A DNA stretch of 64,000 nt from Haloarcula vallismortis ATCC 29715 (lineage in GTDB: Archaea; Halobacteriota; Halobacteria; Halobacteriales; Haloarculaceae): contig NZ_AOLQ01000069.1 in assembly GCF_000337775.1 (NCBI RefSeq), positions 186,001-250,000 on the forward strand. Direction: 5' to 3'. The translations under genes and the position numbers were made by a program. Below are positions 1 to 64,000 of this stretch, one piece after another. The stretch's first letter is position 1, and the number at the start of each line of letters is the position of its first letter. The notes under the pieces are model-generated. The model was not told the origin of the DNA and did not search any database. It worked only from the letters and a program-made list of their open reading frames with translations.

Positions 1-366
1 GAACCAGCCCCGTCCTTTCAGGTCCTTATCGAGCAACAAGGCGATACCCAGTCCCAGCAGGAACGAGATTGAGACGCTGAAACCGACGTAGATGACTGTA
101 TTCGTGGTAAAGGAAACGAAACTGGGATTGAACACGCCGAGGGCAGCGTCGCTCCCTTCGCGTGCGAGAATCAGCCGCTGGAAGTTCCGCAGGCCGACGA
201 ACTCCAGCTCGTTTGTCACCGGATTGCGGAACTGGAGGCTGCTGAAAAGCAACTTCGCGGTCGGATAGACGATTATTGCGGCGATCCACAGCAGCGTTGG
301 CCCGACGGTCAGCGGGACGAACAGTTTGTCGAGTTTGCGACGCAGTGGGCTCTTTTCGATTGACAT
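1..366 (-). CDS. ABC transporter permease, sugar type (N-terminal part)
   Basis: This is the first 122 codons of a permease that runs off the left edge. It starts at ATG 364-366. A short basic cytoplasmic N-terminus (KSPLRRKLDK) is followed by a membrane segment at about residues 18-40, a periplasmic-side stretch containing the VGLRNFQ motif typical of MalF/UgpA-type permeases, and a second membrane segment at about 88-110. It starts 27 bases downstream of the stop of the solute-binding protein gene on the same strand, so the two are very likely one operon importing a sugar or similar solute. The substrate cannot be read from the sequence. The conserved EAA loop would lie outside the window. 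Confidence 0.85.
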   Translation of the reverse strand, partial: MSIEKSPLRRKLDKLFVPLTVGPTLLWIAAIIVYPTAKLLFSSLQFRNPVTNELEFVGLRNFQRLILAREGSDAALGVFNPSFVSFTTNTVIYVGFSVSISFLLGLGIALLLDKDLKGRGWF

Positions 367-392
367 AATATATAGATTCTAACCCGCGCCGA

Positions 393-1733
393 TCAGATGA
401 GGCCGATATCCTGGTACAGGCGCTCGATGTTGTCGTAAGCGTCGTTGAGTGCCGCCTCGGGGTCTTTGTTGCCGAGTAGCGCCGGCGTGAGCTGTTCGTT
501 CAGGTAGTCGTCGACCTGTGGCTGGGCCATGTACGTCTCGCTCTGTGCGTTTTCGAGGTTGAATCGCATGTCCTCGAGCAGCCAGGACGGGTATTCGCTC
601 TGGATGTCCTCGTCCTCGTAGACGTCCGGGACGACCGCCGGGTTCCCCTCGACGAGCATGTTGTTCTTCGACGACGCGCGGGTCGTCATGAAGCGGGCGA
701 ACTCCTTGGCCGCGTCCTTACGCTCTGAGAACGCCGAGACGCTGATACCGTTCGTGTCCTGGAAGGTTGCACGACTCTCCGGACCTTCCGGAGGCTTTGC
801 GCTGTTGATCCGGTTCTCGTCCCATTCATCGATAGCGCGAGACCCGAGTGGTGTCCATGATTCGACGGTCGCGTACTGGCCGGCGATGAAGTTGTCACCG
901 ATGCCACCCTCGCCGAGGCTGGACATCCCGTCGGGGGTGATGCCGCGCTCCCGGAGCTCGTTGAAGAATTCGAGCACTTCCATCCCCTCCTCGACGAACA
1001 CCGGCTCGTAGCTGTCATTGAACAGCTGGCCGCCGGCTTGATAGAGGAACTGCTTGAAGCTGAACACAGACTTGCCGGACCACGTGAACGCGAATCCGGA
1101 CTTATCGCCCTGTGAGAGCTGCTCGCCCTGGCTCAGCACCTCGTCCCACGTGTCCGGCGGCGCGTCGAAGCCCTGCTCATTCAGGTACTGCTGGTCGTAG
1201 AGGTAGCTGCCCCATTTCCCGAACTCGGGGGCCATGTAGGTCCGGCCGTCGAACTGGACGAGTTCGTTCAGCGAGTCCGGGAACTTCCCCATATGATCGC
1301 TCCCGAGACCGAGCGGTTCGAGCCAGTCGGAGCTGACGAAGTCGGCCAGCCACCAGGTCGGTCCGTTGAACGCGTCGACGGTGCTGTCCTGGTTCCGCCA
1401 GATGGTCGTCAGACTGGTCTTGAGATTGCTCCACGGGACCTCGTTGACCTCGACGGAGATACCGGTCTCCTCCTCGAACCGCTCGATGTTCGCTTCGGTT
1501 CCGGGGTCGAACTCCAGCGATCCGGCGTTGTAGAACACGAGTTCGTCCGCCATGGTTTCCGACCCTGTCCCGGTCGTCCCGCCCTCAGTACTTCCACCAT
1601 CGGAGCTCTGGCCGTCAGAGCCGCCTTCCGTACTCGAGTTGGAGCCACCGCTACAGCCAGCGAGTGCCGCTGTCCCGATGACACCGGCGCTCTTGATAAA
1701 CGTTCGACGAGTGCGTTTTGAGTTCTTCTGCAT
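393..1733 (-). CDS. ABC transporter sugar-type solute-binding lipoprotein
   Basis: A 446-residue extracellular binding protein of the bacterial family-1 (maltose/glycerol-phosphate) type. It begins with a Tat signal (RRTFIK) and a lipobox ending at Cys27 (ALAGC), followed by a Ser/Gly/Thr-rich linker to about residue 62, so it should be a membrane-anchored lipoprotein outside the cell. The mature domain has family features such as the FEEETG stretch and the late TNGISVSAFS segment. A GTG 12 bases upstream (1743-1745) would add four residues. I prefer ATG 1731-1733 because the TATA-like element at 1761-1768 predicts transcription starting at about 1737, downstream of the GTG. The permease follows 26 bases later. 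Substrate unknown. Confidence 0.85.
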   Translation of the reverse strand: MQKNSKRTRRTFIKSAGVIGTAALAGCSGGSNSSTEGGSDGQSSDGGSTEGGTTGTGSETMADELVFYNAGSLEFDPGTEANIERFEEETGISVEVNEVPWSNLKTSLTTIWRNQDSTVDAFNGPTWWLADFVSSDWLEPLGLGSDHMGKFPDSLNELVQFDGRTYMAPEFGKWGSYLYDQQYLNEQGFDAPPDTWDEVLSQGEQLSQGDKSGFAFTWSGKSVFSFKQFLYQAGGQLFNDSYEPVFVEEGMEVLEFFNELRERGITPDGMSSLGEGGIGDNFIAGQYATVESWTPLGSRAIDEWDENRINSAKPPEGPESRATFQDTNGISVSAFSERKDAAKEFARFMTTRASSKNNMLVEGNPAVVPDVYEDEDIQSEYPSWLLEDMRFNLENAQSETYMAQPQVDDYLNEQLTPALLGNKDPEAALNDAYDNIERLYQDIGLI

Positions 1734-1760
1734 GCAATCGCTCACGAGACAGCCATGGAT

Positions 1761-1768
1761 TATAAATT
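1761..1768 (-). promoter_or_regulatory. TATA-like element for the binding-protein/permease operon
   Basis: On the minus strand the stretch reads AATTTATA. It lies about 30 bases before the ATG at 1733, the spacing expected for a haloarchaeal promoter giving a nearly leaderless transcript. Supported by position and base composition only. Confidence 0.4.
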
Positions 1769-2096
1769 ATGGGGGTAATAAAACATGAACATTAATATCA
1801 TAAATAATAGAACGACTGTCTGAGAACAGCTTTCAGTTTCTAAAAACGCTTTTTAGAGAATATCTGGTGTATGATTGTTTTATTTATATATTAAATCGAA
1901 TATTTTTGGGTGATTGATTTCACTCATAAATCTGAATTCGAGCATATTTTGAACGGTTCGTTCACCGAATCGTGCAGACCCGATAATCCACTGAATTGGA
2001 CCTCCGTCAGTCGGTTCGGTATCGAGACGCCCGCAGGTCGCCTGTGGCCCGCACGACCCCGCGCGATTTAAGCCACACCGCTCAGTATCGGTGTGC
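1769..2096. other. AT-rich intergenic region between divergent genes
   Basis: About 330 bases between the divergently transcribed ABC operon and the PQQ-propeller gene. Positions 1780-1925 are much richer in A/T than the rest of the window, with runs such as tttatttatatatt at 1880-1893. I see no convincing gene, RNA or clear inverted repeat. It probably holds the promoters and perhaps regulator sites of both flanking genes. Confidence 0.4.
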
Positions 2097-3311
2097 GTGA
2101 CAGAGCGCGGACGGACGCGGCGGGCGTTTCTGGGGACGCTCGCAGCGACGACGGTCGGGTCGATTGCGGGATGCCAGTCGCAGTTCAACCCGCTTGCGTC
2201 GACGGCTTTGGACGAACACGCCGCGGCGCAGTTCCGGCAGGGGCTCCTGAACCGGGGGTATCAGGACGCTTCGGTTCCGGATGCCGTCGAGTCGGCCTGG
2301 GAACTGCCGGCTAACCGCGGGGACCACACCGCGGCGAAGGGGAGCCCAGCGCTGGCTCCGACCGGTGAGTTGATTCTGGCCGACGATACCGGCCGGGTTC
2401 GGGCGATCTCCACCGACGGCGAGGTCCAGTGGTCGACGACGATTACACAGGCGACGCGGGGAAGCCACGGCACGCCCGCCATCGCCAACGACACCGTCTA
2501 CATCGGGGCCTACGACGGCGCGCTGTCGGCGCTGGACCTCGAGAGCGGCCGGCGGCGCTGGCGGACGGAGTTGGGTGATGCAATCGGCGCGAGCCCGACC
2601 TATTACAACGGGTCGCTGTACGTGGCCGTCGAACATGCCGCACCGAGCGGCAGCGTCGTCGCTGTCAACGCCGCGACCGGTGACGTACAGTGGCGGGACA
2701 GTCGGCCGACCGACCACCCACACTCGACCGTGGCGCTGGACCGCGAACACGGTCGCCTGCTGTTTGGCTCCAACGACGGCTACTGCTACGCCTGGTCGTT
2801 CCCGGACCTGGAGCGGGTCTGGCGCTACGACACCGGTGGCGACGTGAAAGCCCCTATCGCCGTGGCTGACGGGACCGCTATCGTCCCGTCGTGGGCCGAG
2901 ACGGTCACCGCCGTCGATGTGACCGACGGCACGGAACAGTGGACCTTCGAGGCAGACGCCGACGTGATGTGTGCGCCAGCGGTCCACAACGGCACCGTCT
3001 ACGTCGGGAGCCACGACGACCGGGTGTACGCACTTGACCTCGAAAGCGGCGAGGAGCAGTGGCGCTACGGAACCGGCGGGTGGATCATCGGGAGCGTCGT
3101 CGCCACCCCCGACCGCGTGCTCGTCGGGTCCTACGATGGGCGACTGTACGCGCTAGAGCGGGACTCGGGAGCGAAGGTCTGGACCACCGACAACCGCGGC
3201 CACGTGACGAGCGCGCCGTTGGTGACTGCTGACGGCATCTACTACGCGGAGCGCGCCGTCGAGGGCGACCCGGACCGCCCGGGGCTGTGCTACAGGCTCG
3301 TCCCGGCGTAG
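2097..3311 (+). CDS. PQQ-like beta-propeller repeat lipoprotein
   Basis: A 404-residue secreted protein with a Tat signal (RTRRAFLG) and a lipobox ending at Cys26 (SIAGC). The mature part is a chain of beta-propeller repeats of the PQQ/BamB type, recognisable by recurring pieces such as G-x-V-x-W, VYIGAYDGALSALDLESG and VYVGSHDDRVYALDLESG at spacings of about 40 residues. It is likely an outer-surface scaffold or binding protein. The residues that bind the cofactor in real quinoprotein dehydrogenases are not evident, so enzymatic function is not claimed. Start chosen at GTG 2097; a second GTG at 2091 would add two residues. No operon partner is obvious; pdaD follows 42 bases later and could be co-transcribed. 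Confidence 0.85.
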   Translation: MTERGRTRRAFLGTLAATTVGSIAGCQSQFNPLASTALDEHAAAQFRQGLLNRGYQDASVPDAVESAWELPANRGDHTAAKGSPALAPTGELILADDTGRVRAISTDGEVQWSTTITQATRGSHGTPAIANDTVYIGAYDGALSALDLESGRRRWRTELGDAIGASPTYYNGSLYVAVEHAAPSGSVVAVNAATGDVQWRDSRPTDHPHSTVALDREHGRLLFGSNDGYCYAWSFPDLERVWRYDTGGDVKAPIAVADGTAIVPSWAETVTAVDVTDGTEQWTFEADADVMCAPAVHNGTVYVGSHDDRVYALDLESGEEQWRYGTGGWIIGSVVATPDRVLVGSYDGRLYALERDSGAKVWTTDNRGHVTSAPLVTADGIYYAERAVEGDPDRPGLCYRLVPA

Positions 3312-3353
3312 CGAAGCGAAACCCCTTACCCCGCGGACCGTCGACTGTCGCCT

Positions 3354-3824
3354 ATGAGTACCATCCGGGTCGTGTGGGGGACCGCGACCGGCCCGACCGC
3401 GCTGGCCGCGTACGACGCGGCACTCGCCGAGGCGGGCGTCCACAACTACAACCTCATCTCGCTGTCGTCGGTCATCCCCGACGGACCGGCCATCGAAGTG
3501 ACGGGGACAGCACCGGACCTGGGGCCGCCCGGCGAGGCGCTGGAGGTTGTCCAGTCCTCCGTGACCGTCCCGCCGGGCGAGCGCGGCGCGGCGGGCATCG
3601 GCTGGGCCCGCAGTGAGGACGGGCCGGGTATCTTCTACGAGGTCGACGGCACAAGCGAGGATGCAGTCCGAATGGAGATCCGCGAGGGACTGGCCGCTGG
3701 CCGGGACCTCCGAGACTGGGAGTTCGTCGAGGAGAACGTCTACGTCGAGTCGGCGTCCGCCGACGCCGAGTACGCCAGCGCTGTCGTTCTCGCCACCTAC
3801 GGCGAGAGCCACCCGGTGATGTGA
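3354..3824 (+). CDS. pdaD: Pyruvoyl-dependent arginine decarboxylase
   Basis: A 156-residue proenzyme of the PvlArgDC family, which converts arginine to agmatine. The family cleaves itself at a Ser-Ser bond, and the new N-terminal serine becomes the pyruvoyl group. Here the matching site is Ser38-Ser39 in NLISLSSVIPDG. The later GWARSEDGPGIFYEV and ATYGESHPV stretches also fit the family. The length is normal. In archaea agmatine feeds polyamine synthesis and is used by TiaS to make agmatidine at the wobble base of tRNA-Ile, so the gene fits the tRNA-modification theme of the window (family knowledge; role here inferred). Confidence 0.9.
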   Translation: MSTIRVVWGTATGPTALAAYDAALAEAGVHNYNLISLSSVIPDGPAIEVTGTAPDLGPPGEALEVVQSSVTVPPGERGAAGIGWARSEDGPGIFYEVDGTSEDAVRMEIREGLAAGRDLRDWEFVEENVYVESASADAEYASAVVLATYGESHPVM

Positions 3825-3907
3825 GCCGCATATTCCGGTGGTGCCGGCCAGAACTGTGCTCGACCCTGGGTTTTTAGTCTTCCCCCGCATAGAGACAGAG
3901 AACGTTC

Positions 3908-4261
3908 ATGTACGGCAATACGTCGTTTGGTGGGGAGACGGAAGAAGTGACGCTGACCGCGGAACAGCGCGAGGAGCTCCGACGGGACCTCTCAAGCGTC
4001 GCCGCCCGGACTCGCGAGCTCCTGCCCGGCGAGTTCGTCGTCGGCTCGGAAATCAGCAACAGCACGACCGGCCCGCGGGCCACAATTGCGGTCCAGCCTC
4101 CGGTCGGGTCGGTAGTCAGTGCCGACTACACGCCCGAGGACCCGGAAAGCGCGAGCATCTCCGACGCCGAGCGCGACGATCTCGCACAGGGCATCGCCGC
4201 CTCCGCCGCGCTGCAGGTCAAGCAGGTGATGGGCGACGACACCTCGCCGACAGCACAGTAA
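3908..4261 (+). CDS. Conserved haloarchaeal protein (DUF5811-like)
   Basis: A 117-residue acidic protein with no membrane segment or signal peptide. It resembles a short haloarchaeal family I recall as DUF5811; function unknown. The N-terminus MYGNTSFGG is followed by a helix-forming acidic stretch (residues 20-40) and a central segment with alternating beta-like residues (SNSTTGPRATIAVQPP). A T-rich TATA-like element (gtttttag, around 3870) lies 30-40 bases before the ATG. It stands alone on this strand, so neighbours give no functional hint. Confidence 0.7.
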   Translation: MYGNTSFGGETEEVTLTAEQREELRRDLSSVAARTRELLPGEFVVGSEISNSTTGPRATIAVQPPVGSVVSADYTPEDPESASISDAERDDLAQGIAASAALQVKQVMGDDTSPTAQ

Positions 4262-4316
4262 CAGCCGCCGCTCTCAGTTTTCTGCAGACCGGTCACGGTG
4301 TGCGTAGTTGCCAACA

Positions 4317-4508
4317 TCAGGCGTGACCGCCGGCGACCGGCGGATTGTAGAACAACGCGTAGCCGATGGAGCCACCGGCGGGCAGACTGCCGGCACTCAG
4401 CGCAGTCACGAAGCTGATCGAGGTGACGACTGCGCCAAGCGACGCCAGCAGCATCGAGAGGGCGATGCTGGCGAGCACGAGGTCGGGCATCGACAGCGGG
4501 CCAGACAT
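4317..4508 (-). CDS. Small two-helix membrane protein
   Basis: A 63-residue hydrophobic protein with two predicted membrane helices (about residues 8-30 and 34-54) and a short C-terminal tail with GGHA. I do not recognise the family, but size, codon use and a well-placed promoter suggest a real gene. An AT-rich TATA-like stretch at 4535-4548 predicts transcription starting very near the ATG, and an inverted repeat (4512-4527) lies exactly between them, so it may be controlled by a repressor. Confidence 0.6.
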   Translation of the reverse strand: MSGPLSMPDLVLASIALSMLLASLGAVVTSISFVTALSAGSLPAGGSIGYALFYNPPVAGGHA

Positions 4509-4511
4509 TCG

Positions 4512-4527
4512 TGTCTCTACAGAGACA
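4512..4527. promoter_or_regulatory. Inverted repeat at the start of the small membrane protein gene
   Basis: TGTCTC and GAGACA form a perfect 6-base inverted repeat around a 4-base centre. It lies 4-19 bases upstream of the ATG at 4508 and downstream of the AT-rich element at 4535-4548, so it would cover the predicted transcription start. This is the usual place for a repressor operator; no binding protein can be named. Confidence 0.35.
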
Positions 4528-4717
4528 TGGCTCCTAATTAAATATTATTACTCGCGGGAACAGTGTGTTGATTGCCGCCGTCTCGGTGCCCAGTCATAGC
4601 AGAGGAATGGAGTGGAACAGCATAAGTCAAAAGCCGAGGTCATAGAACAGTCCACAGCCTTTGGAGTCGTCGCGCCGCAAACCGATCGCTACGGCCTGTC
4701 TACTGGCCACTGCATGA

Positions 4718-5197
4718 CTATCCCTGAATAAACGATAACTCCTCACGCTGCTCGGCCGGGATGGGATTGGTGTATGTGACGTCCTCACCGGCGCATAGTT
4801 CGTCGAAATCGTCGTCAGTCGTGATCAGGTAATCAGCGTCGTATGCCCGTGCGAGCGCCACAATGAACGAATCGTACACGTCGTGGTCCTTCTCGGCGCT
4901 GATCTCGTATGCCTCTAGCAGGGTCGTCTCGGTCGCGCTTACAATCCGTGCCGGACTCCGAACAAGTGACTGGACTGCGTTTCGCGCAGCGACGGCATCG
5001 ACCCCGAAACTATTGGTCATGAGATACTGTGTCCTGAGCGGATAGTAATCGAAGACGAGCAAGACGTTTGGCCCGTCAAGGGCGTTTTGAATCCACGGAT
5101 ACACGTCGTCGTGCGCCGGATGATCTTCGGTCAGTCCGATGGCGAGAACGTTCACGTCGGTAAGTACCGTCACTTCGGTCGGAAGTGAATCAGTCAT
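4718..5197 (-). CDS. PIN-domain protein, probable VapC-type toxin ribonuclease
   Basis: A 159-residue PIN nuclease. The acidic metal-binding residues are visible: Asp in VLTDVNVLAIG near the N-terminus, the HDVYDSFIVALA motif in the middle and the DYLITTDDDF motif near the C-terminus. A longer reading frame starting at 5269 exists but would overlap the upstream antitoxin gene. ATG 5195-5197 leaves an 11-base gap and begins directly before the PIN fold. The AbrB-type protein just upstream is the likely antitoxin partner, so this is probably an RNA-cleaving toxin, although PIN proteins in other roles cannot be excluded. Confidence 0.8.
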   Translation of the reverse strand: MTDSLPTEVTVLTDVNVLAIGLTEDHPAHDDVYPWIQNALDGPNVLLVFDYYPLRTQYLMTNSFGVDAVAARNAVQSLVRSPARIVSATETTLLEAYEISAEKDHDVYDSFIVALARAYDADYLITTDDDFDELCAGEDVTYTNPIPAEQREELSFIQG

Positions 5198-5208
5198 CGG
5201 TTCTCCGA

Positions 5209-5478
5209 TCACTGATCCATCGGTCCAAAGAGCGCGTCCCCCGCATCGGTTGGCGTCGTGTTCTCCCAATCATCTCGATCAGCCGTTGCGGGCTCTAACT
5301 TCGAACTCGGCTTCGGATTGATCTCAAGGACGGAGCCAACGAGCGTGGCTGGAAGCTCATCATTCGATTCGATTCCTAGCCGGTCCCGGACCTCTTTTGG
5401 GAGGGTGACCCGACCCCTATCGTCGACTGTGAGCGTCAGCTCCTTTTCGCTGTTTTCATCAGCCGAAGACTTCCCCAT
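5209..5478 (-). CDS. AbrB/MazE-type antitoxin or transition-state regulator
   Basis: An 89-residue protein with a swapped-hairpin AbrB domain: the core DDRGRVTLPKEVRDRLGI (about residues 18-36) is the classic DNA-binding signature. The C-terminal half is acidic and probably disordered, as in antitoxins that wrap around their toxin. It is encoded directly upstream of the PIN-domain gene with an 11-base gap. Such proteins usually bind and repress their own promoter; I saw no clear operator in the 170 bases upstream. Confidence 0.8.
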   Translation of the reverse strand: MGKSSADENSEKELTLTVDDRGRVTLPKEVRDRLGIESNDELPATLVGSVLEINPKPSSKLEPATADRDDWENTTPTDAGDALFGPMDQ

Positions 5479-5603
5479 CTGCTTTCACCTAATTCCCACT
5501 ACTATACTGACATCTAAAACTGTTGCGCCCCTCGACCTATTTCCCCCAGAAGTAAGATTACGGAGTGTGCGTTATCTGAAAATCACAAACCAGTCTGATT
5601 CTA

Positions 5604-5630
5604 CCGATCCCCGAAATTAGCGGGGATCGG
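5604..5630. terminator. Perfect hairpin after the AT-rich lipoprotein gene
   Basis: CCGATCCCCG and CGGGGATCGG form a perfect 10-base-pair stem around a 7-base loop. It lies 23 bases past the stop of the minus-strand gene ending at 5653 and before the AbrB gene. It could terminate or stabilise the transcript. No strong T-run follows on the minus strand, so an alternative such as an operator or recombination site is possible. Confidence 0.5.
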
Positions 5631-5652
5631 CACAAGCGAGTCGTGAACGTAG

Positions 5653-7521
5653 TCACGCATTCTGGCGTTCGAAGTATGGCTTTTCGCTTGGGTTCGTAAT
5701 TGTTGAATTAAATCGGAATGCGTTCTGTGGTGGTTCTCTATCTGCGAGAATTTTTCCATCAGCATCTGGTAGGTAATCATCATTTACAGGGATGTGAGAG
5801 TTGATTTGGATGTTTGAAGCGAAACTTGAGATAGATAGGTATACATCTGGGTCAAACCGTTGCACATATCCGATTGTTGCCCCTGCGTAGTTACATTCAA
5901 CTGGCATAAACTTCCCATAATCTCTATCTTCATAGTCAGTACTGCTACTAGTGATTGAATTAGTAGCGTTTCGGTTGTGTGCAGCATCTGGGAGATAACT
6001 AGGTAGTTCTCGACCGAATAGGCAGGCTTGAACGTGGGCGACGTTATCGCCAGTAACTTGCAACAGCCCAACTGTTGTGTCGAGGAGGTGAACGCCGATA
6101 CCACAGAATAATGCTGATGCGTCAACACAGTTCCCGCCGAGTGCGTCTGAACCATTCTGGTTCTGATACCAGTTACTGATTACTTCTTCAGGTGTTTGCA
6201 TATAGGAGCCAACAGAGAATGAATATGGGGAACTCCCAATTATTGCTTTGACAATAGTTGCTTTATAGTATCCATGGGCGTCGTGTTCCTGAAAGTTCGG
6301 ATTGTTTGCAAGAGAATCTTCAATCTCAGTTGCCCACCGTTTCATAACAGGCCGCCCCGCAGCGACTTTGATTGGATTCGCATTAATATTGTCAGACGAA
6401 GTTGTAGCGTCTCCATATCGGCTCCGATAGTACTCTGAGAATGGCGTTGGTGTGTCTGAAATATCACCGTGATAAAACTCAGCTGCAGTTATCAAACTTC
6501 CTTCTGAGTTATGACTATCACGAACAGTTCCACTTGGCGTGGTTGCTGTTTGCCCATCACTAGAGAGTTCGTATCGACCTCTCTCAATCTGTTGGACAAC
6601 AAACGAGTTCCACCGCCGACCTTCAATCATTTCAATATCAGTAATATCGAAATTAAATGTCGCCCAGTCGTATAACGGAACATTCTGGTCATCATCCTCC
6701 ATCACTTCATAAACAGGATAGCGGACGACCATTGTAATCTGAAGGTCTTTCCAATCTCCATACCAATGTTTCGGGTAACGGTCTTCTGTCACATAGTCAT
6801 ACTCAGGTCTATTATAGAGAGACTCGTCTGGTTCATTAAACCAGACTTCAGTTCGTGCTAATGGTTCAAACTCATCACTATACTCACTCTGTGACGGATA
6901 TGGAGGTCCTCGAACGGAGACCATCGTCTCTCCACGAGCCTCATTATAGAATGGAAGCAATACAACATCCAAATTCGGTTCTGACCGTTCTCTCCGTCGC
7001 TCTGGAATTGCGACTTCCCATTCCTCACCGTCGTCGGGACTCGTGACTTCGAGCGTGAAGGTCAGTTGTTGAGCGTAGTTGAGACAGTCGTCGGGAAACT
7101 CGTATTGAACGGTATGCGTTTCGTCGGAAGCGGTTTTGGTTATCGTCTGTTCCGTCAGAAGCGTTCGGTCAGTGGAGTCGAATAGCGGCGCAGAATAGAC
7201 CCGCACGAGGTACTCAACGGAGCCGCCATCAGCAATTAGATTAGCGTACTCCGTTCGAACCCGTATCCCAAATTCGGTTTCGGAACCCCCAATCTCGACG
7301 GGGACAAACAGGTCTGGTTGCTCATCTTCGTCTGATTCGCTGTTCCCATTGTCCTCATCCGCTGAGGGGTTCTGGTCCCGACTCCCTGACGACGGGGAGA
7401 GCATTTCACTGCAGCCTGCGAGTGCCGCCGTCAGTCCCGTGCCTCCGAGTGCGAGCGCAGTACGCCGAGACAGCGGCGCAGAAGAGTACACCTTGTCGGG
7501 TTCCGACGAATCGTCTGGCAT
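5653..7521 (-). CDS. Lipoprotein with transglutaminase-like C-terminal domain
   Basis: A 622-residue Tat lipoprotein: SRRTALALGG signal, lipobox ending at Cys37, then an acidic Ser/Glu/Asp linker to about residue 70. Residues 70-175 look beta-rich. The last third has a transglutaminase/papain-like arrangement: GGNCVDASALF with Cys465, NVAHVQACLFG with His496, and FMPVECNY (Glu542/Asn544) where the third catalytic residue is expected. It may be a surface cysteine protease, an amide-linking enzyme or an inactive relative. Roughly the last 450 codons are AT-rich while the first 170 match the genome, suggesting a mosaic or transferred gene. I do not recognise a named family. Confidence 0.7.
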   Translation of the reverse strand: MPDDSSEPDKVYSSAPLSRRTALALGGTGLTAALAGCSEMLSPSSGSRDQNPSADEDNGNSESDEDEQPDLFVPVEIGGSETEFGIRVRTEYANLIADGGSVEYLVRVYSAPLFDSTDRTLLTEQTITKTASDETHTVQYEFPDDCLNYAQQLTFTLEVTSPDDGEEWEVAIPERRRERSEPNLDVVLLPFYNEARGETMVSVRGPPYPSQSEYSDEFEPLARTEVWFNEPDESLYNRPEYDYVTEDRYPKHWYGDWKDLQITMVVRYPVYEVMEDDDQNVPLYDWATFNFDITDIEMIEGRRWNSFVVQQIERGRYELSSDGQTATTPSGTVRDSHNSEGSLITAAEFYHGDISDTPTPFSEYYRSRYGDATTSSDNINANPIKVAAGRPVMKRWATEIEDSLANNPNFQEHDAHGYYKATIVKAIIGSSPYSFSVGSYMQTPEEVISNWYQNQNGSDALGGNCVDASALFCGIGVHLLDTTVGLLQVTGDNVAHVQACLFGRELPSYLPDAAHNRNATNSITSSSTDYEDRDYGKFMPVECNYAGATIGYVQRFDPDVYLSISSFASNIQINSHIPVNDDYLPDADGKILADREPPQNAFRFNSTITNPSEKPYFERQNA

Positions 7522-7603
7522 ACCTTGCAGCTTGCCTGCCAGCTAATTGTAGGTTTAGGTTGTTACCCCGAAACAGGGTAAAGAAAAATAACGAATTCTG
7601 ACT

Positions 7604-9409
7604 TCACTTCCCCCAGAAGGGGTCCCGGTTCCGGTGTTTCTCCAGATACATCGACAGCGCCTCGCGCTCGTCGACGGAGATGTCCTCTTTGAGTTCCTGT
7701 TCCAGAATCTTCGCGTGCTTCTCCGGGATTTCGACCCAGAGATCGTCGCCTTCCTCGATCTGGCGGCCGACGGTCGGCCCCTGAATCGAGACGGCCATGC
7801 GCTCGCCGGCGCGGGCCGAGTCGACGTCCTCACCCTCGTCCTGAATCGTTTTGAGCGTCCCGACGCGGTTTGCCTCGCCATTCTCCCATTTGACGACGTT
7901 GACGTTCCGGCGGAGTTCGCCCGAGAGGATTTCGACGCCGACGACGGCGGGGTCGGACTGGCGGAAGGTGTGGTCCTGCAGAATCCGGAACTTCGCGGGG
8001 CGGGTGATATTTTCGAGGATCTGTTCCTGCTGGGCCTCCTCGATGGCGGTGACGTGGTCGTCGTAGGACTCGACGAGCTGGTAGATGACATCATCCTCGA
8101 ACAGCTCCACGTCCTCCTGCTCTGCGAGGTCGCGTGCGTCATCGAGCACCTCGACGCTGAAGGCGAGAATCGCCTGGTTGGTCGGCTCGCCGGCTGTCTC
8201 GGCGACTCGCACGTCCCGCGGCGCGACTGCCCCGACCTCAGCGCGCATGACCGGGATCTCCTCTTCTTCGAGCGTACTGGAGAGGGCTTCCAGCGAGCCC
8301 AGGGTGTCGGCCTTGATGACGACGCCCTCCTCCTGGGTCGTCACCTCGATTTCGGCGAGTTCCTCTTCGACCTCGGCGATGACCTCGCTGCGGTCGCGGT
8401 CGCGGATGACGCGAATCGGCGCGCCGGCCATCGCGTCCCCGAGGTCCGGCGCGGCGATCTTGACCCCGTCAGCGGCGGCGACCTGCTCGACCTGTTCGAA
8501 CTCCTGTTCGGTCCGGATCTCTTCGAGCGGGCGTGGCCGGAGCAGCGCGCGCACGTCAGTGATGATGGGTCCTTGCAGGCCGCCGACGACGATGGTGTCG
8601 TCGTTGCGGATGGTCCCGTCGTAGATGATGGCGTCGAGCGTCGTCCCAAAGCCCTGGGTGTCTTTCACTTCGAGAACGGTCCCGACGCCGGGGCCGCTGG
8701 TGTCGATCTCCATCTCCTCTTTCATGTACCGCTGGGACAGTCCCATCATCACCGTCAGCAGGTCGGGGATGCCCTCGCTGGTTTCGGCGGAGACCGGCAC
8801 GACGCCGATGTTGGCCTGGAAGTTCTGGACGCGCCAGTACATGTCCGCGGAGAACCCGTTATCGGAGAGTTCGCCGATGATCTCGTACAGCTTCTCGTTG
8901 AGGTCGGACTGGACGCGGTCGGACTGGGCGTCCATCGTCTGCTGGACCGGCTGGCCTTCGTTGGGGTTCCAGCCCGGCACGGTGTCGATCTTGTTCGCGG
9001 CGACGATAAACGGCGTCTGGGTCCGCTTGAGAATGTCAATGGCCTCCAGCGTCTGGGGCTGGAAGCCGTCGTTGACGTCGACGACGAGGATGGCGATGTC
9101 TGCGAGTGCGCCACCTCGCGAGCGCAGCGTCGAGAAGGAGTGGTGGCCCGGCGTGTCGATAAACAGCAGGCCGGGCAGGTCGAAGTCCGTCGGGTCGACG
9201 AGGTCGCCGGCGATCTCCGAAATCACGTCCAGCGGGACGGCCGTCGCGCCGATGTGCTGGGTGATCGCGCCTGATTCGCCGGCAGTGACGGCCGACCCGC
9301 GTATCTTGTCGAGCAGGCTCGTCTTCCCGTGGTCGACGTGGCCCAGAACGGCGACGATGGGCGTCCGCAGGGTGTCGTCGGTGGCTGTGGTGGGGTCCGT
9401 GTCAGACAT
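7604..9409 (-). CDS. infB: Translation initiation factor aIF5B (aIF2-type GTPase)
   Basis: A 601-residue GTPase that joins the ribosomal subunits during initiation. The G motifs are intact: GHVDHGKT (residues 23-30), DTPGHHSF (85-92) and NKID (139-142). Domain II, the central domain and the C-terminal EF-Tu-like domain follow, with the C-terminal helix ending the protein. The length matches archaeal aIF5B, which lacks the long N-terminal extension of eukaryotic eIF5B. No operon partner is evident; it is flanked by an AT-rich lipoprotein gene and halocyanin. It should be essential. Confidence 0.97.
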   Translation of the reverse strand: MSDTDPTTATDDTLRTPIVAVLGHVDHGKTSLLDKIRGSAVTAGESGAITQHIGATAVPLDVISEIAGDLVDPTDFDLPGLLFIDTPGHHSFSTLRSRGGALADIAILVVDVNDGFQPQTLEAIDILKRTQTPFIVAANKIDTVPGWNPNEGQPVQQTMDAQSDRVQSDLNEKLYEIIGELSDNGFSADMYWRVQNFQANIGVVPVSAETSEGIPDLLTVMMGLSQRYMKEEMEIDTSGPGVGTVLEVKDTQGFGTTLDAIIYDGTIRNDDTIVVGGLQGPIITDVRALLRPRPLEEIRTEQEFEQVEQVAAADGVKIAAPDLGDAMAGAPIRVIRDRDRSEVIAEVEEELAEIEVTTQEEGVVIKADTLGSLEALSSTLEEEEIPVMRAEVGAVAPRDVRVAETAGEPTNQAILAFSVEVLDDARDLAEQEDVELFEDDVIYQLVESYDDHVTAIEEAQQEQILENITRPAKFRILQDHTFRQSDPAVVGVEILSGELRRNVNVVKWENGEANRVGTLKTIQDEGEDVDSARAGERMAVSIQGPTVGRQIEEGDDLWVEIPEKHAKILEQELKEDISVDEREALSMYLEKHRNRDPFWGK

Positions 9410-9503
9410 AGATGGCTCCAGAAGTTGTCAGAACCGAGTCGTCGGTGGCAGTTAAGTTCGTCGTCATGGGTCGCGCGCGACCGAACGTGGGGCTAAGCGG
9501 GCG

Positions 9504-10061
9504 TCACTCGGTTACAGTGAACGACCCCACCATATCGAGACTCTGGTGGGGGACGCAGTGGTACTCGTACTCCCCGGGGACCTCGAATGTGTAGGCGTAC
9601 TGGTACCCGCTGGAATACGTCCCATCGCCGGGCGTCCCCGACCAGTCGCTCCCCTCCGGCGTCGCGGTCGGTTTGACGTTGTGGCCGCCGGCCTCCCAGA
9701 CCCACAGTACGGTACTTCCGACCGGGATTTCGAAGGTCTCCGGGTCGAAGACGAAATCGCCCGGCGCGACGGCGACTTCCTGATCGGCGTCGACCGGTGT
9801 CGGGGTCGCTGTGGGTGTCGGGGTCGCTGTGGGTGTCGGGGTCGCTGTGGGTGTCGGCGTCTCGGTCGGGGTGGCTGTCTCAGTCGGGGTTGGCGTTGCG
9901 GTTTCAGTTGGCGTCGGCGCCGCAGTTTGGGTCGGTGTCGCCGTGTCGGTGGCTGTCTCTGTGGCGGCGGTCCCATCGCCGCCATCGCCACTGCAACCCG
10001 CGACGGTGCCGATAACGGTTGTCGCAAAAACGCCGAGAAACTGCCGCCTGTTTCGCTTCAT
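9504..10061 (-). CDS. Halocyanin-like blue copper lipoprotein
   Basis: A 185-residue small electron-transfer protein. It starts with a Tat signal (NRRQFLG) and a lipobox ending at Cys23. Residues 30-90 are a Thr/Pro-rich linker of PTAT/PTET repeats, likely extended and possibly O-glycosylated. The C-terminal cupredoxin domain keeps all four type-1 copper ligands: His127, Cys169, His172 and Met177. It should carry electrons at the outer face of the membrane, as halocyanin does. The repeated linker DNA contains perfect 18-base copies (9796-9849), so its length may vary between strains. Confidence 0.92.
   Translation of the reverse strand: MKRNRRQFLGVFATTVIGTVAGCSGDGGDGTAATETATDTATPTQTAAPTPTETATPTPTETATPTETPTPTATPTPTATPTPTATPTPVDADQEVAVAPGDFVFDPETFEIPVGSTVLWVWEAGGHNVKPTATPEGSDWSGTPGDGTYSSGYQYAYTFEVPGEYEYHCVPHQSLDMVGSFTVTE
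9796..9849. repeat. Three perfect 18-base tandem copies in the halocyanin linker
   Basis: The unit GGTGTCGGGGTCGCTGTG occurs three times without a mismatch (9796-9813, 9814-9831, 9832-9849), with degenerate copies continuing to about 9950. On the coding strand it encodes a six-residue Pro/Thr/Ala repeat. Because the unit is a multiple of three, slippage would lengthen or shorten the linker without breaking the frame. Confidence 0.9.
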
Positions 10062-10161
10062 GCGTACCCGTTGGGGGCCTGTCGGTTATACTGTTGGCTG
10101 TAACTTCGTGACCATATTCGGCACCCCCAGGTAGCAATAGTGCTCACGTAATTACAGCCGA

Positions 10162-10178
10162 CAGTAGTAGGACTACTG
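10162..10178. other. Short inverted repeat in a 270-base intergenic region
   Basis: CAGTAGT and ACTACTG form a 7-base-pair perfect inverted repeat around AGG, between the divergent halocyanin and PRC-barrel genes (gap 10062-10333). It is about 100 bases from the halocyanin start and 155 from the other gene. Role unknown; operator or chance. The rest of the gap shows only a TATA-like tttatg near 10306 that would serve the PRC-barrel gene. Confidence 0.3.
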
Positions 10179-10333
10179 CTGATTGTGCGTGTTCCGGACC
10201 GCCGTGGTGGCTGTTAGCCGCCGTATGTGGTCTGCGGGCGCCGTTTTTCAGTTCCTGCCACGGCGAGATGGCGACGGGCCACTCGTCAGACATCCCCGTG
10301 GCGTTTATGTAACCTCGTTCGGAACAAGGGGAT

Positions 10334-10573
10334 ATGGCTGCGATACTTGCGGAAAACCTGTCGGGCAAAGACGTGATGGGGACTGACGGCGCGGAGATTG
10401 GCAGTCTCTACAACATCACGATGGACTTCTCTTCGGGCGCGCTACACAACCTCGTTATCGACCCCGCGGAGTCGCTCCGGAACACGAACTTCGAGTACAG
10501 CGACCAGGGCCGCCTGCTTGTCCCGGTTGAGCGGGTCAAGGCGGTGAAAGACCACATGATCGTCAAACGTTAG
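10334..10573 (+). CDS. PRC-barrel domain protein
   Basis: A 79-residue single-domain PRC-barrel protein (LSGKDVMGTDGAEIGSL near the start, LLVPVERVKAVKDHMIVKR at the end). The fold occurs in RNA-processing factors such as RimM and in photosynthetic reaction centres; small archaeal members are common. The next gene, nob1, begins on the base after this stop codon, so the two are surely co-transcribed, and a role in ribosome or RNA maturation is a reasonable guess. A TATA-like tttatg at about 10305 predicts a leaderless transcript. Confidence 0.85.
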   Translation: MAAILAENLSGKDVMGTDGAEIGSLYNITMDFSSGALHNLVIDPAESLRNTNFEYSDQGRLLVPVERVKAVKDHMIVKR

Positions 10574-11032
10574 ATGTACGTTCTTGATTCTTCTGCATTT
10601 ATCAACGAGTATCACACTGACGAGCAGATAGCGACGATTCCGCTCGTCAGAGAGGAACTGGAGGACGAGGCCGCCTATCGCTTCGACGCCCTCGAAGGCT
10701 CGGGGATGCACCTTCACATTCCAGAGGACAACACCGTCGAGCGTATCGAGCGCGCAGCCAGCGAGACTGGCGACCTGGCGGAACTCTCAGAAACTGATAT
10801 CCGGCTAATCGCGGCCGCGTTCGAACTCGACAGTCGCCTCGTGACCGACGACTACGCGATGCAAAACGTCGCGGAGAAACTCGACGTGGCGGTCGAAGTC
10901 ATCGCCCGCGAGGGGATTTCAGAACAGCGCGAGTGGCTGTTCCAGTGTGCTGGCTGTGGGCGCGAGTTCGACGAGAACCGCGACCGGTGCCCCATCTGCG
11001 GTAGCTCGCTCTCGCGGAAAAACCCAGCTTAG
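10574..11032 (+). CDS. nob1: Nob1-type ribosome-maturation endonuclease
   Basis: A 152-residue protein with an N-terminal PIN domain (MYVLDSSAFIN start, SETDIRLIAAAFEL and RLVTDDYAMQNVA motifs carrying the acidic residues) and a C-terminal zinc ribbon (CAGCGREF and CPICGSSL, two CxxC pairs). Nob1 makes the final cut at the 3' end of 16S rRNA in the small subunit. The PIN plus zinc-ribbon architecture separates it from toxin PIN proteins. It starts directly after the PRC-barrel gene. Its last four bases overlap the convergent small gene at 11029-11175. Confidence 0.9.
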   Translation: MYVLDSSAFINEYHTDEQIATIPLVREELEDEAAYRFDALEGSGMHLHIPEDNTVERIERAASETGDLAELSETDIRLIAAAFELDSRLVTDDYAMQNVAEKLDVAVEVIAREGISEQREWLFQCAGCGREFDENRDRCPICGSSLSRKNPA

Positions 11033-11175
11033 ACGGTCTGTTCGTCCCGGGCTTCGAGCCCGAGTTCGACCAGCTGTGAAAGTACTTCCTCCTCTGTGAT
11101 GCTGTAGCGCCGCGCAAGCGTTTCGATAATCCGCGCTTGGTCGTCATCACAGACGATAGTGAACCGCCGAGCCAT
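11029..11175 (-). CDS. 48-residue ribbon-helix-helix-like small protein
   Basis: A short gene (ATG 11173-11175, stop 11029-11031) encoding 48 residues: a MARRFTIVCDD beta-like start, then two helices (residues 12-24 and 26-42). This is the size and layout of a minimal CopG/ribbon-helix-helix DNA-binding unit, which works as a dimer. It converges on nob1 and overlaps its stop by four bases. The conserved-looking fold and full-length frame argue for a real gene; the target is unknown. It may be autoregulatory like other CopG proteins. Confidence 0.6.
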   Translation of the reverse strand: MARRFTIVCDDDQARIIETLARRYSITEEEVLSQLVELGLEARDEQTV

Positions 11176-11231
11176 GCCATCGCATACAACAGTGGTTCGG
11201 ATAAATACCCGTCAGACAGCAGTCAGACGGG

Positions 11232-12374
11232 TCAAGCTGCCGGATTTCCTGTAATCTCGATGTACAATGTGAGGAACTGAATTGCGTTGAACGCGCCGTG
11301 AATGAAGATCGGAACGAGCAGGTTCTCGGTCTTGAGATAGCTCAGGCCCAGCAGTGTCGACAGGACAAACACCAGCAGCAACGAGAGGACGGTCTGTGTC
11401 GGCGTCCCAGTACTGTACTGCCCGAAGTGGACAACGCCGAAGACGGCGCTGGTGAGGACAATTGCCTGAATCTCGCTGAAATCGTCGTAGAGGTACTTCT
11501 GGATGAGGTTCCGGTAGATGAACTCCTCGCTCGGCGCGATAGTGAGAAACGCGAGCGGCACCATCACGAGCAGGAACGACGGGTCTTCGCGGGCCAGTTC
11601 CTCGACGCTGCTCCGGGCCGCTTCGAGGCCAAGCGCCTGAATGAGGTAGCTGAAGCCAAAGAGCGCGACCATGAGGACGACGACGCCGCCGACCCCGTAG
11701 CCGACATCGTGGAGACTGGGGCGCTCCAAGTCGAGGTCGGCCCAGGTCCGGTCCAGGCGGCTGGCAACGACCGCTCCGAAGCCGACGAAGCCGACGCCGA
11801 TACCGATAGTGAGCGTGGTATACGTGGGTCCGGTGACAGTCCCGCCGTCCAGCGCCGCGGCGCTGATCAGCCCTGCCGTCGCGGCCCCAAGGACGACAAA
11901 TTGGGCGAACAGCGTGCCAACGAGGAAGCCGGCTAACCCGATTCCTGTTGCGACCGAGAGCGCTCTGGCGACCGTGTACAGCCGGTCGTTCGGCACGTTG
12001 GTCGACAGCGCCCAGCCCAGCGCGACCGTCACACTCCCGGCCAGTACCGTGAGGTACACTCCGATTCCAACGGTCGCCTCGACGCCGGGACGGAACTCCG
12101 GCCCAAAGAAGGCAACGAGCGTGGCGAGCGTTACGACGACGCCCGCACCTGTCGCGCTCAGGCCCGCCTGCCTCCGTTCGAGTCCGCCGTGACGAACGAG
12201 CGAGAAGGCGAGCGCGGCGACGACGAAGCCGGCGGCGACGATCTGGCGGGCGGCGATCGGGCCGACCGTCGTCCCCGGTGTCATCCAGCCAACGATGCCG
12301 GTTTCTGTGGCGACGAGCACGACGAGACCGATGCCAGCGGCGAGGACACCCCAGTTCGCGGCAGTGTCGTCCAT
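11232..12374 (-). CDS. CPBP (Abi) family intramembrane metalloprotease
   Basis: A 380-residue polytopic membrane protein. The catalytic motifs of the CPBP family are present in order: EExxxR (Glu283, Glu284, Arg288), a conserved His316 in FGVVHFG, and the C-terminal FIHGAFNA with His359 and Asn363. About ten membrane segments are visible. Relatives include CaaX prenyl proteases (Rce1) and bacteriocin-immunity proteins; the substrate here is unknown. The frame stays open upstream, but ATG 12372-12374 precedes the first hydrophobic segment and leaves room before pgi, whose stop lies 23 bases upstream. Confidence 0.85.
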   Translation of the reverse strand: MDDTAANWGVLAAGIGLVVLVATETGIVGWMTPGTTVGPIAARQIVAAGFVVAALAFSLVRHGGLERRQAGLSATGAGVVVTLATLVAFFGPEFRPGVEATVGIGVYLTVLAGSVTVALGWALSTNVPNDRLYTVARALSVATGIGLAGFLVGTLFAQFVVLGAATAGLISAAALDGGTVTGPTYTTLTIGIGVGFVGFGAVVASRLDRTWADLDLERPSLHDVGYGVGGVVVLMVALFGFSYLIQALGLEAARSSVEELAREDPSFLLVMVPLAFLTIAPSEEFIYRNLIQKYLYDDFSEIQAIVLTSAVFGVVHFGQYSTGTPTQTVLSLLLVFVLSTLLGLSYLKTENLLVPIFIHGAFNAIQFLTLYIEITGNPAA

Positions 12375-12397
12375 TATCAGCAGTCGGTCACCCCGGC

Positions 12398-13708
12398 CTA
12401 AAGGGACTCCGTTTCGCCGATCCGCAGCCGCTCGCGCTTGTCGATAACCGCCGTCTCGTCCGTCTTCTCGCCGCGGATGAGCGCTCGCGTGGCGTTTTTG
12501 CCCCACTCAACGGCCGGCTGGGTAAACGTCTCCACGTCCGCGAGCTCACCGACGAGGACGCAGGCGGCCTCCATCGCGTACAGCAGCTCGCCGAGGTTCT
12601 CGGCGTCGAGCCGGTCGATTTCCACTTCCAGCTCCGGCCGGTCGGCCGCTGGCAGGCTCGCCACCGTTGCCTCGTACTCGGCGTCGATGAGGCCGCCGAG
12701 GTCGGTCCCCGAGAGGTACGACAGGTCCTCGTGGTCGGGGTCGGGAATCGCCACGTCGGCTCGCTCCCGGGGGCGGACGAACGTGACGACCTTGTCGCGG
12801 TGGCCGGCGCGGTACAGTTGGAGCTGGGAGTGCTGGTCGGTCGCGCCCAGCGCCCGCGCCGGCGTCTGGCCCCGGCCGTCCTTGCCCAGACTCTCGGCCC
12901 AGAGCTGTGCGAACCACTCGCCGAAGGATTCCAGCCGCTCGGCGTAGGGCATGACGGCGTTGACTTTCGCCCCTTCCTCTTCGAGCGCGTAGGCCATCGC
13001 GCCGTAGGCGTAGGCCGGCGAGTCGTACAGCGACGGCGCGAGGTTGTCGGCTGCTGTCCGGCCGCCGGCAAGCAGCCCCTCGATGTCGATGCCGAGGATA
13101 GCCGGCGGGACGAGCCCGACCGCCGAGAGCGCGCTAAACCGGCCTGGAACGCCCTCGGGCACTGGCAGCGTCGGCAGGTCGTGCTGGTCGGCGAGCGCAC
13201 GCAGCGGGCCGTCCTCGCCCGTCGTGACGACGATGCGCTCGGTCCAGTCGACGCCGCGGTCCTCGTAGGCCGCCCGGACGACGAGGAAGTTCGCCAGCGT
13301 CTCCGCCGTCGTTCCCGAGCGCGAGACGACGTTGATAGCAGTGTCGGCGAGCGAGAGTCCGTCGAGCGTCCGCCGGACGTGCTCCGGGTCGACGTTGTCC
13401 AGCACGACGTGACTACCCGGATCGTCGGCCAGCGCCTCCGTGATTGTTTTCGCCCCCAGCGCGGAGCCGCCGATGCCGACGGTGATGACCGAGTCGGCGT
13501 CGTCGACCGGGGCGACGGCCGCCCGAATCGCATCGGCGTCAGTCGCTTCGGGGAGATTCAGCGACGCGTAGCCGAACTCGTCGGCCTCTCGCCCCTGCTC
13601 GATTCGGTCGTGGGCCGCGGCCACCCGTTTGTTCAGGTCATCGAGCGTCGCCCGTTCGACGCCCGGGTCGGCAACACTGGCAAGCGCGGCTCCGATATCG
13701 ACGTGCAT
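12398..13708 (-). CDS. pgi: Glucose-6-phosphate isomerase
   Basis: A 436-residue enzyme interconverting glucose-6-phosphate and fructose-6-phosphate, of the bacterial-like Pgi superfamily with two SIS domains. The sugar-phosphate-binding segment GIGGSALGAKT is clear near residue 85, and SRSGTTAETLANF marks the phosphate-binding Ser/Thr cluster. The C-terminal part contains the expected Lys/His region. I start at ATG 13706-13708 (MHVDIGAAL); the frame extends nine codons further but without support. It supplies fructose-6-phosphate, which the GlmS of this window uses. It lies 23 bases upstream of the CPBP gene, possibly in the same transcript. Confidence 0.93.
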   Translation of the reverse strand: MHVDIGAALASVADPGVERATLDDLNKRVAAAHDRIEQGREADEFGYASLNLPEATDADAIRAAVAPVDDADSVITVGIGGSALGAKTITEALADDPGSHVVLDNVDPEHVRRTLDGLSLADTAINVVSRSGTTAETLANFLVVRAAYEDRGVDWTERIVVTTGEDGPLRALADQHDLPTLPVPEGVPGRFSALSAVGLVPPAILGIDIEGLLAGGRTAADNLAPSLYDSPAYAYGAMAYALEEEGAKVNAVMPYAERLESFGEWFAQLWAESLGKDGRGQTPARALGATDQHSQLQLYRAGHRDKVVTFVRPRERADVAIPDPDHEDLSYLSGTDLGGLIDAEYEATVASLPAADRPELEVEIDRLDAENLGELLYAMEAACVLVGELADVETFTQPAVEWGKNATRALIRGEKTDETAVIDKRERLRIGETESL

Positions 13709-13833
13709 ACTGGGGGTGTCGGCGGGGTGGTACAAACAACTCCCGGAGGGGACGGCGGGTGCGGAGTCGCGCTCGCTGTCACCGCCGCCCGGACAACACC
13801 GCGCTTAACCACGCGCTCGCCTAACCCACAGGT

Positions 13834-14400
13834 ATGACAGACGCGACGGCAGAGCAGTCCGTCACAGCCGACGAGTCCGCCGCCGGCGACGCCGATGACG
13901 ACCGCCCCGAACCGTACAACGGACTCCCCGGTGCGTTCCCCTACGCGTTCCGGGCCAGCGACTCGCTGCTGTTCAAAGCGTACGTCCCGGTCGCGCTGCT
14001 CCTGTCTGTGGCAATCGCGCTCGTGTTCTCCTTCGGACTGATTACCCAGCTCGCTCAGACCGGGAGCGTCCGCGGCGGGACGTTCACCTTCTCGCGGAGC
14101 TTCTTCCTGTTCGTTGGACTCCTGCTCGTCGCACCCCTTTTGGCTCCGGTGCTCTCCGTCGCGCGCCGCCACCGCCGGACCGAGTCATCGGTCGCCTACG
14201 ACCGTGCCATCGCGCTCTCGGCGTTCCTGTTCATCGGGTCGCTGTACCTCGCGCTGCTGGCCTCAGCGCCGGCTGAACTGCGCGAGCCGACACAGAGCGC
14301 CGTCGTCGGCTTCTTTTACTCACTACCGCCGCTTGCCGGCATCGCACCGCCGCTGTTGGCGATCCTGGCGATGTATCTGACCCACCGACTGCTGAAGTAG
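13834..14400 (+). CDS. Conserved four-helix membrane protein
   Basis: A 188-residue membrane protein of unknown function. An acidic soluble N-terminus (about 35 residues) leads into PYAFRASDSLLFKAYVPVAL and then four predicted membrane helices (about 48-70, 92-115, 126-146, 158-185). It resembles hypothetical membrane proteins common in haloarchaea; no catalytic motif is visible. It is divergent from pgi with a 125-base gap and precedes another small conserved gene on the same strand. Confidence 0.7.
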   Translation: MTDATAEQSVTADESAAGDADDDRPEPYNGLPGAFPYAFRASDSLLFKAYVPVALLLSVAIALVFSFGLITQLAQTGSVRGGTFTFSRSFFLFVGLLLVAPLLAPVLSVARRHRRTESSVAYDRAIALSAFLFIGSLYLALLASAPAELREPTQSAVVGFFYSLPPLAGIAPPLLAILAMYLTHRLLK

Positions 14401-14486
14401 CGTCGCCAGACCGGCGGTCAACACCGATTTGGCGTCACTGTTTCCGGGTCGAAACGGGCAAGAACGCCCGTCACGAATCTGTGTCT

Positions 14487-14954
14487 ATGACAGCAATCGA
14501 AGGAACATTTCTTGTCACAAACGCTGACGACGGGTCGGCGACGCTTCGGAACGTCGCAGACTCGCAGGTGCTGACACTGTCAGATAACCCCGGCGTCGAG
14601 GCCGGCGAGGTAGTTGCGGGGACAGTCGAACCGGAGCCGCCGATGGAAGTCACCTACACCATCACCGAAGTCACAGAGCGGCGAACAATCCCCGTCGAGA
14701 CGGTCGACCTCGCGCCGACGGCACAGACGACTGAGATTGCCGCCGAGCAGGCCCCCGGTGAGCTAACGACGGTCGAACGCGCCGGCGAGGGCGAGGTACA
14801 CGTCCTGACGGTCCCGGAAGATGAGACGGACGAGGCGGCGGCAGATGTCGTCGAGGATGAGGCCACCCTCTCACGAGCGGCCAGGCTCGGCGTCGACCGC
14901 GTCGAAGTTCGGACGACCGATGGTGTCGTCAGCGTACGCTACCTGCCGGACTGA
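14487..14954 (+). CDS. Conserved haloarchaeal protein (DUF5812-like)
   Basis: A 155-residue acidic soluble protein with a beta-rich N-terminal half (GTFLVTNADDGSATLRNV, SQVLTLSDNPG) resembling an OB-like or TRAM-like barrel, and a C-terminal alpha/beta part. It matches a haloarchaeal family I recall as DUF5812. Start chosen at ATG 14487; a GTG at 14481 adds two residues. Function unknown. Confidence 0.65.
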   Translation: MTAIEGTFLVTNADDGSATLRNVADSQVLTLSDNPGVEAGEVVAGTVEPEPPMEVTYTITEVTERRTIPVETVDLAPTAQTTEIAAEQAPGELTTVERAGEGEVHVLTVPEDETDEAAADVVEDEATLSRAARLGVDRVEVRTTDGVVSVRYLPD

Positions 14955-14976
14955 CGCGCTCTCTCACCTGCACTTC

Positions 14977-15291
14977 TTACTCGGTCGGTCCGGCGGCGCT
15001 CTGGACCCGCCAGCCGCCGGCCACCCCACAGGCCTCCCGCTCGGTGTAGACGAATGCGGTGTCTTCGGTCACCGCGGACCCGCCCTCGACGGATTCGACT
15101 CGAAGCGGGAAATCAAGCGTGTCGCCACAGCAACCGACGCCGACGAACTCCGTCCACACGTCGCCCGGCGCGGCGGTGTCGTGGGTCTTCCGAAGGTACG
15201 CACGGAACGGCGAGCCGTCGATCTTGTCCCGGCCCCAGCCGCTGAGGTCTGCTGGATACGAGAGTTCGACCCTGATTGCGCGCTCTGACAT
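14977..15291 (-). CDS. Conserved hypothetical protein
   Basis: A 104-residue soluble protein without signal peptide, containing a vicinal cysteine pair (GVGCCGD, about residue 55) and a third Cys in REACGVAGGW. Short haloarchaeal proteins of this kind are widespread; I do not recognise a functional family. It converges on the gene ending at 14954 and diverges from secF with a 100-base gap, which probably holds both promoters. Confidence 0.65.
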   Translation of the reverse strand: MSERAIRVELSYPADLSGWGRDKIDGSPFRAYLRKTHDTAAPGDVWTEFVGVGCCGDTLDFPLRVESVEGGSAVTEDTAFVYTEREACGVAGGWRVQSAAGPTE

Positions 15292-15392
15292 ACCGGATAT
15301 ACGTGATCGACTGGCATAGATGTACGGCCATACTGGATGTCAGCGGCAGTGATTGAGAAGGCTTATTCGCGCCCGTCTCACATCGTTCGGTC

Positions 15393-16256
15393 ATGTTCGA
15401 GTTCGAGGTCCCGGAAGTCGATTACACCCAGTACTCGAACCGCCAACTGGTGGCGGTTCCGCTGGTGGTGCTCGGCTTGGCGCTCGCGATTCTCGGTGGC
15501 TGGTATCTGGTCACCGGCGCGCCAGTCTCTCCAAGCATCGACTTTACGGGCGGTTCGGAACTCACCGTCGAGTCGTCTCTTTCACAGGCCGAACTCAGGG
15601 AGAACACGTTCGACGAGCCAGTGGTCTCCGTCCAACAGGTCGAGGGTGAGAACCGGTACATTATCACGTTCGATTCGTCGAATCTGGAGTCTATCGAGGA
15701 AACCGCGCGGTCGAGCGACCAGATGGAGTTCCTGGGTAGCGGGACGACCTCGCCGATATTCGGGCAGGAGAACCAGCGGCTCGCGATCGTCGGCATCGGT
15801 GTCGCCTTCCTCGGGATGAGCTTGCTTGTCTTTGCGATGTTCCGGTCGATCGTGCCGAGCATCGCGGTTGTCCTTTCGGCGTTTTCCGACCTTGTCATCC
15901 CGCTCGCGGTGATGAACCTGCTGGGAATCAAGCTTTCGCTCGGGACCGTCGCCGCGTTACTGATGCTCATCGGTTACAGCGTCGACTCCGATATCCTGTT
16001 GAACAATCACGTCCTCCGGCGGTCCGGTGGGTTCTACGAGTCGACGTACCGCGCGATGCGGACCGGTGTGACGATGACGCTGACTTCGATGGCTGCAATG
16101 GCGGTGATGGCGATTTCGGCGACGATATTCGGTATCGAACTGATGGCCTCTATCGGGTTCGTTCTCGTCGTGGGACTGGCTGCTGACCTGATGAACACCT
16201 ACATGCTCAACGTCACGTTGCTTCGCTGGTACAAGTACGAGGGGGTCAAACGATGA
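15393..16256 (+). CDS. secF: Protein-export membrane protein SecF
   Basis: A 287-residue subunit of the SecDF accessory complex that helps pull proteins through the Sec channel. One N-terminal membrane helix, an exposed domain starting with IDFTGGSELTVE (the SecF signature), and five C-terminal helices, including the conserved VAALLMLIGYSVDSDILLNN segment. The stop overlaps the start of secD by four bases (ATGA), so the pair is translationally coupled. The secF-secD order is the usual one in haloarchaea. Confidence 0.95.
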   Translation: MFEFEVPEVDYTQYSNRQLVAVPLVVLGLALAILGGWYLVTGAPVSPSIDFTGGSELTVESSLSQAELRENTFDEPVVSVQQVEGENRYIITFDSSNLESIEETARSSDQMEFLGSGTTSPIFGQENQRLAIVGIGVAFLGMSLLVFAMFRSIVPSIAVVLSAFSDLVIPLAVMNLLGIKLSLGTVAALLMLIGYSVDSDILLNNHVLRRSGGFYESTYRAMRTGVTMTLTSMAAMAVMAISATIFGIELMASIGFVLVVGLAADLMNTYMLNVTLLRWYKYEGVKR

Positions 16257-17806
16257 GTACACTCAAGGAGAACTGGCGCGTTGTTGCGCTGGTCTCACTG
16301 TTGTTACTCAGCGCTGTCGCGCTATTCATCCCTGGTGTTCCGCCCGGGACATCGGATACTGAAGGGGCCGGGGCCGCCAACCAGACGACGAACCTCCAGT
16401 ACGGCATTCAGCTCAGCGGTGGCACACGCATTCAGGCCCCAATCGTCGGCTATACTGCTGAAGGGGTCGGCGTTGCGCCCGCTGACGAAACGACCCTCGA
16501 ACAGTCTGTCTCAGATCGGTTGGGCGTCGACTCAATCGACGTACGCGCCTCCAATAGGACCGAAACAGTGGAGGTATTCTCGGACAACGTCACCGAATCG
16601 GAGTTCCAGTCTGCGCTGGAAGCGGAGGGTTACGAGCCGGATGAGATCCGGGCTGGTGTAACCCGAGAGACACGCGAAAATATGGTCTCGGTCATCAACG
16701 ATAAACTGCGTGAGTCAGCCTTGACCGGTGGCTCCGTTCAGCAGGTGAGTGCCCCGGGTGGGCGGAGCTTCATCAGCGTCACGGCCCCCGACAGGGGGCG
16801 TGAGGAACTCATCGGACTGCTCGAAGAGCGTGGCGTTGTCCGCGTGTACGCCGTTCACGACAACACTGAGAATGGGTCGTACGTCCGTGAGCAGGTCCTC
16901 TCGCAGGATGATCTGCGGGCCGGATCGGCAACGCGTAGCGAAACGCAAGGAACTCACGTCCCGGTAACGGTCGAACAGGGCGCTGCTGAACGCTACGCGA
17001 ACGACATGGTCGAGGCCGGTTTCGGCAGCGGGTCGACCTGCCGGCGCTCGGACTACGACCACGATAATCTCCAGAACTCGCAGGCGGACTGTCTGGTGAC
17101 GACGCTGAACGGCGAGCCGGTGTTCGTCGGCGGCGTCGACCCGGGACTTGGCCAGTCCTACCAGAACGGTGAGTTCGTCAACAACCCGCAGTTCATCATG
17201 CGGACCGGCAATATGTCTGAAGCGACTGAGCTTGAGCTCGCGCTGAAGGCCGGCCGGCTGCCGGCTCCGCTCAACTTTGACAACGCCGAAAGCCAGACGC
17301 TTTCGTCTGCGCTCGCTCAGGAGTTCCAGCAGCGCTCGCTGCTGACGGGCATTCTCGCCGTCATCGCGGTGAGCCTGGTGGTGTATCTCCGGTACGGACG
17401 GCCCGAGGTCGCCCTGCCGATGATCGTTACGGCGCTCTCTGAGGTGTTCATCCTCCTCGGATTCGTCGCGTTCGTCCAGTATCCGCTGAACCTCTCACAT
17501 CTGGCCGGGTTCATCGCGGTCATCGGAACGGGGGTGGACGACCTCATCATCATCGCCGACGAGATCCTCCAGCAGGGGAAAGTCGAGACCGGGCGCGTGT
17601 TCCAGAGCCGCTTCCGCAAGGCGTTCTGGGTCATCGGCGCGGCCGCGGCGACGACTATCGTCGCCATGAGCCCGCTGATGGTCCTCTCGCTGGGCGATCT
17701 CTCCGGGTTCGCCATCATCACCATCGTCGGCGTGCTCATCGGTGTGCTCGTGACGCGGCCGGCCTACGGTGACATCCTGCGGAGCCTCGTGCTGGACGAG
17801 GACTGA
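16253..17806 (+). CDS. secD: Protein-export membrane protein SecD
   Basis: A 517-residue partner of SecF. An N-terminal helix (residues 10-28), the LQYGIQLSGGTRIQ motif that opens the large extracellular P1 domain, and six C-terminal helices with GTGVDDLIIIADE, the SecD counterpart of the SecF helix-4 motif. The size is normal for archaeal SecD. The ATGA overlap with secF shows coupled translation. SecDF is thought to use the ion gradient to complete translocation outside the cell. It complements the Tat route used by the many lipoproteins here. Confidence 0.95.
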   Translation: MSTLKENWRVVALVSLLLLSAVALFIPGVPPGTSDTEGAGAANQTTNLQYGIQLSGGTRIQAPIVGYTAEGVGVAPADETTLEQSVSDRLGVDSIDVRASNRTETVEVFSDNVTESEFQSALEAEGYEPDEIRAGVTRETRENMVSVINDKLRESALTGGSVQQVSAPGGRSFISVTAPDRGREELIGLLEERGVVRVYAVHDNTENGSYVREQVLSQDDLRAGSATRSETQGTHVPVTVEQGAAERYANDMVEAGFGSGSTCRRSDYDHDNLQNSQADCLVTTLNGEPVFVGGVDPGLGQSYQNGEFVNNPQFIMRTGNMSEATELELALKAGRLPAPLNFDNAESQTLSSALAQEFQQRSLLTGILAVIAVSLVVYLRYGRPEVALPMIVTALSEVFILLGFVAFVQYPLNLSHLAGFIAVIGTGVDDLIIIADEILQQGKVETGRVFQSRFRKAFWVIGAAAATTIVAMSPLMVLSLGDLSGFAIITIVGVLIGVLVTRPAYGDILRSLVLDED

Positions 17807-17882
17807 CCGGCCCTCGCTCTCTGCCTGTTACGCAGTACTGTCTGGGTTGGAGAACGCCGATTCGCTGTCGAGCTGCGCCCGT

Positions 17883-18518
17883 TCAAAAGTCGCCCAGCGT
17901 CGCCTGTTCTGCCGCCGCCAGCACGTCGTCACACGTTGACCACGAACGCCGGGCACACGCTGGCAACTCGCCGTGGCGGTCGACGCAATCCGCGAGAAAC
18001 GACCGCGTCGTCGGGTCGCTGGGGTAGCCCGATCCCACATCGCCGTATTCCTCGGCCAGTTCCGCGACGTGTGCCTCGCGGGCCTCCTTCGCGATGATCG
18101 AGGCCGCACCGACCAGCGGGTCCGTCTCGTCGGCTCCGTGTTCCGCCGTTACGGTCACCTCAGCGTCAACGGCACCAGCGACCCGCCGGCCGAACCGCTC
18201 TGCGTCCGTGTCGCCGGCGTCGACCGTACCCGACAGGCCGTCTCGGGCCACCGCCGATAGCGCCTCGGCCTGTGCCTCGACGGTCAGTGTGTTCATGTCT
18301 GTCTCGTCGTCGTCGATGCGTTCGACCGGTATCTCGGCGACACCGACGGCGTCTGCGGACTCGTGGATTTCCTCGGCCAGTCGCTCGCGACGCTGTGGCT
18401 TGATGTCCTTCGAGTCGCCGACACCATCGGGTAGAGCCGCCGGCTCGGCCCGGACGGCGGCGGCGAACATCGACCCAAGGACCGGTCCTTTCCCGGCCTC
18501 GTCAACGCCAAATCGCAT
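17883..18518 (-). CDS. rnhB: Ribonuclease HII
   Basis: A 211-residue enzyme that cuts RNA in RNA-DNA hybrids, including single ribonucleotides in DNA. The catalytic acids are visible: DEAGKG near residue 6-11, then Asp in GTVDAGDTDA, and the ADETDPLVGAASIIAKEAR motif with its conserved Asp and Lys. The upstream extension of the frame by three codons is unlikely; ATG 18516-18518 gives the standard MRFGVDEAGKGP start. It sits 56 bases downstream of pus10 on the opposite side of no obvious promoter, so no operon can be claimed. Confidence 0.93.
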   Translation of the reverse strand: MRFGVDEAGKGPVLGSMFAAAVRAEPAALPDGVGDSKDIKPQRRERLAEEIHESADAVGVAEIPVERIDDDETDMNTLTVEAQAEALSAVARDGLSGTVDAGDTDAERFGRRVAGAVDAEVTVTAEHGADETDPLVGAASIIAKEAREAHVAELAEEYGDVGSGYPSDPTTRSFLADCVDRHGELPACARRSWSTCDDVLAAAEQATLGDF

Positions 18519-18574
18519 GGCTGGCACGTCGACGGCACTGCAAAACAGCTTCCGGTTGGACGGCTCTAGTCGTG

Positions 18575-19852
18575 TTACTGCTTGAGATACTCGTCTTTTG
18601 CGAACGGTTCGTCCTCGCCCTGCACGTCGATCACGTCGAGCGCCGTCACCACGGCGTCGGTGTCCAGCAGGCCAGCCAGGCTTGGCTCCGTGCGGCCCTC
18701 GTCGCTGGAGACGAGTTCTTTTACGTACAGGCCGCCCTCGCCGTGGATCCGGAGCTCGGCGTGGCGGTCGTCGGTCAGTTCGCCCTCGGCGTCGTACACC
18801 GTCCGCGTCCGGGTGATGTCGGCCCGTCGGTGGGTGACCCGCTGGGGCGTCTCCTGCTGGATGGTCGCCCCGTCCAGTTCCGCCAGCGCGTCCTGCAGAG
18901 CGTCGGCCTCGACCGGTGCCCCGAACTCCACGTCCATCCGGTAGGTCTTCGAGGCGTCCAGTTCCTTGACGCGTTCGACCATCTTGTGGGTCGCCAGCTG
19001 GAGGTCCGTCACCTCAACTTTCCCGTCGGCGAAGGCGTTGATGTCGGCTTCGAGTTCGTCGGCGGCCACGTCGCGTTTGCGGGGTTCCATCACTTCGATG
19101 ACGAACGGGCGACCGGAGTCGAGCATCCGTGCGTCGACATCCTCGCGGCCCGCGCCGTGGAACACTGCTTCTTCGCCGTCCATCGCCTCGCGGGCGACAG
19201 GCGCGGACAGTTGTTCGACGCTCTCGTCGTAGCGGTAGCCGCTGCCGTCACAGCCGTCGCAGGGCTCGCCCTGCCACAGTCCGGTACCGTTGCAGTCATT
19301 GCAAGGCCACTTCGTCTGGGGGATGTCGCGTTCGAGCTTGCGGTAGCGACCGTAGACGAACGCCGAGTTTACGTGTGTCTCCACCTCGTCCGTGGCGAGG
19401 TCGAGCGTGAGCTGGACCGCCGGGCGGCCGAACTCGACTTCTGCGCCGGTCAGGTCGCCGATGCGCTTGCCGACCTCGCGGTTGAGTTCAGTCTTGAGTG
19501 CCTCACCGGCGTCGGGTTCCAGACCCACGTCCTCCCGGAGCAGTTCGTCGTTCTCTTCGAGTAGCGGCGGCACCTTCGTCCCGACCTGGTAGGTGTCAAA
19601 GTCGTAGCCGCGGACGGCGCTTGCGGCCTGTTCGGCCCACCAGTCGAAGCGGTCACACTCGCCCTCACAGACCCAGCAGTCCTCGCCCGCTTCGAAGGGG
19701 TCGTCGTCTGCGAGTGCAACCGTCACCCGCAGGGCGTGGCCGCGTTCGGCGTTGGCCAGCCCGAAACTCCGGTCGGCGAAGAGTCGGCCGAGACAGGAAT
19801 CACACAGCGGCCCGGTCGCAAGCGCCGCACGGGCGTCCTCAAGTATGCTCAT
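18575..19852 (-). CDS. pus10: tRNA pseudouridine synthase Pus10
   Basis: A 425-residue enzyme that makes pseudouridine at positions 54 and 55 of archaeal tRNA. The N-terminal THUMP-like RNA-binding part carries zinc cysteines (LCDSC at 17-20, CWVCEGEC at 59-66). A second cysteine cluster at 184-201 (two CxxC units followed by Gly-rich turns) looks like a DnaJ-type zinc knuckle. The catalytic segment GREDVDARML (Asp238/Asp240) and SGRPFVIEV follow. A long upstream extension of the frame overlaps mscS and is rejected; ATG 19850-19852 gives MSILEDA. The product at position 54 is the substrate of TrmY, also encoded in this window. Confidence 0.93.
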   Translation of the reverse strand: MSILEDARAALATGPLCDSCLGRLFADRSFGLANAERGHALRVTVALADDDPFEAGEDCWVCEGECDRFDWWAEQAASAVRGYDFDTYQVGTKVPPLLEENDELLREDVGLEPDAGEALKTELNREVGKRIGDLTGAEVEFGRPAVQLTLDLATDEVETHVNSAFVYGRYRKLERDIPQTKWPCNDCNGTGLWQGEPCDGCDGSGYRYDESVEQLSAPVAREAMDGEEAVFHGAGREDVDARMLDSGRPFVIEVMEPRKRDVAADELEADINAFADGKVEVTDLQLATHKMVERVKELDASKTYRMDVEFGAPVEADALQDALAELDGATIQQETPQRVTHRRADITRTRTVYDAEGELTDDRHAELRIHGEGGLYVKELVSSDEGRTEPSLAGLLDTDAVVTALDVIDVQGEDEPFAKDEYLKQ

Positions 19853-19938
19853 TGCCTGAGCCGACGCGTCGCCACCGTAACTGCGTTTCGACCTCTCGGT
19901 CAACCGGGGGTCAGTCGGCCCTGCGACCGTGTCCGTCT

Positions 19939-21048
19939 TCACTCGCCCGCCACACCGCCTTCGTCTGTACCTTTCCGCGGCGCTCGGTCGAACAGTTCGC
20001 CCGGAATCTCCTCGGTCGAGAGAGAGACGGACCGCTGGGGGAACGGGATTTCGACGCCCTCGGCCTGGAACCGCTTGTAGATCGCGCTGTTGAGTTCGTG
20101 GGTCGCACGGGCCGTCAGGGCCGGGTTGCTGACCCAGCACAGCAGTTCGAAGTTCAGCGCGGAGTCGCCGAACTCCCGGAACCGGACCCGCGGGTTCGGG
20201 CGGTCCTGCACGAGGTCTTCGGCCTCTGCCAGTTCCAAGAGAATCTCTTCGACCCGGTCGATGTCTGTCCCGTAGGCGACGCCGACAGGGACGCGAATTC
20301 GGCGCTTTCGTCTCGGCGTGGACTCGTTGACGATGGCGGCGTTGTTGAGCTTCGAGTTCGGAACCGTGACGAGAATGTCGTCACGAGTGCGGATGACCGT
20401 CGAGCGCACGGAGATGTCCTCGACGCGGCCGCGTTCGCCGGTCTCCAGAACAACGAAATCGCCGACCGCGTACGTCCCATCCAGATACAGGGACAGCGAG
20501 CCGAAGAAGTTTGCCAGCGTGTCCCGGGCCGCTAGCCCGACGATGATACCCATAATCCCCGCCGAAGCCAACAGCGGCGTCACGTCGATGTCCCACAGAA
20601 CCAGCAGGAGGAAGATGCCCCCGCCGGAGACGAGCGCGCTCCAGACGTTCTGGAGGATGGGAACCATCTGTCGGTCGATGTACGCCGAGTCTGTGGCAAT
20701 GCTTGACGCCTGGCGGCCGATGCGAAGCAGCGTTACCATCCAGACGATGACGACGAGCGAAAGCGTCCCAGCCTCTAGTGAGACAGCAACGGCTGGCCGG
20801 ATGTCGTAAATCTGTGCGCCGGCGTACGCGCCGCCGAGACCGACCGTGACGTACACGGCGGTGTGAATCCCACGGAAGACGATGTCGTCGATGTCGCCCT
20901 CTGTGTGGGGTGTGACCTGCCTGAGCAATCGATCACCGAGGACACGGATGACCAGCGCAAGCGCGACCCCGCTGCCCACGAGTACCAGAAACCCCTGCCA
21001 GGCCGGCAGCCCCGACAGCAGGTCAACCATCCCACTTCCCAGTTGCAT
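19939..21048 (-). CDS. MscS-family mechanosensitive channel
   Basis: A 369-residue small-conductance mechanosensitive channel. Four N-terminal membrane helices are followed by the pore-lining helix and the hallmark sequence LAARDTLANFFGSLSLYLDGTYAVGDFV (about residues 165-200), then the cytoplasmic beta domain (PNSKLNN) and alpha/beta domain. It opens on osmotic downshock to release solutes, an obvious need for a halophile. Only 86 bases separate it from pus10 downstream, so the two may share a transcript. Confidence 0.92.
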   Translation of the reverse strand: MQLGSGMVDLLSGLPAWQGFLVLVGSGVALALVIRVLGDRLLRQVTPHTEGDIDDIVFRGIHTAVYVTVGLGGAYAGAQIYDIRPAVAVSLEAGTLSLVVIVWMVTLLRIGRQASSIATDSAYIDRQMVPILQNVWSALVSGGGIFLLLVLWDIDVTPLLASAGIMGIIVGLAARDTLANFFGSLSLYLDGTYAVGDFVVLETGERGRVEDISVRSTVIRTRDDILVTVPNSKLNNAAIVNESTPRRKRRIRVPVGVAYGTDIDRVEEILLELAEAEDLVQDRPNPRVRFREFGDSALNFELLCWVSNPALTARATHELNSAIYKRFQAEGVEIPFPQRSVSLSTEEIPGELFDRAPRKGTDEGGVAGE

Positions 21049-21137
21049 ACCCCCGCTTGGACACCGGTGCTATATATACTCCAGCGTCGACGGGCCGAAC
21101 CGAACGGCCTTTGTCCCGCGGCGTCCGCTCCGTGGGT

Positions 21138-21950
21138 ATGAACCCGATTCTCGTCGCTATTCTGCTTGGCCTGTTGCAGGGAGTGCTGGAGTGGATTCCG
21201 GTCTCCAGCGAGGGCGGCGTCGCACTCGCCTCGACGGTGGTCACGGGCGTTTCGCCCGCCGCTGCGACCCGCCTCGCACTGTTTCTCCACGCGGGGACGG
21301 CCGTCGCGGCGACGGCCTACTACCGCACCGAGGTCCGAACGATTCTCCGTTCGATCCGGCACCTCTCCCGCCGCCCGTTTGCCGACGAGACGGCGGATCT
21401 CTCCTTTATCATCATCGCGACGGCTGCGACTGCCGTCACCGGTCTTCCCGCGTACATGGCCCTCGACGCGGCTGTTTCGGAGCTAGAGGGCGGGCTCTTT
21501 CTGGCGCTGGTCGGCGGCCTGCTCGTCGTCACTGGCCTGCTCCAGCGCTTCGCCGCGGCGCTGTCGCTGGGCGAGCGAGAGATTCCAGACGGACTCGACG
21601 CCGTCCTCGTCGGGGTGTTGCAGGGGCTGGCCATCCTCCCCGGTGTCTCCCGGTCCGGAACGACGGTGAGTGCGCTGTTGCTCCGGGGTCACGAGGGCGA
21701 GTCATCGCTTCGGCTCTCGTTTCTCCTGTCGATTCCGGCCGCGCTCGCCGCGAACGCGCTGGTTCTGGTTGACGACGGTGTGCCGGCGATTGACCCGCTG
21801 CCGGCCGTCGTCGCCCTCGTCGTGAGCGCTGTCGTCGGCTATCTCACCGTCGGTGCGCTCGTTCGACTGGTCCGGCAGGTCCCGTTCTGGGCGGTCTGTA
21901 CGGTGTTCGGCGGTCTTGGTGTCGTGGGTGGACTGCTCGTCGCGCTGTAG
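21138..21950 (+). CDS. uppP: UppP/BacA-type polyprenyl-diphosphatase
   Basis: A 270-residue membrane protein with about eight helices. Two family motifs are visible: LEWIPVSSEGG near residues 17-27 and PGVSRSGTTVS near 172-182, with the catalytic Glu, Ser and Arg. The bacterial motif ends in Ser-x-Gly-His, but here the His is replaced by Gly. The enzyme dephosphorylates polyprenyl diphosphate to recycle lipid carrier; in archaea that could be dolichyl diphosphate released by protein glycosylation, which fits the genes at 34-48 kb. ATG 21138 was chosen because the upstream extension has no hydrophobic start. Divergent from mscS. Confidence 0.88.
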   Translation: MNPILVAILLGLLQGVLEWIPVSSEGGVALASTVVTGVSPAAATRLALFLHAGTAVAATAYYRTEVRTILRSIRHLSRRPFADETADLSFIIIATAATAVTGLPAYMALDAAVSELEGGLFLALVGGLLVVTGLLQRFAAALSLGEREIPDGLDAVLVGVLQGLAILPGVSRSGTTVSALLLRGHEGESSLRLSFLLSIPAALAANALVLVDDGVPAIDPLPAVVALVVSAVVGYLTVGALVRLVRQVPFWAVCTVFGGLGVVGGLLVAL

Positions 21951-21965
21951 CGACCAGAGGCCGGC

Positions 21966-22571
21966 TTACTCCTCGTACTTGACTTCGGTGCCGCTGGCGA
22001 CCGGCTGCAGGATGTACTCGCCTGTCTGGCCGCGCTTGACCGGCGTGAAATCGGCCGTGAACACGGTGCGGGTGTCCGCACGGATTTCGTACTCTTCCGT
22101 GAACTGTAGCGGCGCTTCGCCTGGTGTGTCTACTGTCGCGTCACCACCCTCAGCGAGCGTCGCGTCGACACCGGTCACATCTAGCTGGAGATACTCATAG
22201 GTGTCCACTTCGAGTTCGGTCTCGTCGACGAGCGAGGTGTTGCCGTCCTGCAGCTGGACGAGGTCGGCCTCCTGAGGGTCGTCGAACTCGTGGTACTCAC
22301 GGGCGTCGCTCGTGCTCGCTGTTGTCGATTCCTCGGTCGCTGTGTCTTCCTCCGAGGCCGGTTTGACCCAGAGGCCTGCCATCGTGACGATGCACGATTC
22401 GAAATCGCCGATGTCACCCGGCTGGTCGGTCACCTGTGTGGCGAGCGTTCCGGTTTCGGCTCCGCTGCCGGAACAACCGGCGAGGCCGACAGTGCTCGCT
22501 GCCGCGAGGCTGCCGGCGGCTTTCAGATAGTCGCGTCGAGAGGTCGCCTGCGTTCGCTGTGATTCTCGCAT
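21966..22571 (-). CDS. DUF4382-domain lipoprotein
   Basis: A 201-residue Tat lipoprotein: SRRDYLKAAG signal and lipobox ending at Cys33 (GLAGC). The mature domain opens with TLATQVTDQPGDIGDFESCIVTMAG, the start typical of DUF4382 (D-x-P beta-sandwich domain), and ends with a strand-rich EYILQPVASG. Function unknown; it is probably a cell-surface binding domain. A Ser/Thr/Glu-rich insertion at about residues 76-95 is likely a disordered loop. Start at ATG 22569-22571; the upstream extension lacks a signal peptide. Confidence 0.8.
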   Translation of the reverse strand: MRESQRTQATSRRDYLKAAGSLAAASTVGLAGCSGSGAETGTLATQVTDQPGDIGDFESCIVTMAGLWVKPASEEDTATEESTTASTSDAREYHEFDDPQEADLVQLQDGNTSLVDETELEVDTYEYLQLDVTGVDATLAEGGDATVDTPGEAPLQFTEEYEIRADTRTVFTADFTPVKRGQTGEYILQPVASGTEVKYEE

Positions 22572-22761
22572 ATAAATCGACCATCCACCCCAGTATAAAG
22601 GGACGGGTTGATACTCCATCCGAGTTCAGCCGAGTTTCGCTCGATTTTCCGGGTGTAAACGGAATCTGTCCACGAGTGGACAGCAGTTCAGCCGACGAAC
22701 CTGTTTCGGGGACGATACAACTTATTTATCTTCCGGCATCAATTTCATAGTAGCAACGGCC

Positions 22762-23628
22762 ATGAGTGGTGACGAACGCAAGCTAGTCGACACGTCGGGG
22801 GACTTCCAGTACGTCGTCCGCGATGGCGACCAGGTGTCCGACCCGAAGTGGCGCTCCTGTCGACTCATCGTCACCAACAAGCGACTCATTCTGGCGACGA
22901 ACGGCTCGAAGCAGCCGATTCCCCACTCCAACATCACCCTGCCCCCGGACCCCGATGACCTCGTGCCCGACGGTGGGACCGGCGGTGCGACCGCACTGGA
23001 GGTTGGCAACAATGTTCTGCTGGTCGATACGCCGAATCTGGACGACTTCGAGACAGAGTACGTCCGCGCCACGCTACAGGGCGAGGTCATCCTCGCGCGA
23101 CAGCAGGCGGTCGTCGGCGGCGTCGTTCAGGAGGACGCCGAGTGGAGCAAGGCACGGTTTCAACTGGACGACGACGTCATCCGCCTCCAGTTCCCCGGCG
23201 GCAAGCGCATGTCTTTCGAGATCGAAGACGTCGGCACCATCGAAACCGGGACCAGTCGGGTGATGGGCCAGGAACGAGAGGTCATCGAAGTCGAACACAC
23301 TGATGACCAGGACAGAAGCGTCGAAACGCACATCTCGGGGATGGACCACCACACGCGGGCGCTGAAGACACTCTTTACCCGCGTTATCGAAAACCGCGAG
23401 GACGATTACGAACTCTCGGAGATGGAGAGTCAGGTGTTGATGGCGCTTTACTCCGGCGTGTCACCGTTTGAGATGTCTGATTTCGTCGGAACGACGCCGG
23501 ATGAGGTCGAGGAAATCTATCAGAAACTGCTCGATATCGGTGCAGTTGACGAGGTCAGGGTGCGGACCGAGGTTGCGTTGAACGCGCAGGGGAGAAATAT
23601 GGCGAGTGAAGCGATGAGTGAGAAGTAG
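22762..23628 (+). CDS. cheF: Taxis protein CheF (first copy)
   Basis: A 288-residue archaeal CheF. In Halobacterium, CheF proteins link the Che signalling system, through CheY, to the archaellum motor. An N-terminal PH-like region (WRSCRLIVTNKRLIL) repeats in related form in the middle, and the C-terminal winged-helix part carries the family stretch ALYSGVSPFEMSDFVGTTPDEVEEIYQKLLDIGAV. It stands alone; no che or archaellum gene is within reach, and a second copy lies at 33262-34122. A hairpin follows its stop codon directly. Confidence 0.88.
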   Translation: MSGDERKLVDTSGDFQYVVRDGDQVSDPKWRSCRLIVTNKRLILATNGSKQPIPHSNITLPPDPDDLVPDGGTGGATALEVGNNVLLVDTPNLDDFETEYVRATLQGEVILARQQAVVGGVVQEDAEWSKARFQLDDDVIRLQFPGGKRMSFEIEDVGTIETGTSRVMGQEREVIEVEHTDDQDRSVETHISGMDHHTRALKTLFTRVIENREDDYELSEMESQVLMALYSGVSPFEMSDFVGTTPDEVEEIYQKLLDIGAVDEVRVRTEVALNAQGRNMASEAMSEK

Positions 23629-23647
23629 CGTGGCGCTCCGCGCCACG
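23629..23647. terminator. Hairpin directly after cheF
   Basis: CGTGGCGC and GCGCCACG form a perfect 8-base-pair stem around TCC, starting on the base after the cheF stop codon. No T-run follows, so it may act as a transcript-stabilising hairpin rather than a classic terminator. The next 280 bases (to 23927) contain no convincing gene. Confidence 0.45.
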
Positions 23648-23927
23648 GAACGAACGGCGACGCCGTGAGTAGCGAGGGGCGCGAACGTAGTGAGTGGCCC
23701 TCAGATAGCGACCGGGGAGCGACAGCGGCCCGCAAGCAGTAGAGCGACGCTACGAGCTACAAAACACTTTTCCGATAAAAATCAGTGGGGACCAGTCCCG
23801 AGCCAAACGGGAGAGCAACACCGCCGAACGGCCCACTCAGTGTGAGACACAGTACCGGTTCGACTGCGGGTCTTGCTGTAGCGCAGGCAGTTCAGACGGC
23901 CCCGCGGCTGTTCCCGTCTTGCCGCCG

Positions 23928-24179
23928 TTACTCGGGCAGGTACTCGACATCCTCAGCCTCTGTCACCGATACGCCGTCCGGGAGCTCTGATTCCGGGACC
24001 GGCGTCAGGGTGAGGACTTCATCCGCCTCGGTTCGTACCCATTCCTGCCCTGTTGCTTGACTCCAATCGTGTGGTTCCCAGTACCCCGACTCGAAGTGCA
24101 TCCAGATGTCGAGACCACTGTAGTACTCTCCTGTTGAACTTTCGTATATCATTGCTGATTCCACAGCGGCTGCTGCCAT
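23928..24179 (-). CDS. Small hypothetical protein
   Basis: An 83-residue acidic protein with aromatic-rich middle (GYWEPHDWSQATGQEW) and a beta-like C-terminus. I do not recognise it. Start chosen at ATG 24177-24179 because an AT-rich element (TAATAATA, 24203-24210) lies about 27 bases upstream; an ATG at 24152 is an alternative. It may be lineage-specific. It has no operon partner. Confidence 0.45.
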   Translation of the reverse strand: MAAAAVESAMIYESSTGEYYSGLDIWMHFESGYWEPHDWSQATGQEWVRTEADEVLTLTPVPESELPDGVSVTEAEDVEYLPE

Positions 24180-24362
24180 CGAAAAAGTCAATGCACCTAC
24201 ATGGTATTATTAGTACCGGCGGGGCCCAAATTCGCCAGGCTTGAGCATAGAAGGGTGCTTGGATAGTTCGGGTGCAACGGCGACTCGGCAACCGTCTGTG
24301 TGCGTGTGTGTATAGTTTTCAGGGGATTCCGTGACCCTGTTGCCATCGTGAAAGCGGGCGAC

Positions 24363-24578
24363 TTACTGCTGTTCCATCGCCAGCTCAAGCGACCAGAAGA
24401 AGCCGTAGTACGCGACGACGCCGCTGGCGAGCGTCAGGTAGTACGCCCACTGGGGAGCCGACAGCAGGTCGAAGATGACGCTCACGGCGGTCACCCAGGC
24501 GATGGCGAACACGAGGTCGACGAACATCCCCTGCTTGTGGTCGCGCACGTGGTCGCGAAGGGTGTCGACGACGCTCAT
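24363..24578 (-). CDS. Small two-helix membrane protein of the acetate operon
   Basis: A 71-residue protein: basic amphipathic start (DTLRDHVRDHKQG), then two membrane helices (about 20-40 and 46-66). Unknown function. It lies 52 bases downstream of the UspA gene in the run acs - symporter small subunit - symporter - uspA on the same strand, so it may be an accessory of that transporter operon. Confidence 0.6.
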   Translation of the reverse strand: MSVVDTLRDHVRDHKQGMFVDLVFAIAWVTAVSVIFDLLSAPQWAYYLTLASGVVAYYGFFWSLELAMEQQ

Positions 24579-24630
24579 CGGCGGCCTCGCGTCGTCCGTG
24601 GCGGTCGTAGTCGGTTCTGGCCCATGCTAG

Positions 24631-25104
24631 TCACGCCTCGATATCCGTGTCACCGTGAACGTCGACGACCAGCACCGGCAGCCGCGTTCGGCGCAGTACC
24701 TTCTCCGTGACACTCCCGAGAATGACACGCTTGAGGCCCGAGCGCCCGTGGGAGCCCATTACCACGAGATCGATGTCGTTGTCCTCGACGAACTTTCGGA
24801 TGGCACGCGCCGGTTCGCCGGCGGTGATGTGCTCTTTCACTTCAACGCCGTGTTCGGCGGCGCGGTCGCGGACGTAGCCGGTAGCTTCGTCTGCGTCTGC
24901 CTTCACCTCGGTCATCTCGTCGAGGTGACCCTGACGGATGCGGTCGACTTGCTCTGTGCCCAGCGAGTAGCTGGTGGCGTCAACGTCGACGACGTACAGC
25001 GCGTGGACCGTCGCGCCGTACTTCGAGGCGATGTCGACTGCCTGGTCGACCGCGTTTTCGGCGGTTTCGCTGCCGTCGGTCGGAACGAGGATATTGTCGT
25101 ACAT
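24631..25104 (-). CDS. Universal stress protein (UspA family)
   Basis: A 157-residue single Usp domain. The N-terminus MYDNILVPTDGSETA and the ATP-binding loop GSHGRSGLKRVILGSVTEKVLR (the G-x2-G-x9-G-S/T pattern) are complete, so it should bind ATP. In haloarchaea Usp proteins are often encoded next to transporters and may modulate them. Here the start lies 4 bases downstream of the symporter stop. An upstream in-frame extension is inside the symporter gene and is rejected. Confidence 0.92.
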   Translation of the reverse strand: MYDNILVPTDGSETAENAVDQAVDIASKYGATVHALYVVDVDATSYSLGTEQVDRIRQGHLDEMTEVKADADEATGYVRDRAAEHGVEVKEHITAGEPARAIRKFVEDNDIDLVVMGSHGRSGLKRVILGSVTEKVLRRTRLPVLVVDVHGDTDIEA

Positions 25105-25108
25105 TGGT

Positions 25109-26779
25109 TTAGTCGTCTGCGGGGGTACCGCCGTTAGTGCTGTCGCCGACAACGTCTGCGGCGGTCTCCTGTTGCCCCATCGGCTCGGGGCTGTGACACT
25201 GTCGCACCATTTTCTTCGTCTCCAAGGGCGGCTCAGGCGTCGCCAGCGAGACGGCGATGGTGACGATGAACACGACCGGCGTCCCGATCAGCGCAGCGCC
25301 GATGGGCGGGACATACTGGGCGTATATCGGGACGAGTGCCCCACCCTCGCCAGCAATCGTGTCGAGCGCGCCGATGTAGCTCGGCAGGACGCTGTTGATA
25401 ATCGAGGTAATCCAGATGAGCAAGCCGAGGACCATCCCGGCCAGCGCGCCCTGGCGGTTGGTGTTCTCCCACCAGAGGCCGAGGAAGAACATCGGGAACA
25501 GGACGACGCCGGCCAGCGAGAACGCGTAGGCGACCAGTTCACCGATGAGCGCCGGTGGGTTGAACGCGGTCACCGTCACCAGCGCGCCCATGCCGATGAT
25601 CGTCCCGCGACCGATGAGCACCTGCTGGCGCTGGGTCGCGTCGGGGTTGATCAGCTCTGTGTAGATGTCGTGTGCGACCGCTGAGGAGGCCGTGATGAAC
25701 AGCCCGGCAGTGGTCGCGATTGCGGCGGCCATCGCACCGGCCGCGACGAGGCCGACGAACCACGTCGGGAGGTTCGCAAACTGCGCGGCGAGGACGACGA
25801 TCACGTCACCTTCAGCGCCGGACATACCGCCTTCGGCGGCGTAGGCGCTCGCATCGGTCGTCGCTTCGAAGAGGTCGACGCCGAAGGCCGCCATCGCGGG
25901 CGACGCCCAGTACAGCAGGAGGATGAAGAACAGCCCCCACACACAGGACCAGCGAGCGACGCGCTCACTCCTGACCGTGTAAAACCGGACGAGGACGTGC
26001 GGGAGGCCGCAGGTCCCGACGATGAGCGAGAACGCCGTCGCGATCCAGAGGTAGAACGGCTGGTTCACGAACGGCGCGGAGAACTCGCGGCCGAGGTCGG
26101 CAATCAGTGCGCCGTACTCGACCTGCGGAAGTATCGTCGAGTACCCCTGCGAGAAGCCGACGACGTACACGCCCGCGAGGAACGCGACGATGAGGATCGT
26201 GTACTGGACGGCCATGTTCTTGGTCGCGCCCAGCATTCCCGAGAGCGCAAGGTAGCCGACGGTGATCGCCATCATCACGACGATCATGGGGATGATGTCG
26301 AGCCCGAAGACGTACTGACCGACCAGCCCCATGCCGCGGGCCTGGCCGACGGAGTAGACGTACGCGATGAGCAGCGTGGTGAACGCGGCCAGCGCGCGGG
26401 CGGTCGGCGAATTGAACCGGTCGCCGACGAAGTCCGGCGCGGTGTACTTCCCGAATCGGCGCATCTGCGCGGCCAGGAAGATGAGCAGGACGAAGTAACC
26501 GGTCGTCCAGCCGACGATGAACGCCAGGCCGTAAAAGCCCGAGAGCGCCACAAGCCCGGCCAGTCCGAGGTACGAGGCGGCGGACATCCAGTTCGCGCCG
26601 ATGGCCATCCCGTTCTCGATGTTGCCGATGCCGCGGCCCGCGACCCACATTCCCTCGGTGTCGGCCACCTTGAACACGTAGCCGATGACGAGGAACGACG
26701 CCATCATCAGGAAGACGATGATCGCCGGGACGAGTTTGAACGAGATGTCCAGCGCCTCCGCCTGTAACGGGACTGTCAC
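25109..26779 (-). CDS. Sodium/solute symporter, acetate permease-like (large subunit)
   Basis: A 556-residue transporter of the SSF family, with about 13 membrane helices and the family stretch FLVIGYVFKVADTEGMWVAGR, IGANWMSAASYLGLAG near the first helices. Its nearest familiar relatives are ActP/DctA-like monocarboxylate symporters. GTG start 26777-26779 overlaps the stop of the DUF4212 gene by four bases, as expected for the two-subunit type. Downstream of acetyl-CoA synthetase, it is very likely an acetate (or related short acid) importer driven by Na+; that substrate is inferred from context. Confidence 0.87.
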   Translation of the reverse strand: MTVPLQAEALDISFKLVPAIIVFLMMASFLVIGYVFKVADTEGMWVAGRGIGNIENGMAIGANWMSAASYLGLAGLVALSGFYGLAFIVGWTTGYFVLLIFLAAQMRRFGKYTAPDFVGDRFNSPTARALAAFTTLLIAYVYSVGQARGMGLVGQYVFGLDIIPMIVVMMAITVGYLALSGMLGATKNMAVQYTILIVAFLAGVYVVGFSQGYSTILPQVEYGALIADLGREFSAPFVNQPFYLWIATAFSLIVGTCGLPHVLVRFYTVRSERVARWSCVWGLFFILLLYWASPAMAAFGVDLFEATTDASAYAAEGGMSGAEGDVIVVLAAQFANLPTWFVGLVAAGAMAAAIATTAGLFITASSAVAHDIYTELINPDATQRQQVLIGRGTIIGMGALVTVTAFNPPALIGELVAYAFSLAGVVLFPMFFLGLWWENTNRQGALAGMVLGLLIWITSIINSVLPSYIGALDTIAGEGGALVPIYAQYVPPIGAALIGTPVVFIVTIAVSLATPEPPLETKKMVRQCHSPEPMGQQETAADVVGDSTNGGTPADD

Positions 26780-27210
26780 TGTTCGACACCCCCGTCAGTA
26801 GCCGCTGCCTCGCCGGCCTCGGAAGCCGTGCTTTCGACGGAATTGGAGTCGATGCCGTACTTCCGGTCGAGCCGGTCCCGGTAGCGGGTGTACACCACCG
26901 CAAGGATGAGCGCACCCGTCGGCGCACCGAACGAGACGAGGAAGTAGTGCAGCGGGAAGCCGAACAGGGGCGTCTGCACGGTCATCATCTCCGGCGCGAT
27001 CGCGGTCATCGTCACCGGGCCGAACACGACAAGCGCCCAGAGCACGAAACTGCTCCAGATGATCTTCAGGTGGTCGCGCATGAACGGCGTGCTCGGACGT
27101 AACAGGTTCACCTCCCTGTCGAGGTAGTCGATGTCTTCGTGGGCGGCCTCCGTGCCGCCGTCTGGTTGGATAGTTGACTCTTCTCGGTCCGCAGGTGTAT
27201 CTCTTGACAT
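26776..27210 (-). CDS. DUF4212 symporter small subunit
   Basis: A 144-residue protein with two membrane helices (about 52-72 and 86-110) and charged termini. The core FMRDHLKIIWSSFVLWALVVFGP and FGFPLHYFLVSFGAPTGALILAVVYTRYRDRLDRKYG match the small subunit that accompanies SSF transporters (DUF4212). The stop overlaps the symporter start by four bases. It lies 45 bases after the acs stop, so acs, this gene and the symporter form one operon. Confidence 0.88.
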   Translation of the reverse strand: MSRDTPADREESTIQPDGGTEAAHEDIDYLDREVNLLRPSTPFMRDHLKIIWSSFVLWALVVFGPVTMTAIAPEMMTVQTPLFGFPLHYFLVSFGAPTGALILAVVYTRYRDRLDRKYGIDSNSVESTASEAGEAAATDGGVEQ

Positions 27211-27255
27211 GGGTTTGAACGCTTGAAAATTCGTGGTGCTGTTCGCCGCTACGGC

Positions 27256-29250
<1,995 letters not shown>

Positions 29251-29278
29251 GGTCTATCATCGATATTTCACAGCGGCC

Positions 29279-29286
29279 ATATAAAC
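29279..29286 (-). promoter_or_regulatory. TATA-like element for acs and the acetate operon
   Basis: Minus-strand GTTTATAT about 32 bases before the acs ATG at 29250. It predicts transcription from about 29256, almost leaderless. Position-based call. Confidence 0.45.
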
Positions 29287-29320
29287 AGGGGGTCTAACTA
29301 CGATAACATGAAACAGGGTT

Positions 29321-31012
29321 TCAGTTGTCTACTGGCTGTCGCGGCTCGGTCGGCCGGTCGTCGAAAAACGCGGTCAGGACCTTCTGCTGGGCCTTTCTGA
29401 GGTGATTGTGCAGCGTCGGCGACGAGATATCCAGCGAGTCCGCTAGCTCCTCGGCAGTCGACCCGCGGGGCCACTCGAAGTAGCCGCTGTGGTAGGCCGC
29501 CTGCAGGACGGTCTCTTGCCGGTCTGAAAGAGTGCCGCTCAGCCGGTCGCGGAACCCGGTGTTCGTTTCGGCCGGCCGTTCTGTCTCTCGCTTCGCCGCC
29601 AGCGATGTCTCCGGATAAGCGTCGGTGACGGCGTTGACTGTTGGTCTAATGTCGGCCTCGCTGGGAAGCTCGACTGCGATAGTCGCGACACCGTCGGTGG
29701 CCGTCACAGAGCGAATGCGGCCACCGCTTTCGACCAGTTGGAGCGCCGGCGTGTCGGTGACCACAACCTCCAGTAGTACGCCGTCGCTGTGCTCTTCAAG
29801 GAGTCTGGCGTCGGCAACGCCGTCGTCGTCGTCCGCATACGAGAGTATCGCGTCGGCCGAGGTACCGTCGACCATCAGGTAGTACAGCAGCGACTGGCCC
29901 GCCACGGGAACGACGCCGGACAGTTCGACCGTACACCGCAACGCCTCGGACGCTCCGGCGGTAAAAGCTCGCTCGTCCCCACAGTGGAACTCCAATTCGG
30001 TCACCGTGTCGGCAAGCAGGAGGCGCTTGCGTTCGGCGGCAACCTGTGCGTGGCCGACCTGCACCCCGAGCGCAGACAGCACAGCGCGTTCGGTGTCAGT
30101 GAGACCCTCATCCGCTGCGACTCCGACGACACCGGAGACCGTGTTTTCCCTGACGAGTGGAACCAGCGCGACTGGTCCAGCACTGTCGTCGACGACCCGA
30201 ACGTCGCCCACGCCGAGCGGAGCAGTGACCGACTCGATGTGCTCCTGTATCTGGCGATCAACAGCAGCCTCCGAGATTTCTGCTGTCGTGCGCGGTGTCA
30301 GCCCGTCACCGGTCCGTTCAGCGAGCCAGGCGAACTCGAAGCCCGCTGCTTCTGTCAGGTGGTCACAGACTGTTGTCGCAATCCCTTCACCGGTTGCGGC
30401 TGCCGCAAGCGCCTCGCTGACTGCCGTAATCCAGCTGATGGCTCGTTGCGACTCGCTTGCGGCCGCCTGCCCGCCAGATTCGTCGATGGCCGCGATGATA
30501 GTTTCCCGGTCCGGCTCGTCAAGCAACGGGTCCAGTCGGTCGAGTCGGTCCCAGCCGCCGAGTGCACAGACCACGTCCGGCGAGACACCGTCGTCGAGCA
30601 GGCTCGCCGCGAACCGCCACCGGAGGTCACGCGAGGAAACGTCCTGCAAGTGCGGTGTCGTCTCGGCGGCTCGGTCGGCTATCTCGCTGACCAGCATCTG
30701 GAGCCGACGCGCGGAGACGGAAAACAGCTGCTCATCGTCCTCTATCCCGGCTGCATTCGCGTACTTCCGTATGTCGTGTTCGACCGAATCCGGGAGGTGC
30801 GTCTCGCGGACGACTTCACCGTTCTCCCGAACAGCAAGCAGGTGATGTCCCTCGAACTCGGTGATGTCGGCCAGCCGTACGGCGGTCATCTCTGTCGGAC
30901 GGAGCCCGACCTCCGCGCCGAGCCGGAGTACGAGGTCGGACCGGTGTGTCTCTGCTGCGCGCCGGAGCTGTTCGTACCCTTGCTCGCCGATGCGGTCAGC
31001 TTCGCCGTCCAT
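29321..31012 (-). CDS. Bat-like transcription regulator with integrase-like N-terminus
   Basis: A 563-residue regulator. Residues 1-185 resemble a tyrosine-recombinase core (RLGAEVGLRPTEM with the first Arg, SSRDLRWRFA in place of HxxR, ALGGWD where the fold ends) but no catalytic Tyr is seen, so it is probably inactive and used for binding. Residues 190-330 look like a GAF sensor, 340-490 the bacterio-opsin-activator middle domain, and 500-555 the HTH_10 DNA-binding domain (LSDRQETVLQAAYHSGYFEWPRGSTAEELA). It sits between two acs genes and is likely to control acetate metabolism (inference). The start at ATG 31012 is close to a TATA-like stretch (31027-31034), so a later start is possible. 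Confidence 0.85.
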   Translation of the reverse strand: MDGEADRIGEQGYEQLRRAAETHRSDLVLRLGAEVGLRPTEMTAVRLADITEFEGHHLLAVRENGEVVRETHLPDSVEHDIRKYANAAGIEDDEQLFSVSARRLQMLVSEIADRAAETTPHLQDVSSRDLRWRFAASLLDDGVSPDVVCALGGWDRLDRLDPLLDEPDRETIIAAIDESGGQAAASESQRAISWITAVSEALAAAATGEGIATTVCDHLTEAAGFEFAWLAERTGDGLTPRTTAEISEAAVDRQIQEHIESVTAPLGVGDVRVVDDSAGPVALVPLVRENTVSGVVGVAADEGLTDTERAVLSALGVQVGHAQVAAERKRLLLADTVTELEFHCGDERAFTAGASEALRCTVELSGVVPVAGQSLLYYLMVDGTSADAILSYADDDDGVADARLLEEHSDGVLLEVVVTDTPALQLVESGGRIRSVTATDGVATIAVELPSEADIRPTVNAVTDAYPETSLAAKRETERPAETNTGFRDRLSGTLSDRQETVLQAAYHSGYFEWPRGSTAEELADSLDISSPTLHNHLRKAQQKVLTAFFDDRPTEPRQPVDN

Positions 31013-31152
31013 TTGTTTCGGATATTCATATAATATCGAAATAAGTGTTGTGGCCAGAGCGTGGACACGGACGGGATAAGCGCAACAAAACAGCTATCAA
31101 CGATGCCGCTGGCACTGAACTATTTCGGAAAAATCGAGAAAGACGAAGTCAG

Positions 31153-33096
<1,944 letters not shown>

Positions 33097-33137
33097 CAGT
33101 TGACAGTACATCGCCGCACGCAAAAAATATCCTATCT

Positions 33138-33151
33138 AATTGTGCACAATT
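33138..33151. promoter_or_regulatory. Perfect 14-base palindrome upstream of the second acs
   Basis: AATTGTGCACAATT reads the same on both strands. It lies between the divergent acs copy (start 33096) and cheF (start 33262), next to an A-rich stretch (33121-33130) that could be part of the acs TATA element. The shape suggests the site of a homodimeric regulator. The same sequence is not present before the first acs. Confidence 0.45.
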
Positions 33152-33261
33152 CGGCCGTGAGCGACCTACCAGTGCAGCCGGCCGTTCTCAGTTTCGACAC
33201 TGACGACGGAACTTATATTGAGTCCTGCGGACAACGAAGGTACGAGAGGCCGGTACAGGGT

Positions 33262-34122
33262 ATGAGCGACACGGAAAAAAAGATCGCCGATACGAAGGGA
33301 CAGTTCCTGCAGGCGGTCTCACAGGGCCAGCGCCTCACCGACGCCGAGTGGCGAAACTGTCGCATCGTCCTCACCACCGAACGGGTCGCCCTGCTGGGCG
33401 ACGATAAGCGACAGATTTCACTGACTGACATCGACCGTATCGCCGACCGATTCGACGTGAACCAGCAGAGCGCCGGTGTCTCCGATTACATCGCACTCTA
33501 CGTCGGCGAGGATGTCATCCTCGTGTCGGCATCGGACCACGAGGCGTTCGAGACCGATTTCTACCGGGCGAGTCTCGACGGCGCAATCGTGCTGGTCCAA
33601 CACCCGGCACTGAAAGGCGGCGTCGTCCAGTCCGCCGAGTGGACGAAAGGCCGGCTCAAAGTGACGGACGAGGCGCTGAAACTCGCGATGGCTGACGGTC
33701 AAGCCGTGGTCATCGACCGTGCCGATATCGGCGATCTCGCCGTCGAAGAGAAGCAGGTCAGCGGTGAGGAGCGGACGGTTATTCAGGTCGAGCACAGCGA
33801 GGACGACATCAGCGTCGAAACACACCTCGCGGGCGAGGAGTTTCACGCTACTGTCCTCCGGACAATGCTCGAAGAGAGCGCCGAACAGAACCAAGCTGAT
33901 CTGGACCTGAGCTCGACGGAGAAACGGGTCATCATGGCACTGCACTCCGGCGTCTCACCCTTTGATATCCCCAACTTCGTCGGCATCGATGTCGAGAAAA
34001 CCGAGGCCATCTTCGACCGGTTGATCGAACTCGATGTCATCAGTGTGCTCCGGGAACGAACCGAAGTGAACCTGACGACGAAGGGGCGTCGGGTCGCCGG
34101 CGAGCGGATGGGCGAACAGTAG
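33262..34122 (+). CDS. cheF: Taxis protein CheF (second copy)
   Basis: A 286-residue paralog of the CheF at 22762-23628, alignable along its length: WRNCRIVLTTERVAL at the start and HSGVSPFDIPNFVGIDVEKTEAIFDRLIELDVI at the end. ATG 33262 was chosen over an upstream extension of 54 codons that has no similarity. Like the first copy it stands apart from any che or archaellum genes. The two copies flank the acetate module. Confidence 0.87.
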   Translation: MSDTEKKIADTKGQFLQAVSQGQRLTDAEWRNCRIVLTTERVALLGDDKRQISLTDIDRIADRFDVNQQSAGVSDYIALYVGEDVILVSASDHEAFETDFYRASLDGAIVLVQHPALKGGVVQSAEWTKGRLKVTDEALKLAMADGQAVVIDRADIGDLAVEEKQVSGEERTVIQVEHSEDDISVETHLAGEEFHATVLRTMLEESAEQNQADLDLSSTEKRVIMALHSGVSPFDIPNFVGIDVEKTEAIFDRLIELDVISVLRERTEVNLTTKGRRVAGERMGEQ

Positions 34123-34277
34123 TCTGCGGTTCCGGACTGGGAGGCGCTGATACCGGATGTCGAGGCCGCCTGATACGTTTGATTTTCACACCACAATCTG
34201 GACATACGTGGCGAGTAGACACCGACCAATCTCGGTAAGGCCGCCATATTGAAGCCCCTCCTCCGTCTGAAACAGGT

Positions 34278-35468
34278 ATGCACATCGACACGGCTGTGGT
34301 CCTCGCTGCGGGTGAGGGGACTCGCCTGCGGCCGTTGACGCGAAACCGGCCAAAACCAATGCTGCCGGCCGCAAATCGTCCGATTCTCGAACACGTCTTC
34401 GATGCGCTAGTCGAGGCAGGCATCGAGAAACTGGTCGTCGTCGTCGGCTACAAGCGCGACCGCGTTCAGGACCACTTCGGTCCGACGTACCGTGGTGTTC
34501 CGATTTCCTACGTGAGCCAGACGAAACAGCTCGGAAGCGGGCACGCACTCCTCCAGGCACGAAGCGTTGTCGACGGCCCGGTTCTGGTGATGAACGGTGA
34601 CCGTCTCGTCGACGCCGCCACTATCGAGGCGGTAGAGGCCTCCTACGCAGAGACTGAACACACGAGCATCGCTGTTGTTGAACGGCAGGACACCAGTCGA
34701 TACGGTGCTGTCGAGGTACAGGACGGTGATATCGTCGACATCGTCGAGAAGCCACAACACGACGAGTTCAGGCTGATAAACGGCGGCGTGTACGCCTTCG
34801 ACGGTGACATCTTCGAAGCGATTGACGAAACGACGCGCCACGCCGGTGAGCTGGCGCTGACCGACACAATCGAACTCCTGCTGGAATCTGACCGTGTTCG
34901 AGCGGTCGAGGTCGACGGGATGTGGGTCGACGCGACCTATCCGTGGGACCTGTTGACTGTCGCCCGTGAGGTGCTGGCCCGGGGTCGGGTCGTTGAATCA
35001 GCCCGCGACGAGCAGGTCTGGGTCGACAACTCCGCACGCGTCCACGACGAAGCGACGCTCCAGTCACCGGCCGTCATTGGCCCAGACTGTGAGATCGGGC
35101 CGGACGCTGTCATCGGTCCGAATGTCGCGCTCGGACGCAACGTCACCATCGGGGCCAACAGCGTCGTCCAGCACACCGTTCTCGACGCAGACACGCGCGT
35201 GGACCCGAGCTCGACCCTCGTCGACACCGTCACTGGGCAGGACGTGAATCTCGGCGTCAACACGGTTGTCCCCGGCGGCCCGGCCGATGTCCAGGTCGGC
35301 ACAGAGGTGTTCGAGGACCAGCGCCTCGGGGCCGTCATCGCCGACCGCGCCGAAGCACTGGGCGACGTGAGCTTCGTCCCCGGGTCGCTTGTGGGGCCGA
35401 ACGCCAGCCTCGCGACCGGCGTGACAGTCGATGGGACCGTCCGCGAAGGCGCGGAGGTGGTCCGCTGA
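34278..35468 (+). CDS. glmU: Sugar-1-phosphate nucleotidylyltransferase with acetyltransferase-type repeats (GlmU-like)
   Basis: A 396-residue enzyme. Residues 1-235 are a nucleotidyltransferase: VVLAAGEGTRLRPLT signature, then KPMLP and the MNGDRL metal-binding Asp. Residues 260-396 are left-handed beta-helix hexapeptide repeats (IGPDCEIGPDAVIGPNVALG). Archaeal proteins of this layout both acetylate glucosamine-1-phosphate and attach UDP. The stop overlaps the glmS start by one base, which strongly supports UDP-N-acetylglucosamine synthesis as the role; UDP-glucose or dTDP-sugar formation remains an alternative. Confidence 0.85.
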   Translation: MHIDTAVVLAAGEGTRLRPLTRNRPKPMLPAANRPILEHVFDALVEAGIEKLVVVVGYKRDRVQDHFGPTYRGVPISYVSQTKQLGSGHALLQARSVVDGPVLVMNGDRLVDAATIEAVEASYAETEHTSIAVVERQDTSRYGAVEVQDGDIVDIVEKPQHDEFRLINGGVYAFDGDIFEAIDETTRHAGELALTDTIELLLESDRVRAVEVDGMWVDATYPWDLLTVAREVLARGRVVESARDEQVWVDNSARVHDEATLQSPAVIGPDCEIGPDAVIGPNVALGRNVTIGANSVVQHTVLDADTRVDPSSTLVDTVTGQDVNLGVNTVVPGGPADVQVGTEVFEDQRLGAVIADRAEALGDVSFVPGSLVGPNASLATGVTVDGTVREGAEVVR

Positions 35469-37258
35469 TGTGCGGAATCATCGGCTGTGTCGGTCGCGGT
35501 GACGAGACGCTCGAGACGCTCGTTCACGGCCTGTCGAAACTGGAGTATCGCGGTTACGACTCCGCTGGTGTCGCGCTGGCCAACGACCACATCGACCTGT
35601 GCAAACACTCCGGTAAAATCGCCGATCTCCGCGAGGCGCTATCTGATCGAATGCTCTCGGGGTCGGTCGGTATCGGCCACACCCGCTGGAGCACGCACGG
35701 GCCGCCGACCGACGAAAACGCCCACCCGCATCAGGATTGCACCGGCGATGTCGCAGTCGTCCACAACGGGATCATCGAGAACTACCAGTCGCTGCGGGAC
35801 GAACTCGTCAGCGCCGGCCACACCTTCACGTCTGACACCGATACGGAGGTCGTCCCACATCTGATTGAGGACGCGCTGGATGCGGGGGCCAACCCCGAAG
35901 ACGCCGTCAGAGAGACGGTCAGTCGACTCGAAGGCAGTTACGCCGTCGCCGTCGTCATCGCCGGCTGTGACTCGGTATTCGCCGCGCGAAACGACTCGCC
36001 ACTCGTGTTAGGTATCGACGACGACGCAACATATCTGGCCAGTGACGTGCCCGCCTTCCGGGACTTCACCGACAAGGTCATCTACCTCGCTGACGGGGAG
36101 TTCGCCCGCCTCAACGGTACCGGCTGGACCGTCACCGACACCGACGGTAATGTTGTCGAGAAAGACATCGACACTGTCCAGTGGGACCCCGAAGAGACCG
36201 GGAAAAGCGGCTATGACCATTTCATGCTCAAGGAGATCCACGAACAGCCCCGTGCGCTCCGGCAGTGCTTACGGGGCCGTGTCGACGAACTCGCCGGCAC
36301 GGTCGACATCGGCGACCTCGGTGATTTCTCCCCGACCGGCGTCCAGTTCGTCGCCTGCGGGACCTCGTATCACGCCGCCCTGCACGGCGCACAACTGTTC
36401 CGCGAAGCGGGCATCCCCGCCCAGGCGTTCCTCGCCAGCGAATACGCAACTGCGACCCCACCTGTTGGTGACGCACTCGTCGTCGGCGTCACACAGAGCG
36501 GGGAAACCGCCGACACCCTTTCGGCACTTCGGGCGGCCCGCCGCCGCGGCGCGCGCACGCTAGCCGTGACCAACGTCGTCGGCTCCACTGCGGCCCGCGA
36601 GTGCGACCATGCGCTGTACATCCGCGCCGGGCCGGAAATCGGCGTCGCCGCAACCAAGACCTTCGCCTCCCAGCTCGCCGCGCTGAACCTGCTTGCCCTC
36701 GGCACGTCGACGACCGGTGACGCTCGCCAGGTCATCAGCGCGCTCCGTGACCTCCCCGGTCACGTTCAAGAGGTGCTCGATGAATCCGCCGCTCAGGAGG
36801 TCGCTGAACTGTACCAGGACGCCAGCGCCTACTTCTTCATCGGCCGTGGGTACCAGAATCCCGTCGCACTCGAAGGCGCACTGAAAATGAAGGAGATCAC
36901 CTACAAGCACGCTGAGGGCTTCGCTGCGGGTGAGCTGAAACACGGCCCGCTGGCGCTGGTGACCGAGAACACGCCGGTGTTCGCTATCGTAACTGGCGAC
37001 GACGAGCGCGCCCGCAAGACGATTGGGAACGTCAAAGAAGTCGAGGCGCGGGATGCACCGGTAGTCGCGATTACGGACGGACAGAGCGACGTTGAACGAT
37101 ACGCCGACCACGTGCTCCAGATTCCAGAGACCCATCCGCGGGCCGCTGCAGTGCTTGCGAACACGCATCTACAGTTGGTGTCGTACCACACGGCTGCGCT
37201 GCTGGGGCGGAACATCGACAAGCCACGGAATCTGGCAAAAAGCGTGACGGTCGAGTGA
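35468..37258 (+). CDS. glmS: Glutamine-fructose-6-phosphate aminotransferase
   Basis: A 596-residue enzyme making glucosamine-6-phosphate. The N-terminal glutaminase domain begins MCGIIGCVG, with the cysteine nucleophile exposed after Met removal, and has HTRWSTHG and HNGIIENY. Two SIS domains follow (about 280-410 and 445-580), and the protein ends in KPRNLAKSVTVE, the catalytic tail. It overlaps glmU by one base, forming a two-gene hexosamine operon that draws on fructose-6-phosphate from Pgi. Confidence 0.96.
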   Translation: MCGIIGCVGRGDETLETLVHGLSKLEYRGYDSAGVALANDHIDLCKHSGKIADLREALSDRMLSGSVGIGHTRWSTHGPPTDENAHPHQDCTGDVAVVHNGIIENYQSLRDELVSAGHTFTSDTDTEVVPHLIEDALDAGANPEDAVRETVSRLEGSYAVAVVIAGCDSVFAARNDSPLVLGIDDDATYLASDVPAFRDFTDKVIYLADGEFARLNGTGWTVTDTDGNVVEKDIDTVQWDPEETGKSGYDHFMLKEIHEQPRALRQCLRGRVDELAGTVDIGDLGDFSPTGVQFVACGTSYHAALHGAQLFREAGIPAQAFLASEYATATPPVGDALVVGVTQSGETADTLSALRAARRRGARTLAVTNVVGSTAARECDHALYIRAGPEIGVAATKTFASQLAALNLLALGTSTTGDARQVISALRDLPGHVQEVLDESAAQEVAELYQDASAYFFIGRGYQNPVALEGALKMKEITYKHAEGFAAGELKHGPLALVTENTPVFAIVTGDDERARKTIGNVKEVEARDAPVVAITDGQSDVERYADHVLQIPETHPRAAAVLANTHLQLVSYHTAALLGRNIDKPRNLAKSVTVE

Positions 37259-37606
37259 GCCGGGCGTAGCTGGGCTACTCGTGCTGTGTTGGGTCGTCTC
37301 AGCAGTTTGAGAAGCTGTGCCGCCAGCTCAGCTATTATTGCACTCAGGCGGGTCTCTACACACTTCGCCACCAAGGCGCGACGGAACTTCGCTAGACCAC
37401 GCAGGGGTGTGGCGGTACCACGAACAGTGAGAAATGGGCTGAGACTGTTCGCCTCGCGTCGGTCCATGACAATATCCGCCGGCTCAATCGTGACCTGCGG
37501 AACCTCTTTGCCCTGTTCTGTACTTTCTTCACCGTTGACAGAGGCCCAGAAACGGTGTATTGTGGTTGGGAACCCAGACGCTAGATCGAACAATAAGTAA
37601 CAGACA
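37259..37606. other. Intergenic stretch between glmS and the sugar transferase
   Basis: About 350 bases between convergent genes. Open frames exist on both strands (for example 37286-37600 plus) but start with GTG/TTG, have no family resemblance and run against each other. I see no RNA gene or strong hairpin. Possibly a decayed gene remnant. Confidence 0.4.
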
Positions 37607-39022
37607 TTATGACCTTCTGTACGCCATTATGATATCAATAATGACGCTCCAGACCTGCCTCGAAACAAGTTTCATATCGTAGCTGAACGACTGGTCACGG
37701 ACGTATTCGAGGTCGTATCGCAGTTTTTCGCCCGGCTCCTTTCCAGTCACATGATTGACCTGGGCCGGTCCGGTCAGGCCCGGTTTGACGAACCATCGCT
37801 TCTGCCAGTCGACGACACCGGTCCGGATATCCGAGTCCAGCTCCGGTCGTTCGGGCCGTGGCCCGACGACGCTCATATCACCCCGCAGTATCGACCAGAG
37901 CTGTGGAATCTCGTCCAAGTGCGTCTGTCGGAGTACTCGACCGACCGACGTCACGCGTGGGTCGACTCCACCCGCATCCTCGTCACTGATCTTCACGCCG
38001 GTTTCGTCCTCCGCGTTCTCGATCATCGACCGGAACTTGTAGATGGAGAACGTTTCGCCGAACACCGCTGTTCGGTCTTGCCGGTACAGTATCGAGCCAC
38101 CGTCGTCCATCTTTATTGCTACTACAATTCCGAGAATCACGGGCGATAGCACGACCAGCCCGGCCGACGCAAACGCGATATCGAACGCGCGCTTGAGAAT
38201 GTAATCCTGTATGTCCCAGGGCTCGATCTCTACGTCGACTAGAGTTCCGACTCCACCGCTGGCGGTCAGCACAGAGTCTGCATGGTTCCGATGGACTTTC
38301 GCGTCGACACCGTACTCGTAACAGGCGTCGAGAGCGCCGAAGAACTCGGCCCTGTCGGCGTGTTCAAACGCCAGCACGACCGTATCGATATCATACTCGA
38401 CGAGTACATCCTCGATTCGTGAGAGACCACCCAACCGTTCCAACCCGCTCCCGTTAGTTCCGCCGTCAGCGATGGCTCCGGTCCGTTCGACTGTCGTGAT
38501 CACGCTTGTCGGACAGAGATAGCCCAAGAGCGTTCCGTCGACCTCGCTTGCCACTTCCTCTATCACACGGAGGTCGTCGCCGACGACGATGGTCCGCTCG
38601 CCGTTTGCCGACGGCCGCTTCCGAATCCACACAAACCACGCGGGCAGTGCGACCAGTAACAGGGGGGTCACTAACACGACAGTCAAACGCGGAAGCTTGT
38701 ACGAATAGTCGAAGTAGCCAATTGTCGCCAAGACGAGAGCCGCCACGAGCACCCGCTTCTGGGCCAGCGCTATAGCGTCGAGAATCCTTCGCGGACGGGG
38801 CTTATACAGCGGGAGGAACACACTGACGACGACTGCGATTGTGACCAAGACTTCGATCGTGAACTCTGGCCCCGTTGGGGGGTCGGTCGGCAGTCGACTG
38901 AGTATCGGGATGGTTGTCGCTATCGACTGGATGGTAGCGTTGTTAACAAGTGCAACGGCGACCGCTGTCAGCACGACAACGCCGGCTACACTTGCGACCC
39001 GGTACCGCCAACCACTATCCAT
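37607..39022 (-). CDS. Polyprenyl-phosphate sugar-1-phosphate transferase (WbaP/WcaJ type)
   Basis: A 471-residue membrane enzyme that starts a lipid-linked glycan by moving a sugar phosphate from a nucleotide sugar to a polyprenyl phosphate. Four to five N-terminal helices (up to about residue 115), a Rossmann-like middle domain, and the catalytic C-terminus with FDIAFASAGLVVLSP (membrane re-entrant helix), YKFRSMIENAEDE, and KPGLTGPAQVNH. ATG 39020-39022 is preferred; the frame opens earlier but without hydrophobic sequence. Near glmU-glmS and aglF-aglM, it is a likely first step of surface glycan or exopolysaccharide assembly. Confidence 0.9.
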   Translation of the reverse strand: MDSGWRYRVASVAGVVVLTAVAVALVNNATIQSIATTIPILSRLPTDPPTGPEFTIEVLVTIAVVVSVFLPLYKPRPRRILDAIALAQKRVLVAALVLATIGYFDYSYKLPRLTVVLVTPLLLVALPAWFVWIRKRPSANGERTIVVGDDLRVIEEVASEVDGTLLGYLCPTSVITTVERTGAIADGGTNGSGLERLGGLSRIEDVLVEYDIDTVVLAFEHADRAEFFGALDACYEYGVDAKVHRNHADSVLTASGGVGTLVDVEIEPWDIQDYILKRAFDIAFASAGLVVLSPVILGIVVAIKMDDGGSILYRQDRTAVFGETFSIYKFRSMIENAEDETGVKISDEDAGGVDPRVTSVGRVLRQTHLDEIPQLWSILRGDMSVVGPRPERPELDSDIRTGVVDWQKRWFVKPGLTGPAQVNHVTGKEPGEKLRYDLEYVRDQSFSYDMKLVSRQVWSVIIDIIMAYRRS

Positions 39023-39326
39023 TATCAGTGTGATTGCCGAGTTCCGGGATAAGTCCTGCGTCCCGGGACTCAAATACTGAAGCGTCCGTGTGGAGATACA
39101 CAGCCAGATTGTCTTGAATGGTCGTCGTGTCACTGAGAGCGGGTGCGACACGAGCGGTGTTCGTGAGCCGCCGTCCCCACAGCGATTGTCCCAGTACACT
39201 CGCGTTGGCTCTCGCAACCCCGGTCCAGCGCTCGTTATGCCGGCTCCGCTTGACGCTGTCCGGTGGAAACGGCCTCACGGTGGTAATACAGCCTTTCGAT
39301 TGAAACCCCGTGCAACTGCACGACAT
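39015..39326 (-). CDS. Doubtful small open frame upstream of the sugar transferase
   Basis: A possible 103-residue frame (ATG 39324-39326) ending 8 bases inside the sugar-transferase start, an overlap like the other coupled gene pairs of this window. The product is polar, has a Cys pair near the N-terminus and shows no recognised domain. The position is suggestive but chance is likely. The surrounding 356 bases (39023-39378) hold no other candidate. Confidence 0.2.
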   Translation of the reverse strand: MSCSCTGFQSKGCITTVRPFPPDSVKRSRHNERWTGVARANASVLGQSLWGRRLTNTARVAPALSDTTTIQDNLAVYLHTDASVFESRDAGLIPELGNHTDNG

Positions 39327-39378
39327 ACCTGACCGCGTTGTCACACTGGTTACTGGCGGGATGACCCGATTTCGTCGC

Positions 39379-40134
39379 TTACTCGCTTGCAGCGATGTTT
39401 TCGGCGGCCATCTCCGGGTCAATCTCGCCCTGTAGCCGTTTCTCGGCCTGATCGCGGTCCTCAGGATACCCGATATCGTTCCGCCAGCCGTCCATGCGGA
39501 TCGCGTCGATCGTTCGGCCAGAGTGCAACAGGAGGTCAATCGCATCGCTAATCTCGTACTCGCCGCGATTGGAGGGCTGCACCAGATGGCAGGCGTGGAA
39601 GATAGCCGGTGTGAACGTGTAGAACCCGGTCATCACAAGGTTCGACGGCGGCTCTTCCGGTTTCTCGACGACTTCGGTGATCTCGCCGTACTTATTAGTG
39701 TCACAGACGCCGTAGCGCCCGGCCTCTTCCCAGGGCACTTCCTCGACGAGGAAGGCGGCGTCAGCACGTTCCTCCGCCTGACGGTTGACAACGTCTTGGA
39801 GGTTCGCTTCGAAGATGTTGTCGCCGAGCATCAACATGAAGTCGTCGCCGACGTGCTCCTCAACGGTCAGAAGCGCGTGGGCGAGGCCGTTCTGCTCGCG
39901 CTGGTGGGTGTAGGTGATTGGGACCCCCTCGAACTCGTCCTCAAAGTGATTAATGATTGCCTGCTTCTTGTAGCCGACAACTACCAGCAGTTCGTCAGCG
40001 CCTAGCTCGATCAGTTGCTCGAAACAGTGGGTCAGAATCGGTTTCCCAGCGACCTCTACCATTCCCTTTGGCTTGTCTTCGGTCAGCGGGCGGAGACGGG
40101 TCCCCTCGCCAGCGGCGAGTACGACAGCTTTCAT
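39379..40134 (-). CDS. aglF: UTP-glucose-1-phosphate uridylyltransferase, AglF-like
   Basis: A 251-residue nucleotidyltransferase: MKAVVLAAGEGTRLRPLTEDKPKGM signature, LMLGDNIFE metal-binding Asp, and VVEKPEEPPSNLVMTGFY. It lacks the beta-helix repeats of the GlmU-like protein at 34278. AglF of Haloferax makes UDP-glucose for the N-glycan. Here it is divergent from an AglM-like UDP-glucose dehydrogenase, so the pair should yield UDP-glucuronate. Start at ATG 40132-40134; a frame extension of three codons is unlikely. dTDP-glucose synthesis cannot be excluded. Confidence 0.87.
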   Translation of the reverse strand: MKAVVLAAGEGTRLRPLTEDKPKGMVEVAGKPILTHCFEQLIELGADELLVVVGYKKQAIINHFEDEFEGVPITYTHQREQNGLAHALLTVEEHVGDDFMLMLGDNIFEANLQDVVNRQAEERADAAFLVEEVPWEEAGRYGVCDTNKYGEITEVVEKPEEPPSNLVMTGFYTFTPAIFHACHLVQPSNRGEYEISDAIDLLLHSGRTIDAIRMDGWRNDIGYPEDRDQAEKRLQGEIDPEMAAENIAASE

Positions 40135-40170
40135 GTCTCCCAACTCGTTGGCCGTCCGATAAAACTCTTG

Positions 40171-40198
40171 CCGAATTATAATATCCGAATTATAATAT
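40171..40198. promoter_or_regulatory. Tandem 14-base repeat holding divergent TATA elements
   Basis: CCGAATTATAATAT occurs twice head to tail (40171-40184 and 40185-40198) in the 88-base gap between aglF and aglM. The core AATTATAATAT is AT-rich and nearly symmetric, so it can serve as a TATA box on either strand. The right copy is about 30 bases before the aglM ATG and the left one about 45 before aglF. The two promoters therefore sit side by side and may compete or be controlled together. Confidence 0.6.
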
Positions 40199-40222
40199 CC
40201 GCCCCTCAGCTAGTGGTGCTCG

Positions 40223-41530
40223 ATGAACGTCAGTATTGTCGGGAGCGGATACGTCGGGACGACGGTTGCGGCGTGTCTCGCTGATCTCGGACACGAGGTC
40301 GTAACGATAGACATCGACAAAGACATCGTCAACGCGGTAAATGACGGCGAGTCGCCGATACACGAACCCGGGCTCGACGACCTTGTGGCCGAACACGGTG
40401 GTGGGCGACTCCGGGCAAGCACCGACTACGAGGACATACGCGACACTGAGTTGACGATGCTAGCGCTCCCGACGCCCTCGAACGACGACGGGAGTATCGA
40501 CCTCCAGTTCATGGAAGCCGGTGCAGCATCCGTTGGCGAGGCGCTGGCTGGCGCCGAACGCTCGGCCGACGACCCGCATCTCGTCGTCACGAAGTCGACT
40601 GTCGTCCCGAACACGACCAAAGATCGACTCGCTCCCCGTATCGCCGACGCCGGTCTCGAACGCGGGACGGACTTCCTCGTCGCATCCAATCCCGAGTTCC
40701 AGCGTGAGGGGACGGCCGTCGCGGACTTCCTGAACCCTGACAAACTCGTCTTCGGAACGGACGACGACCGCGCAACAGACCTTCTCTATGAGCTCTACGC
40801 GCCGCTACGCGAAGCCGCTGACGGCGACGTGCCGGTCGTCGAGACCGGTATCGCCGAGGCCGAGATGATAAAGTACGCCAACAACACGTTCCTGGCAACC
40901 AAAGTCAGCCTCATCAACGATATCGGAAACATCTGCAAAGAGTTCGGTGTCGACGCCTACGAGGTCGCCGACGCTATCGGACTCGACGACCGAATCGGCG
41001 AGCAGTTCCTCCGGAGCGGCGTCGGGTGGGGCGGCAGTTGCTTCCCCAAAGACACGGACGCTATCATCGCCGCGGCGCGGGAGCAGGGCTACGACCCTGC
41101 AGTTCTCTCGGCGGCCGTGGAGCTGAACGACGCCCAACCCGAGCGCCTCCTCTCCCTCCTCGACACCCACGCCGACGTGTCCGGAAAACGCATCGCCGTG
41201 CTCGGCCTGGCGTTCAAGCCCGGGACAGACGATATCCGGAACACGAGAGCAGTGCCGGTCATCGAGGGACTGCAGGAACGCGGCGCAGACATCGTCGCCT
41301 ACGACCCAGTCGCGACCGAGAATATGCGCGAGCGCTATCCCGACATCCAGTACGCTGATTCGGCCGCGACCGCTCTTGGAGGTGCGTCCGGCGCCGTTGT
41401 TGTTACCGACTGGGACGAGTTTGCGGCGCTTGATGCTGAATTCGACGATATGGCTGACCCTATCGTCGTCGACGGCCGACGCGTCATCGAGCGGCGTGAG
41501 GGCATCACCTACGAAGGGTTGACCTGGTAG
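40223..41530 (+). CDS. aglM: UDP-glucose 6-dehydrogenase, AglM-like
   Basis: A 435-residue NAD-dependent enzyme that oxidises UDP-glucose twice to UDP-glucuronate. The N-terminal Rossmann motif [11 protein letters not shown], the middle helix with [18 protein letters not shown] (catalytic Lys and Asn), and the [12 protein letters not shown] motif with the catalytic Cys are intact; the C-terminal UDP-binding domain follows ([17 protein letters not shown]). AglM does this in Haloferax N-glycosylation. Divergent from aglF, with a probable leaderless start. Confidence 0.93.
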
Positions 41531-41535
41531 CGTGG

Positions 41536-42030
41536 TCAGTTACCTGCCTGTATTCGCCTGTCGATGACGGCTACCGTGCCGGCAGCGAATAGCGCTACCA
41601 CGAGCACGGTGGGATCAGAGGACACGTACAGGCTCGGCGTCGGCGGCCGCCAGCTCGTGAACGGATACAGCCAGGCGCTCGCTCGTCCGTCGGCGTACAC
41701 TCGCATGCCATCAAGAAGTAGCGACGTGAGGCCGCCGAACGTCACGAGGCCGAACACCCGTCTCCAATGCCGACGTTCGAACGCGACGGCGATAATGCCG
41801 GACAGTAGCAGTACTCCGCCGAGCGTGGAGAGAGGCTTATATGTGAATGGAATGCCGAGAAGTGCTTCGACTGTCTCTTCGTGCACTACAATTTCGACTT
41901 TCACCAGATCTGGAATCGCCGCACCGCCCATTCCGACGACTATCCAGCGCTGATCGAGCCAGCCGACACCCCCGCTCGCGATTGTGAGCAGGATGTATGG
42001 TACGAGCAAGTGCGTCAGCAGGTCAGCCAT
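41536..42030 (-). CDS. YdjM-like membrane metal-dependent hydrolase
   Basis: A 164-residue membrane protein with about four helices. MADLLTHLLVPY, IPDLVK and LLDGMRVYADG place His and Asp residues as in the DUF457/YdjM family of membrane-bound metal hydrolases, though resemblance is moderate. It overlaps the upstream OB-fold-like gene by 8 bases, so the two are co-translated. It lies at the end of the sulfosugar operon and could trim or process a glycan or lipid; no evidence of the substrate. Confidence 0.6.
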   Translation of the reverse strand: MADLLTHLLVPYILLTIASGGVGWLDQRWIVVGMGGAAIPDLVKVEIVVHEETVEALLGIPFTYKPLSTLGGVLLLSGIIAVAFERRHWRRVFGLVTFGGLTSLLLDGMRVYADGRASAWLYPFTSWRPPTPSLYVSSDPTVLVVALFAAGTVAVIDRRIQAGN

Positions 42031-42496
42031 CGCGGGCCTCCAGTGTCCACGTATCACGGTCGATTCGCCAATGCCGGAAGAACAGCAGTAGGAATCCAAG
42101 TGCACCGACAGCCGAAGCGCCGTACTTGTAGAACTCGACCCACCGGCTGCTGTTGATGACTTCGACACGCTCGGCCGCTATCGTCTGCTCTGGTTCGAGC
42201 GTCCCGTACACTTGGACGACGCCACCGGGTTCGGCGGCTGTACTCGCCCCAGTGACCCCGAGCGGAACTGTCGTTCCATCGCTCTCGGCTTTGATCTCAA
42301 TCCTGTCTTCGCTGATCGCTGTCACGGTTCCAAACACCATCACCCGCTGTCCCACGTACGAGTCGTACTCGGCTGAAAGGTCCGCAGCGTCGGGGTACGG
42401 GGACCATTTCTCCTCCGTAACTTCCGCGTGGACGAACAGTCCGCCGAGTGTCAGAAACAGTGCGAGCACGATGACAACACGAACCCAGACGTGCAC
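42023..42496 (-). CDS. Membrane-anchored OB-fold-like protein
   Basis: A 157-residue protein with a helix at each end (about 4-24 and 127-143) and an exterior beta-barrel between (GQRVMVFGTVTAISEDRIEIKA, GGVVQVYGTLEPEQTIAAERVEVI), the pattern of small OB-fold proteins. It starts with GTG at 42494-42496 and overlaps the next gene by 8 bases. It follows the STT3-like gene by 77 bases and is likely part of the same operon. Function unknown; a sugar- or nucleic-acid-binding accessory is possible. Confidence 0.6.
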   Translation of the reverse strand: MHVWVRVVIVLALFLTLGGLFVHAEVTEEKWSPYPDAADLSAEYDSYVGQRVMVFGTVTAISEDRIEIKAESDGTTVPLGVTGASTAAEPGGVVQVYGTLEPEQTIAAERVEVINSSRWVEFYKYGASAVGALGFLLLFFRHWRIDRDTWTLEARDG

Positions 42497-42573
42497 ACGG
42501 TGTTCTCTCTCGGTGGGTACAATGGTCGTTTCGCTTCAGTAGCTTACAGAGGACAATAGTTCCGGTGTGGCAG

Positions 42574-44907
42574 TCATCCGACCGTGACGTTGCCGCCGTC
42601 GTACACGGCCTGTTCTGGAACGTCTACTGTCTTTTCGTCACCGCTGTCGGTCGTCACAGTGTATGTTCCGGGGTTCGCAACAGTAATTGCAAACTCACCG
42701 TCCTGATTGGCCGTCGTTTGGCGCTCGTAGTCGACTTCTCTGTCTGAGACGGCCACTGTCGTCGCTACGGAGACGGTCGAGTCCGGGGCTGCATTCCCTT
42801 GTATCGTGGCTCCAGAGACAACTGCGAACGCTTTGTGGCTTCCGTCCAGACTCACGAACACAGGACGATAGTGTGCTAGTCCGCCCACATCGCCGTTCCG
42901 ACTGCCGAAGTGCTGGTGTAGCCGAACGTACATCGTGGTCGGCTCCTCAAGCGACGTTTCTGTGGTAGCGACGTATCCGACTCGTCCGGAAATCCGATTA
43001 TGGGCCTGCTCGGGGCCCGTTACAGAGACGAATGGTTCGTACGTCTGCCGGGCGTAACCGTAACTCTCTGCCTCGCCGTTGACGAAGTAATTGTACATCC
43101 GGTTCTGCCCCCACTGGCTGAGCACGTAGTTTTCAGGGTATTCGAGGCCGCGCTCGGCGGCGTCGGCTTCGATTGCAGTCGCCGCATCGTACGCCCCCTC
43201 ATCGGTAATCACCTGACTCGTTTTTACCGGGACCTGTACCATACCGAGTGAACCGAATAGGAGGAACAGCACGAATAGTGACCCAAGCGCCCGGGTATCC
43301 GGAACGAGCGCGTCTCGAAGACCGTCATCACCGGTCGTCACCACGGGCCGAGCGATGTCGACCCATGCGGCCGCCCAGACGAAGGTGAGGCCGGCAAATA
43401 GCGCGAGGAATGAAGCTAATTCGCCAACGAAGCGAACTTGAATGACGGCCAGAGCGAACAGCACCCATGCGTAGCTACTGGTGACGAGCCATCCGCTTCT
43501 GTCGTTGCGAGCGAGGTCGAGACCCCACGCCATCGCCGGGAGCGCTAGGAACAGCGTTAGGCCGAGCAAAAGCAGGAAACCAAAGGCATCAGTGTTGAAC
43601 AGGCCGTACGTCTCGGCGATAGAATCGGAGCGAAACAGCGCGTCGAGCCGGCTATTGAACGTGCCCCACTGTTCCGTGAAGCCAAAACGGAAGACAAGGA
43701 AGCCGACGACGCCAAGCCCGAGGTCGACCACAGCCAGTTGTCCGACAGTACCACCAAAGCGCCTGGCTGCTTCTGCTGTCGCAATGACGACGACAGTGCC
43801 CAGCGTCAGTAGTGCTGGCGCACTAGTGACGAGCGCAGTTTGCCATCCGGTGACAGTATGAATACTCCAGGCGAGTATCGCACCGAAGCTAACACCGGCA
43901 AGGACCGGCGCGTTCCTGACCAGTGCCGATCGGTCGTTTGAGACATCCAGCAGTGTCTGTCCTAGCACAACCAGACTGACCGGCAGGACGAGCAACGGCC
44001 CGGCCTCCCACGCGAGCACCTGGCCGGCGGTCCCGACACCGATACCGACCGCGGCAACCCATGGCTGTGGTCGCCGAAGGGACGTTCGGTTCGTGGCCGT
44101 CGTTAATGCGACTACGAGTGCAAGGGCGGTGAGCCCCAGCCACGGATAATCGAAGGCGTGGTGATCTGCGAACCCCAAACTGGTTCGGAAGGCGTGGCCC
44201 GGAATGAACGCGAGGAAAAGGACCGACGCGAGACCGACACGCCGGTCGCTGGACACCCGAACTGCGAGCAGATAGAGCAGGACGGCCGTGACGAGTGCTG
44301 ATACGACAGGATACCAGGCGAGAACGTGGCCGATGACTTCTTTGCTCCCGCCGAACAGGCTTGCCACCCACCAGAGCGTCGCGACCATGAGCGGCTCACC
44401 GTTGGTTAATCCACCTGGCAGCACGGAGAGCGCACCGAAATCAGCCGCGCTGCCGGCGTTCGCCGCGACCTGTTCGACATGGTATCTGTAGTAATATGGG
44501 TCGTTACTTGACAGAACGATGTCGCCGCCGCGGTAGACCGATCCGATGACGTACGTTCGAGCGACAAACACGACCGCTAGAGCGGCGACGAGCAGGCCGG
44601 TTGCTTGTGCGTCGAAATCAAACCGTATCACGTCACCGAGATCCATCCTGCCCCCGCTGTCGCTATCGACTGCGGAGTCACCATTAAGGGCGGCCCGCAC
44701 CGCGTCGGGGTCGGCGACGCGGTACTGCTCACCGTCTTTCTCGACGATGCCAGCAGAGACAAGTTCGCCGAACTGGCCCGAATCGATTGGGATGTCCTCG
44801 AACGTCCAGCCGTCCTGTTCGGCGTCGACGGCCAGCACCGCTTCTGTCGCATCTCGTAGCTCGGGCCGGTCATCGAGTACCGCTCCCGCCCCGGGCGTGT
44901 CGCTCAT
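42574..44907 (-). CDS. STT3/AglB-like oligosaccharyltransferase, divergent
   Basis: A 777-residue membrane protein. Residues 12-78 look like a winged-helix domain. Twelve or so helices follow (about 103-560), with family motifs SNDPYYYRYH (N135, D136), FADHHAFDYPW (D248-H250) and SIAETYG (the TIxE-type Glu432). The signature WWDxG near the C-terminal domain is missing; at that place the protein reads QWGQN (598-602). A carboxypeptidase-like beta domain ends the protein. It lies in one operon behind two epimerases and an SQD1-like enzyme. It probably transfers a glycan to protein or lipid, with altered chemistry or substrate. A winged-helix start on a glycosyltransferase is unusual. Confidence 0.75.
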   Translation of the reverse strand: MSDTPGAGAVLDDRPELRDATEAVLAVDAEQDGWTFEDIPIDSGQFGELVSAGIVEKDGEQYRVADPDAVRAALNGDSAVDSDSGGRMDLGDVIRFDFDAQATGLLVAALAVVFVARTYVIGSVYRGGDIVLSSNDPYYYRYHVEQVAANAGSAADFGALSVLPGGLTNGEPLMVATLWWVASLFGGSKEVIGHVLAWYPVVSALVTAVLLYLLAVRVSSDRRVGLASVLFLAFIPGHAFRTSLGFADHHAFDYPWLGLTALALVVALTTATNRTSLRRPQPWVAAVGIGVGTAGQVLAWEAGPLLVLPVSLVVLGQTLLDVSNDRSALVRNAPVLAGVSFGAILAWSIHTVTGWQTALVTSAPALLTLGTVVVIATAEAARRFGGTVGQLAVVDLGLGVVGFLVFRFGFTEQWGTFNSRLDALFRSDSIAETYGLFNTDAFGFLLLLGLTLFLALPAMAWGLDLARNDRSGWLVTSSYAWVLFALAVIQVRFVGELASFLALFAGLTFVWAAAWVDIARPVVTTGDDGLRDALVPDTRALGSLFVLFLLFGSLGMVQVPVKTSQVITDEGAYDAATAIEADAAERGLEYPENYVLSQWGQNRMYNYFVNGEAESYGYARQTYEPFVSVTGPEQAHNRISGRVGYVATTETSLEEPTTMYVRLHQHFGSRNGDVGGLAHYRPVFVSLDGSHKAFAVVSGATIQGNAAPDSTVSVATTVAVSDREVDYERQTTANQDGEFAITVANPGTYTVTTDSGDEKTVDVPEQAVYDGGNVTVG

Positions 44908-44955
44908 GTATCTTCTCTTTCCGGTCTGGCGAATAAATCCATCGGGACTCGATGT

Positions 44956-45951
44956 CTACGTGGTCGCCGACTCCAGTACCGTCCGAATCGCTGACTCGAC
45001 GTTGTGTTCCGGCGTCCAGCCCAGCGCGTCGGCCGTCCGCTCTGTATCGACCGGGAACGAGTCGACAAGCGTCTCGTCGTCGCCGCGTGGGTTTTCGACC
45101 AGTTCCACGTCGGCGTCGATATCGGCGACTTCGGCGGCGACGTCTTTAACCAGTTCGGCGACGGTGTGGACGCTCGGGTCCTCGTCGCTGGCGATCTCGT
45201 ACTTCTCGATGCCGGTCTCACCACGGTCCAGTTGCTCCAGCAGCCGCTCGCAGCTGTCGACGTACGCTCTGGCCACGTCCTTGACGTGGATGAAGTTCCG
45301 GGACTGGGTTCCCGGCTCGTAGACGGTCAGCGTCTCGCCGGCGAGCGCGCGGTTCACGAAGAAGTTGATGACGGTTCCCTTCGAGACGGTTTGACCGTCT
45401 ATCTCGTGACTGCCGTAGAGGTTCGATATCATGAACTGGTGGGCCGGGAACGCGCCGTCGGCGTACGTCTCGATAGCGCGCTCGTTGAGCAGTTTCGTCC
45501 GGCCGTACCAGTTTAGCGGGTCCCGTGGGTGATCGACCGTGATGGGGAATTCCTGTGGGTCACCGATGACGGCCATCGAGAACGGGAAAATCAGCGCCGC
45601 GCCTGTCTTGCGGCAGAACCAGGCGATGTTGTCGGTGCCCTGAACATTGACTTCGTAGGCCAGATCTTGCTTCGCTTCGCAATCGTCGACGCCGGAAATC
45701 GCGGCGAGGTGCATCACGACGTCGGCCCCATCTAGCGCCGCTTCCAGCCGGTCACGGTCCCGGATGTCGACGTGTTCGATGTCGACATCGCCGACGGACC
45801 GGACGCTGCCGAGATAGAAGTTGTCGATGGCGGTGATCTCCCAGTCAGGGTGGGCCTGCTGTAGCTCGTAGATGACGCGGCTGCCGATGTAGCCTGCGCC
45901 GCCGGTGACGGCGACGTGGGGCGACTCGTTCGTGGGTTCTGTCTCAGACAT
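44956..45951 (-). CDS. NAD-dependent epimerase/dehydratase (extended SDR), first of the operon pair
   Basis: A 331-residue extended SDR. GGAGYIG (residues 17-23) binds NAD; the catalytic Tyr149-x3-Lys153 (YGRTK) and Ser125 are present. It is close to UDP-hexose 4-epimerases and related NDP-sugar dehydratases; the precise reaction cannot be read. It overlaps the next epimerase gene by 8 bases, between the SQD1-like gene and the STT3-like gene, 48 bases before the latter. Confidence 0.82.
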   Translation of the reverse strand: MSETEPTNESPHVAVTGGAGYIGSRVIYELQQAHPDWEITAIDNFYLGSVRSVGDVDIEHVDIRDRDRLEAALDGADVVMHLAAISGVDDCEAKQDLAYEVNVQGTDNIAWFCRKTGAALIFPFSMAVIGDPQEFPITVDHPRDPLNWYGRTKLLNERAIETYADGAFPAHQFMISNLYGSHEIDGQTVSKGTVINFFVNRALAGETLTVYEPGTQSRNFIHVKDVARAYVDSCERLLEQLDRGETGIEKYEIASDEDPSVHTVAELVKDVAAEVADIDADVELVENPRGDDETLVDSFPVDTERTADALGWTPEHNVESAIRTVLESATT

Positions 45952-46876
45952 TGGTGGTGAATTTCTCCGCGAGGTCGCGGACGCCTTCGCGAAGCGTCCA
46001 CGATGGTTCGAAGCCGGTCCGACTCAGTCGGTCGAAGTTGACGTGATAGGACGGGCCGGGGTGTTCGTCTTCGAGGTAGGTCACGTCGACCGGGGCGACT
46101 TCCTCGGCGACGATGTCGGCGATTTCGGAAATCTGGTAGTTCGACTCCATCGACCCGACGTTGTACACCGGTTCGTCCCAGGACTCGGGCTCGCACGCGG
46201 CTTCTGCGTACGCGCGGGCGGCGTCTTGGACGTGGATGAACGGCCGCCAGTTCGAGCCGTCGCCGTAGACCGTCAGCGGGCGGCCGGTCAGCGCGCGGAA
46301 CACGAAGTAGTTCACAACGAGGTTGAACCGAATGCCCGGCGAGTGACCGAAGTTGGTGGCCATCCGCAGGGCGGTGCCGGTCATTTCGAACTCCTCGCAG
46401 TACTCTCGCAGCAGTGTCTCGGATTCCAGTTTCGTCTCCGCGTAGGGGTTAATCGGGTCAGGGTCGACCGTCTCGTCGATGTCGGTGCTGGTCGCGCGGC
46501 CATAGACGTTACACGAGGAGGCAAAGACCACGTGGTCGACGCCGAGTTTCCCCGCCGCGGTCAGGACGTTTTCGGTGCCGTCGTAGTTGATGGCGAACGT
46601 CTCCTCGCGGCGGTCGTGGGTGCTTGACGCGCCGGTGATTGCCGCGAGATGGATGACGCGGTTGACGCCGCGCATGGCGCTTTCCACGTCGCCGTACTCG
46701 CGGACATCGCCGCGGCGGAATTCGAGCCCATCCCCGAGCGTCCCAAGTAGCGCACGCGGCGACCCCGAGGAGAGATCGTCGAAGACGACGACGCTATCCA
46801 CGCGGTCGTCCGCTCGGAGCAGTGGAATCAGCGCGCTGCCGATGTAGCCACAGGCCCCGGTGACCAGCACGTCCAT
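45944..46876 (-). CDS. NAD-dependent epimerase/dehydratase (extended SDR), second of the operon pair
   Basis: A 310-residue extended SDR: GACGYIG (7-13), Ser120/Ser121, Tyr145-x3-Lys149 (YAETK). The SSCNVYG and NPYAETK stretches are typical of UDP-glucose/GlcNAc 4-epimerases. It lies 2 bases after the SQD1-like gene and overlaps the next SDR by 8 bases, so all three are translated as a unit. Galactose or another epimerised sugar is a likely product (inference). Confidence 0.82.
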   Translation of the reverse strand: MDVLVTGACGYIGSALIPLLRADDRVDSVVVFDDLSSGSPRALLGTLGDGLEFRRGDVREYGDVESAMRGVNRVIHLAAITGASSTHDRREETFAINYDGTENVLTAAGKLGVDHVVFASSCNVYGRATSTDIDETVDPDPINPYAETKLESETLLREYCEEFEMTGTALRMATNFGHSPGIRFNLVVNYFVFRALTGRPLTVYGDGSNWRPFIHVQDAARAYAEAACEPESWDEPVYNVGSMESNYQISEIADIVAEEVAPVDVTYLEDEHPGPSYHVNFDRLSRTGFEPSWTLREGVRDLAEKFTTNV

Positions 46877-46878
46877 CG

Positions 46879-48051
46879 TCAGTCCTCGCTCAGGACGCCC
46901 GGCAAGAAGCGGTCCTCGTGGGCTTCGATGGTGTCGGCGTAGCGGGTCAGCGTCTCGAAGATGTCGGCGACGCCGTCCTCGAAGGACTGTGACTGGCCAC
47001 CGATGAGGTCGGCGTAGCGGTCGTTTTCGATCTCCATCTTGTGGGTCTCGTCCTCGTCGCGGGGATTTTCGAAGTGCTCGACAGCCACGTCGAGGTCGAA
47101 CTCGCTGCCCACATCAGCGATGGTCTCGGCTATCTCGACGATGCTGATGGCGCGCGTGACCTGATTGTACACCGTCAGTCCCTCGGGGCGCTCGTCGGGG
47201 TCGGTCAGGGCCACCTCGGCCAGTCCTTCGACGGCGTCCTCAAGCGAGATGAACGGCTTGCGCTGCTCGCCCTTGCCGTAAACGGTGACGGGGTAGCCCG
47301 CAACGGCCTGTGCACAGAAGCGGTGCGTGACCGTGCCGAAGTAGTAGTCGAAGTCGAAGCGGGTCTTAAGCCGGCCGTCCGCGCGGGTCTCCTCGGTCTC
47401 GGTCCCGTAGACGATGGCCGTTCGCACGTCCGAAATAGGGATGTCGAACTGCGTATGGGCCAGCCGCATGTTCTGGGCGTCGAATCCCTTCGTCGCGTGG
47501 TACCAGCTCCCGCCCATGTTGGGGAAGGGCACGTCGTCGCGTTCGCCCTGGTTCTCCATCGTCGCGCCGCCTTCCGGAATCGGGAACTCCGGCGCGCCGT
47601 AGACGCCCGTCGTCGTCGTCTCGACGAAGTGGGTGTCGGTGAGGTCGTGCTCTTCGAGCCCCCACAGCAGGTTTCGCGTCGCCTGGAGGTTGTTGTGCTG
47701 AGTGTAGTTCGCCCGCTCGCCGTTGATCTGTGAGTACGGTGCGGAGGGCTGGGCGGCAGTGTGTACGACGACTTCGGGTTCGTGGACCGAGAGCAGTTCG
47801 TCGACGAATGATTTCTCGGCGAGGTCGCCCTCGACGAAGGAGAGGTTCGTCAGGCCGTGGACCTCGCGGGCCGCGTCGAGGCGTTCGTCGATGCTTGCGA
47901 CCGGTGTCGCGCTCGTCGCGCCGACATCCTCGACCCACTCTCTTCGGGCGAAGTTGTCGACGAGCAGCACTCGGTCGTCCGTTCGGTCCGCGATTCGCAG
48001 TGCGGCCGGCCACCCGACATAGCCGTCGCCGCCAGTGATGAGAATCGTCAT
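46879..48051 (-). CDS. UDP-sulfoquinovose synthase-like enzyme (SQD1/Agl3 family)
   Basis: A 390-residue extended SDR. Beyond GGDGYVG (7-13) it has features of SQD1 that ordinary epimerases lack: RANYTQHNNLQATRNLLW, the Thr run at 145-148 and Tyr184-x3-Lys188 (YHATK), at almost the same positions as SQD1 Thr145, Tyr182 and Lys186. SQD1 turns UDP-glucose and sulfite into UDP-sulfoquinovose; Sulfolobus Agl3 does so for N-glycans. First gene of the operon that ends with the STT3-like enzyme. I recall sulfoquinovosamine in the N-glycan of Haloarcula hispanica, which fits. A plain epimerase is less likely. Confidence 0.8.
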   Translation of the reverse strand: MTILITGGDGYVGWPAALRIADRTDDRVLLVDNFARREWVEDVGATSATPVASIDERLDAAREVHGLTNLSFVEGDLAEKSFVDELLSVHEPEVVVHTAAQPSAPYSQINGERANYTQHNNLQATRNLLWGLEEHDLTDTHFVETTTTGVYGAPEFPIPEGGATMENQGERDDVPFPNMGGSWYHATKGFDAQNMRLAHTQFDIPISDVRTAIVYGTETEETRADGRLKTRFDFDYYFGTVTHRFCAQAVAGYPVTVYGKGEQRKPFISLEDAVEGLAEVALTDPDERPEGLTVYNQVTRAISIVEIAETIADVGSEFDLDVAVEHFENPRDEDETHKMEIENDRYADLIGGQSQSFEDGVADIFETLTRYADTIEAHEDRFLPGVLSED

Positions 48052-48052
48052 A

Positions 48053-48073
48053 GTTACTCAGTTAGTGAGTAAC
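48053..48073. promoter_or_regulatory. Inverted repeat at the promoter of the sulfosugar operon
   Basis: GTTACTCA and TGAGTAAC form a perfect 8-base inverted repeat around GTTAG, 2-22 bases upstream of the SQD1-like ATG. An AT-rich element (minus-strand ATTTATCA, 48083-48090) lies just outside it, so the repeat would cover the transcription start. A repressor operator is the natural reading. Confidence 0.5.
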
Positions 48074-48250
48074 TTCACTGCGTGATAAATCTTCTGTTCA
48101 GATGCATGTTGTTTTTATCCCGCGTCGCCTCCCACAGGCCCAGCGTGGTTCCCGGAACAGGCTCGTCTGGCCAACGTCGAAACTACTCCACTTCCCGCCG
48201 TTTCGCAACCGTTAAAACCGACCCTGTCTTTCTTCCATTTGCTATCGCAC

Positions 48251-48323
48251 GGGCCGGTGGGGTAGCCTGGTATCCTTCGGCCTTCGGGTGGCCGTAACCG
48301 CGATTCGAATTCGCGCCGGCCCA
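48251..48323 (+). tRNA. tRNA-Pro (anticodon CGG)
   Basis: A complete 73-base cloverleaf without intron. The acceptor stem pairs 48251-48257 with 48316-48322 (GGGCCGG/CCGGCCC), followed by discriminator A. The anticodon stem CGGCC (48278-48282) pairs with GGCCG (48290-48294) around a loop with anticodon CGG at 48285-48287. The T arm CGCGA-TTCGAAT-TCGCG is perfect. CCA is not encoded. A T-run (48324-48328) follows as a terminator, and an A/T-rich TTAAAA lies near 48212, about 37 bases upstream, as a possible TATA element. Modified at positions 15, 54 and 55 by enzymes encoded in this same window (family knowledge). Confidence 0.95.
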
Positions 48324-48500
48324 TTTTTCCGACTCAAACTGGACAGTGTTGCTTATGTGGTAGAAGTGGCCGTGACGCATCCTTGTGGGCAGAAGAACTG
48401 AGTACTCGCGGAGCAGAGCGCCATAGCGGTACGGATCTCTCCCGGTTCTCGTTTCAAACACAGTACCGCCAAGCAACAGAACCGTCCGATACGCCGATTA
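48324..48500. other. Gene-free stretch after the tRNA
   Basis: About 180 bases after tRNA-Pro. Apart from the T-run at 48324-48328 I see no gene, RNA or repeat. I looked for a phage or plasmid attachment copy of the tRNA 3' end and found none in the window. Confidence 0.4.
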
Positions 48501-50021
48501 TCAGCCGTCACCCCGACCCGCAGCGACTACGTAGGCCTGTCCGCGGAACCGGAACCGTCGGCTGTCCGAATCGTATCCGAGTACGCCGTCCACGGCCCGC
48601 TCGTCAGTCTCGACAACAACGCGATTCACCCCGTCAGTCAGGAACGGAAGGGCGTTGCGAAGCCCGCCGTCGGACGGAGCGAACCGATCGCGTGTCATCA
48701 CCTGTTCGACGATAATCTGCTCGTCCGCGCTGTCGGTGCGAGAAAGCGAGAACGTCGCGTCAGCCGGACTCTTGTCGTCGCCGTGGCGACCGGTCGTCAC
48801 TGTGACGGTGTCGCCGTCACGCGCTGTCGACACGTCGTCGGTTGGCGTCACGGCAACGCGGTCGCCGACCAACTCGATCAGAGCACCGCTCTCGTTCGTT
48901 GCGTGCCCGTAGCCGGCGACGATGGCGTACTCGCCGCCGCCGAGATATCCCTGCGTGAGGCCGTCACAGCGGCAGTCGCCAGTGCCGCAACTTACCGCCT
49001 GCCCGTTGAACGCCCGGAGCCCCCATTGTTCTCGACCGCCTGGTGATAGGAGTCGACAGTCGGCGGTGTGGCCCATCGGCGCGATGTGGAACCACTCGCC
49101 GTCGACGAGTTTGTAGAGGTTCCAGTGGCCACATTGCAGTCGCTCGTGGCTGTTATTGACCATCACGAAGCCGATTTGGGTGTCCAGTTCGGCGCGCTCG
49201 GAAGCGGGGCGAACAAAGGCTGGTGTCGTCCTGTCTGCCTCGTGGAACCACTGGACGCTGCTGTCGCCGGGGAACGGCGGCAGCGAGCGGCCGGCGAATC
49301 GGGACTCCGTCTCAGGGCCGGGACTTCGCGCATCCCAGACGGTGACCGACAGCATCTCATCCCGGCCACGGAATTCGTAGGTCCCGGTCGGCCGACCGAG
49401 CTGACCCGGTTCGCCGACGAGCGCGTACTCCAGGCGGACCCATTCACCGGGGGCGAGCCGGTGCGTCTCTGTCATCCAGGGACCGACATCGTCGACCTGC
49501 CAGTACCCCTCCGACGAGCGACTGAGAGAGGGAACGTCGGTGGCGAGAGCGTTGTTCTCTGTGGGCGCGAGATGGAGGCGGGCCTCGTGGTCGTAGCCGC
49601 GGGGCTGGCGGCTGTGTGTCCGCCCGATTCCCGGGATCCACTCCACTCGGAACGTGTTCTCGAACTCGTTGCCGTTCTGGAGCCAGCCGCGAAGTATGGC
49701 TGGGTGATCGTCGGTCGCCGTCCGGTCGAACCAGAGCGCGACTCGCGCCTCGTCGTCGGTGTGGAGCCCTGCTGAACTGAGGGCGTAGGTCCGTGGCCCG
49801 GTTTCCAGTTCGACCACGGTCGTCAGTTCCTCTGGTTGGGGCGGTTCGCCGGTAGCTGTCGGTGTCTCTGTCTCGCTGTCGTTCGCATCGGGCGGTGACT
49901 CATCCGGGCGCGGTGCAGGTGTCACGCCGTCAGTCCCGTCAGCTCCCGGGCTGCCGAACGAACAGCCGGCGAGTCCCGCCAGCGCACCCGGGACCGACGC
50001 GAGGAGGGCACGTCTGCGCAT
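48501..50021 (-). CDS. Large Tat lipoprotein of unknown function
   Basis: A 506-residue lipoprotein: RRRALLASVPG signal, lipobox ending at Cys20, then a Pro/Thr/Glu-rich linker to about residue 62. The mature part is beta-rich, with a small cysteine-rich segment (CGTGDCRC, around residue 350) that could bind a metal. Otherwise no family is recognisable. It stands alone. Confidence 0.7.
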   Translation of the reverse strand: MRRRALLASVPGALAGLAGCSFGSPGADGTDGVTPAPRPDESPPDANDSETETPTATGEPPQPEELTTVVELETGPRTYALSSAGLHTDDEARVALWFDRTATDDHPAILRGWLQNGNEFENTFRVEWIPGIGRTHSRQPRGYDHEARLHLAPTENNALATDVPSLSRSSEGYWQVDDVGPWMTETHRLAPGEWVRLEYALVGEPGQLGRPTGTYEFRGRDEMLSVTVWDARSPGPETESRFAGRSLPPFPGDSSVQWFHEADRTTPAFVRPASERAELDTQIGFVMVNNSHERLQCGHWNLYKLVDGEWFHIAPMGHTADCRLLSPGGREQWGLRAFNGQAVSCGTGDCRCDGLTQGYLGGGEYAIVAGYGHATNESGALIELVGDRVAVTPTDDVSTARDGDTVTVTTGRHGDDKSPADATFSLSRTDSADEQIIVEQVMTRDRFAPSDGGLRNALPFLTDGVNRVVVETDERAVDGVLGYDSDSRRFRFRGQAYVVAAGRGDG

Positions 50022-50114
50022 AGACGACAGGTTCGCCGCTTCGGATAAACGCTTTCTGGAGGGTCAGACGGCGTTTGTAGCGTTTTCGACGCCGTCGGGG
50101 CTTCAAACTACGGC

Positions 50115-50531
50115 CTACCCCTCTGCGAACATCTCGACGACGCGGTCTAGGTCGGGAGACAGTTCCTGCATCACGTCAGTCGTCGTGAGAATGCCGACGC
50201 TGCTGGCCTGCCCGTCGACCACGAGTCGCTTGATGGTGTGCTCGACCATCGTGTCGATAGCCTCCTCCAGCGGGGCACCGGGGGCGATTGTCTTGACAGG
50301 GGTCGTCATCAGGTCGCCGACCGGTGTCGTATCCGGGTCGATTCCGTCACTGAGGCCGTCGATAATATCCGTTTTCGTGAGTATCCCTCGCCCGTACTCT
50401 GTCTCAACGACGACAGAACCGACCGCCTCGGACGCCAGAAGCTTCGAAGCGTCTCGGACGACAAGCTCCCGGTCAACGGTCTTCACTGGCTTTGTCATCA
50501 CCTGCTCGACTGGTGTGTCAAGTGAGTTCAT
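50115..50531 (-). CDS. Two-CBS-domain protein
   Basis: A 138-residue protein made of two CBS domains (about 8-60 and 72-130; VEQVMTKPVKTV, LMTTPVKTIAPG). Such Bateman modules bind adenine nucleotides and act as sensors. With no catalytic domain attached it is probably a regulator of another protein. ATG 50529-50531 gives MNSLDTPVEQVM; a longer start is unlikely. Confidence 0.88.
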   Translation of the reverse strand: MNSLDTPVEQVMTKPVKTVDRELVVRDASKLLASEAVGSVVVETEYGRGILTKTDIIDGLSDGIDPDTTPVGDLMTTPVKTIAPGAPLEEAIDTMVEHTIKRLVVDGQASSVGILTTTDVMQELSPDLDRVVEMFAEG

Positions 50532-50594
50532 ACCATATATTGGCAAACACACATCATAAGTCATTTCACTCCCGCAATCGGTGCCGACCTAGCC

Positions 50595-51053
50595 TTACCA
50601 GTCAAAGTCCGCGTGAATCGCCAGTCCCTCCTCCTGACATATCGGCCCAACGACCTCGGTAATACCGTCGAGAATATCGCCGGAGCGGACTGGTTCCTCG
50701 TGACCGCTGAAGTCGCTCACCTCGTCGTTGCTGACGCTGTAGACGACTCTCCCGAGACCAGCGTACCGGAGTCCGCCGGCACACATCGGGCACGGTTCGG
50801 TGCTCGTGTACATCGCTACCTCCGCGCGCTCGTCCGGCTCGAACTCGCGTTTCGCTCGGTACGCTAGGTGGAGTTCCGGATGGCGACGCACATCGGATTC
50901 GGTGAGCACGCGGTTCGAGGCCTCCATGACGACCTCGTCGTCACGAACGAGTACCGATCCGAACGGCCGGTCGCCGCGGTCGACGGCGGTTTCGGCTAAC
51001 TCGAAGGCGCGTCGCATATGCGCCTCGTGATCGAACTCGTCGAAATCTAACAT
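50595..51053 (-). CDS. Cytidine/deoxycytidylate deaminase-family nucleoside deaminase
   Basis: A 152-residue zinc deaminase of the CDA/TadA superfamily. The zinc and catalytic residues are present: RRHPELHLAYRA (His and Glu, with Pro in place of the usual Ala of HAE) and EPCPMCAGGL (PCxxC). The closest familiar relatives are guanine deaminases and TadA-type enzymes; the substrate is uncertain. ATG 51051-51053 is chosen; the frame opens eight codons earlier. Confidence 0.83.
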   Translation of the reverse strand: MLDFDEFDHEAHMRRAFELAETAVDRGDRPFGSVLVRDDEVVMEASNRVLTESDVRRHPELHLAYRAKREFEPDERAEVAMYTSTEPCPMCAGGLRYAGLGRVVYSVSNDEVSDFSGHEEPVRSGDILDGITEVVGPICQEEGLAIHADFDW

Positions 51054-51178
51054 GGGCATACCCTCGATTTGAACCACAGGCGGAAGTAGGCACGGCGTGC
51101 AACGACCCGGACTCGAAACGAGGAGTTCGACCGGAGCCTGACAGTAGTGTTACAACTGTGCCGATCTTAGTCCCGGTC

Positions 51179-51433
51179 ATGCACTGGGACCGCTGCCGAG
51201 ACTTCGAAGGTGAGAAAGCGCTCGGTATCTGGCTCCTCGTCGACGATAGCGGAACCGTCGAGAAGGAACTGTACGTGGAGTCACACGAGTACCGCGACGA
51301 CGGGTTCGACGTGTACACGGCCACGCTTGCCGGCGAGTGGACGCATCTCGAAGCGACGGACACTGCCGATGAAGCGTTTCCCCGCGCACTGGAGTCCCTC
51401 GACGACAGTGGCTACGAACGGACTGACCACTGA
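51179..51433 (+). CDS. Small conserved hypothetical protein
   Basis: An 84-residue acidic soluble protein starting at ATG 51179 (MHWDRCRDFEGEKALGIWLLV); a GTG at 51158 would add seven hydrophobic residues. It is beta-rich and has a single Cys. Haloarchaeal homologues probably exist, but I recognise no family. Divergent from the deaminase gene. Confidence 0.5.
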   Translation: MHWDRCRDFEGEKALGIWLLVDDSGTVEKELYVESHEYRDDGFDVYTATLAGEWTHLEATDTADEAFPRALESLDDSGYERTDH

Positions 51434-51496
51434 ACGTGATACAACCACTTCAGTACGAATCTGCCAGCGCGTTTCCCTGTTACACAACCAACAACT

Positions 51497-52546
51497 ATGT
51501 TACGGACCGCAATACTCGGCCTGGGCGAGGTCGCACAGTGGCACAAGACCGCAATCGAAAGTACCCCCAACACCGTACTCACTGCCGTTGCTGATATCGA
51601 CTCACAACAGGTCGAGTGCGCTGCTTCTGCGTGGGGCGTCTCTGGATACACCGACCCGAACCGCCTCCTTGCGACCGAAGCGGTCGACTGGGTCCACGTC
51701 TGTACGCCGCTGCAAACCCACTTCGACCTCGCGATGGCGTGTATCGACGCGTCGGTCCACGTCTTGGTCGAGAAGCCGTTCGTCTCTACCCGAGAGGAGT
51801 TCGAACGCCTTACGGCTGCCGCGGACCAGGCTGGCGTTCATGCGACGGTCGTCCACAATCAAGTGTATTACCGGCCGCTGCAGACTGCGCTTCGACGTAT
51901 CGACCGCGGCGATATCGGGCGACTCCACGGCGTCTCTGTCCACTGGGCGGAGGACATCGACCCAACGGTTCCGGGCCGCGGGGACTGGGTGCTCGACCTC
52001 CCCGGTGGCGAGTTCGGCGAGGGAATCGTCCACCCCATCTACGTCGGGTTGCGCGGGGCTGGCTACCCCGCAGACGACGCTTCGGTCGACATTCGACAGT
52101 GTCAGACAGCCGCTGACGGGGTCGCGTTCGACGGGATCGCCCTCTCGTTCGTGACGGCCGACGAGGTCACCTGTACGATACAGCACCACTCGAACGTGCC
52201 TGACCGTCGCCGCGTCGTCTTTGCTGGGGAGGGCGGGCACCTCACCGTCGATATCGGGACACAGTCGCTCCGGTCCCACCGTCACGGCTACGGCCCCAAC
52301 TCCCCGTACGACCTGCCGATGCTGGCCGGGGCGCTCACCGACCTGCGAAACGCGGCCCGCACGACCGCCAGTGCAGTCCGTGAGACCGTCAAAACGCGGC
52401 TCTCGTCGTCGTACTCGCCCCATGACACCCATACCCCGGTAGTCCGCCGCGAAGCACGGGCCATCGAACACGGCGGTGACGGCCCGACGCCGCGAGCGGA
52501 GGCCGACTGGGCCAACCGGCTGTTCACCTCGGTCGTCGAACTGTGA
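51497..52546 (+). CDS. Gfo/Idh/MocA-family oxidoreductase
   Basis: A 349-residue NAD(P)-dependent oxidoreductase. The Rossmann motif GLGEVAQWH (near residue 7), the VEKPF catalytic Lys segment (near 94) and the long C-terminal alpha/beta domain are typical. Members oxidise or isomerise sugars or sugar nucleotides; the substrate is unknown. Not next to any sugar operon, though the glycosylation region is only 3 kb away. Confidence 0.85.
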   Translation: MLRTAILGLGEVAQWHKTAIESTPNTVLTAVADIDSQQVECAASAWGVSGYTDPNRLLATEAVDWVHVCTPLQTHFDLAMACIDASVHVLVEKPFVSTREEFERLTAAADQAGVHATVVHNQVYYRPLQTALRRIDRGDIGRLHGVSVHWAEDIDPTVPGRGDWVLDLPGGEFGEGIVHPIYVGLRGAGYPADDASVDIRQCQTAADGVAFDGIALSFVTADEVTCTIQHHSNVPDRRRVVFAGEGGHLTVDIGTQSLRSHRHGYGPNSPYDLPMLAGALTDLRNAARTTASAVRETVKTRLSSSYSPHDTHTPVVRREARAIEHGGDGPTPRAEADWANRLFTSVVEL

Positions 52547-52638
52547 GCGCTGAACCCGGATATTTCGCCGTTCGGACGACCGGTCGACCGCCACTCGCCT
52601 GTCGATGCACGTAAGTCGCCGACCGGCCTCCTCCCTGT

Positions 52639-53235
52639 ATGCGCCAGTTCGTCATCATCGGCCACGACGCACCGACGACGCCGGAGTTCTCGCTCGACGA
52701 CCTGGCGGGCGCTGCCGGCCGGCTCGACGTGCTCTGTCGGTGTGTCACCAGCGCGTTCTTCCTGAGTCATGCCATCCGGGAGGACGTTCGGGTCCACCTG
52801 ATCTTATCGGACGAGTACACCGTCACGTTCGAGGGAAGCGACCTCCGCCGGCTGAACCCCGATGAACGGTCCACGGCGGCACTGATTCGGAAGGCCCTCG
52901 AGGAGCGCGAGGAAGCAATCGGTTACATCCCGGTTGAAACGTCGCCGGGGGTGTCGCTCACGAGGCGGGGGTTCGAGGGAACGCTCGACGACGTCGCCCG
53001 CCGCGGGACCGTCGTCCAACTGCACGAGGACGGCGACCCCATCGTCGACGTTGCCCCGCCGTCGGACCCGGTGTTCGTCCTCTCGGACCACCACGACTTT
53101 CAAGACGAGGAAGCGACGCTGCTGGCCGACCGTGCGGACGAGCGCGTCTCGCTCGGTCCGAAAGCGCTCCACGCTGACCACTCGATCACTGTCGCGCACA
53201 ACTATCTGGACACGGCGGGGTTCGAGCAGTATTGA
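52639..53235 (+). CDS. trmY: tRNA (pseudouridine-54 N1) methyltransferase TrmY
   Basis: A 198-residue SPOUT methyltransferase. [22 protein letters not shown] at the start and [21 protein letters not shown] near the end, which forms the knotted S-adenosylmethionine site, are hallmarks. TrmY methylates pseudouridine-54 of archaeal tRNA. Pus10, which makes that pseudouridine, is encoded in this window at 18575-19852. Likely monocistronic. Confidence 0.94.
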
Positions 53236-53363
53236 TGGGGCGCGCTGGGAGACTGCCAGAAGGGTTTTTATCGGTGGTTCGCTGAATGGTGTATGGAATT
53301 CTTGCGCTCGGAGACAGCGCTGGGTTTCGCTCTTCGACGACGCACTGAAACGACGGGGGATCG

Positions 53364-55472
53364 ATGACTGACCGGGAAAGTCTGTCCCGTCGTGCGGTTC
53401 TGCAGACAGTCGTCGGGACCGGTCTTGCGTCCGCTGCCGGTTGTTCGGCGCTCGAAAGCGAAAGCGACGACGCGGCCTCGACGGTCGAGGGCGAACGCGC
53501 CGCGGAACTCGCTCGGCGGTTCGCACCGACGCTGTACTTCGACAGAGCGGAGCCGTGGTTCCCGACGGACCCGCGGCCCTACACCAGCGAACAGGACGGA
53601 ACCACCATCGTCGATGGGTTCGACGCGTTCAACGGCTACCACGACCGGATGACTGACGGCGAGCCGCCGGACCCGACGGCGTTCTACAACGTTGTCGAGT
53701 ACGAGCAGTCGCCGCTGGCCGTCGTCCAGTTCTGGTTCTATTCGGCGTTCGACCAGTTCACGACGAACTTCCACTGGCACGACTGGGAGGTTCTGCATGT
53801 GTTCGTCGACACGGAGACGGACAACCCGCAACTGTACGTCGCCAGCTCCCACTCCCGGAAGGTCCCCAACAACGAGTTTCTGGACCCGGACCCGGAGATG
53901 GTGCCGCGCATCCTCTCGGAACTGGGCTCACACTCCAGCGCGCTCTCGGTGAACGACATCCGCGACCGATTCACCCGGCTGCCCGAGGGCGACCGGTTCG
54001 CGGACATCACGAACAGCGCCGTCGAGACCATCGAGGACCTCGCCGAAATCCCCGTCGCCTACGGGCTCCCGCGCGACGAGGGCTCCCGGCTCCCGTATCT
54101 CGTCCCGGCATACGAGGGCGCGCCGCTGTACGAACACGACCGGCTGCCGTCGGTCAGCCGCGAAGACCTCATCTCGGCGTCGCTCACCGTCCGTTCGTTC
54201 GACAGTCTCAGCCGACCACCGTCGGACCTGCCGACGAGAGAGACGGGGCTCGTCTTCCAGCATGTCGACCGCGGGGAGGCCGACCCGGACATCGAATACG
54301 ACCTCGTGCCGAGTAGCGAACTGGAACACATTACCGACTTCACCGGCCCGCAGCTGAGCTTCGAGTTCGCCGTGCCCGAGTTCGTCGAGGACGCCGTCGC
54401 GGGCCACATCACGACGACAGGCGCGCCGTGGAACCAGCCGCGGTACGAGAACCCCGCGGTGGATATCTCCGAGCCGAACCACCGGGCGGCGCTGGCCGAA
54501 CGCTACGAGGCCATCGGGGCACCGGCGGAAATCCGGACCCTTATCGCCAGCCTTTCCGAAGCCGTCTCGAACGACGACGCGCCCGAGGGCGACGGAATCA
54601 CGACCGAGGACACCACCGTCGAGTCCGTCGCCCTGCTGGAGAGCGACCCCGAGGCCGTCCCGACATCCGGTGGACTGGCTGTCATCCAGGACGTACCTGC
54701 GGGCGAGCATCGATTCACTGTCAATGGGGCCGGTGTCGCGCCACACAGCGAAACGGTGTCAGTCCCCGAAACGAGCGAGACCGAGGGGCCGACCAGAGCG
54801 GGCGTCGACGGGGAAGTCCCACTTGTCGCCCGGGAGAACGCGACGCGCCTCGAAGTCGACCCGACGGGGGCCGACAGCGACCTCACGGACCTCGCCGTCG
54901 ATGACGACTTCGCCGGCCGGCTGTACGACGCACCGCTCTCGGAACCCGACGCTGTCTACGTCCACGGCGGCGGCGCGTACACGACGGAGGTCCGGGACAG
55001 CGACGAGGAAATTGGCGCGTTTCGGGTGAACCCAGACCCGCAAGCCGACACTGCCACAACAATCGACCGGCCCCGGACCGGAAAGGCGTCACTGGCGTCG
55101 TTCCTCGCCGACATCGCCGAGGAAACGCGCCAGTCGGTCCTCGAAGAGATGGACGACGACGGCGACACCGATGACGACGATGACGACAATCCCGGGAGTA
55201 GCAATGGCTCTGAAAACGCTATCCAAGGTCTCGAACGGGCGCTCGCAGCTGTCGTTGAGGCTGCCAAACGGGCGACCGAACGCGCCGAGGCCGGCGACCG
55301 CGGCAACGCCGATAAACAGCTCCAGGCCGTCGCCGACCGACTCCAGCGCGTCGCGAGCAGAATCGAGGACGCCAGCGACGACCTCTCGGACCCGTTGTCC
55401 AACGCGGCTCGGAAGCGCCTCGAACAGGCAGACCGGCGGACTGAGCAGGCACAGGCAGCCGACAAACTGTAA
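53364..55472 (+). CDS. Large Tat lipoprotein with Vps62-like domain
   Basis: A 702-residue lipoprotein. SRRAVLQTVVG signal and lipobox ending at Cys27. Residues 45-200 resemble the Vps62 region: RFAPTLYFDRAEPWFP, then WFYSAFDQFTTNFHWHDWEVLHVFV with a His-Asp-x-Glu cluster. A beta-rich middle, an Asp-rich acidic stretch (about 585-605) and a C-terminal coiled coil (about 620-702) follow. Function unknown. The first residues overlap nothing; a small gap separates it from trmY. Confidence 0.72.
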   Translation: MTDRESLSRRAVLQTVVGTGLASAAGCSALESESDDAASTVEGERAAELARRFAPTLYFDRAEPWFPTDPRPYTSEQDGTTIVDGFDAFNGYHDRMTDGEPPDPTAFYNVVEYEQSPLAVVQFWFYSAFDQFTTNFHWHDWEVLHVFVDTETDNPQLYVASSHSRKVPNNEFLDPDPEMVPRILSELGSHSSALSVNDIRDRFTRLPEGDRFADITNSAVETIEDLAEIPVAYGLPRDEGSRLPYLVPAYEGAPLYEHDRLPSVSREDLISASLTVRSFDSLSRPPSDLPTRETGLVFQHVDRGEADPDIEYDLVPSSELEHITDFTGPQLSFEFAVPEFVEDAVAGHITTTGAPWNQPRYENPAVDISEPNHRAALAERYEAIGAPAEIRTLIASLSEAVSNDDAPEGDGITTEDTTVESVALLESDPEAVPTSGGLAVIQDVPAGEHRFTVNGAGVAPHSETVSVPETSETEGPTRAGVDGEVPLVARENATRLEVDPTGADSDLTDLAVDDDFAGRLYDAPLSEPDAVYVHGGGAYTTEVRDSDEEIGAFRVNPDPQADTATTIDRPRTGKASLASFLADIAEETRQSVLEEMDDDGDTDDDDDDNPGSSNGSENAIQGLERALAAVVEAAKRATERAEAGDRGNADKQLQAVADRLQRVASRIEDASDDLSDPLSNAARKRLEQADRRTEQAQAADKL

Positions 55473-55499
55473 GCTTTTGCCCCGTACTCAGAGGCTGTT

Positions 55500-55613
55500 C
55501 TAGCGGGCTAGCACGCTGGCGACAAGTCCCAGTTCCCCGGCGATGAACGTTCCGGGGACCGGGAGGACGAACAACACGACGTCGAACAGGCGGCCGAGAG
55601 TCGACATTCTCAT
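55500..55613 (-). CDS. 37-residue hydrophobic small protein
   Basis: ATG 55611-55613 to stop 55500-55502. One hydrophobic helix (VVLFVLPVPGTFIAGELGLVASVLA) after a basic start (STLGRL). It sits alone between the large lipoprotein and the Nudix gene on the other strand. No family; a real small membrane protein is possible, chance equally so. Confidence 0.35.
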   Translation of the reverse strand: MRMSTLGRLFDVVLFVLPVPGTFIAGELGLVASVLAR

Positions 55614-55706
55614 TCCCGCTACACGCACCGCACCACCTCGTATCGGTCTGGTACCTACCCGTTCGTGGACCCTGCTGATTTTGCCGGTGGGGGCCACACT
55701 GCTGGT

Positions 55707-56252
55707 ATGGACGAGGAACTCACCTGGGAGACACTCGGTGCCGAAACCGCCTACGCCTGTCCGGGATTCGATGTCATCCGTGAGGACGTACGCCTGCCCG
55801 ACGGCACGGAGGGAGAGTTCGACTACGTACAGCACGGCGAGAGCGTCATCGTGCTCCCGTTCACCGCCGGCGGTGACGTGGTCGTTATCGAGGAGTGGCG
55901 ACAGCCGGTCCACCGAGTCAACCGCGGTCTGCCGGCTGGGACAATGGAGGACGGAGACGACGACCCAACTGTCGCTGCTGCCCGCGAACTCCGCGAGGAA
56001 ACCGGCTACGAGGCGGAGTCACTCGACCACCTCTACACAGGCGAACCGGCCAACGGAAACACCGACTATGTGTTCCACTACTACGTCGCCTGGGACTGCC
56101 AAGCAACAGCCGATCAGGACCTCGACCACAACGAATCGATTCGAGTCGAGACTGCCGACTTCGACTCGTTGCTCCAGTCAGTGCGCGACGGTACACTCCG
56201 TGACAGCCGGTCCGCCGTCGGTATCATGTACTATGCCCTGTTCGAGCGCTGA
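55707..56252 (+). CDS. Nudix hydrolase, ADP-ribose pyrophosphatase-like
   Basis: A 181-residue Nudix enzyme. The Nudix box runs from GTMEDGDDDP to AARELREETGYEAE, with the metal-binding REL-EE pattern complete. VVIEEWRQPVHRV and GLPAG resemble ADP-sugar pyrophosphatases. ATG 55707 (MDEELTWETLG) is preferred over the upstream start. Substrate inferred by family only. Confidence 0.88.
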   Translation: MDEELTWETLGAETAYACPGFDVIREDVRLPDGTEGEFDYVQHGESVIVLPFTAGGDVVVIEEWRQPVHRVNRGLPAGTMEDGDDDPTVAAARELREETGYEAESLDHLYTGEPANGNTDYVFHYYVAWDCQATADQDLDHNESIRVETADFDSLLQSVRDGTLRDSRSAVGIMYYALFER

Positions 56253-56296
56253 ACTGACGACAGTTTGAAATCCTGTCAAGTGGTAACGGTTATCAC

Positions 56297-56554
56297 ATGC
56301 CCTCGATTGCACTCGACAAACAGACCGAGCGCCAACTGGATAAGGTGCGCGCGGCCGTCCGCCGTCGGACCGGCCAGCCGATCTCGCGAACGGAATTGCT
56401 CGAACGGCTCGTCGAGGACGCCTACTCGTCCCGCGGTGAGGTGGTCGATATGTTCCGGACATCACAGGCGTACGTCGCCGACGAGGACTCCGGGACCGTC
56501 CACCGGCCCGAGCGTAAACTGGTGCCCGGCGGGGCGAAACAGCCCGACGAATAG
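56297..56554 (+). CDS. Ribbon-helix-helix-like protein
   Basis: An 85-residue protein. [21 protein letters not shown] and [14 protein letters not shown] give a strand followed by two helices, the CopG/ribbon-helix-helix shape. The C-terminal half is polar and basic. It begins 45 bases after the Nudix stop and precedes tgtA by 115 bases. Probable DNA-binding regulator; target unknown. Confidence 0.65.
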
Positions 56555-56669
56555 CGCACTGCGCCGGCTGGGGCGTCGCTCGGCCCGGCGTCCCCAGCTA
56601 GCGCCACCCTCGAACAGCCGGTCACAAGGGAACACAACGCTTAGGCGCGCCGACCGACGACGACGTGTA

Positions 56670-58142
56670 ATGACGAATTTTGAGGTCCGCCAGTACGACG
56701 CAGCGGGCCGCCTGGGCGAGCTAACGGTGCCACGGGCCGGCGTCACCGTCGAGACGCCGACTATCCTGCCGGTGGTCAACCCTCACGTCCAGACGGTCGC
56801 ACCGGCGACGCTGGCGTCGGAGTTCGGGGCGGAGATACTCATCACGAACAGCTACATCCTGCATGGCTCTGAGGATCTCCGCGAGCCGGTGCTGGAGCAG
56901 GGCCTCCACAACCTGCTCGGGTTCGATGGGGCTATCATGACTGACTCTGGCTCCTTCCAGCTTGCCGAGTATGGCGATATCGACGTGACAACTGAGGAAA
57001 TACTTGAGTTCCAGCACGAGATCGGCTCTGACATCGGGACCCCGGTGGACATCCCGACGCCACCGGACGTGGACCGCGAGCGGGCGACCGAGGAACTCGA
57101 AACGACACAGGAACGGCTCGAACACGCTGCCACCGTCGACACCGGCGAGATGCTCGTCAGCGCGCCGGTCCAGGGGGCGACCTACCCGGACCTGCGGGAG
57201 CGCGCCGCTTCCGATGCCGTCTCAACCGGGCTAGACGTGTTCCCGCTCGGGGCGGTCGTCCCGCTGATGAACGAGTACCGCTACGCCGACCTCGCCGATG
57301 TTGTTGCGGCCTGCAAGCGTGGGCTGGGGGAGGTCGGCCCGGTCCACCTGTTCGGCGCGGGCCATCCGATGATGTTTGCGATGGCGGCGGCGCTGGGCTG
57401 TGACCTCTTCGATTCGGCAGCGTACGCGTTGTACGCCCGCGACGACCGGTACCTCACGGTGCAGGGAACGGAGCTGCTCGACGAACTGAGTTACTTCCCG
57501 TGTCACTGCCCCGTCTGTACCGACCACACACCGGCGGACCTGAAGGGCATGGCCGACGACCGCCGCGAGAAACTGCTCGCGCGGCACAACCTCCACGTCA
57601 CCTACGGCGAAATCCGGACAGTCAAGCAGGCGATTCGCTCGGGCAACCTCATGGAACTGGTCGACAGTCGCGCCCGCGGTCATCCGGCCATGCTCGATGG
57701 CTACCGCGCACTGCTGGACCACGCCGAGCAACTCGAACGGACCGACCCCGTCTCGAAGGACGCGTTCTTCTACACTTCGAGTGAGAGCGCCCGCCGGCCC
57801 GAGGTCCGACGCCATCAGGACCGGCTGGAGCGGCTCCCCGTCGAGGGCGACGATGTCTTGCTGACCGAAGGTAGCTCCAGTGCACAGTACGACGAGAGCT
57901 GGGGTGTCCTGCCCCCATTCGGTCCGTATCCGCGCGAACTCGCCGACACCTATCCGTTGACCGCGGAAACGCCGGACCGGACCGACCGGGCGGCCTACGA
58001 AACCGCAGCGACGGGGGTCCAGCGGCTTGTGGAACTCCACCCGGACGTGTCTTTCACGCTGGTCCACGACGACTGGCCGGCGACGGCGCTCGACCGCGTG
58101 CCTGACCGCGTCCGCCTGCGTGACCTGCACGCCCGCGACTGA
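56670..58142 (+). CDS. tgtA: Archaeosine tRNA-guanine(15) transglycosylase TgtA
   Basis: A 490-residue enzyme that swaps guanine at position 15 of tRNA for the precursor preQ0. The fold motifs [12 protein letters not shown] (general acid/base Asp92), [23 protein letters not shown] (nucleophile region) and the zinc site [11 protein letters not shown] are intact. The protein ends before a PUA domain would begin, so RNA-binding help probably comes from ArcS, encoded nearby. Start at ATG 56670; the frame opens far upstream inside the RHH gene. Confidence 0.95.
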
Positions 58143-58165
58143 CGACGCAATTGTCCGGCCGCTGG

Positions 58166-59041
58166 TCAGACCGTCGGTACGTCTCCGTCTTCCTCGGCCG
58201 CCTCGCGCCAGGAATGGGTCGGCTCCCAGCCCAGCATCGCTGTGGCTTTGGCCGTCGAATACGCCGCAGCGTCTCCTTCGACCGTACAGTCGTCCGGAAC
58301 GCTGCCGTACTGCTCGCGCATAAGTTCGACCAGCGGCCGGCCCAACGCGTTGTCGGGGCCGACGCAGTTGAACGCCTCGTGGCCTGCAACCTCGCTCGTG
58401 AGCGCGGCCTCGACGAGGTCGACGACATCCCGCACGTCAACGTACGACCAGTAGTTGCCCGCGCCGGCCGAGAGGTCGTCGACGTAGTCCGCGGCCCGAC
58501 AGGGGTACTCCCCCGGAATCTGTATCCACGACGGGCGAACCGATACCACAGAGATGTCGTCCCGGCGGGCGATGGTTTTCCCGATTTCCTCGGTGACGAC
58601 TTTCGAGAGGCCGTAGTCGTCCTCCGGCCGGAGCGCGTGCTGTTCCGTAATCGGGAGTTCGTCCGGTACCGGGGTCTCCGTGGCGAAGAAGAAGCCGTAC
58701 GCACCGTCTGAGGAGCCCTGCACTACGTCAGCATCGACGCGGCCGGCCGCCGAGAGGACGTTATGTGCCGCCAGTGTGTTGTTCTGAAACAGGTCTACTC
58801 CGGGGTGGGTCCCGGCCACCGGAATCGCCGCCCAGTGGACCACCGCGTCGGGGTCGATGGCGGTGAGCGAGTCGAAGACGCTCCCGGCGTCGGTGAGGTC
58901 CAGCGCCCGGTAGTCGGCGGCTGGATGGCCCCCCTCATCGGGGAGAGAGCGGTCGAGTACGGTCACGTCGTGCGGTCCGGCGAGTCGGTCGACGATCCAG
59001 CGCCCGGAACTGCCTCGGCCGCCGGTCACGACAACGTTCAT
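58166..59041 (-). CDS. NAD-dependent epimerase/dehydratase (extended SDR)
   Basis: A 291-residue SDR: GGRGSSG (7-13), Ser110/111, Tyr143-x3-Lys147 (YGLSK). The Gly-Arg-Gly-Ser-Ser-Gly motif departs slightly from the usual GxxGxxG. Sugar epimerase or uronate dehydrogenase activity is possible. It lies between tgtA and the alginate-lyase-like gene on the opposite strand, 75 bases from the latter, so the two may work together on uronic acids. Confidence 0.78.
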   Translation of the reverse strand: MNVVVTGGRGSSGRWIVDRLAGPHDVTVLDRSLPDEGGHPAADYRALDLTDAGSVFDSLTAIDPDAVVHWAAIPVAGTHPGVDLFQNNTLAAHNVLSAAGRVDADVVQGSSDGAYGFFFATETPVPDELPITEQHALRPEDDYGLSKVVTEEIGKTIARRDDISVVSVRPSWIQIPGEYPCRAADYVDDLSAGAGNYWSYVDVRDVVDLVEAALTSEVAGHEAFNCVGPDNALGRPLVELMREQYGSVPDDCTVEGDAAAYSTAKATAMLGWEPTHSWREAAEEDGDVPTV

Positions 59042-59116
59042 ACCTGCGCTGGAACCGCTGGCATCGAAAACGTGGTGGTGTGACTGCCGCCGACGCGGGA
59101 GAGTCGCCCCGGCCGT

Positions 59117-60439
59117 CTACAGGTCAAGCCGGAACCGCTCACCGTGTGTGAACGTCGTCCAGCCGAGGATGCGCTCGTCGCGGTGTGGCCGGTCGGGGTC
59201 GTCAATCGCCGCCTGCTGGGCCGAGACGTACGTCGGGACGTTCTTGACTGGCTGGCTGCTCTGCTTGACCGTCTCCAAGTACGTGTCCTTCTCGTAGTAT
59301 GAGTAGGCCACCTCGTACAGCGACGACGCGGCTTCCTGCTTTCGGGCTGGGAAGCCGTCATTGTTGACGAACCGGTCGGGGTCCCCTTCACCCATCGCCT
59401 CCCAGGCCTCCGGGTCAGCGACGTATGGGGCATGGGCGTCGAGAATCCGTTCGATAGCACCCTTGTCACCGCTGAATTTCTGGTACTCGTACAGTGTGGG
59501 TCCGTCGAGTTTGTCGGCATAGAGCCGGCTGAGCTCCGCGGCGGTGACCAGTGCCTTCGCCGCGTACAGCGAGTACGCCAGGCTCGACGCGCGAATGATC
59601 TCGTTTTCCAGCAGGCCGTCCTCGCGGAGCTGGGTGAAGCCGTCGTCGCGGTTCCGCTGCATCGCCTTCCGGAATCCGTCCCAGTCTCGGAGATACACGG
59701 ACCCGGCGGCATGGGTCATCTCCTTCCAGTTGAAGATGTTCTGTTGGCCCATATCGGTCGGAATGCCATGGCCAACGTCGTCTAGGAACGTCCGAACCCA
59801 CTCCTGCAGGTCGGCCTCCGTGCCGACGCTGTCGTTCTTCCACGCATCGTGGCCGCGAACGAGTTCCGCACCCCACCACATTTTCGGGAGCGTAATGAAC
59901 TGTTCGATGCTGTTCGTTTTCACCGGTGCCATGTACGTCTCCGAACGCAGGAACCAGTGGTCTAACAGCTCGATTGCTTTCTCGGCGTACTTGTCCGCGC
60001 CGGTGTACTGGTAGGCGAGGCCGAGGTCGCGAATCCGGTCACCCGTCCTGATGGCGGCGACGTAGTCCTTGCGTTCCGCGGGGTCTTCAGGCCCTTTCGT
60101 TTTGAACTCGTGGCCGTCACCGTTGTCCGTGACACTCTCGAGGTCCGCCGTCATCGCGTCTTGGACGTCGTCGATGAAGGCTTCGTGTGCCTCCGTCCAC
60201 GGGCTGTCGCCGCTCTCGACACGAGACTGTATCGCCGCCAGTGTGTCGAGATGGACGAACATCGCGGGCCTGCTTTCACTTGTCGACTCCGACACCTCGT
60301 CCGTTGGGGTCGTCTCTGTCTCGTGTGACGCGGCTTTCACATCCGAATCCCCCGAGGAGAGGCCGGTCGAACAGCCCCCCAGCGCTGTGGCTGTCCCCGA
60401 AAGGGCGATCAACACGTCTCGTCGTGTCTGTCGCTGCAC
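59117..60439 (-). CDS. Alginate-lyase-like lipoprotein
   Basis: A 440-residue Tat lipoprotein: RRDVLIALSG, lipobox ending at Cys23, then a Ser/Thr/Glu linker to about residue 58. The body is alpha-helical (alpha/alpha toroid), with the alginate-lyase-type stretch GQQNIFNWKEMTHAAGSVYLRD (about 240-260), and AALAYQYTGADKYAEKAIELLDHW-like helices before it. It may cleave uronic-acid polysaccharide outside the cell. The start is GTG 60437-60439. An SDR gene follows 75 bases later on the same strand. Confidence 0.72.
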   Translation of the reverse strand: MQRQTRRDVLIALSGTATALGGCSTGLSSGDSDVKAASHETETTPTDEVSESTSESRPAMFVHLDTLAAIQSRVESGDSPWTEAHEAFIDDVQDAMTADLESVTDNGDGHEFKTKGPEDPAERKDYVAAIRTGDRIRDLGLAYQYTGADKYAEKAIELLDHWFLRSETYMAPVKTNSIEQFITLPKMWWGAELVRGHDAWKNDSVGTEADLQEWVRTFLDDVGHGIPTDMGQQNIFNWKEMTHAAGSVYLRDWDGFRKAMQRNRDDGFTQLREDGLLENEIIRASSLAYSLYAAKALVTAAELSRLYADKLDGPTLYEYQKFSGDKGAIERILDAHAPYVADPEAWEAMGEGDPDRFVNNDGFPARKQEAASSLYEVAYSYYEKDTYLETVKQSSQPVKNVPTYVSAQQAAIDDPDRPHRDERILGWTTFTHGERFRLDL

Positions 60440-60630
60440 GAACGGTCGGTCGCCCCGAATATATTTAGTTAGGTCCCAGCTAATCAGCGGATAGCGACCT
60501 GTTCGCGGTAATCATGGCTGTATAACTGTCGGCCCGAACGAAGTATGATGAATTTGAACCGCTCTTCGGTCGCGGGGTCGGTGGTAGGCCAAAGGCAAGA
60601 TAGTTGGTTGCGCGTGGCTGACGCCATTGC

Positions 60631-62418
60631 ATGACCGACTACTTCGAGGTCCACGAGCGCGACAGCGCCGCGCGGGTGGGTGAGCTACGCCTCGCCGACT
60701 CCGTGACGACGCCGGCGCTGGTCGATGACGTGGACACAGAGACGCCGGGCGACTGCCGGCACATCCTTGACGACGCCGGGAGCCGCTGGCCAACGGAGCA
60801 AAACGCCCCCGAAGGTGACGACTCGCTGCTCACCGTTTTGCCCCATCGTGGACTCCCCGCCGGCACGCCGAACGAAGTTGCTGAGGCGTTTGCGGTCGAC
60901 TATCCGGACGTTACGTTCCCGAGCGCGGCCGTCGTCTCGCCCGACACCGCGACCGACCACGGCAGCGACGCCTACGTGCTCGCCGGCGCGCCCGGCTACG
61001 TCGGGCACGCCTCGGCGTTCGTCGACGCTGTCACGACTGTCCGCGAAGCGATCCCCGCCGACACCGCGCTTTATGCCCCAGGCGTTGCCACGCCCCGAAA
61101 TGTCGCCACACTCGTCTACGCTGGCGTCGACCTTGTCGACCCCGACCGTGCCGTCGTCCGTGGAACCGAAGGCCGGTATCTCACGACCGACGAGGCGTAT
61201 TTCCTCGAAGACCTCGACGAACTGCCGTGTGCGTGTCCGGCCTGCCAGCAACCCCGCGCTGAGTTCGACCGCGAGGACTGCGTCGAACACAACGTTAACG
61301 CCCTCGCCGCGGAACTCCGGCGGGTCCGCCGCCGGATTCGTGACGGCCGCCTCCGGGACTACATCGAGGGGCAAGCCAGACAGGATAATTGGCTTACTGC
61401 GACGTTCCGGCGACTGGACCAGCAGTACAGCTATCTGGAGGAGCGCACGCCGCTCATCCGGCGGGCCGACCTCTCGGCGGCCAGCGACGACTCGCTGCGT
61501 CGCGTCGAGATACAGCGCTTCGCCGAACGCGTCACTGACCGCTACGTGCCGCGGTTCGACGACCGCCCGCTTGTATTGGTCCCGTGCTCGGCGCGCAAGC
61601 CCTATAGCGACTCCCAGAGTCACAAGCAGTACCACGACGCGATCAAGTGGCGCGCCCACGTTGTCTCGATGACCTCGCCAATCGGCGTCGTCCCGCAGGA
61701 ACTCGAGCTCACCTACCCGGCTCAGCACTACGACTCCGTGGTGACGGGCAACTGGACCGCCACCGAAATCGAATTCGTCAGCCGCGTGCTCGAACGCTAT
61801 TTAGAAGGCACCGACTACCCAGAGATTATCGCCCACGTACCTGGCGAAGGCTACCGCGACATCTGCGAGCGCGTGGCCGAATCGCTGGACCGGGAGTTCA
61901 CTTACACGGTTACCGACCACCCGACGACGGCGGATTCACTGGGTAACCTCGCCGCAGAACTGGAGGGGTGGGACCGGTATCCGAAGCGCGAGCGCGAGCA
62001 CAACACCATCCGCGCTGTCGCCGACTACCAGTTCGGGGAAGGTGCGGGCGACGAACTGTTCGACGACCTGTCGACGCAGGGCCGGTACCCACAACTGCGA
62101 GCCGACGACGCTGACGGGGAGCAACTGGCAGCGCTGGCCCAGCAGTACGGTGTCCTTTCGCTGACGACTGCTGGAGCGCGACGCTGGGTCGAGAGCGATG
62201 TACCGACGAAAACAGTCGAAATCGAACCGTTCGTCCCCCACGGCTCGGTGCTCGCGCCAGGGATTACCGACGCCAGCGACGATATCCGCGTTGGCGACGA
62301 CGTGGTGATTCAGGGTGACGCAGCCTTCGGCGTCGGCCGTGCACAGATGAGCGGCCCTGAGATGCGGTCCTCGACGCGAGGCATCGCCGTCCAGATGCGC
62401 CACGTCGACGAGCAGTAG
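60631..62418 (+). CDS. arcS: Archaeosine synthase ArcS (TGT paralog with PUA domain)
   Basis: A 595-residue TgtA paralog that adds lysine to preQ0-modified tRNA. The N-terminal TGT-like half has the zinc motif CACPAC (200-205), but the TgtA general-acid motif DSGSFQ is gone. The ArcS core PCSxxKPYSxSxSH (Pro318 to His331) is complete, and a PUA domain ends the protein (about 510-595; KTVEIEPFVPHGSVLAPGI, AFGVGRAQMSG). RaSEA, which finishes archaeosine from the lysine adduct, is encoded 510 bases downstream. Confidence 0.94.
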   Translation: MTDYFEVHERDSAARVGELRLADSVTTPALVDDVDTETPGDCRHILDDAGSRWPTEQNAPEGDDSLLTVLPHRGLPAGTPNEVAEAFAVDYPDVTFPSAAVVSPDTATDHGSDAYVLAGAPGYVGHASAFVDAVTTVREAIPADTALYAPGVATPRNVATLVYAGVDLVDPDRAVVRGTEGRYLTTDEAYFLEDLDELPCACPACQQPRAEFDREDCVEHNVNALAAELRRVRRRIRDGRLRDYIEGQARQDNWLTATFRRLDQQYSYLEERTPLIRRADLSAASDDSLRRVEIQRFAERVTDRYVPRFDDRPLVLVPCSARKPYSDSQSHKQYHDAIKWRAHVVSMTSPIGVVPQELELTYPAQHYDSVVTGNWTATEIEFVSRVLERYLEGTDYPEIIAHVPGEGYRDICERVAESLDREFTYTVTDHPTTADSLGNLAAELEGWDRYPKREREHNTIRAVADYQFGEGAGDELFDDLSTQGRYPQLRADDADGEQLAALAQQYGVLSLTTAGARRWVESDVPTKTVEIEPFVPHGSVLAPGITDASDDIRVGDDVVIQGDAAFGVGRAQMSGPEMRSSTRGIAVQMRHVDEQ

Positions 62419-62481
62419 TTGCGGTTGCAGCCGTCGTCCCATCACCGCGCGACTTATCGGCCGAGCGGGGCAACGGCAGGT

Positions 62482-62889
62482 ATGGACTGGTCGGGACGCC
62501 GGCGGTACCTGCCCGCAGCCGGATTCTCGCTCCTGTTACTCGTCACGTCACTTCTCCTGGTTCCCGAGGGGGCAGGCGAGCAGGTCCCCGCGCTCCTCGG
62601 TTTCGCGCTGGACAAGTGGGTGCACGCGGCGAGTTACGGGCTACTGGCGGCACTGCTCGCGTGGGGCCGACAGGCCCGTGACGTGACCACAGTCGCAGCA
62701 CTCGTGACCGTCTCCGTCTGTTACGGGGCGGGAGTCGAACTCTTGCAGGCCCTCGTCCCGTCACGCGGTGTGAGCGGCGCTGACTTCGTGGCTAACGCTG
62801 TCGGGGCCGTTCTTGCCGGGCTGGCGTGGCTCCTTGTCCGCCGATTCGGCAAGCTTTCAGACCGAACCGGCCCACCGCCCCGGCAGTAA
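62482..62889 (+). CDS. VanZ-family membrane protein
   Basis: A 135-residue protein with four helices and the VanZ layout: RRYLPAAGFSLLLLVTSLLLV, DKWVHAASYGLLAALLAWG, ELLQALVPSRGVSGADFVANAVGAVLA. VanZ proteins are common and their role is unclear. It lies between arcS and the RaSEA gene on the same strand (63 and 38 bases), so the three are likely one transcript. Confidence 0.82.
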   Translation: MDWSGRRRYLPAAGFSLLLLVTSLLLVPEGAGEQVPALLGFALDKWVHAASYGLLAALLAWGRQARDVTTVAALVTVSVCYGAGVELLQALVPSRGVSGADFVANAVGAVLAGLAWLLVRRFGKLSDRTGPPPRQ

Positions 62890-62927
62890 CGAAGCGGCTT
62901 TACGCGCTCATCGGCTACCTCGCCCCA

Positions 62928-64000
62928 ATGAGTAAGCCCAGTCCCGAGGTCTACGAGGAGGGCAAGGGCATGGATGCCCACAACTCCGTGATGCGCGACA
63001 TCCGGTCGCGCAACGACTCGACGTACGACCCTCGTGAGCCGACTCGCGTATGGCTCGACGAGGACAACACGCCAGATGGCGTCTACCAGAGCCTGACCAT
63101 CATCCTGAACACCGGTGGCTGCCGGTGGGCCCGCGCCGGCGGCTGTACGATGTGTGGCTACGTCGCCGAGAGCGTCGAGGGCGGCAGCGTCGCCCACGAG
63201 GACCTCATGGCACAGATCCAGCACTGTCTGGACCACGAAAGCGAGAACAGTGACGAGCAGAGCGGGCTCATCAAAATCTACACCTCCGGCAGTTTTCTCG
63301 ACGAGCGCGAGGTCCCGGCAGAAACCCGTCAGGCTATCGCCGAGACCTTCGCCGACCGCGAGCGCATCGTCGTCGAGTCGCTACCCGATTTCGTCGACGA
63401 GGAGACGGTCGGCGACTTCGTCGACGTGGGGCTGGAAACGGACGTGGCCGTTGGTCTGGAGACGGCGACCGACCGCGTGCGCCACGACTGCGTGAACAAG
63501 TACTTCGACTTTGCCGACTTCGAGGCGGCCTCCGAAGCAGCGCAGGCGGCCGGCGCTGGCGTCAAAGCCTATCTGCTGATGAAGCCCCCCTTCCTTGCCG
63601 AAGCCGAGGCCGTCGAGGACATGAAACGGTCGGTGCGGCGCTGTGCGGCTGTCGACGGTTGTCACACCGTCTCGATGAACCCCTGTAACGTCCAGCGCTA
63701 CACGATGGTCGAGGAACTGTACCACGATGGCGGCTACCGGCCGCCCTGGCTCTGGTCGGTCGCCGACGTGCTGGAATCTACGGCTGATGAGGATGTCATC
63801 GTCGTCTCGGACCCTGTCGGCCACGGCAGCGACCGCGGCCCGCACAACTGCGGGGAGTGTGACGACAAAGTCCAGCGCGCTATCAAGGACTTCGACCTCC
63901 GGCAGGACCCGTCGGTGTTCGAGCAGGTGAGTTGCGAGTGCGAGGCGACGTGGGACGCCGTCATCGAACGCGAGCGAAGTTACTCGCTCCCGCTCGCTCG
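62928..64000 (+). CDS. Radical SAM archaeosine synthase RaSEA (cut by the window edge)
   Basis: The first 357 codons are visible and the gene runs off the right edge. A three-cysteine iron-sulfur motif C65-x7-C73-x2-C76 (GGCTMCGY) lies early, with radical SAM strands after it (LIKIYTSGSF, VVESLPDFV, VGLETATDRVRHDCVNKYFD) and further cysteines later (SMNPCNV, HNCGECDD, SCECEAT). This matches RaSEA, which completes archaeosine together with ArcS. ArcS is encoded upstream, separated only by the VanZ gene. Confidence 0.88.
   Translation, partial: MSKPSPEVYEEGKGMDAHNSVMRDIRSRNDSTYDPREPTRVWLDEDNTPDGVYQSLTIILNTGGCRWARAGGCTMCGYVAESVEGGSVAHEDLMAQIQHCLDHESENSDEQSGLIKIYTSGSFLDEREVPAETRQAIAETFADRERIVVESLPDFVDEETVGDFVDVGLETDVAVGLETATDRVRHDCVNKYFDFADFEAASEAAQAAGAGVKAYLLMKPPFLAEAEAVEDMKRSVRRCAAVDGCHTVSMNPCNVQRYTMVEELYHDGGYRPPWLWSVADVLESTADEDVIVVSDPVGHGSDRGPHNCGECDDKVQRAIKDFDLRQDPSVFEQVSCECEATWDAVIERERSYSLPLA

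Follow-up and report, generated by a model that had tools for sequence, protein, structure and literature searches.

A candidate sulfosugar supply module for N-glycosylation in Haloarcula and its operator-based link to aglJ

Organization of the locus and its counterpart in H. hispanica

In the window, that is, the whole 64-kb stretch of Haloarcula vallismortis DNA analysed here, an operon that begins with a gene for an SQD1-like enzyme lies directly behind a putative operator. Its features and flanking genes are listed below from the upstream side.

48251-48323: tRNA-Pro (CGG), shortly upstream of the operon promoter.
48083..48096, minus strand: TATA-like box with a purine-rich element upstream; the minus strand reads CAGAAGATTTATCA.
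48052-48074, no strand: putative operator, an exact inverted repeat AGTTACTCA-5 nt-TGAGTAACT, equal to AGTTACTC-N7-GAGTAACT, immediately adjacent to the SQD1 start codon.
46879..48051, minus strand: SQD1-like NAD-dependent sugar-nucleotide enzyme (390 aa) from a haloarchaeal subfamily within the UDP-sulfoquinovose synthase family; its gene opens the operon.
45944..46876, minus strand: SDRa, an extended SDR and candidate 4-epimerase with an intact S/Y/K triad (SSCNVYG, YAETK).
44956..45951, minus strand: SDRb, a second extended SDR, with YGRTK retained and VIG instead of VYG.
42574..44907, minus strand: STT3/AglB-like membrane protein (STT3-like) with an extra N-terminal domain; metal site retained, WGQNR in place of WWDYG.
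42023..42496, minus strand: small membrane protein with no family match.
41536..42030, minus strand: YdjM-like membrane protein (PF04307, 25.5 bits, slightly under the cut-off of 29).
40223..41530, plus strand: aglM, UDP-glucose dehydrogenase, flanking (NF041297, 759 bits, cut-off 670).
39379..40134, minus strand: aglF, UTP-glucose-1-phosphate uridylyltransferase, flanking (NF041313, 437 bits, cut-off 400).
37607..39022, minus strand: bacterial-type sugar transferase, a polyprenyl glycosylphosphotransferase (PF02397, 195 bits).
34278..37258, plus strand: GlmU-like sugar-1-phosphate nucleotidyltransferase and GlmS, UDP-GlcNAc suppliers as identified from their sequences.

The gene order and spacing given in the first-pass annotation agree exactly with the gene models, in which all operon genes lie on the minus strand, the SQD1-like and SDRa genes are separated by a 2-base gap, SDRa and SDRb overlap by 8 bases and a 48-base gap precedes the STT3-like gene. 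The YdjM-like gene overlaps the preceding small membrane protein gene by 8 bases and is thus translationally coupled to it, and the small membrane protein gene also adjoins the STT3-like gene in several other genera.

The genome of H. hispanica (G007), which was recognized by exact matches of all checked published aepG (HAH_1206) primers at G007:C3:1140708-1142774 (primers from PMC9943897), contains the whole set of eleven genes between GlmU and SQD1, both included, at about 455-468.8 kb. Four clusters have been put forward as candidates for glycosylation in this species, one of them comprising the eleven tags HAH_0486-HAH_0496 (PMC9943897), and from the number and position of these tags we infer that HAH_0486-0496 is the counterpart of the present cluster, with a one-to-one match of tags and genes; the SQD1-like gene would then be HAH_0496. 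No further paper that mentions these tags turned up in a full-text search of the open-access literature. S-layer proteins of H. hispanica are reported to be N-glycosylated at Asn with 6-sulfo-QuiN(b1-6)[Glc(a1-2)]Gal, and DolP-QuiNS is present in the cells (PMC9943897). The sulfoquinovosamine-containing Haloarcula N-glycan mentioned in the first-pass annotation is a published structure from a species with the same operon. The sulfosugar of this glycan is a 2-amino sugar, and an amination enzyme was not seen among the operon genes.

The SQD1-like enzyme and the conserved core module

In phmmer searches, the SQD1-like protein matched plant SQD1 (1qrr/1i24) over nearly its full length with 247 bits, and the next PDB family reached 25 bits. 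In a phylogenetic tree, it fell among UDP-sulfoquinovose synthases and was separated from SDRa, SDRb and UDP-GlcA-epimerase-like proteins (support 100/99), and within the synthase group the haloarchaeal SQD1-like sequences and one Omnitrophota sequence formed a separate clade (support 100/98). Structure prediction, which the first-pass annotation had proposed as a check, gave an AlphaFold2 model (pTM 0.83) with SQD1 as its closest fold (TM 0.83) and epimerases at 0.67 or below. A grouping with plain hexose epimerases had been named there as grounds for giving up the assignment; sequence, tree and fold agree in placing the protein closest to the UDP-sulfoquinovose synthases, and the assignment therefore stands.

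Comparison with SQD1 of Arabidopsis and Agl3 of Sulfolobus acidocaldarius revealed both conserved and altered parts of the active site. Along with the fold and full-length homology, the haloarchaeal enzymes share the catalytic triad (T147, Y184 and K188, in 67/67 sequences), and the SQD1-specific G149, H97, Q101, SAPYS, YHxxK and YGKGxQ are retained in the SQD1-like protein. In contrast, four blocks differ, namely KLGTMGEYG, GEQ/AEQ, DLNQGV and GQTRG in canonical enzymes, which are replaced by ETTTTGVYG, AAQ, DVRTAI and EQRKP in all haloarchaeal SQD1-like sequences and largely also in the Omnitrophota relative. Correspondingly, neither the UDP-sulfoquinovose synthase fingerprint [ST]MG...Yx3K (PMC8987622) nor the Glu required in Agl3 was found in any of the 67 sequences, M being changed to T and E to V/I, and the match to the equivalog model NF041015 (UDP-sulfoquinovose synthase) reached 354 bits, under the cut-off of 575. 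The positions of R101, M145 and E147 of Agl3 are replaced throughout, and in Agl3 the exchange M145A abolishes activity and E147A severely reduces it (PMC4388408). Since the required M and E are replaced throughout the haloarchaeal proteins, these enzymes, previously seen as a distant 'cluster IV' (PMC4388408), are likely to act on a substrate different from that of SQD1 and Agl3, while probably still working as sulfosugar synthases. We also considered the R101 position as a marker of an amino-sugar pocket and dropped it, because P is frequent there in canonical-type sequences as well. Named loci with SQD1-like proteins of 95-98% identity belong to Haloarcula species; the Omnitrophota bacterium (L272) encodes a relative that is 50% identical and carries the haloarchaeal signature TTTTGVYG.

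The two SDRs matched GalE/RmlB-type (SDRa) and GalE/RmlD-type (SDRb) profiles, all under cut-off, and the best PDB relatives of SDRa were MoeE5 and UDP-GlcNAc 4-epimerase. We surveyed 40 loci picked from SQD1-positive genomes of many genera of Halobacteria. SDRa was found near SQD1 in 36/40 loci and SDRb likewise in 36/40, usually in the order SQD1-SDRa-SDRb. GlmS/GlmU lay within six genes of SQD1 in 17-18/40 loci, a TrmB-type gene lay near it in 20/40, and the STT3-like gene in 4/40. These data indicate that the SQD1-like enzyme, SDRa and SDRb form the conserved core, with the STT3-like protein outside it.

A common operator and a TrmB-type regulator

The inverted repeat noted in the first-pass annotation as operator-like proved to be exact and conserved, and on its sequence and position we regard it as a putative operator. 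It fits the motif TACT-N7-8-GAGTA of Halobacterium salinarum TrmB (PMC4158304), here as TACT-N8-GAGTA, and is the sole such site in the window. Of 71 distinct SQD1 loci, which represent many genera, 60 have TACT-N8-GAGTA beginning 19-23 nt upstream of the start codon. In SQD1 loci, the site is directly downstream of a TATA-like AT-rich block, a CAGAAGATATTTA-like block aligning just upstream of it at other loci; this is the position expected for a repressor (PMC4158304). The longer form GTTACTC-N7-GAGTAAC occurs exactly twice in the 3.9-Mb genome and the reversed control pattern not at all, so the operator is well beyond chance. Among Haloarcula genomes, it was found twice in 22/32 and once in 6 more, with near-complete or partial cases besides and no match of the reversed control.

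The second site in the genome lies upstream of a TrmB-domain gene (L199:2516-3358, on G000:C5). Divergent from this regulator gene, across the operator, is aglJ (TIGR04182, 462 bits, cut-off 325), which encodes the first glycosyltransferase of N-glycosylation. In Haloarcula, the regulator gene is unlinked from the SQD1 operon and was found through the common operator. The arrangement regulator-operator-aglJ holds across Haloarcula and several other genera, with the second site in the AglB cluster: in H. hispanica, AglB (HAH_1202) is at 1135191-1138016 and the regulator (G007:C3:1151745-1152593; HAH_1213, judged from its position) and aglJ together span 1151745-1153992, and at three further loci (L207, L209 and L210) the regulator is close to canonical AglB. 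Moreover, four genomes (G061, G082, G240 and G252) have the contiguous order aglJ - operator - regulator - operator - SQD1 - SDRa - SDRb, or this order reversed, and the same regulator adjoins SQD1 in 20/40 loci of other genera. In two genomes (G002 and G069), the operator precedes aglJ with no adjacent regulator in the examined stretch. A third operator was found in G178 and G181 of genus g10, about 340 bp ahead of an S-layer-type glycoprotein gene (L211:6223 and L212:6664) with an S-layer signal peptide, a PGF-CTERM and an S-layer glycoprotein match that is partial and under the equivalog cut-off. Further exact operators away from both SQD1 and the regulator occur at G253:C197:2861 and at G218:C2:595543, the latter between convergent genes.

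The regulator has a clear PF01978 DNA-binding domain (69.6 bits, cut-off 25.6) but no match to the sugar-binding domain PF11495, for which one ortholog scored 17.1 bits against a cut-off of 22.2. It resembles H. salinarum TrmB (VNG1451C) in its DNA-binding domain and in the motif architecture of its putative site (PMC4158304) and is a different protein, without a clear PF11495 domain. The known TrmB of H. hispanica (HAH_1548) was considered as the regulator and set aside: the motif fits, but the published ChIP-seq table of this protein contains neither HAH_049x nor aglJ (PMC10817205).

Across 242 genomes of the class, SQD1 was present in 92, the regulator in 80 and the exact operator in 68, and the three were strictly nested, every operator-positive genome having the regulator and every regulator-positive genome having SQD1 without exception, with neither regulator nor operator in the 150 SQD1-negative genomes (Fisher p about 1e-51 and 1e-40, ignoring the relatedness of genomes). 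Twelve SQD1-positive genomes had no regulator. Within genus g17, the regulator was present in 8/8 SQD1-positive and 0/22 SQD1-negative genomes, a pattern that is harder to ascribe to shared ancestry. The operon and aglJ thus carry a common operator and are linked in genomes, and joint expression is predicted from sequence. The operator linkage to aglJ, the proximity to AglB, the third operator at an S-layer gene and the published glycan with DolP-QuiNS together place the module in N-glycan synthesis, and SQD1-SDRa-SDRb is therefore quite likely a sulfosugar supply module for N-glycosylation under a dedicated TrmB-type regulator. We found no earlier report of an operator and regulator linking sulfosugar genes to aglJ in the open-access literature, although subscription journals may differ.

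The STT3-like protein, alternative explanations and a proposed pathway

In the first-pass annotation, the operon was taken to make a sulfosugar glycan and also to attach it, with the STT3-like enzyme as oligosaccharyltransferase. The STT3-like protein is a real AglB/STT3 homolog: it aligns with the canonical AglB of its own genome with an HHalign probability of 99.8, the best folds for its AlphaFold2 model (pTM 0.70, loop 589-625 of low confidence) are those of A. fulgidus AglB (TM 0.61-0.63), and it shares with AglB/STT3 enzymes the C-terminal AglB_L1 domain and the metal site, with both DXD-type motifs (ND(P) at 135-136 and DHH at 248-250) and the EL5 Glu (E432). Its gene, moreover, directly follows the SQD1 module in 13/14 Haloarcula genomes of the class sample. 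However, the TIGR04154 score is 142.6 bits against a cut-off of 450, the DK motif was not found, and WWDYG, which with DK/MI binds the sequon Ser/Thr (PMC8342417), is replaced by WxxNRxxNY in 30/30 homologs examined; a canonical AglB with SWWDYG is encoded elsewhere in the same genome (G000:C12:130262-133099). Beyond the genus, few genomes have the STT3-like gene near SQD1, its usual neighbour being a polyprenyl sugar transferase (14/25 loci), and within the genus it evolves fast (39-86% identity, vs 84-99% for SQD1). The STT3-like protein is thus unlikely to be an N-oligosaccharyltransferase, and that the operon attaches its own glycan is highly improbable; sulfosugar supply, as suggested by the SQD1 family, the H. 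hispanica glycan and the operator shared with aglJ, is the part of the first-pass proposal that we retain. A role as dedicated sulfosugar transferase was likewise rejected, since the gene shows a weak association with SQD1 across genomes (odds ratio 2.15): of the 242 genomes, 129 have the STT3-like gene, 63 with SQD1 and 66 without it. The protein may transfer a glycan to some other acceptor, and the widespread haloarchaeal STT3/AglB paralogs with WxxNRxxNYFV are oligosaccharyltransferase-like, with a probably different acceptor. The extra N-terminal domain of the STT3-like protein (residues 8-84), a difference from AglB/STT3 enzymes, recurs in an EMC3/TMCO1-like membrane protein of the same genome (L003:874-1764).

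Like SQD1 and Agl3, the module might instead simply convert UDP-glucose to UDP-sulfoquinovose, for use in an exopolysaccharide or glycolipid rather than an N-glycan. The presence of aglM and a polyprenyl sugar transferase in the same cluster would suit this explanation, as would the acidic, sulfate-rich exopolysaccharide of H. hispanica (PMC5467301), but that polymer is reported to contain sulfate, not sulfonate (PMC5467301), the gene to which the operator ties SQD1 is aglJ, a member of the AglB cluster, rather than any known exopolysaccharide gene, and the active-site signature is unlike that of every canonical UDP-sulfoquinovose synthase examined, which makes this explanation unlikely. The same altered signature raises the question of whether the enzyme, with the M and E of TMGEYG lost, became an epimerase or dehydratase. 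Indeed, TTTTGVYG is closer to the GalE-type SxxxVYG than to KLGTMGEYG, and the NF041015 score is consistent with such a change; we nevertheless consider it decidedly unlikely, given that SQD1 proteins are the nearest relatives by sequence, tree and fold, that the SQD1-specific residues and blocks named above are intact and that a 6-sulfo sugar is present in the host's glycan.

For the N-glycosylation supply module, the following pathway is proposed. AglF/GlmU-type enzymes would supply UDP-glucose or UDP-GlcNAc, from which the SQD1-like enzyme would form a UDP-6-sulfo-sugar through oxidation at C4, removal of water across C5-C6, addition of sulfite to C6 and re-reduction at C4. One SDR would probably act as a 4-epimerase that provides a partner sugar such as UDP-Gal. 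AglJ would load the first hexose onto dolichol phosphate, the sulfosugar would be loaded separately (compare the DolP-QuiNS of H. hispanica), and canonical AglB, encoded in the other cluster, would transfer the glycan to Asn. The TrmB-type regulator would bind GTTACTC-N7-GAGTAAC at two places, namely the SQD1 start, from where it would obstruct transcription, and the divergent promoter of its own gene and aglJ; we therefore propose that the supply of sugar and the entry into the pathway are switched jointly. More tentatively, the haloarchaeal subfamily might be a UDP-sulfoquinovosamine synthase that converts UDP-GlcNAc (or UDP-GlcN) and sulfite to UDP-6-sulfo-QuiN(Ac), with the TrmB-type repressor sensing sugar or sulfur and coupling the module to aglJ. 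Hints in this direction are the 2-amino sugar of the published glycan, GlmS/GlmU beside the module in about 17/40 loci, the amination enzyme not seen in the operon and the joint change of residues lining the SQD1 pocket.

As in the Agl3-dependent N-glycosylation of Sulfolobus, an SQD1 relative would make the sulfosugar for N-glycans (PMC4388408), whereas the haloarchaeal subfamily is distinct and is connected with aglJ through a putative operator and a regulator of its own. No gene assignment for the sulfosugar of the haloarchaeal N-glycan was found in the open-access literature; candidate genes are now named, in a species with working deletion methods. In addition, a dedicated operator and regulator that join two distant loci are predicted for the N-glycosylation pathway. 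If the enzyme indeed uses UDP-GlcNAc, it would catalyze a new sulfosugar-forming reaction.
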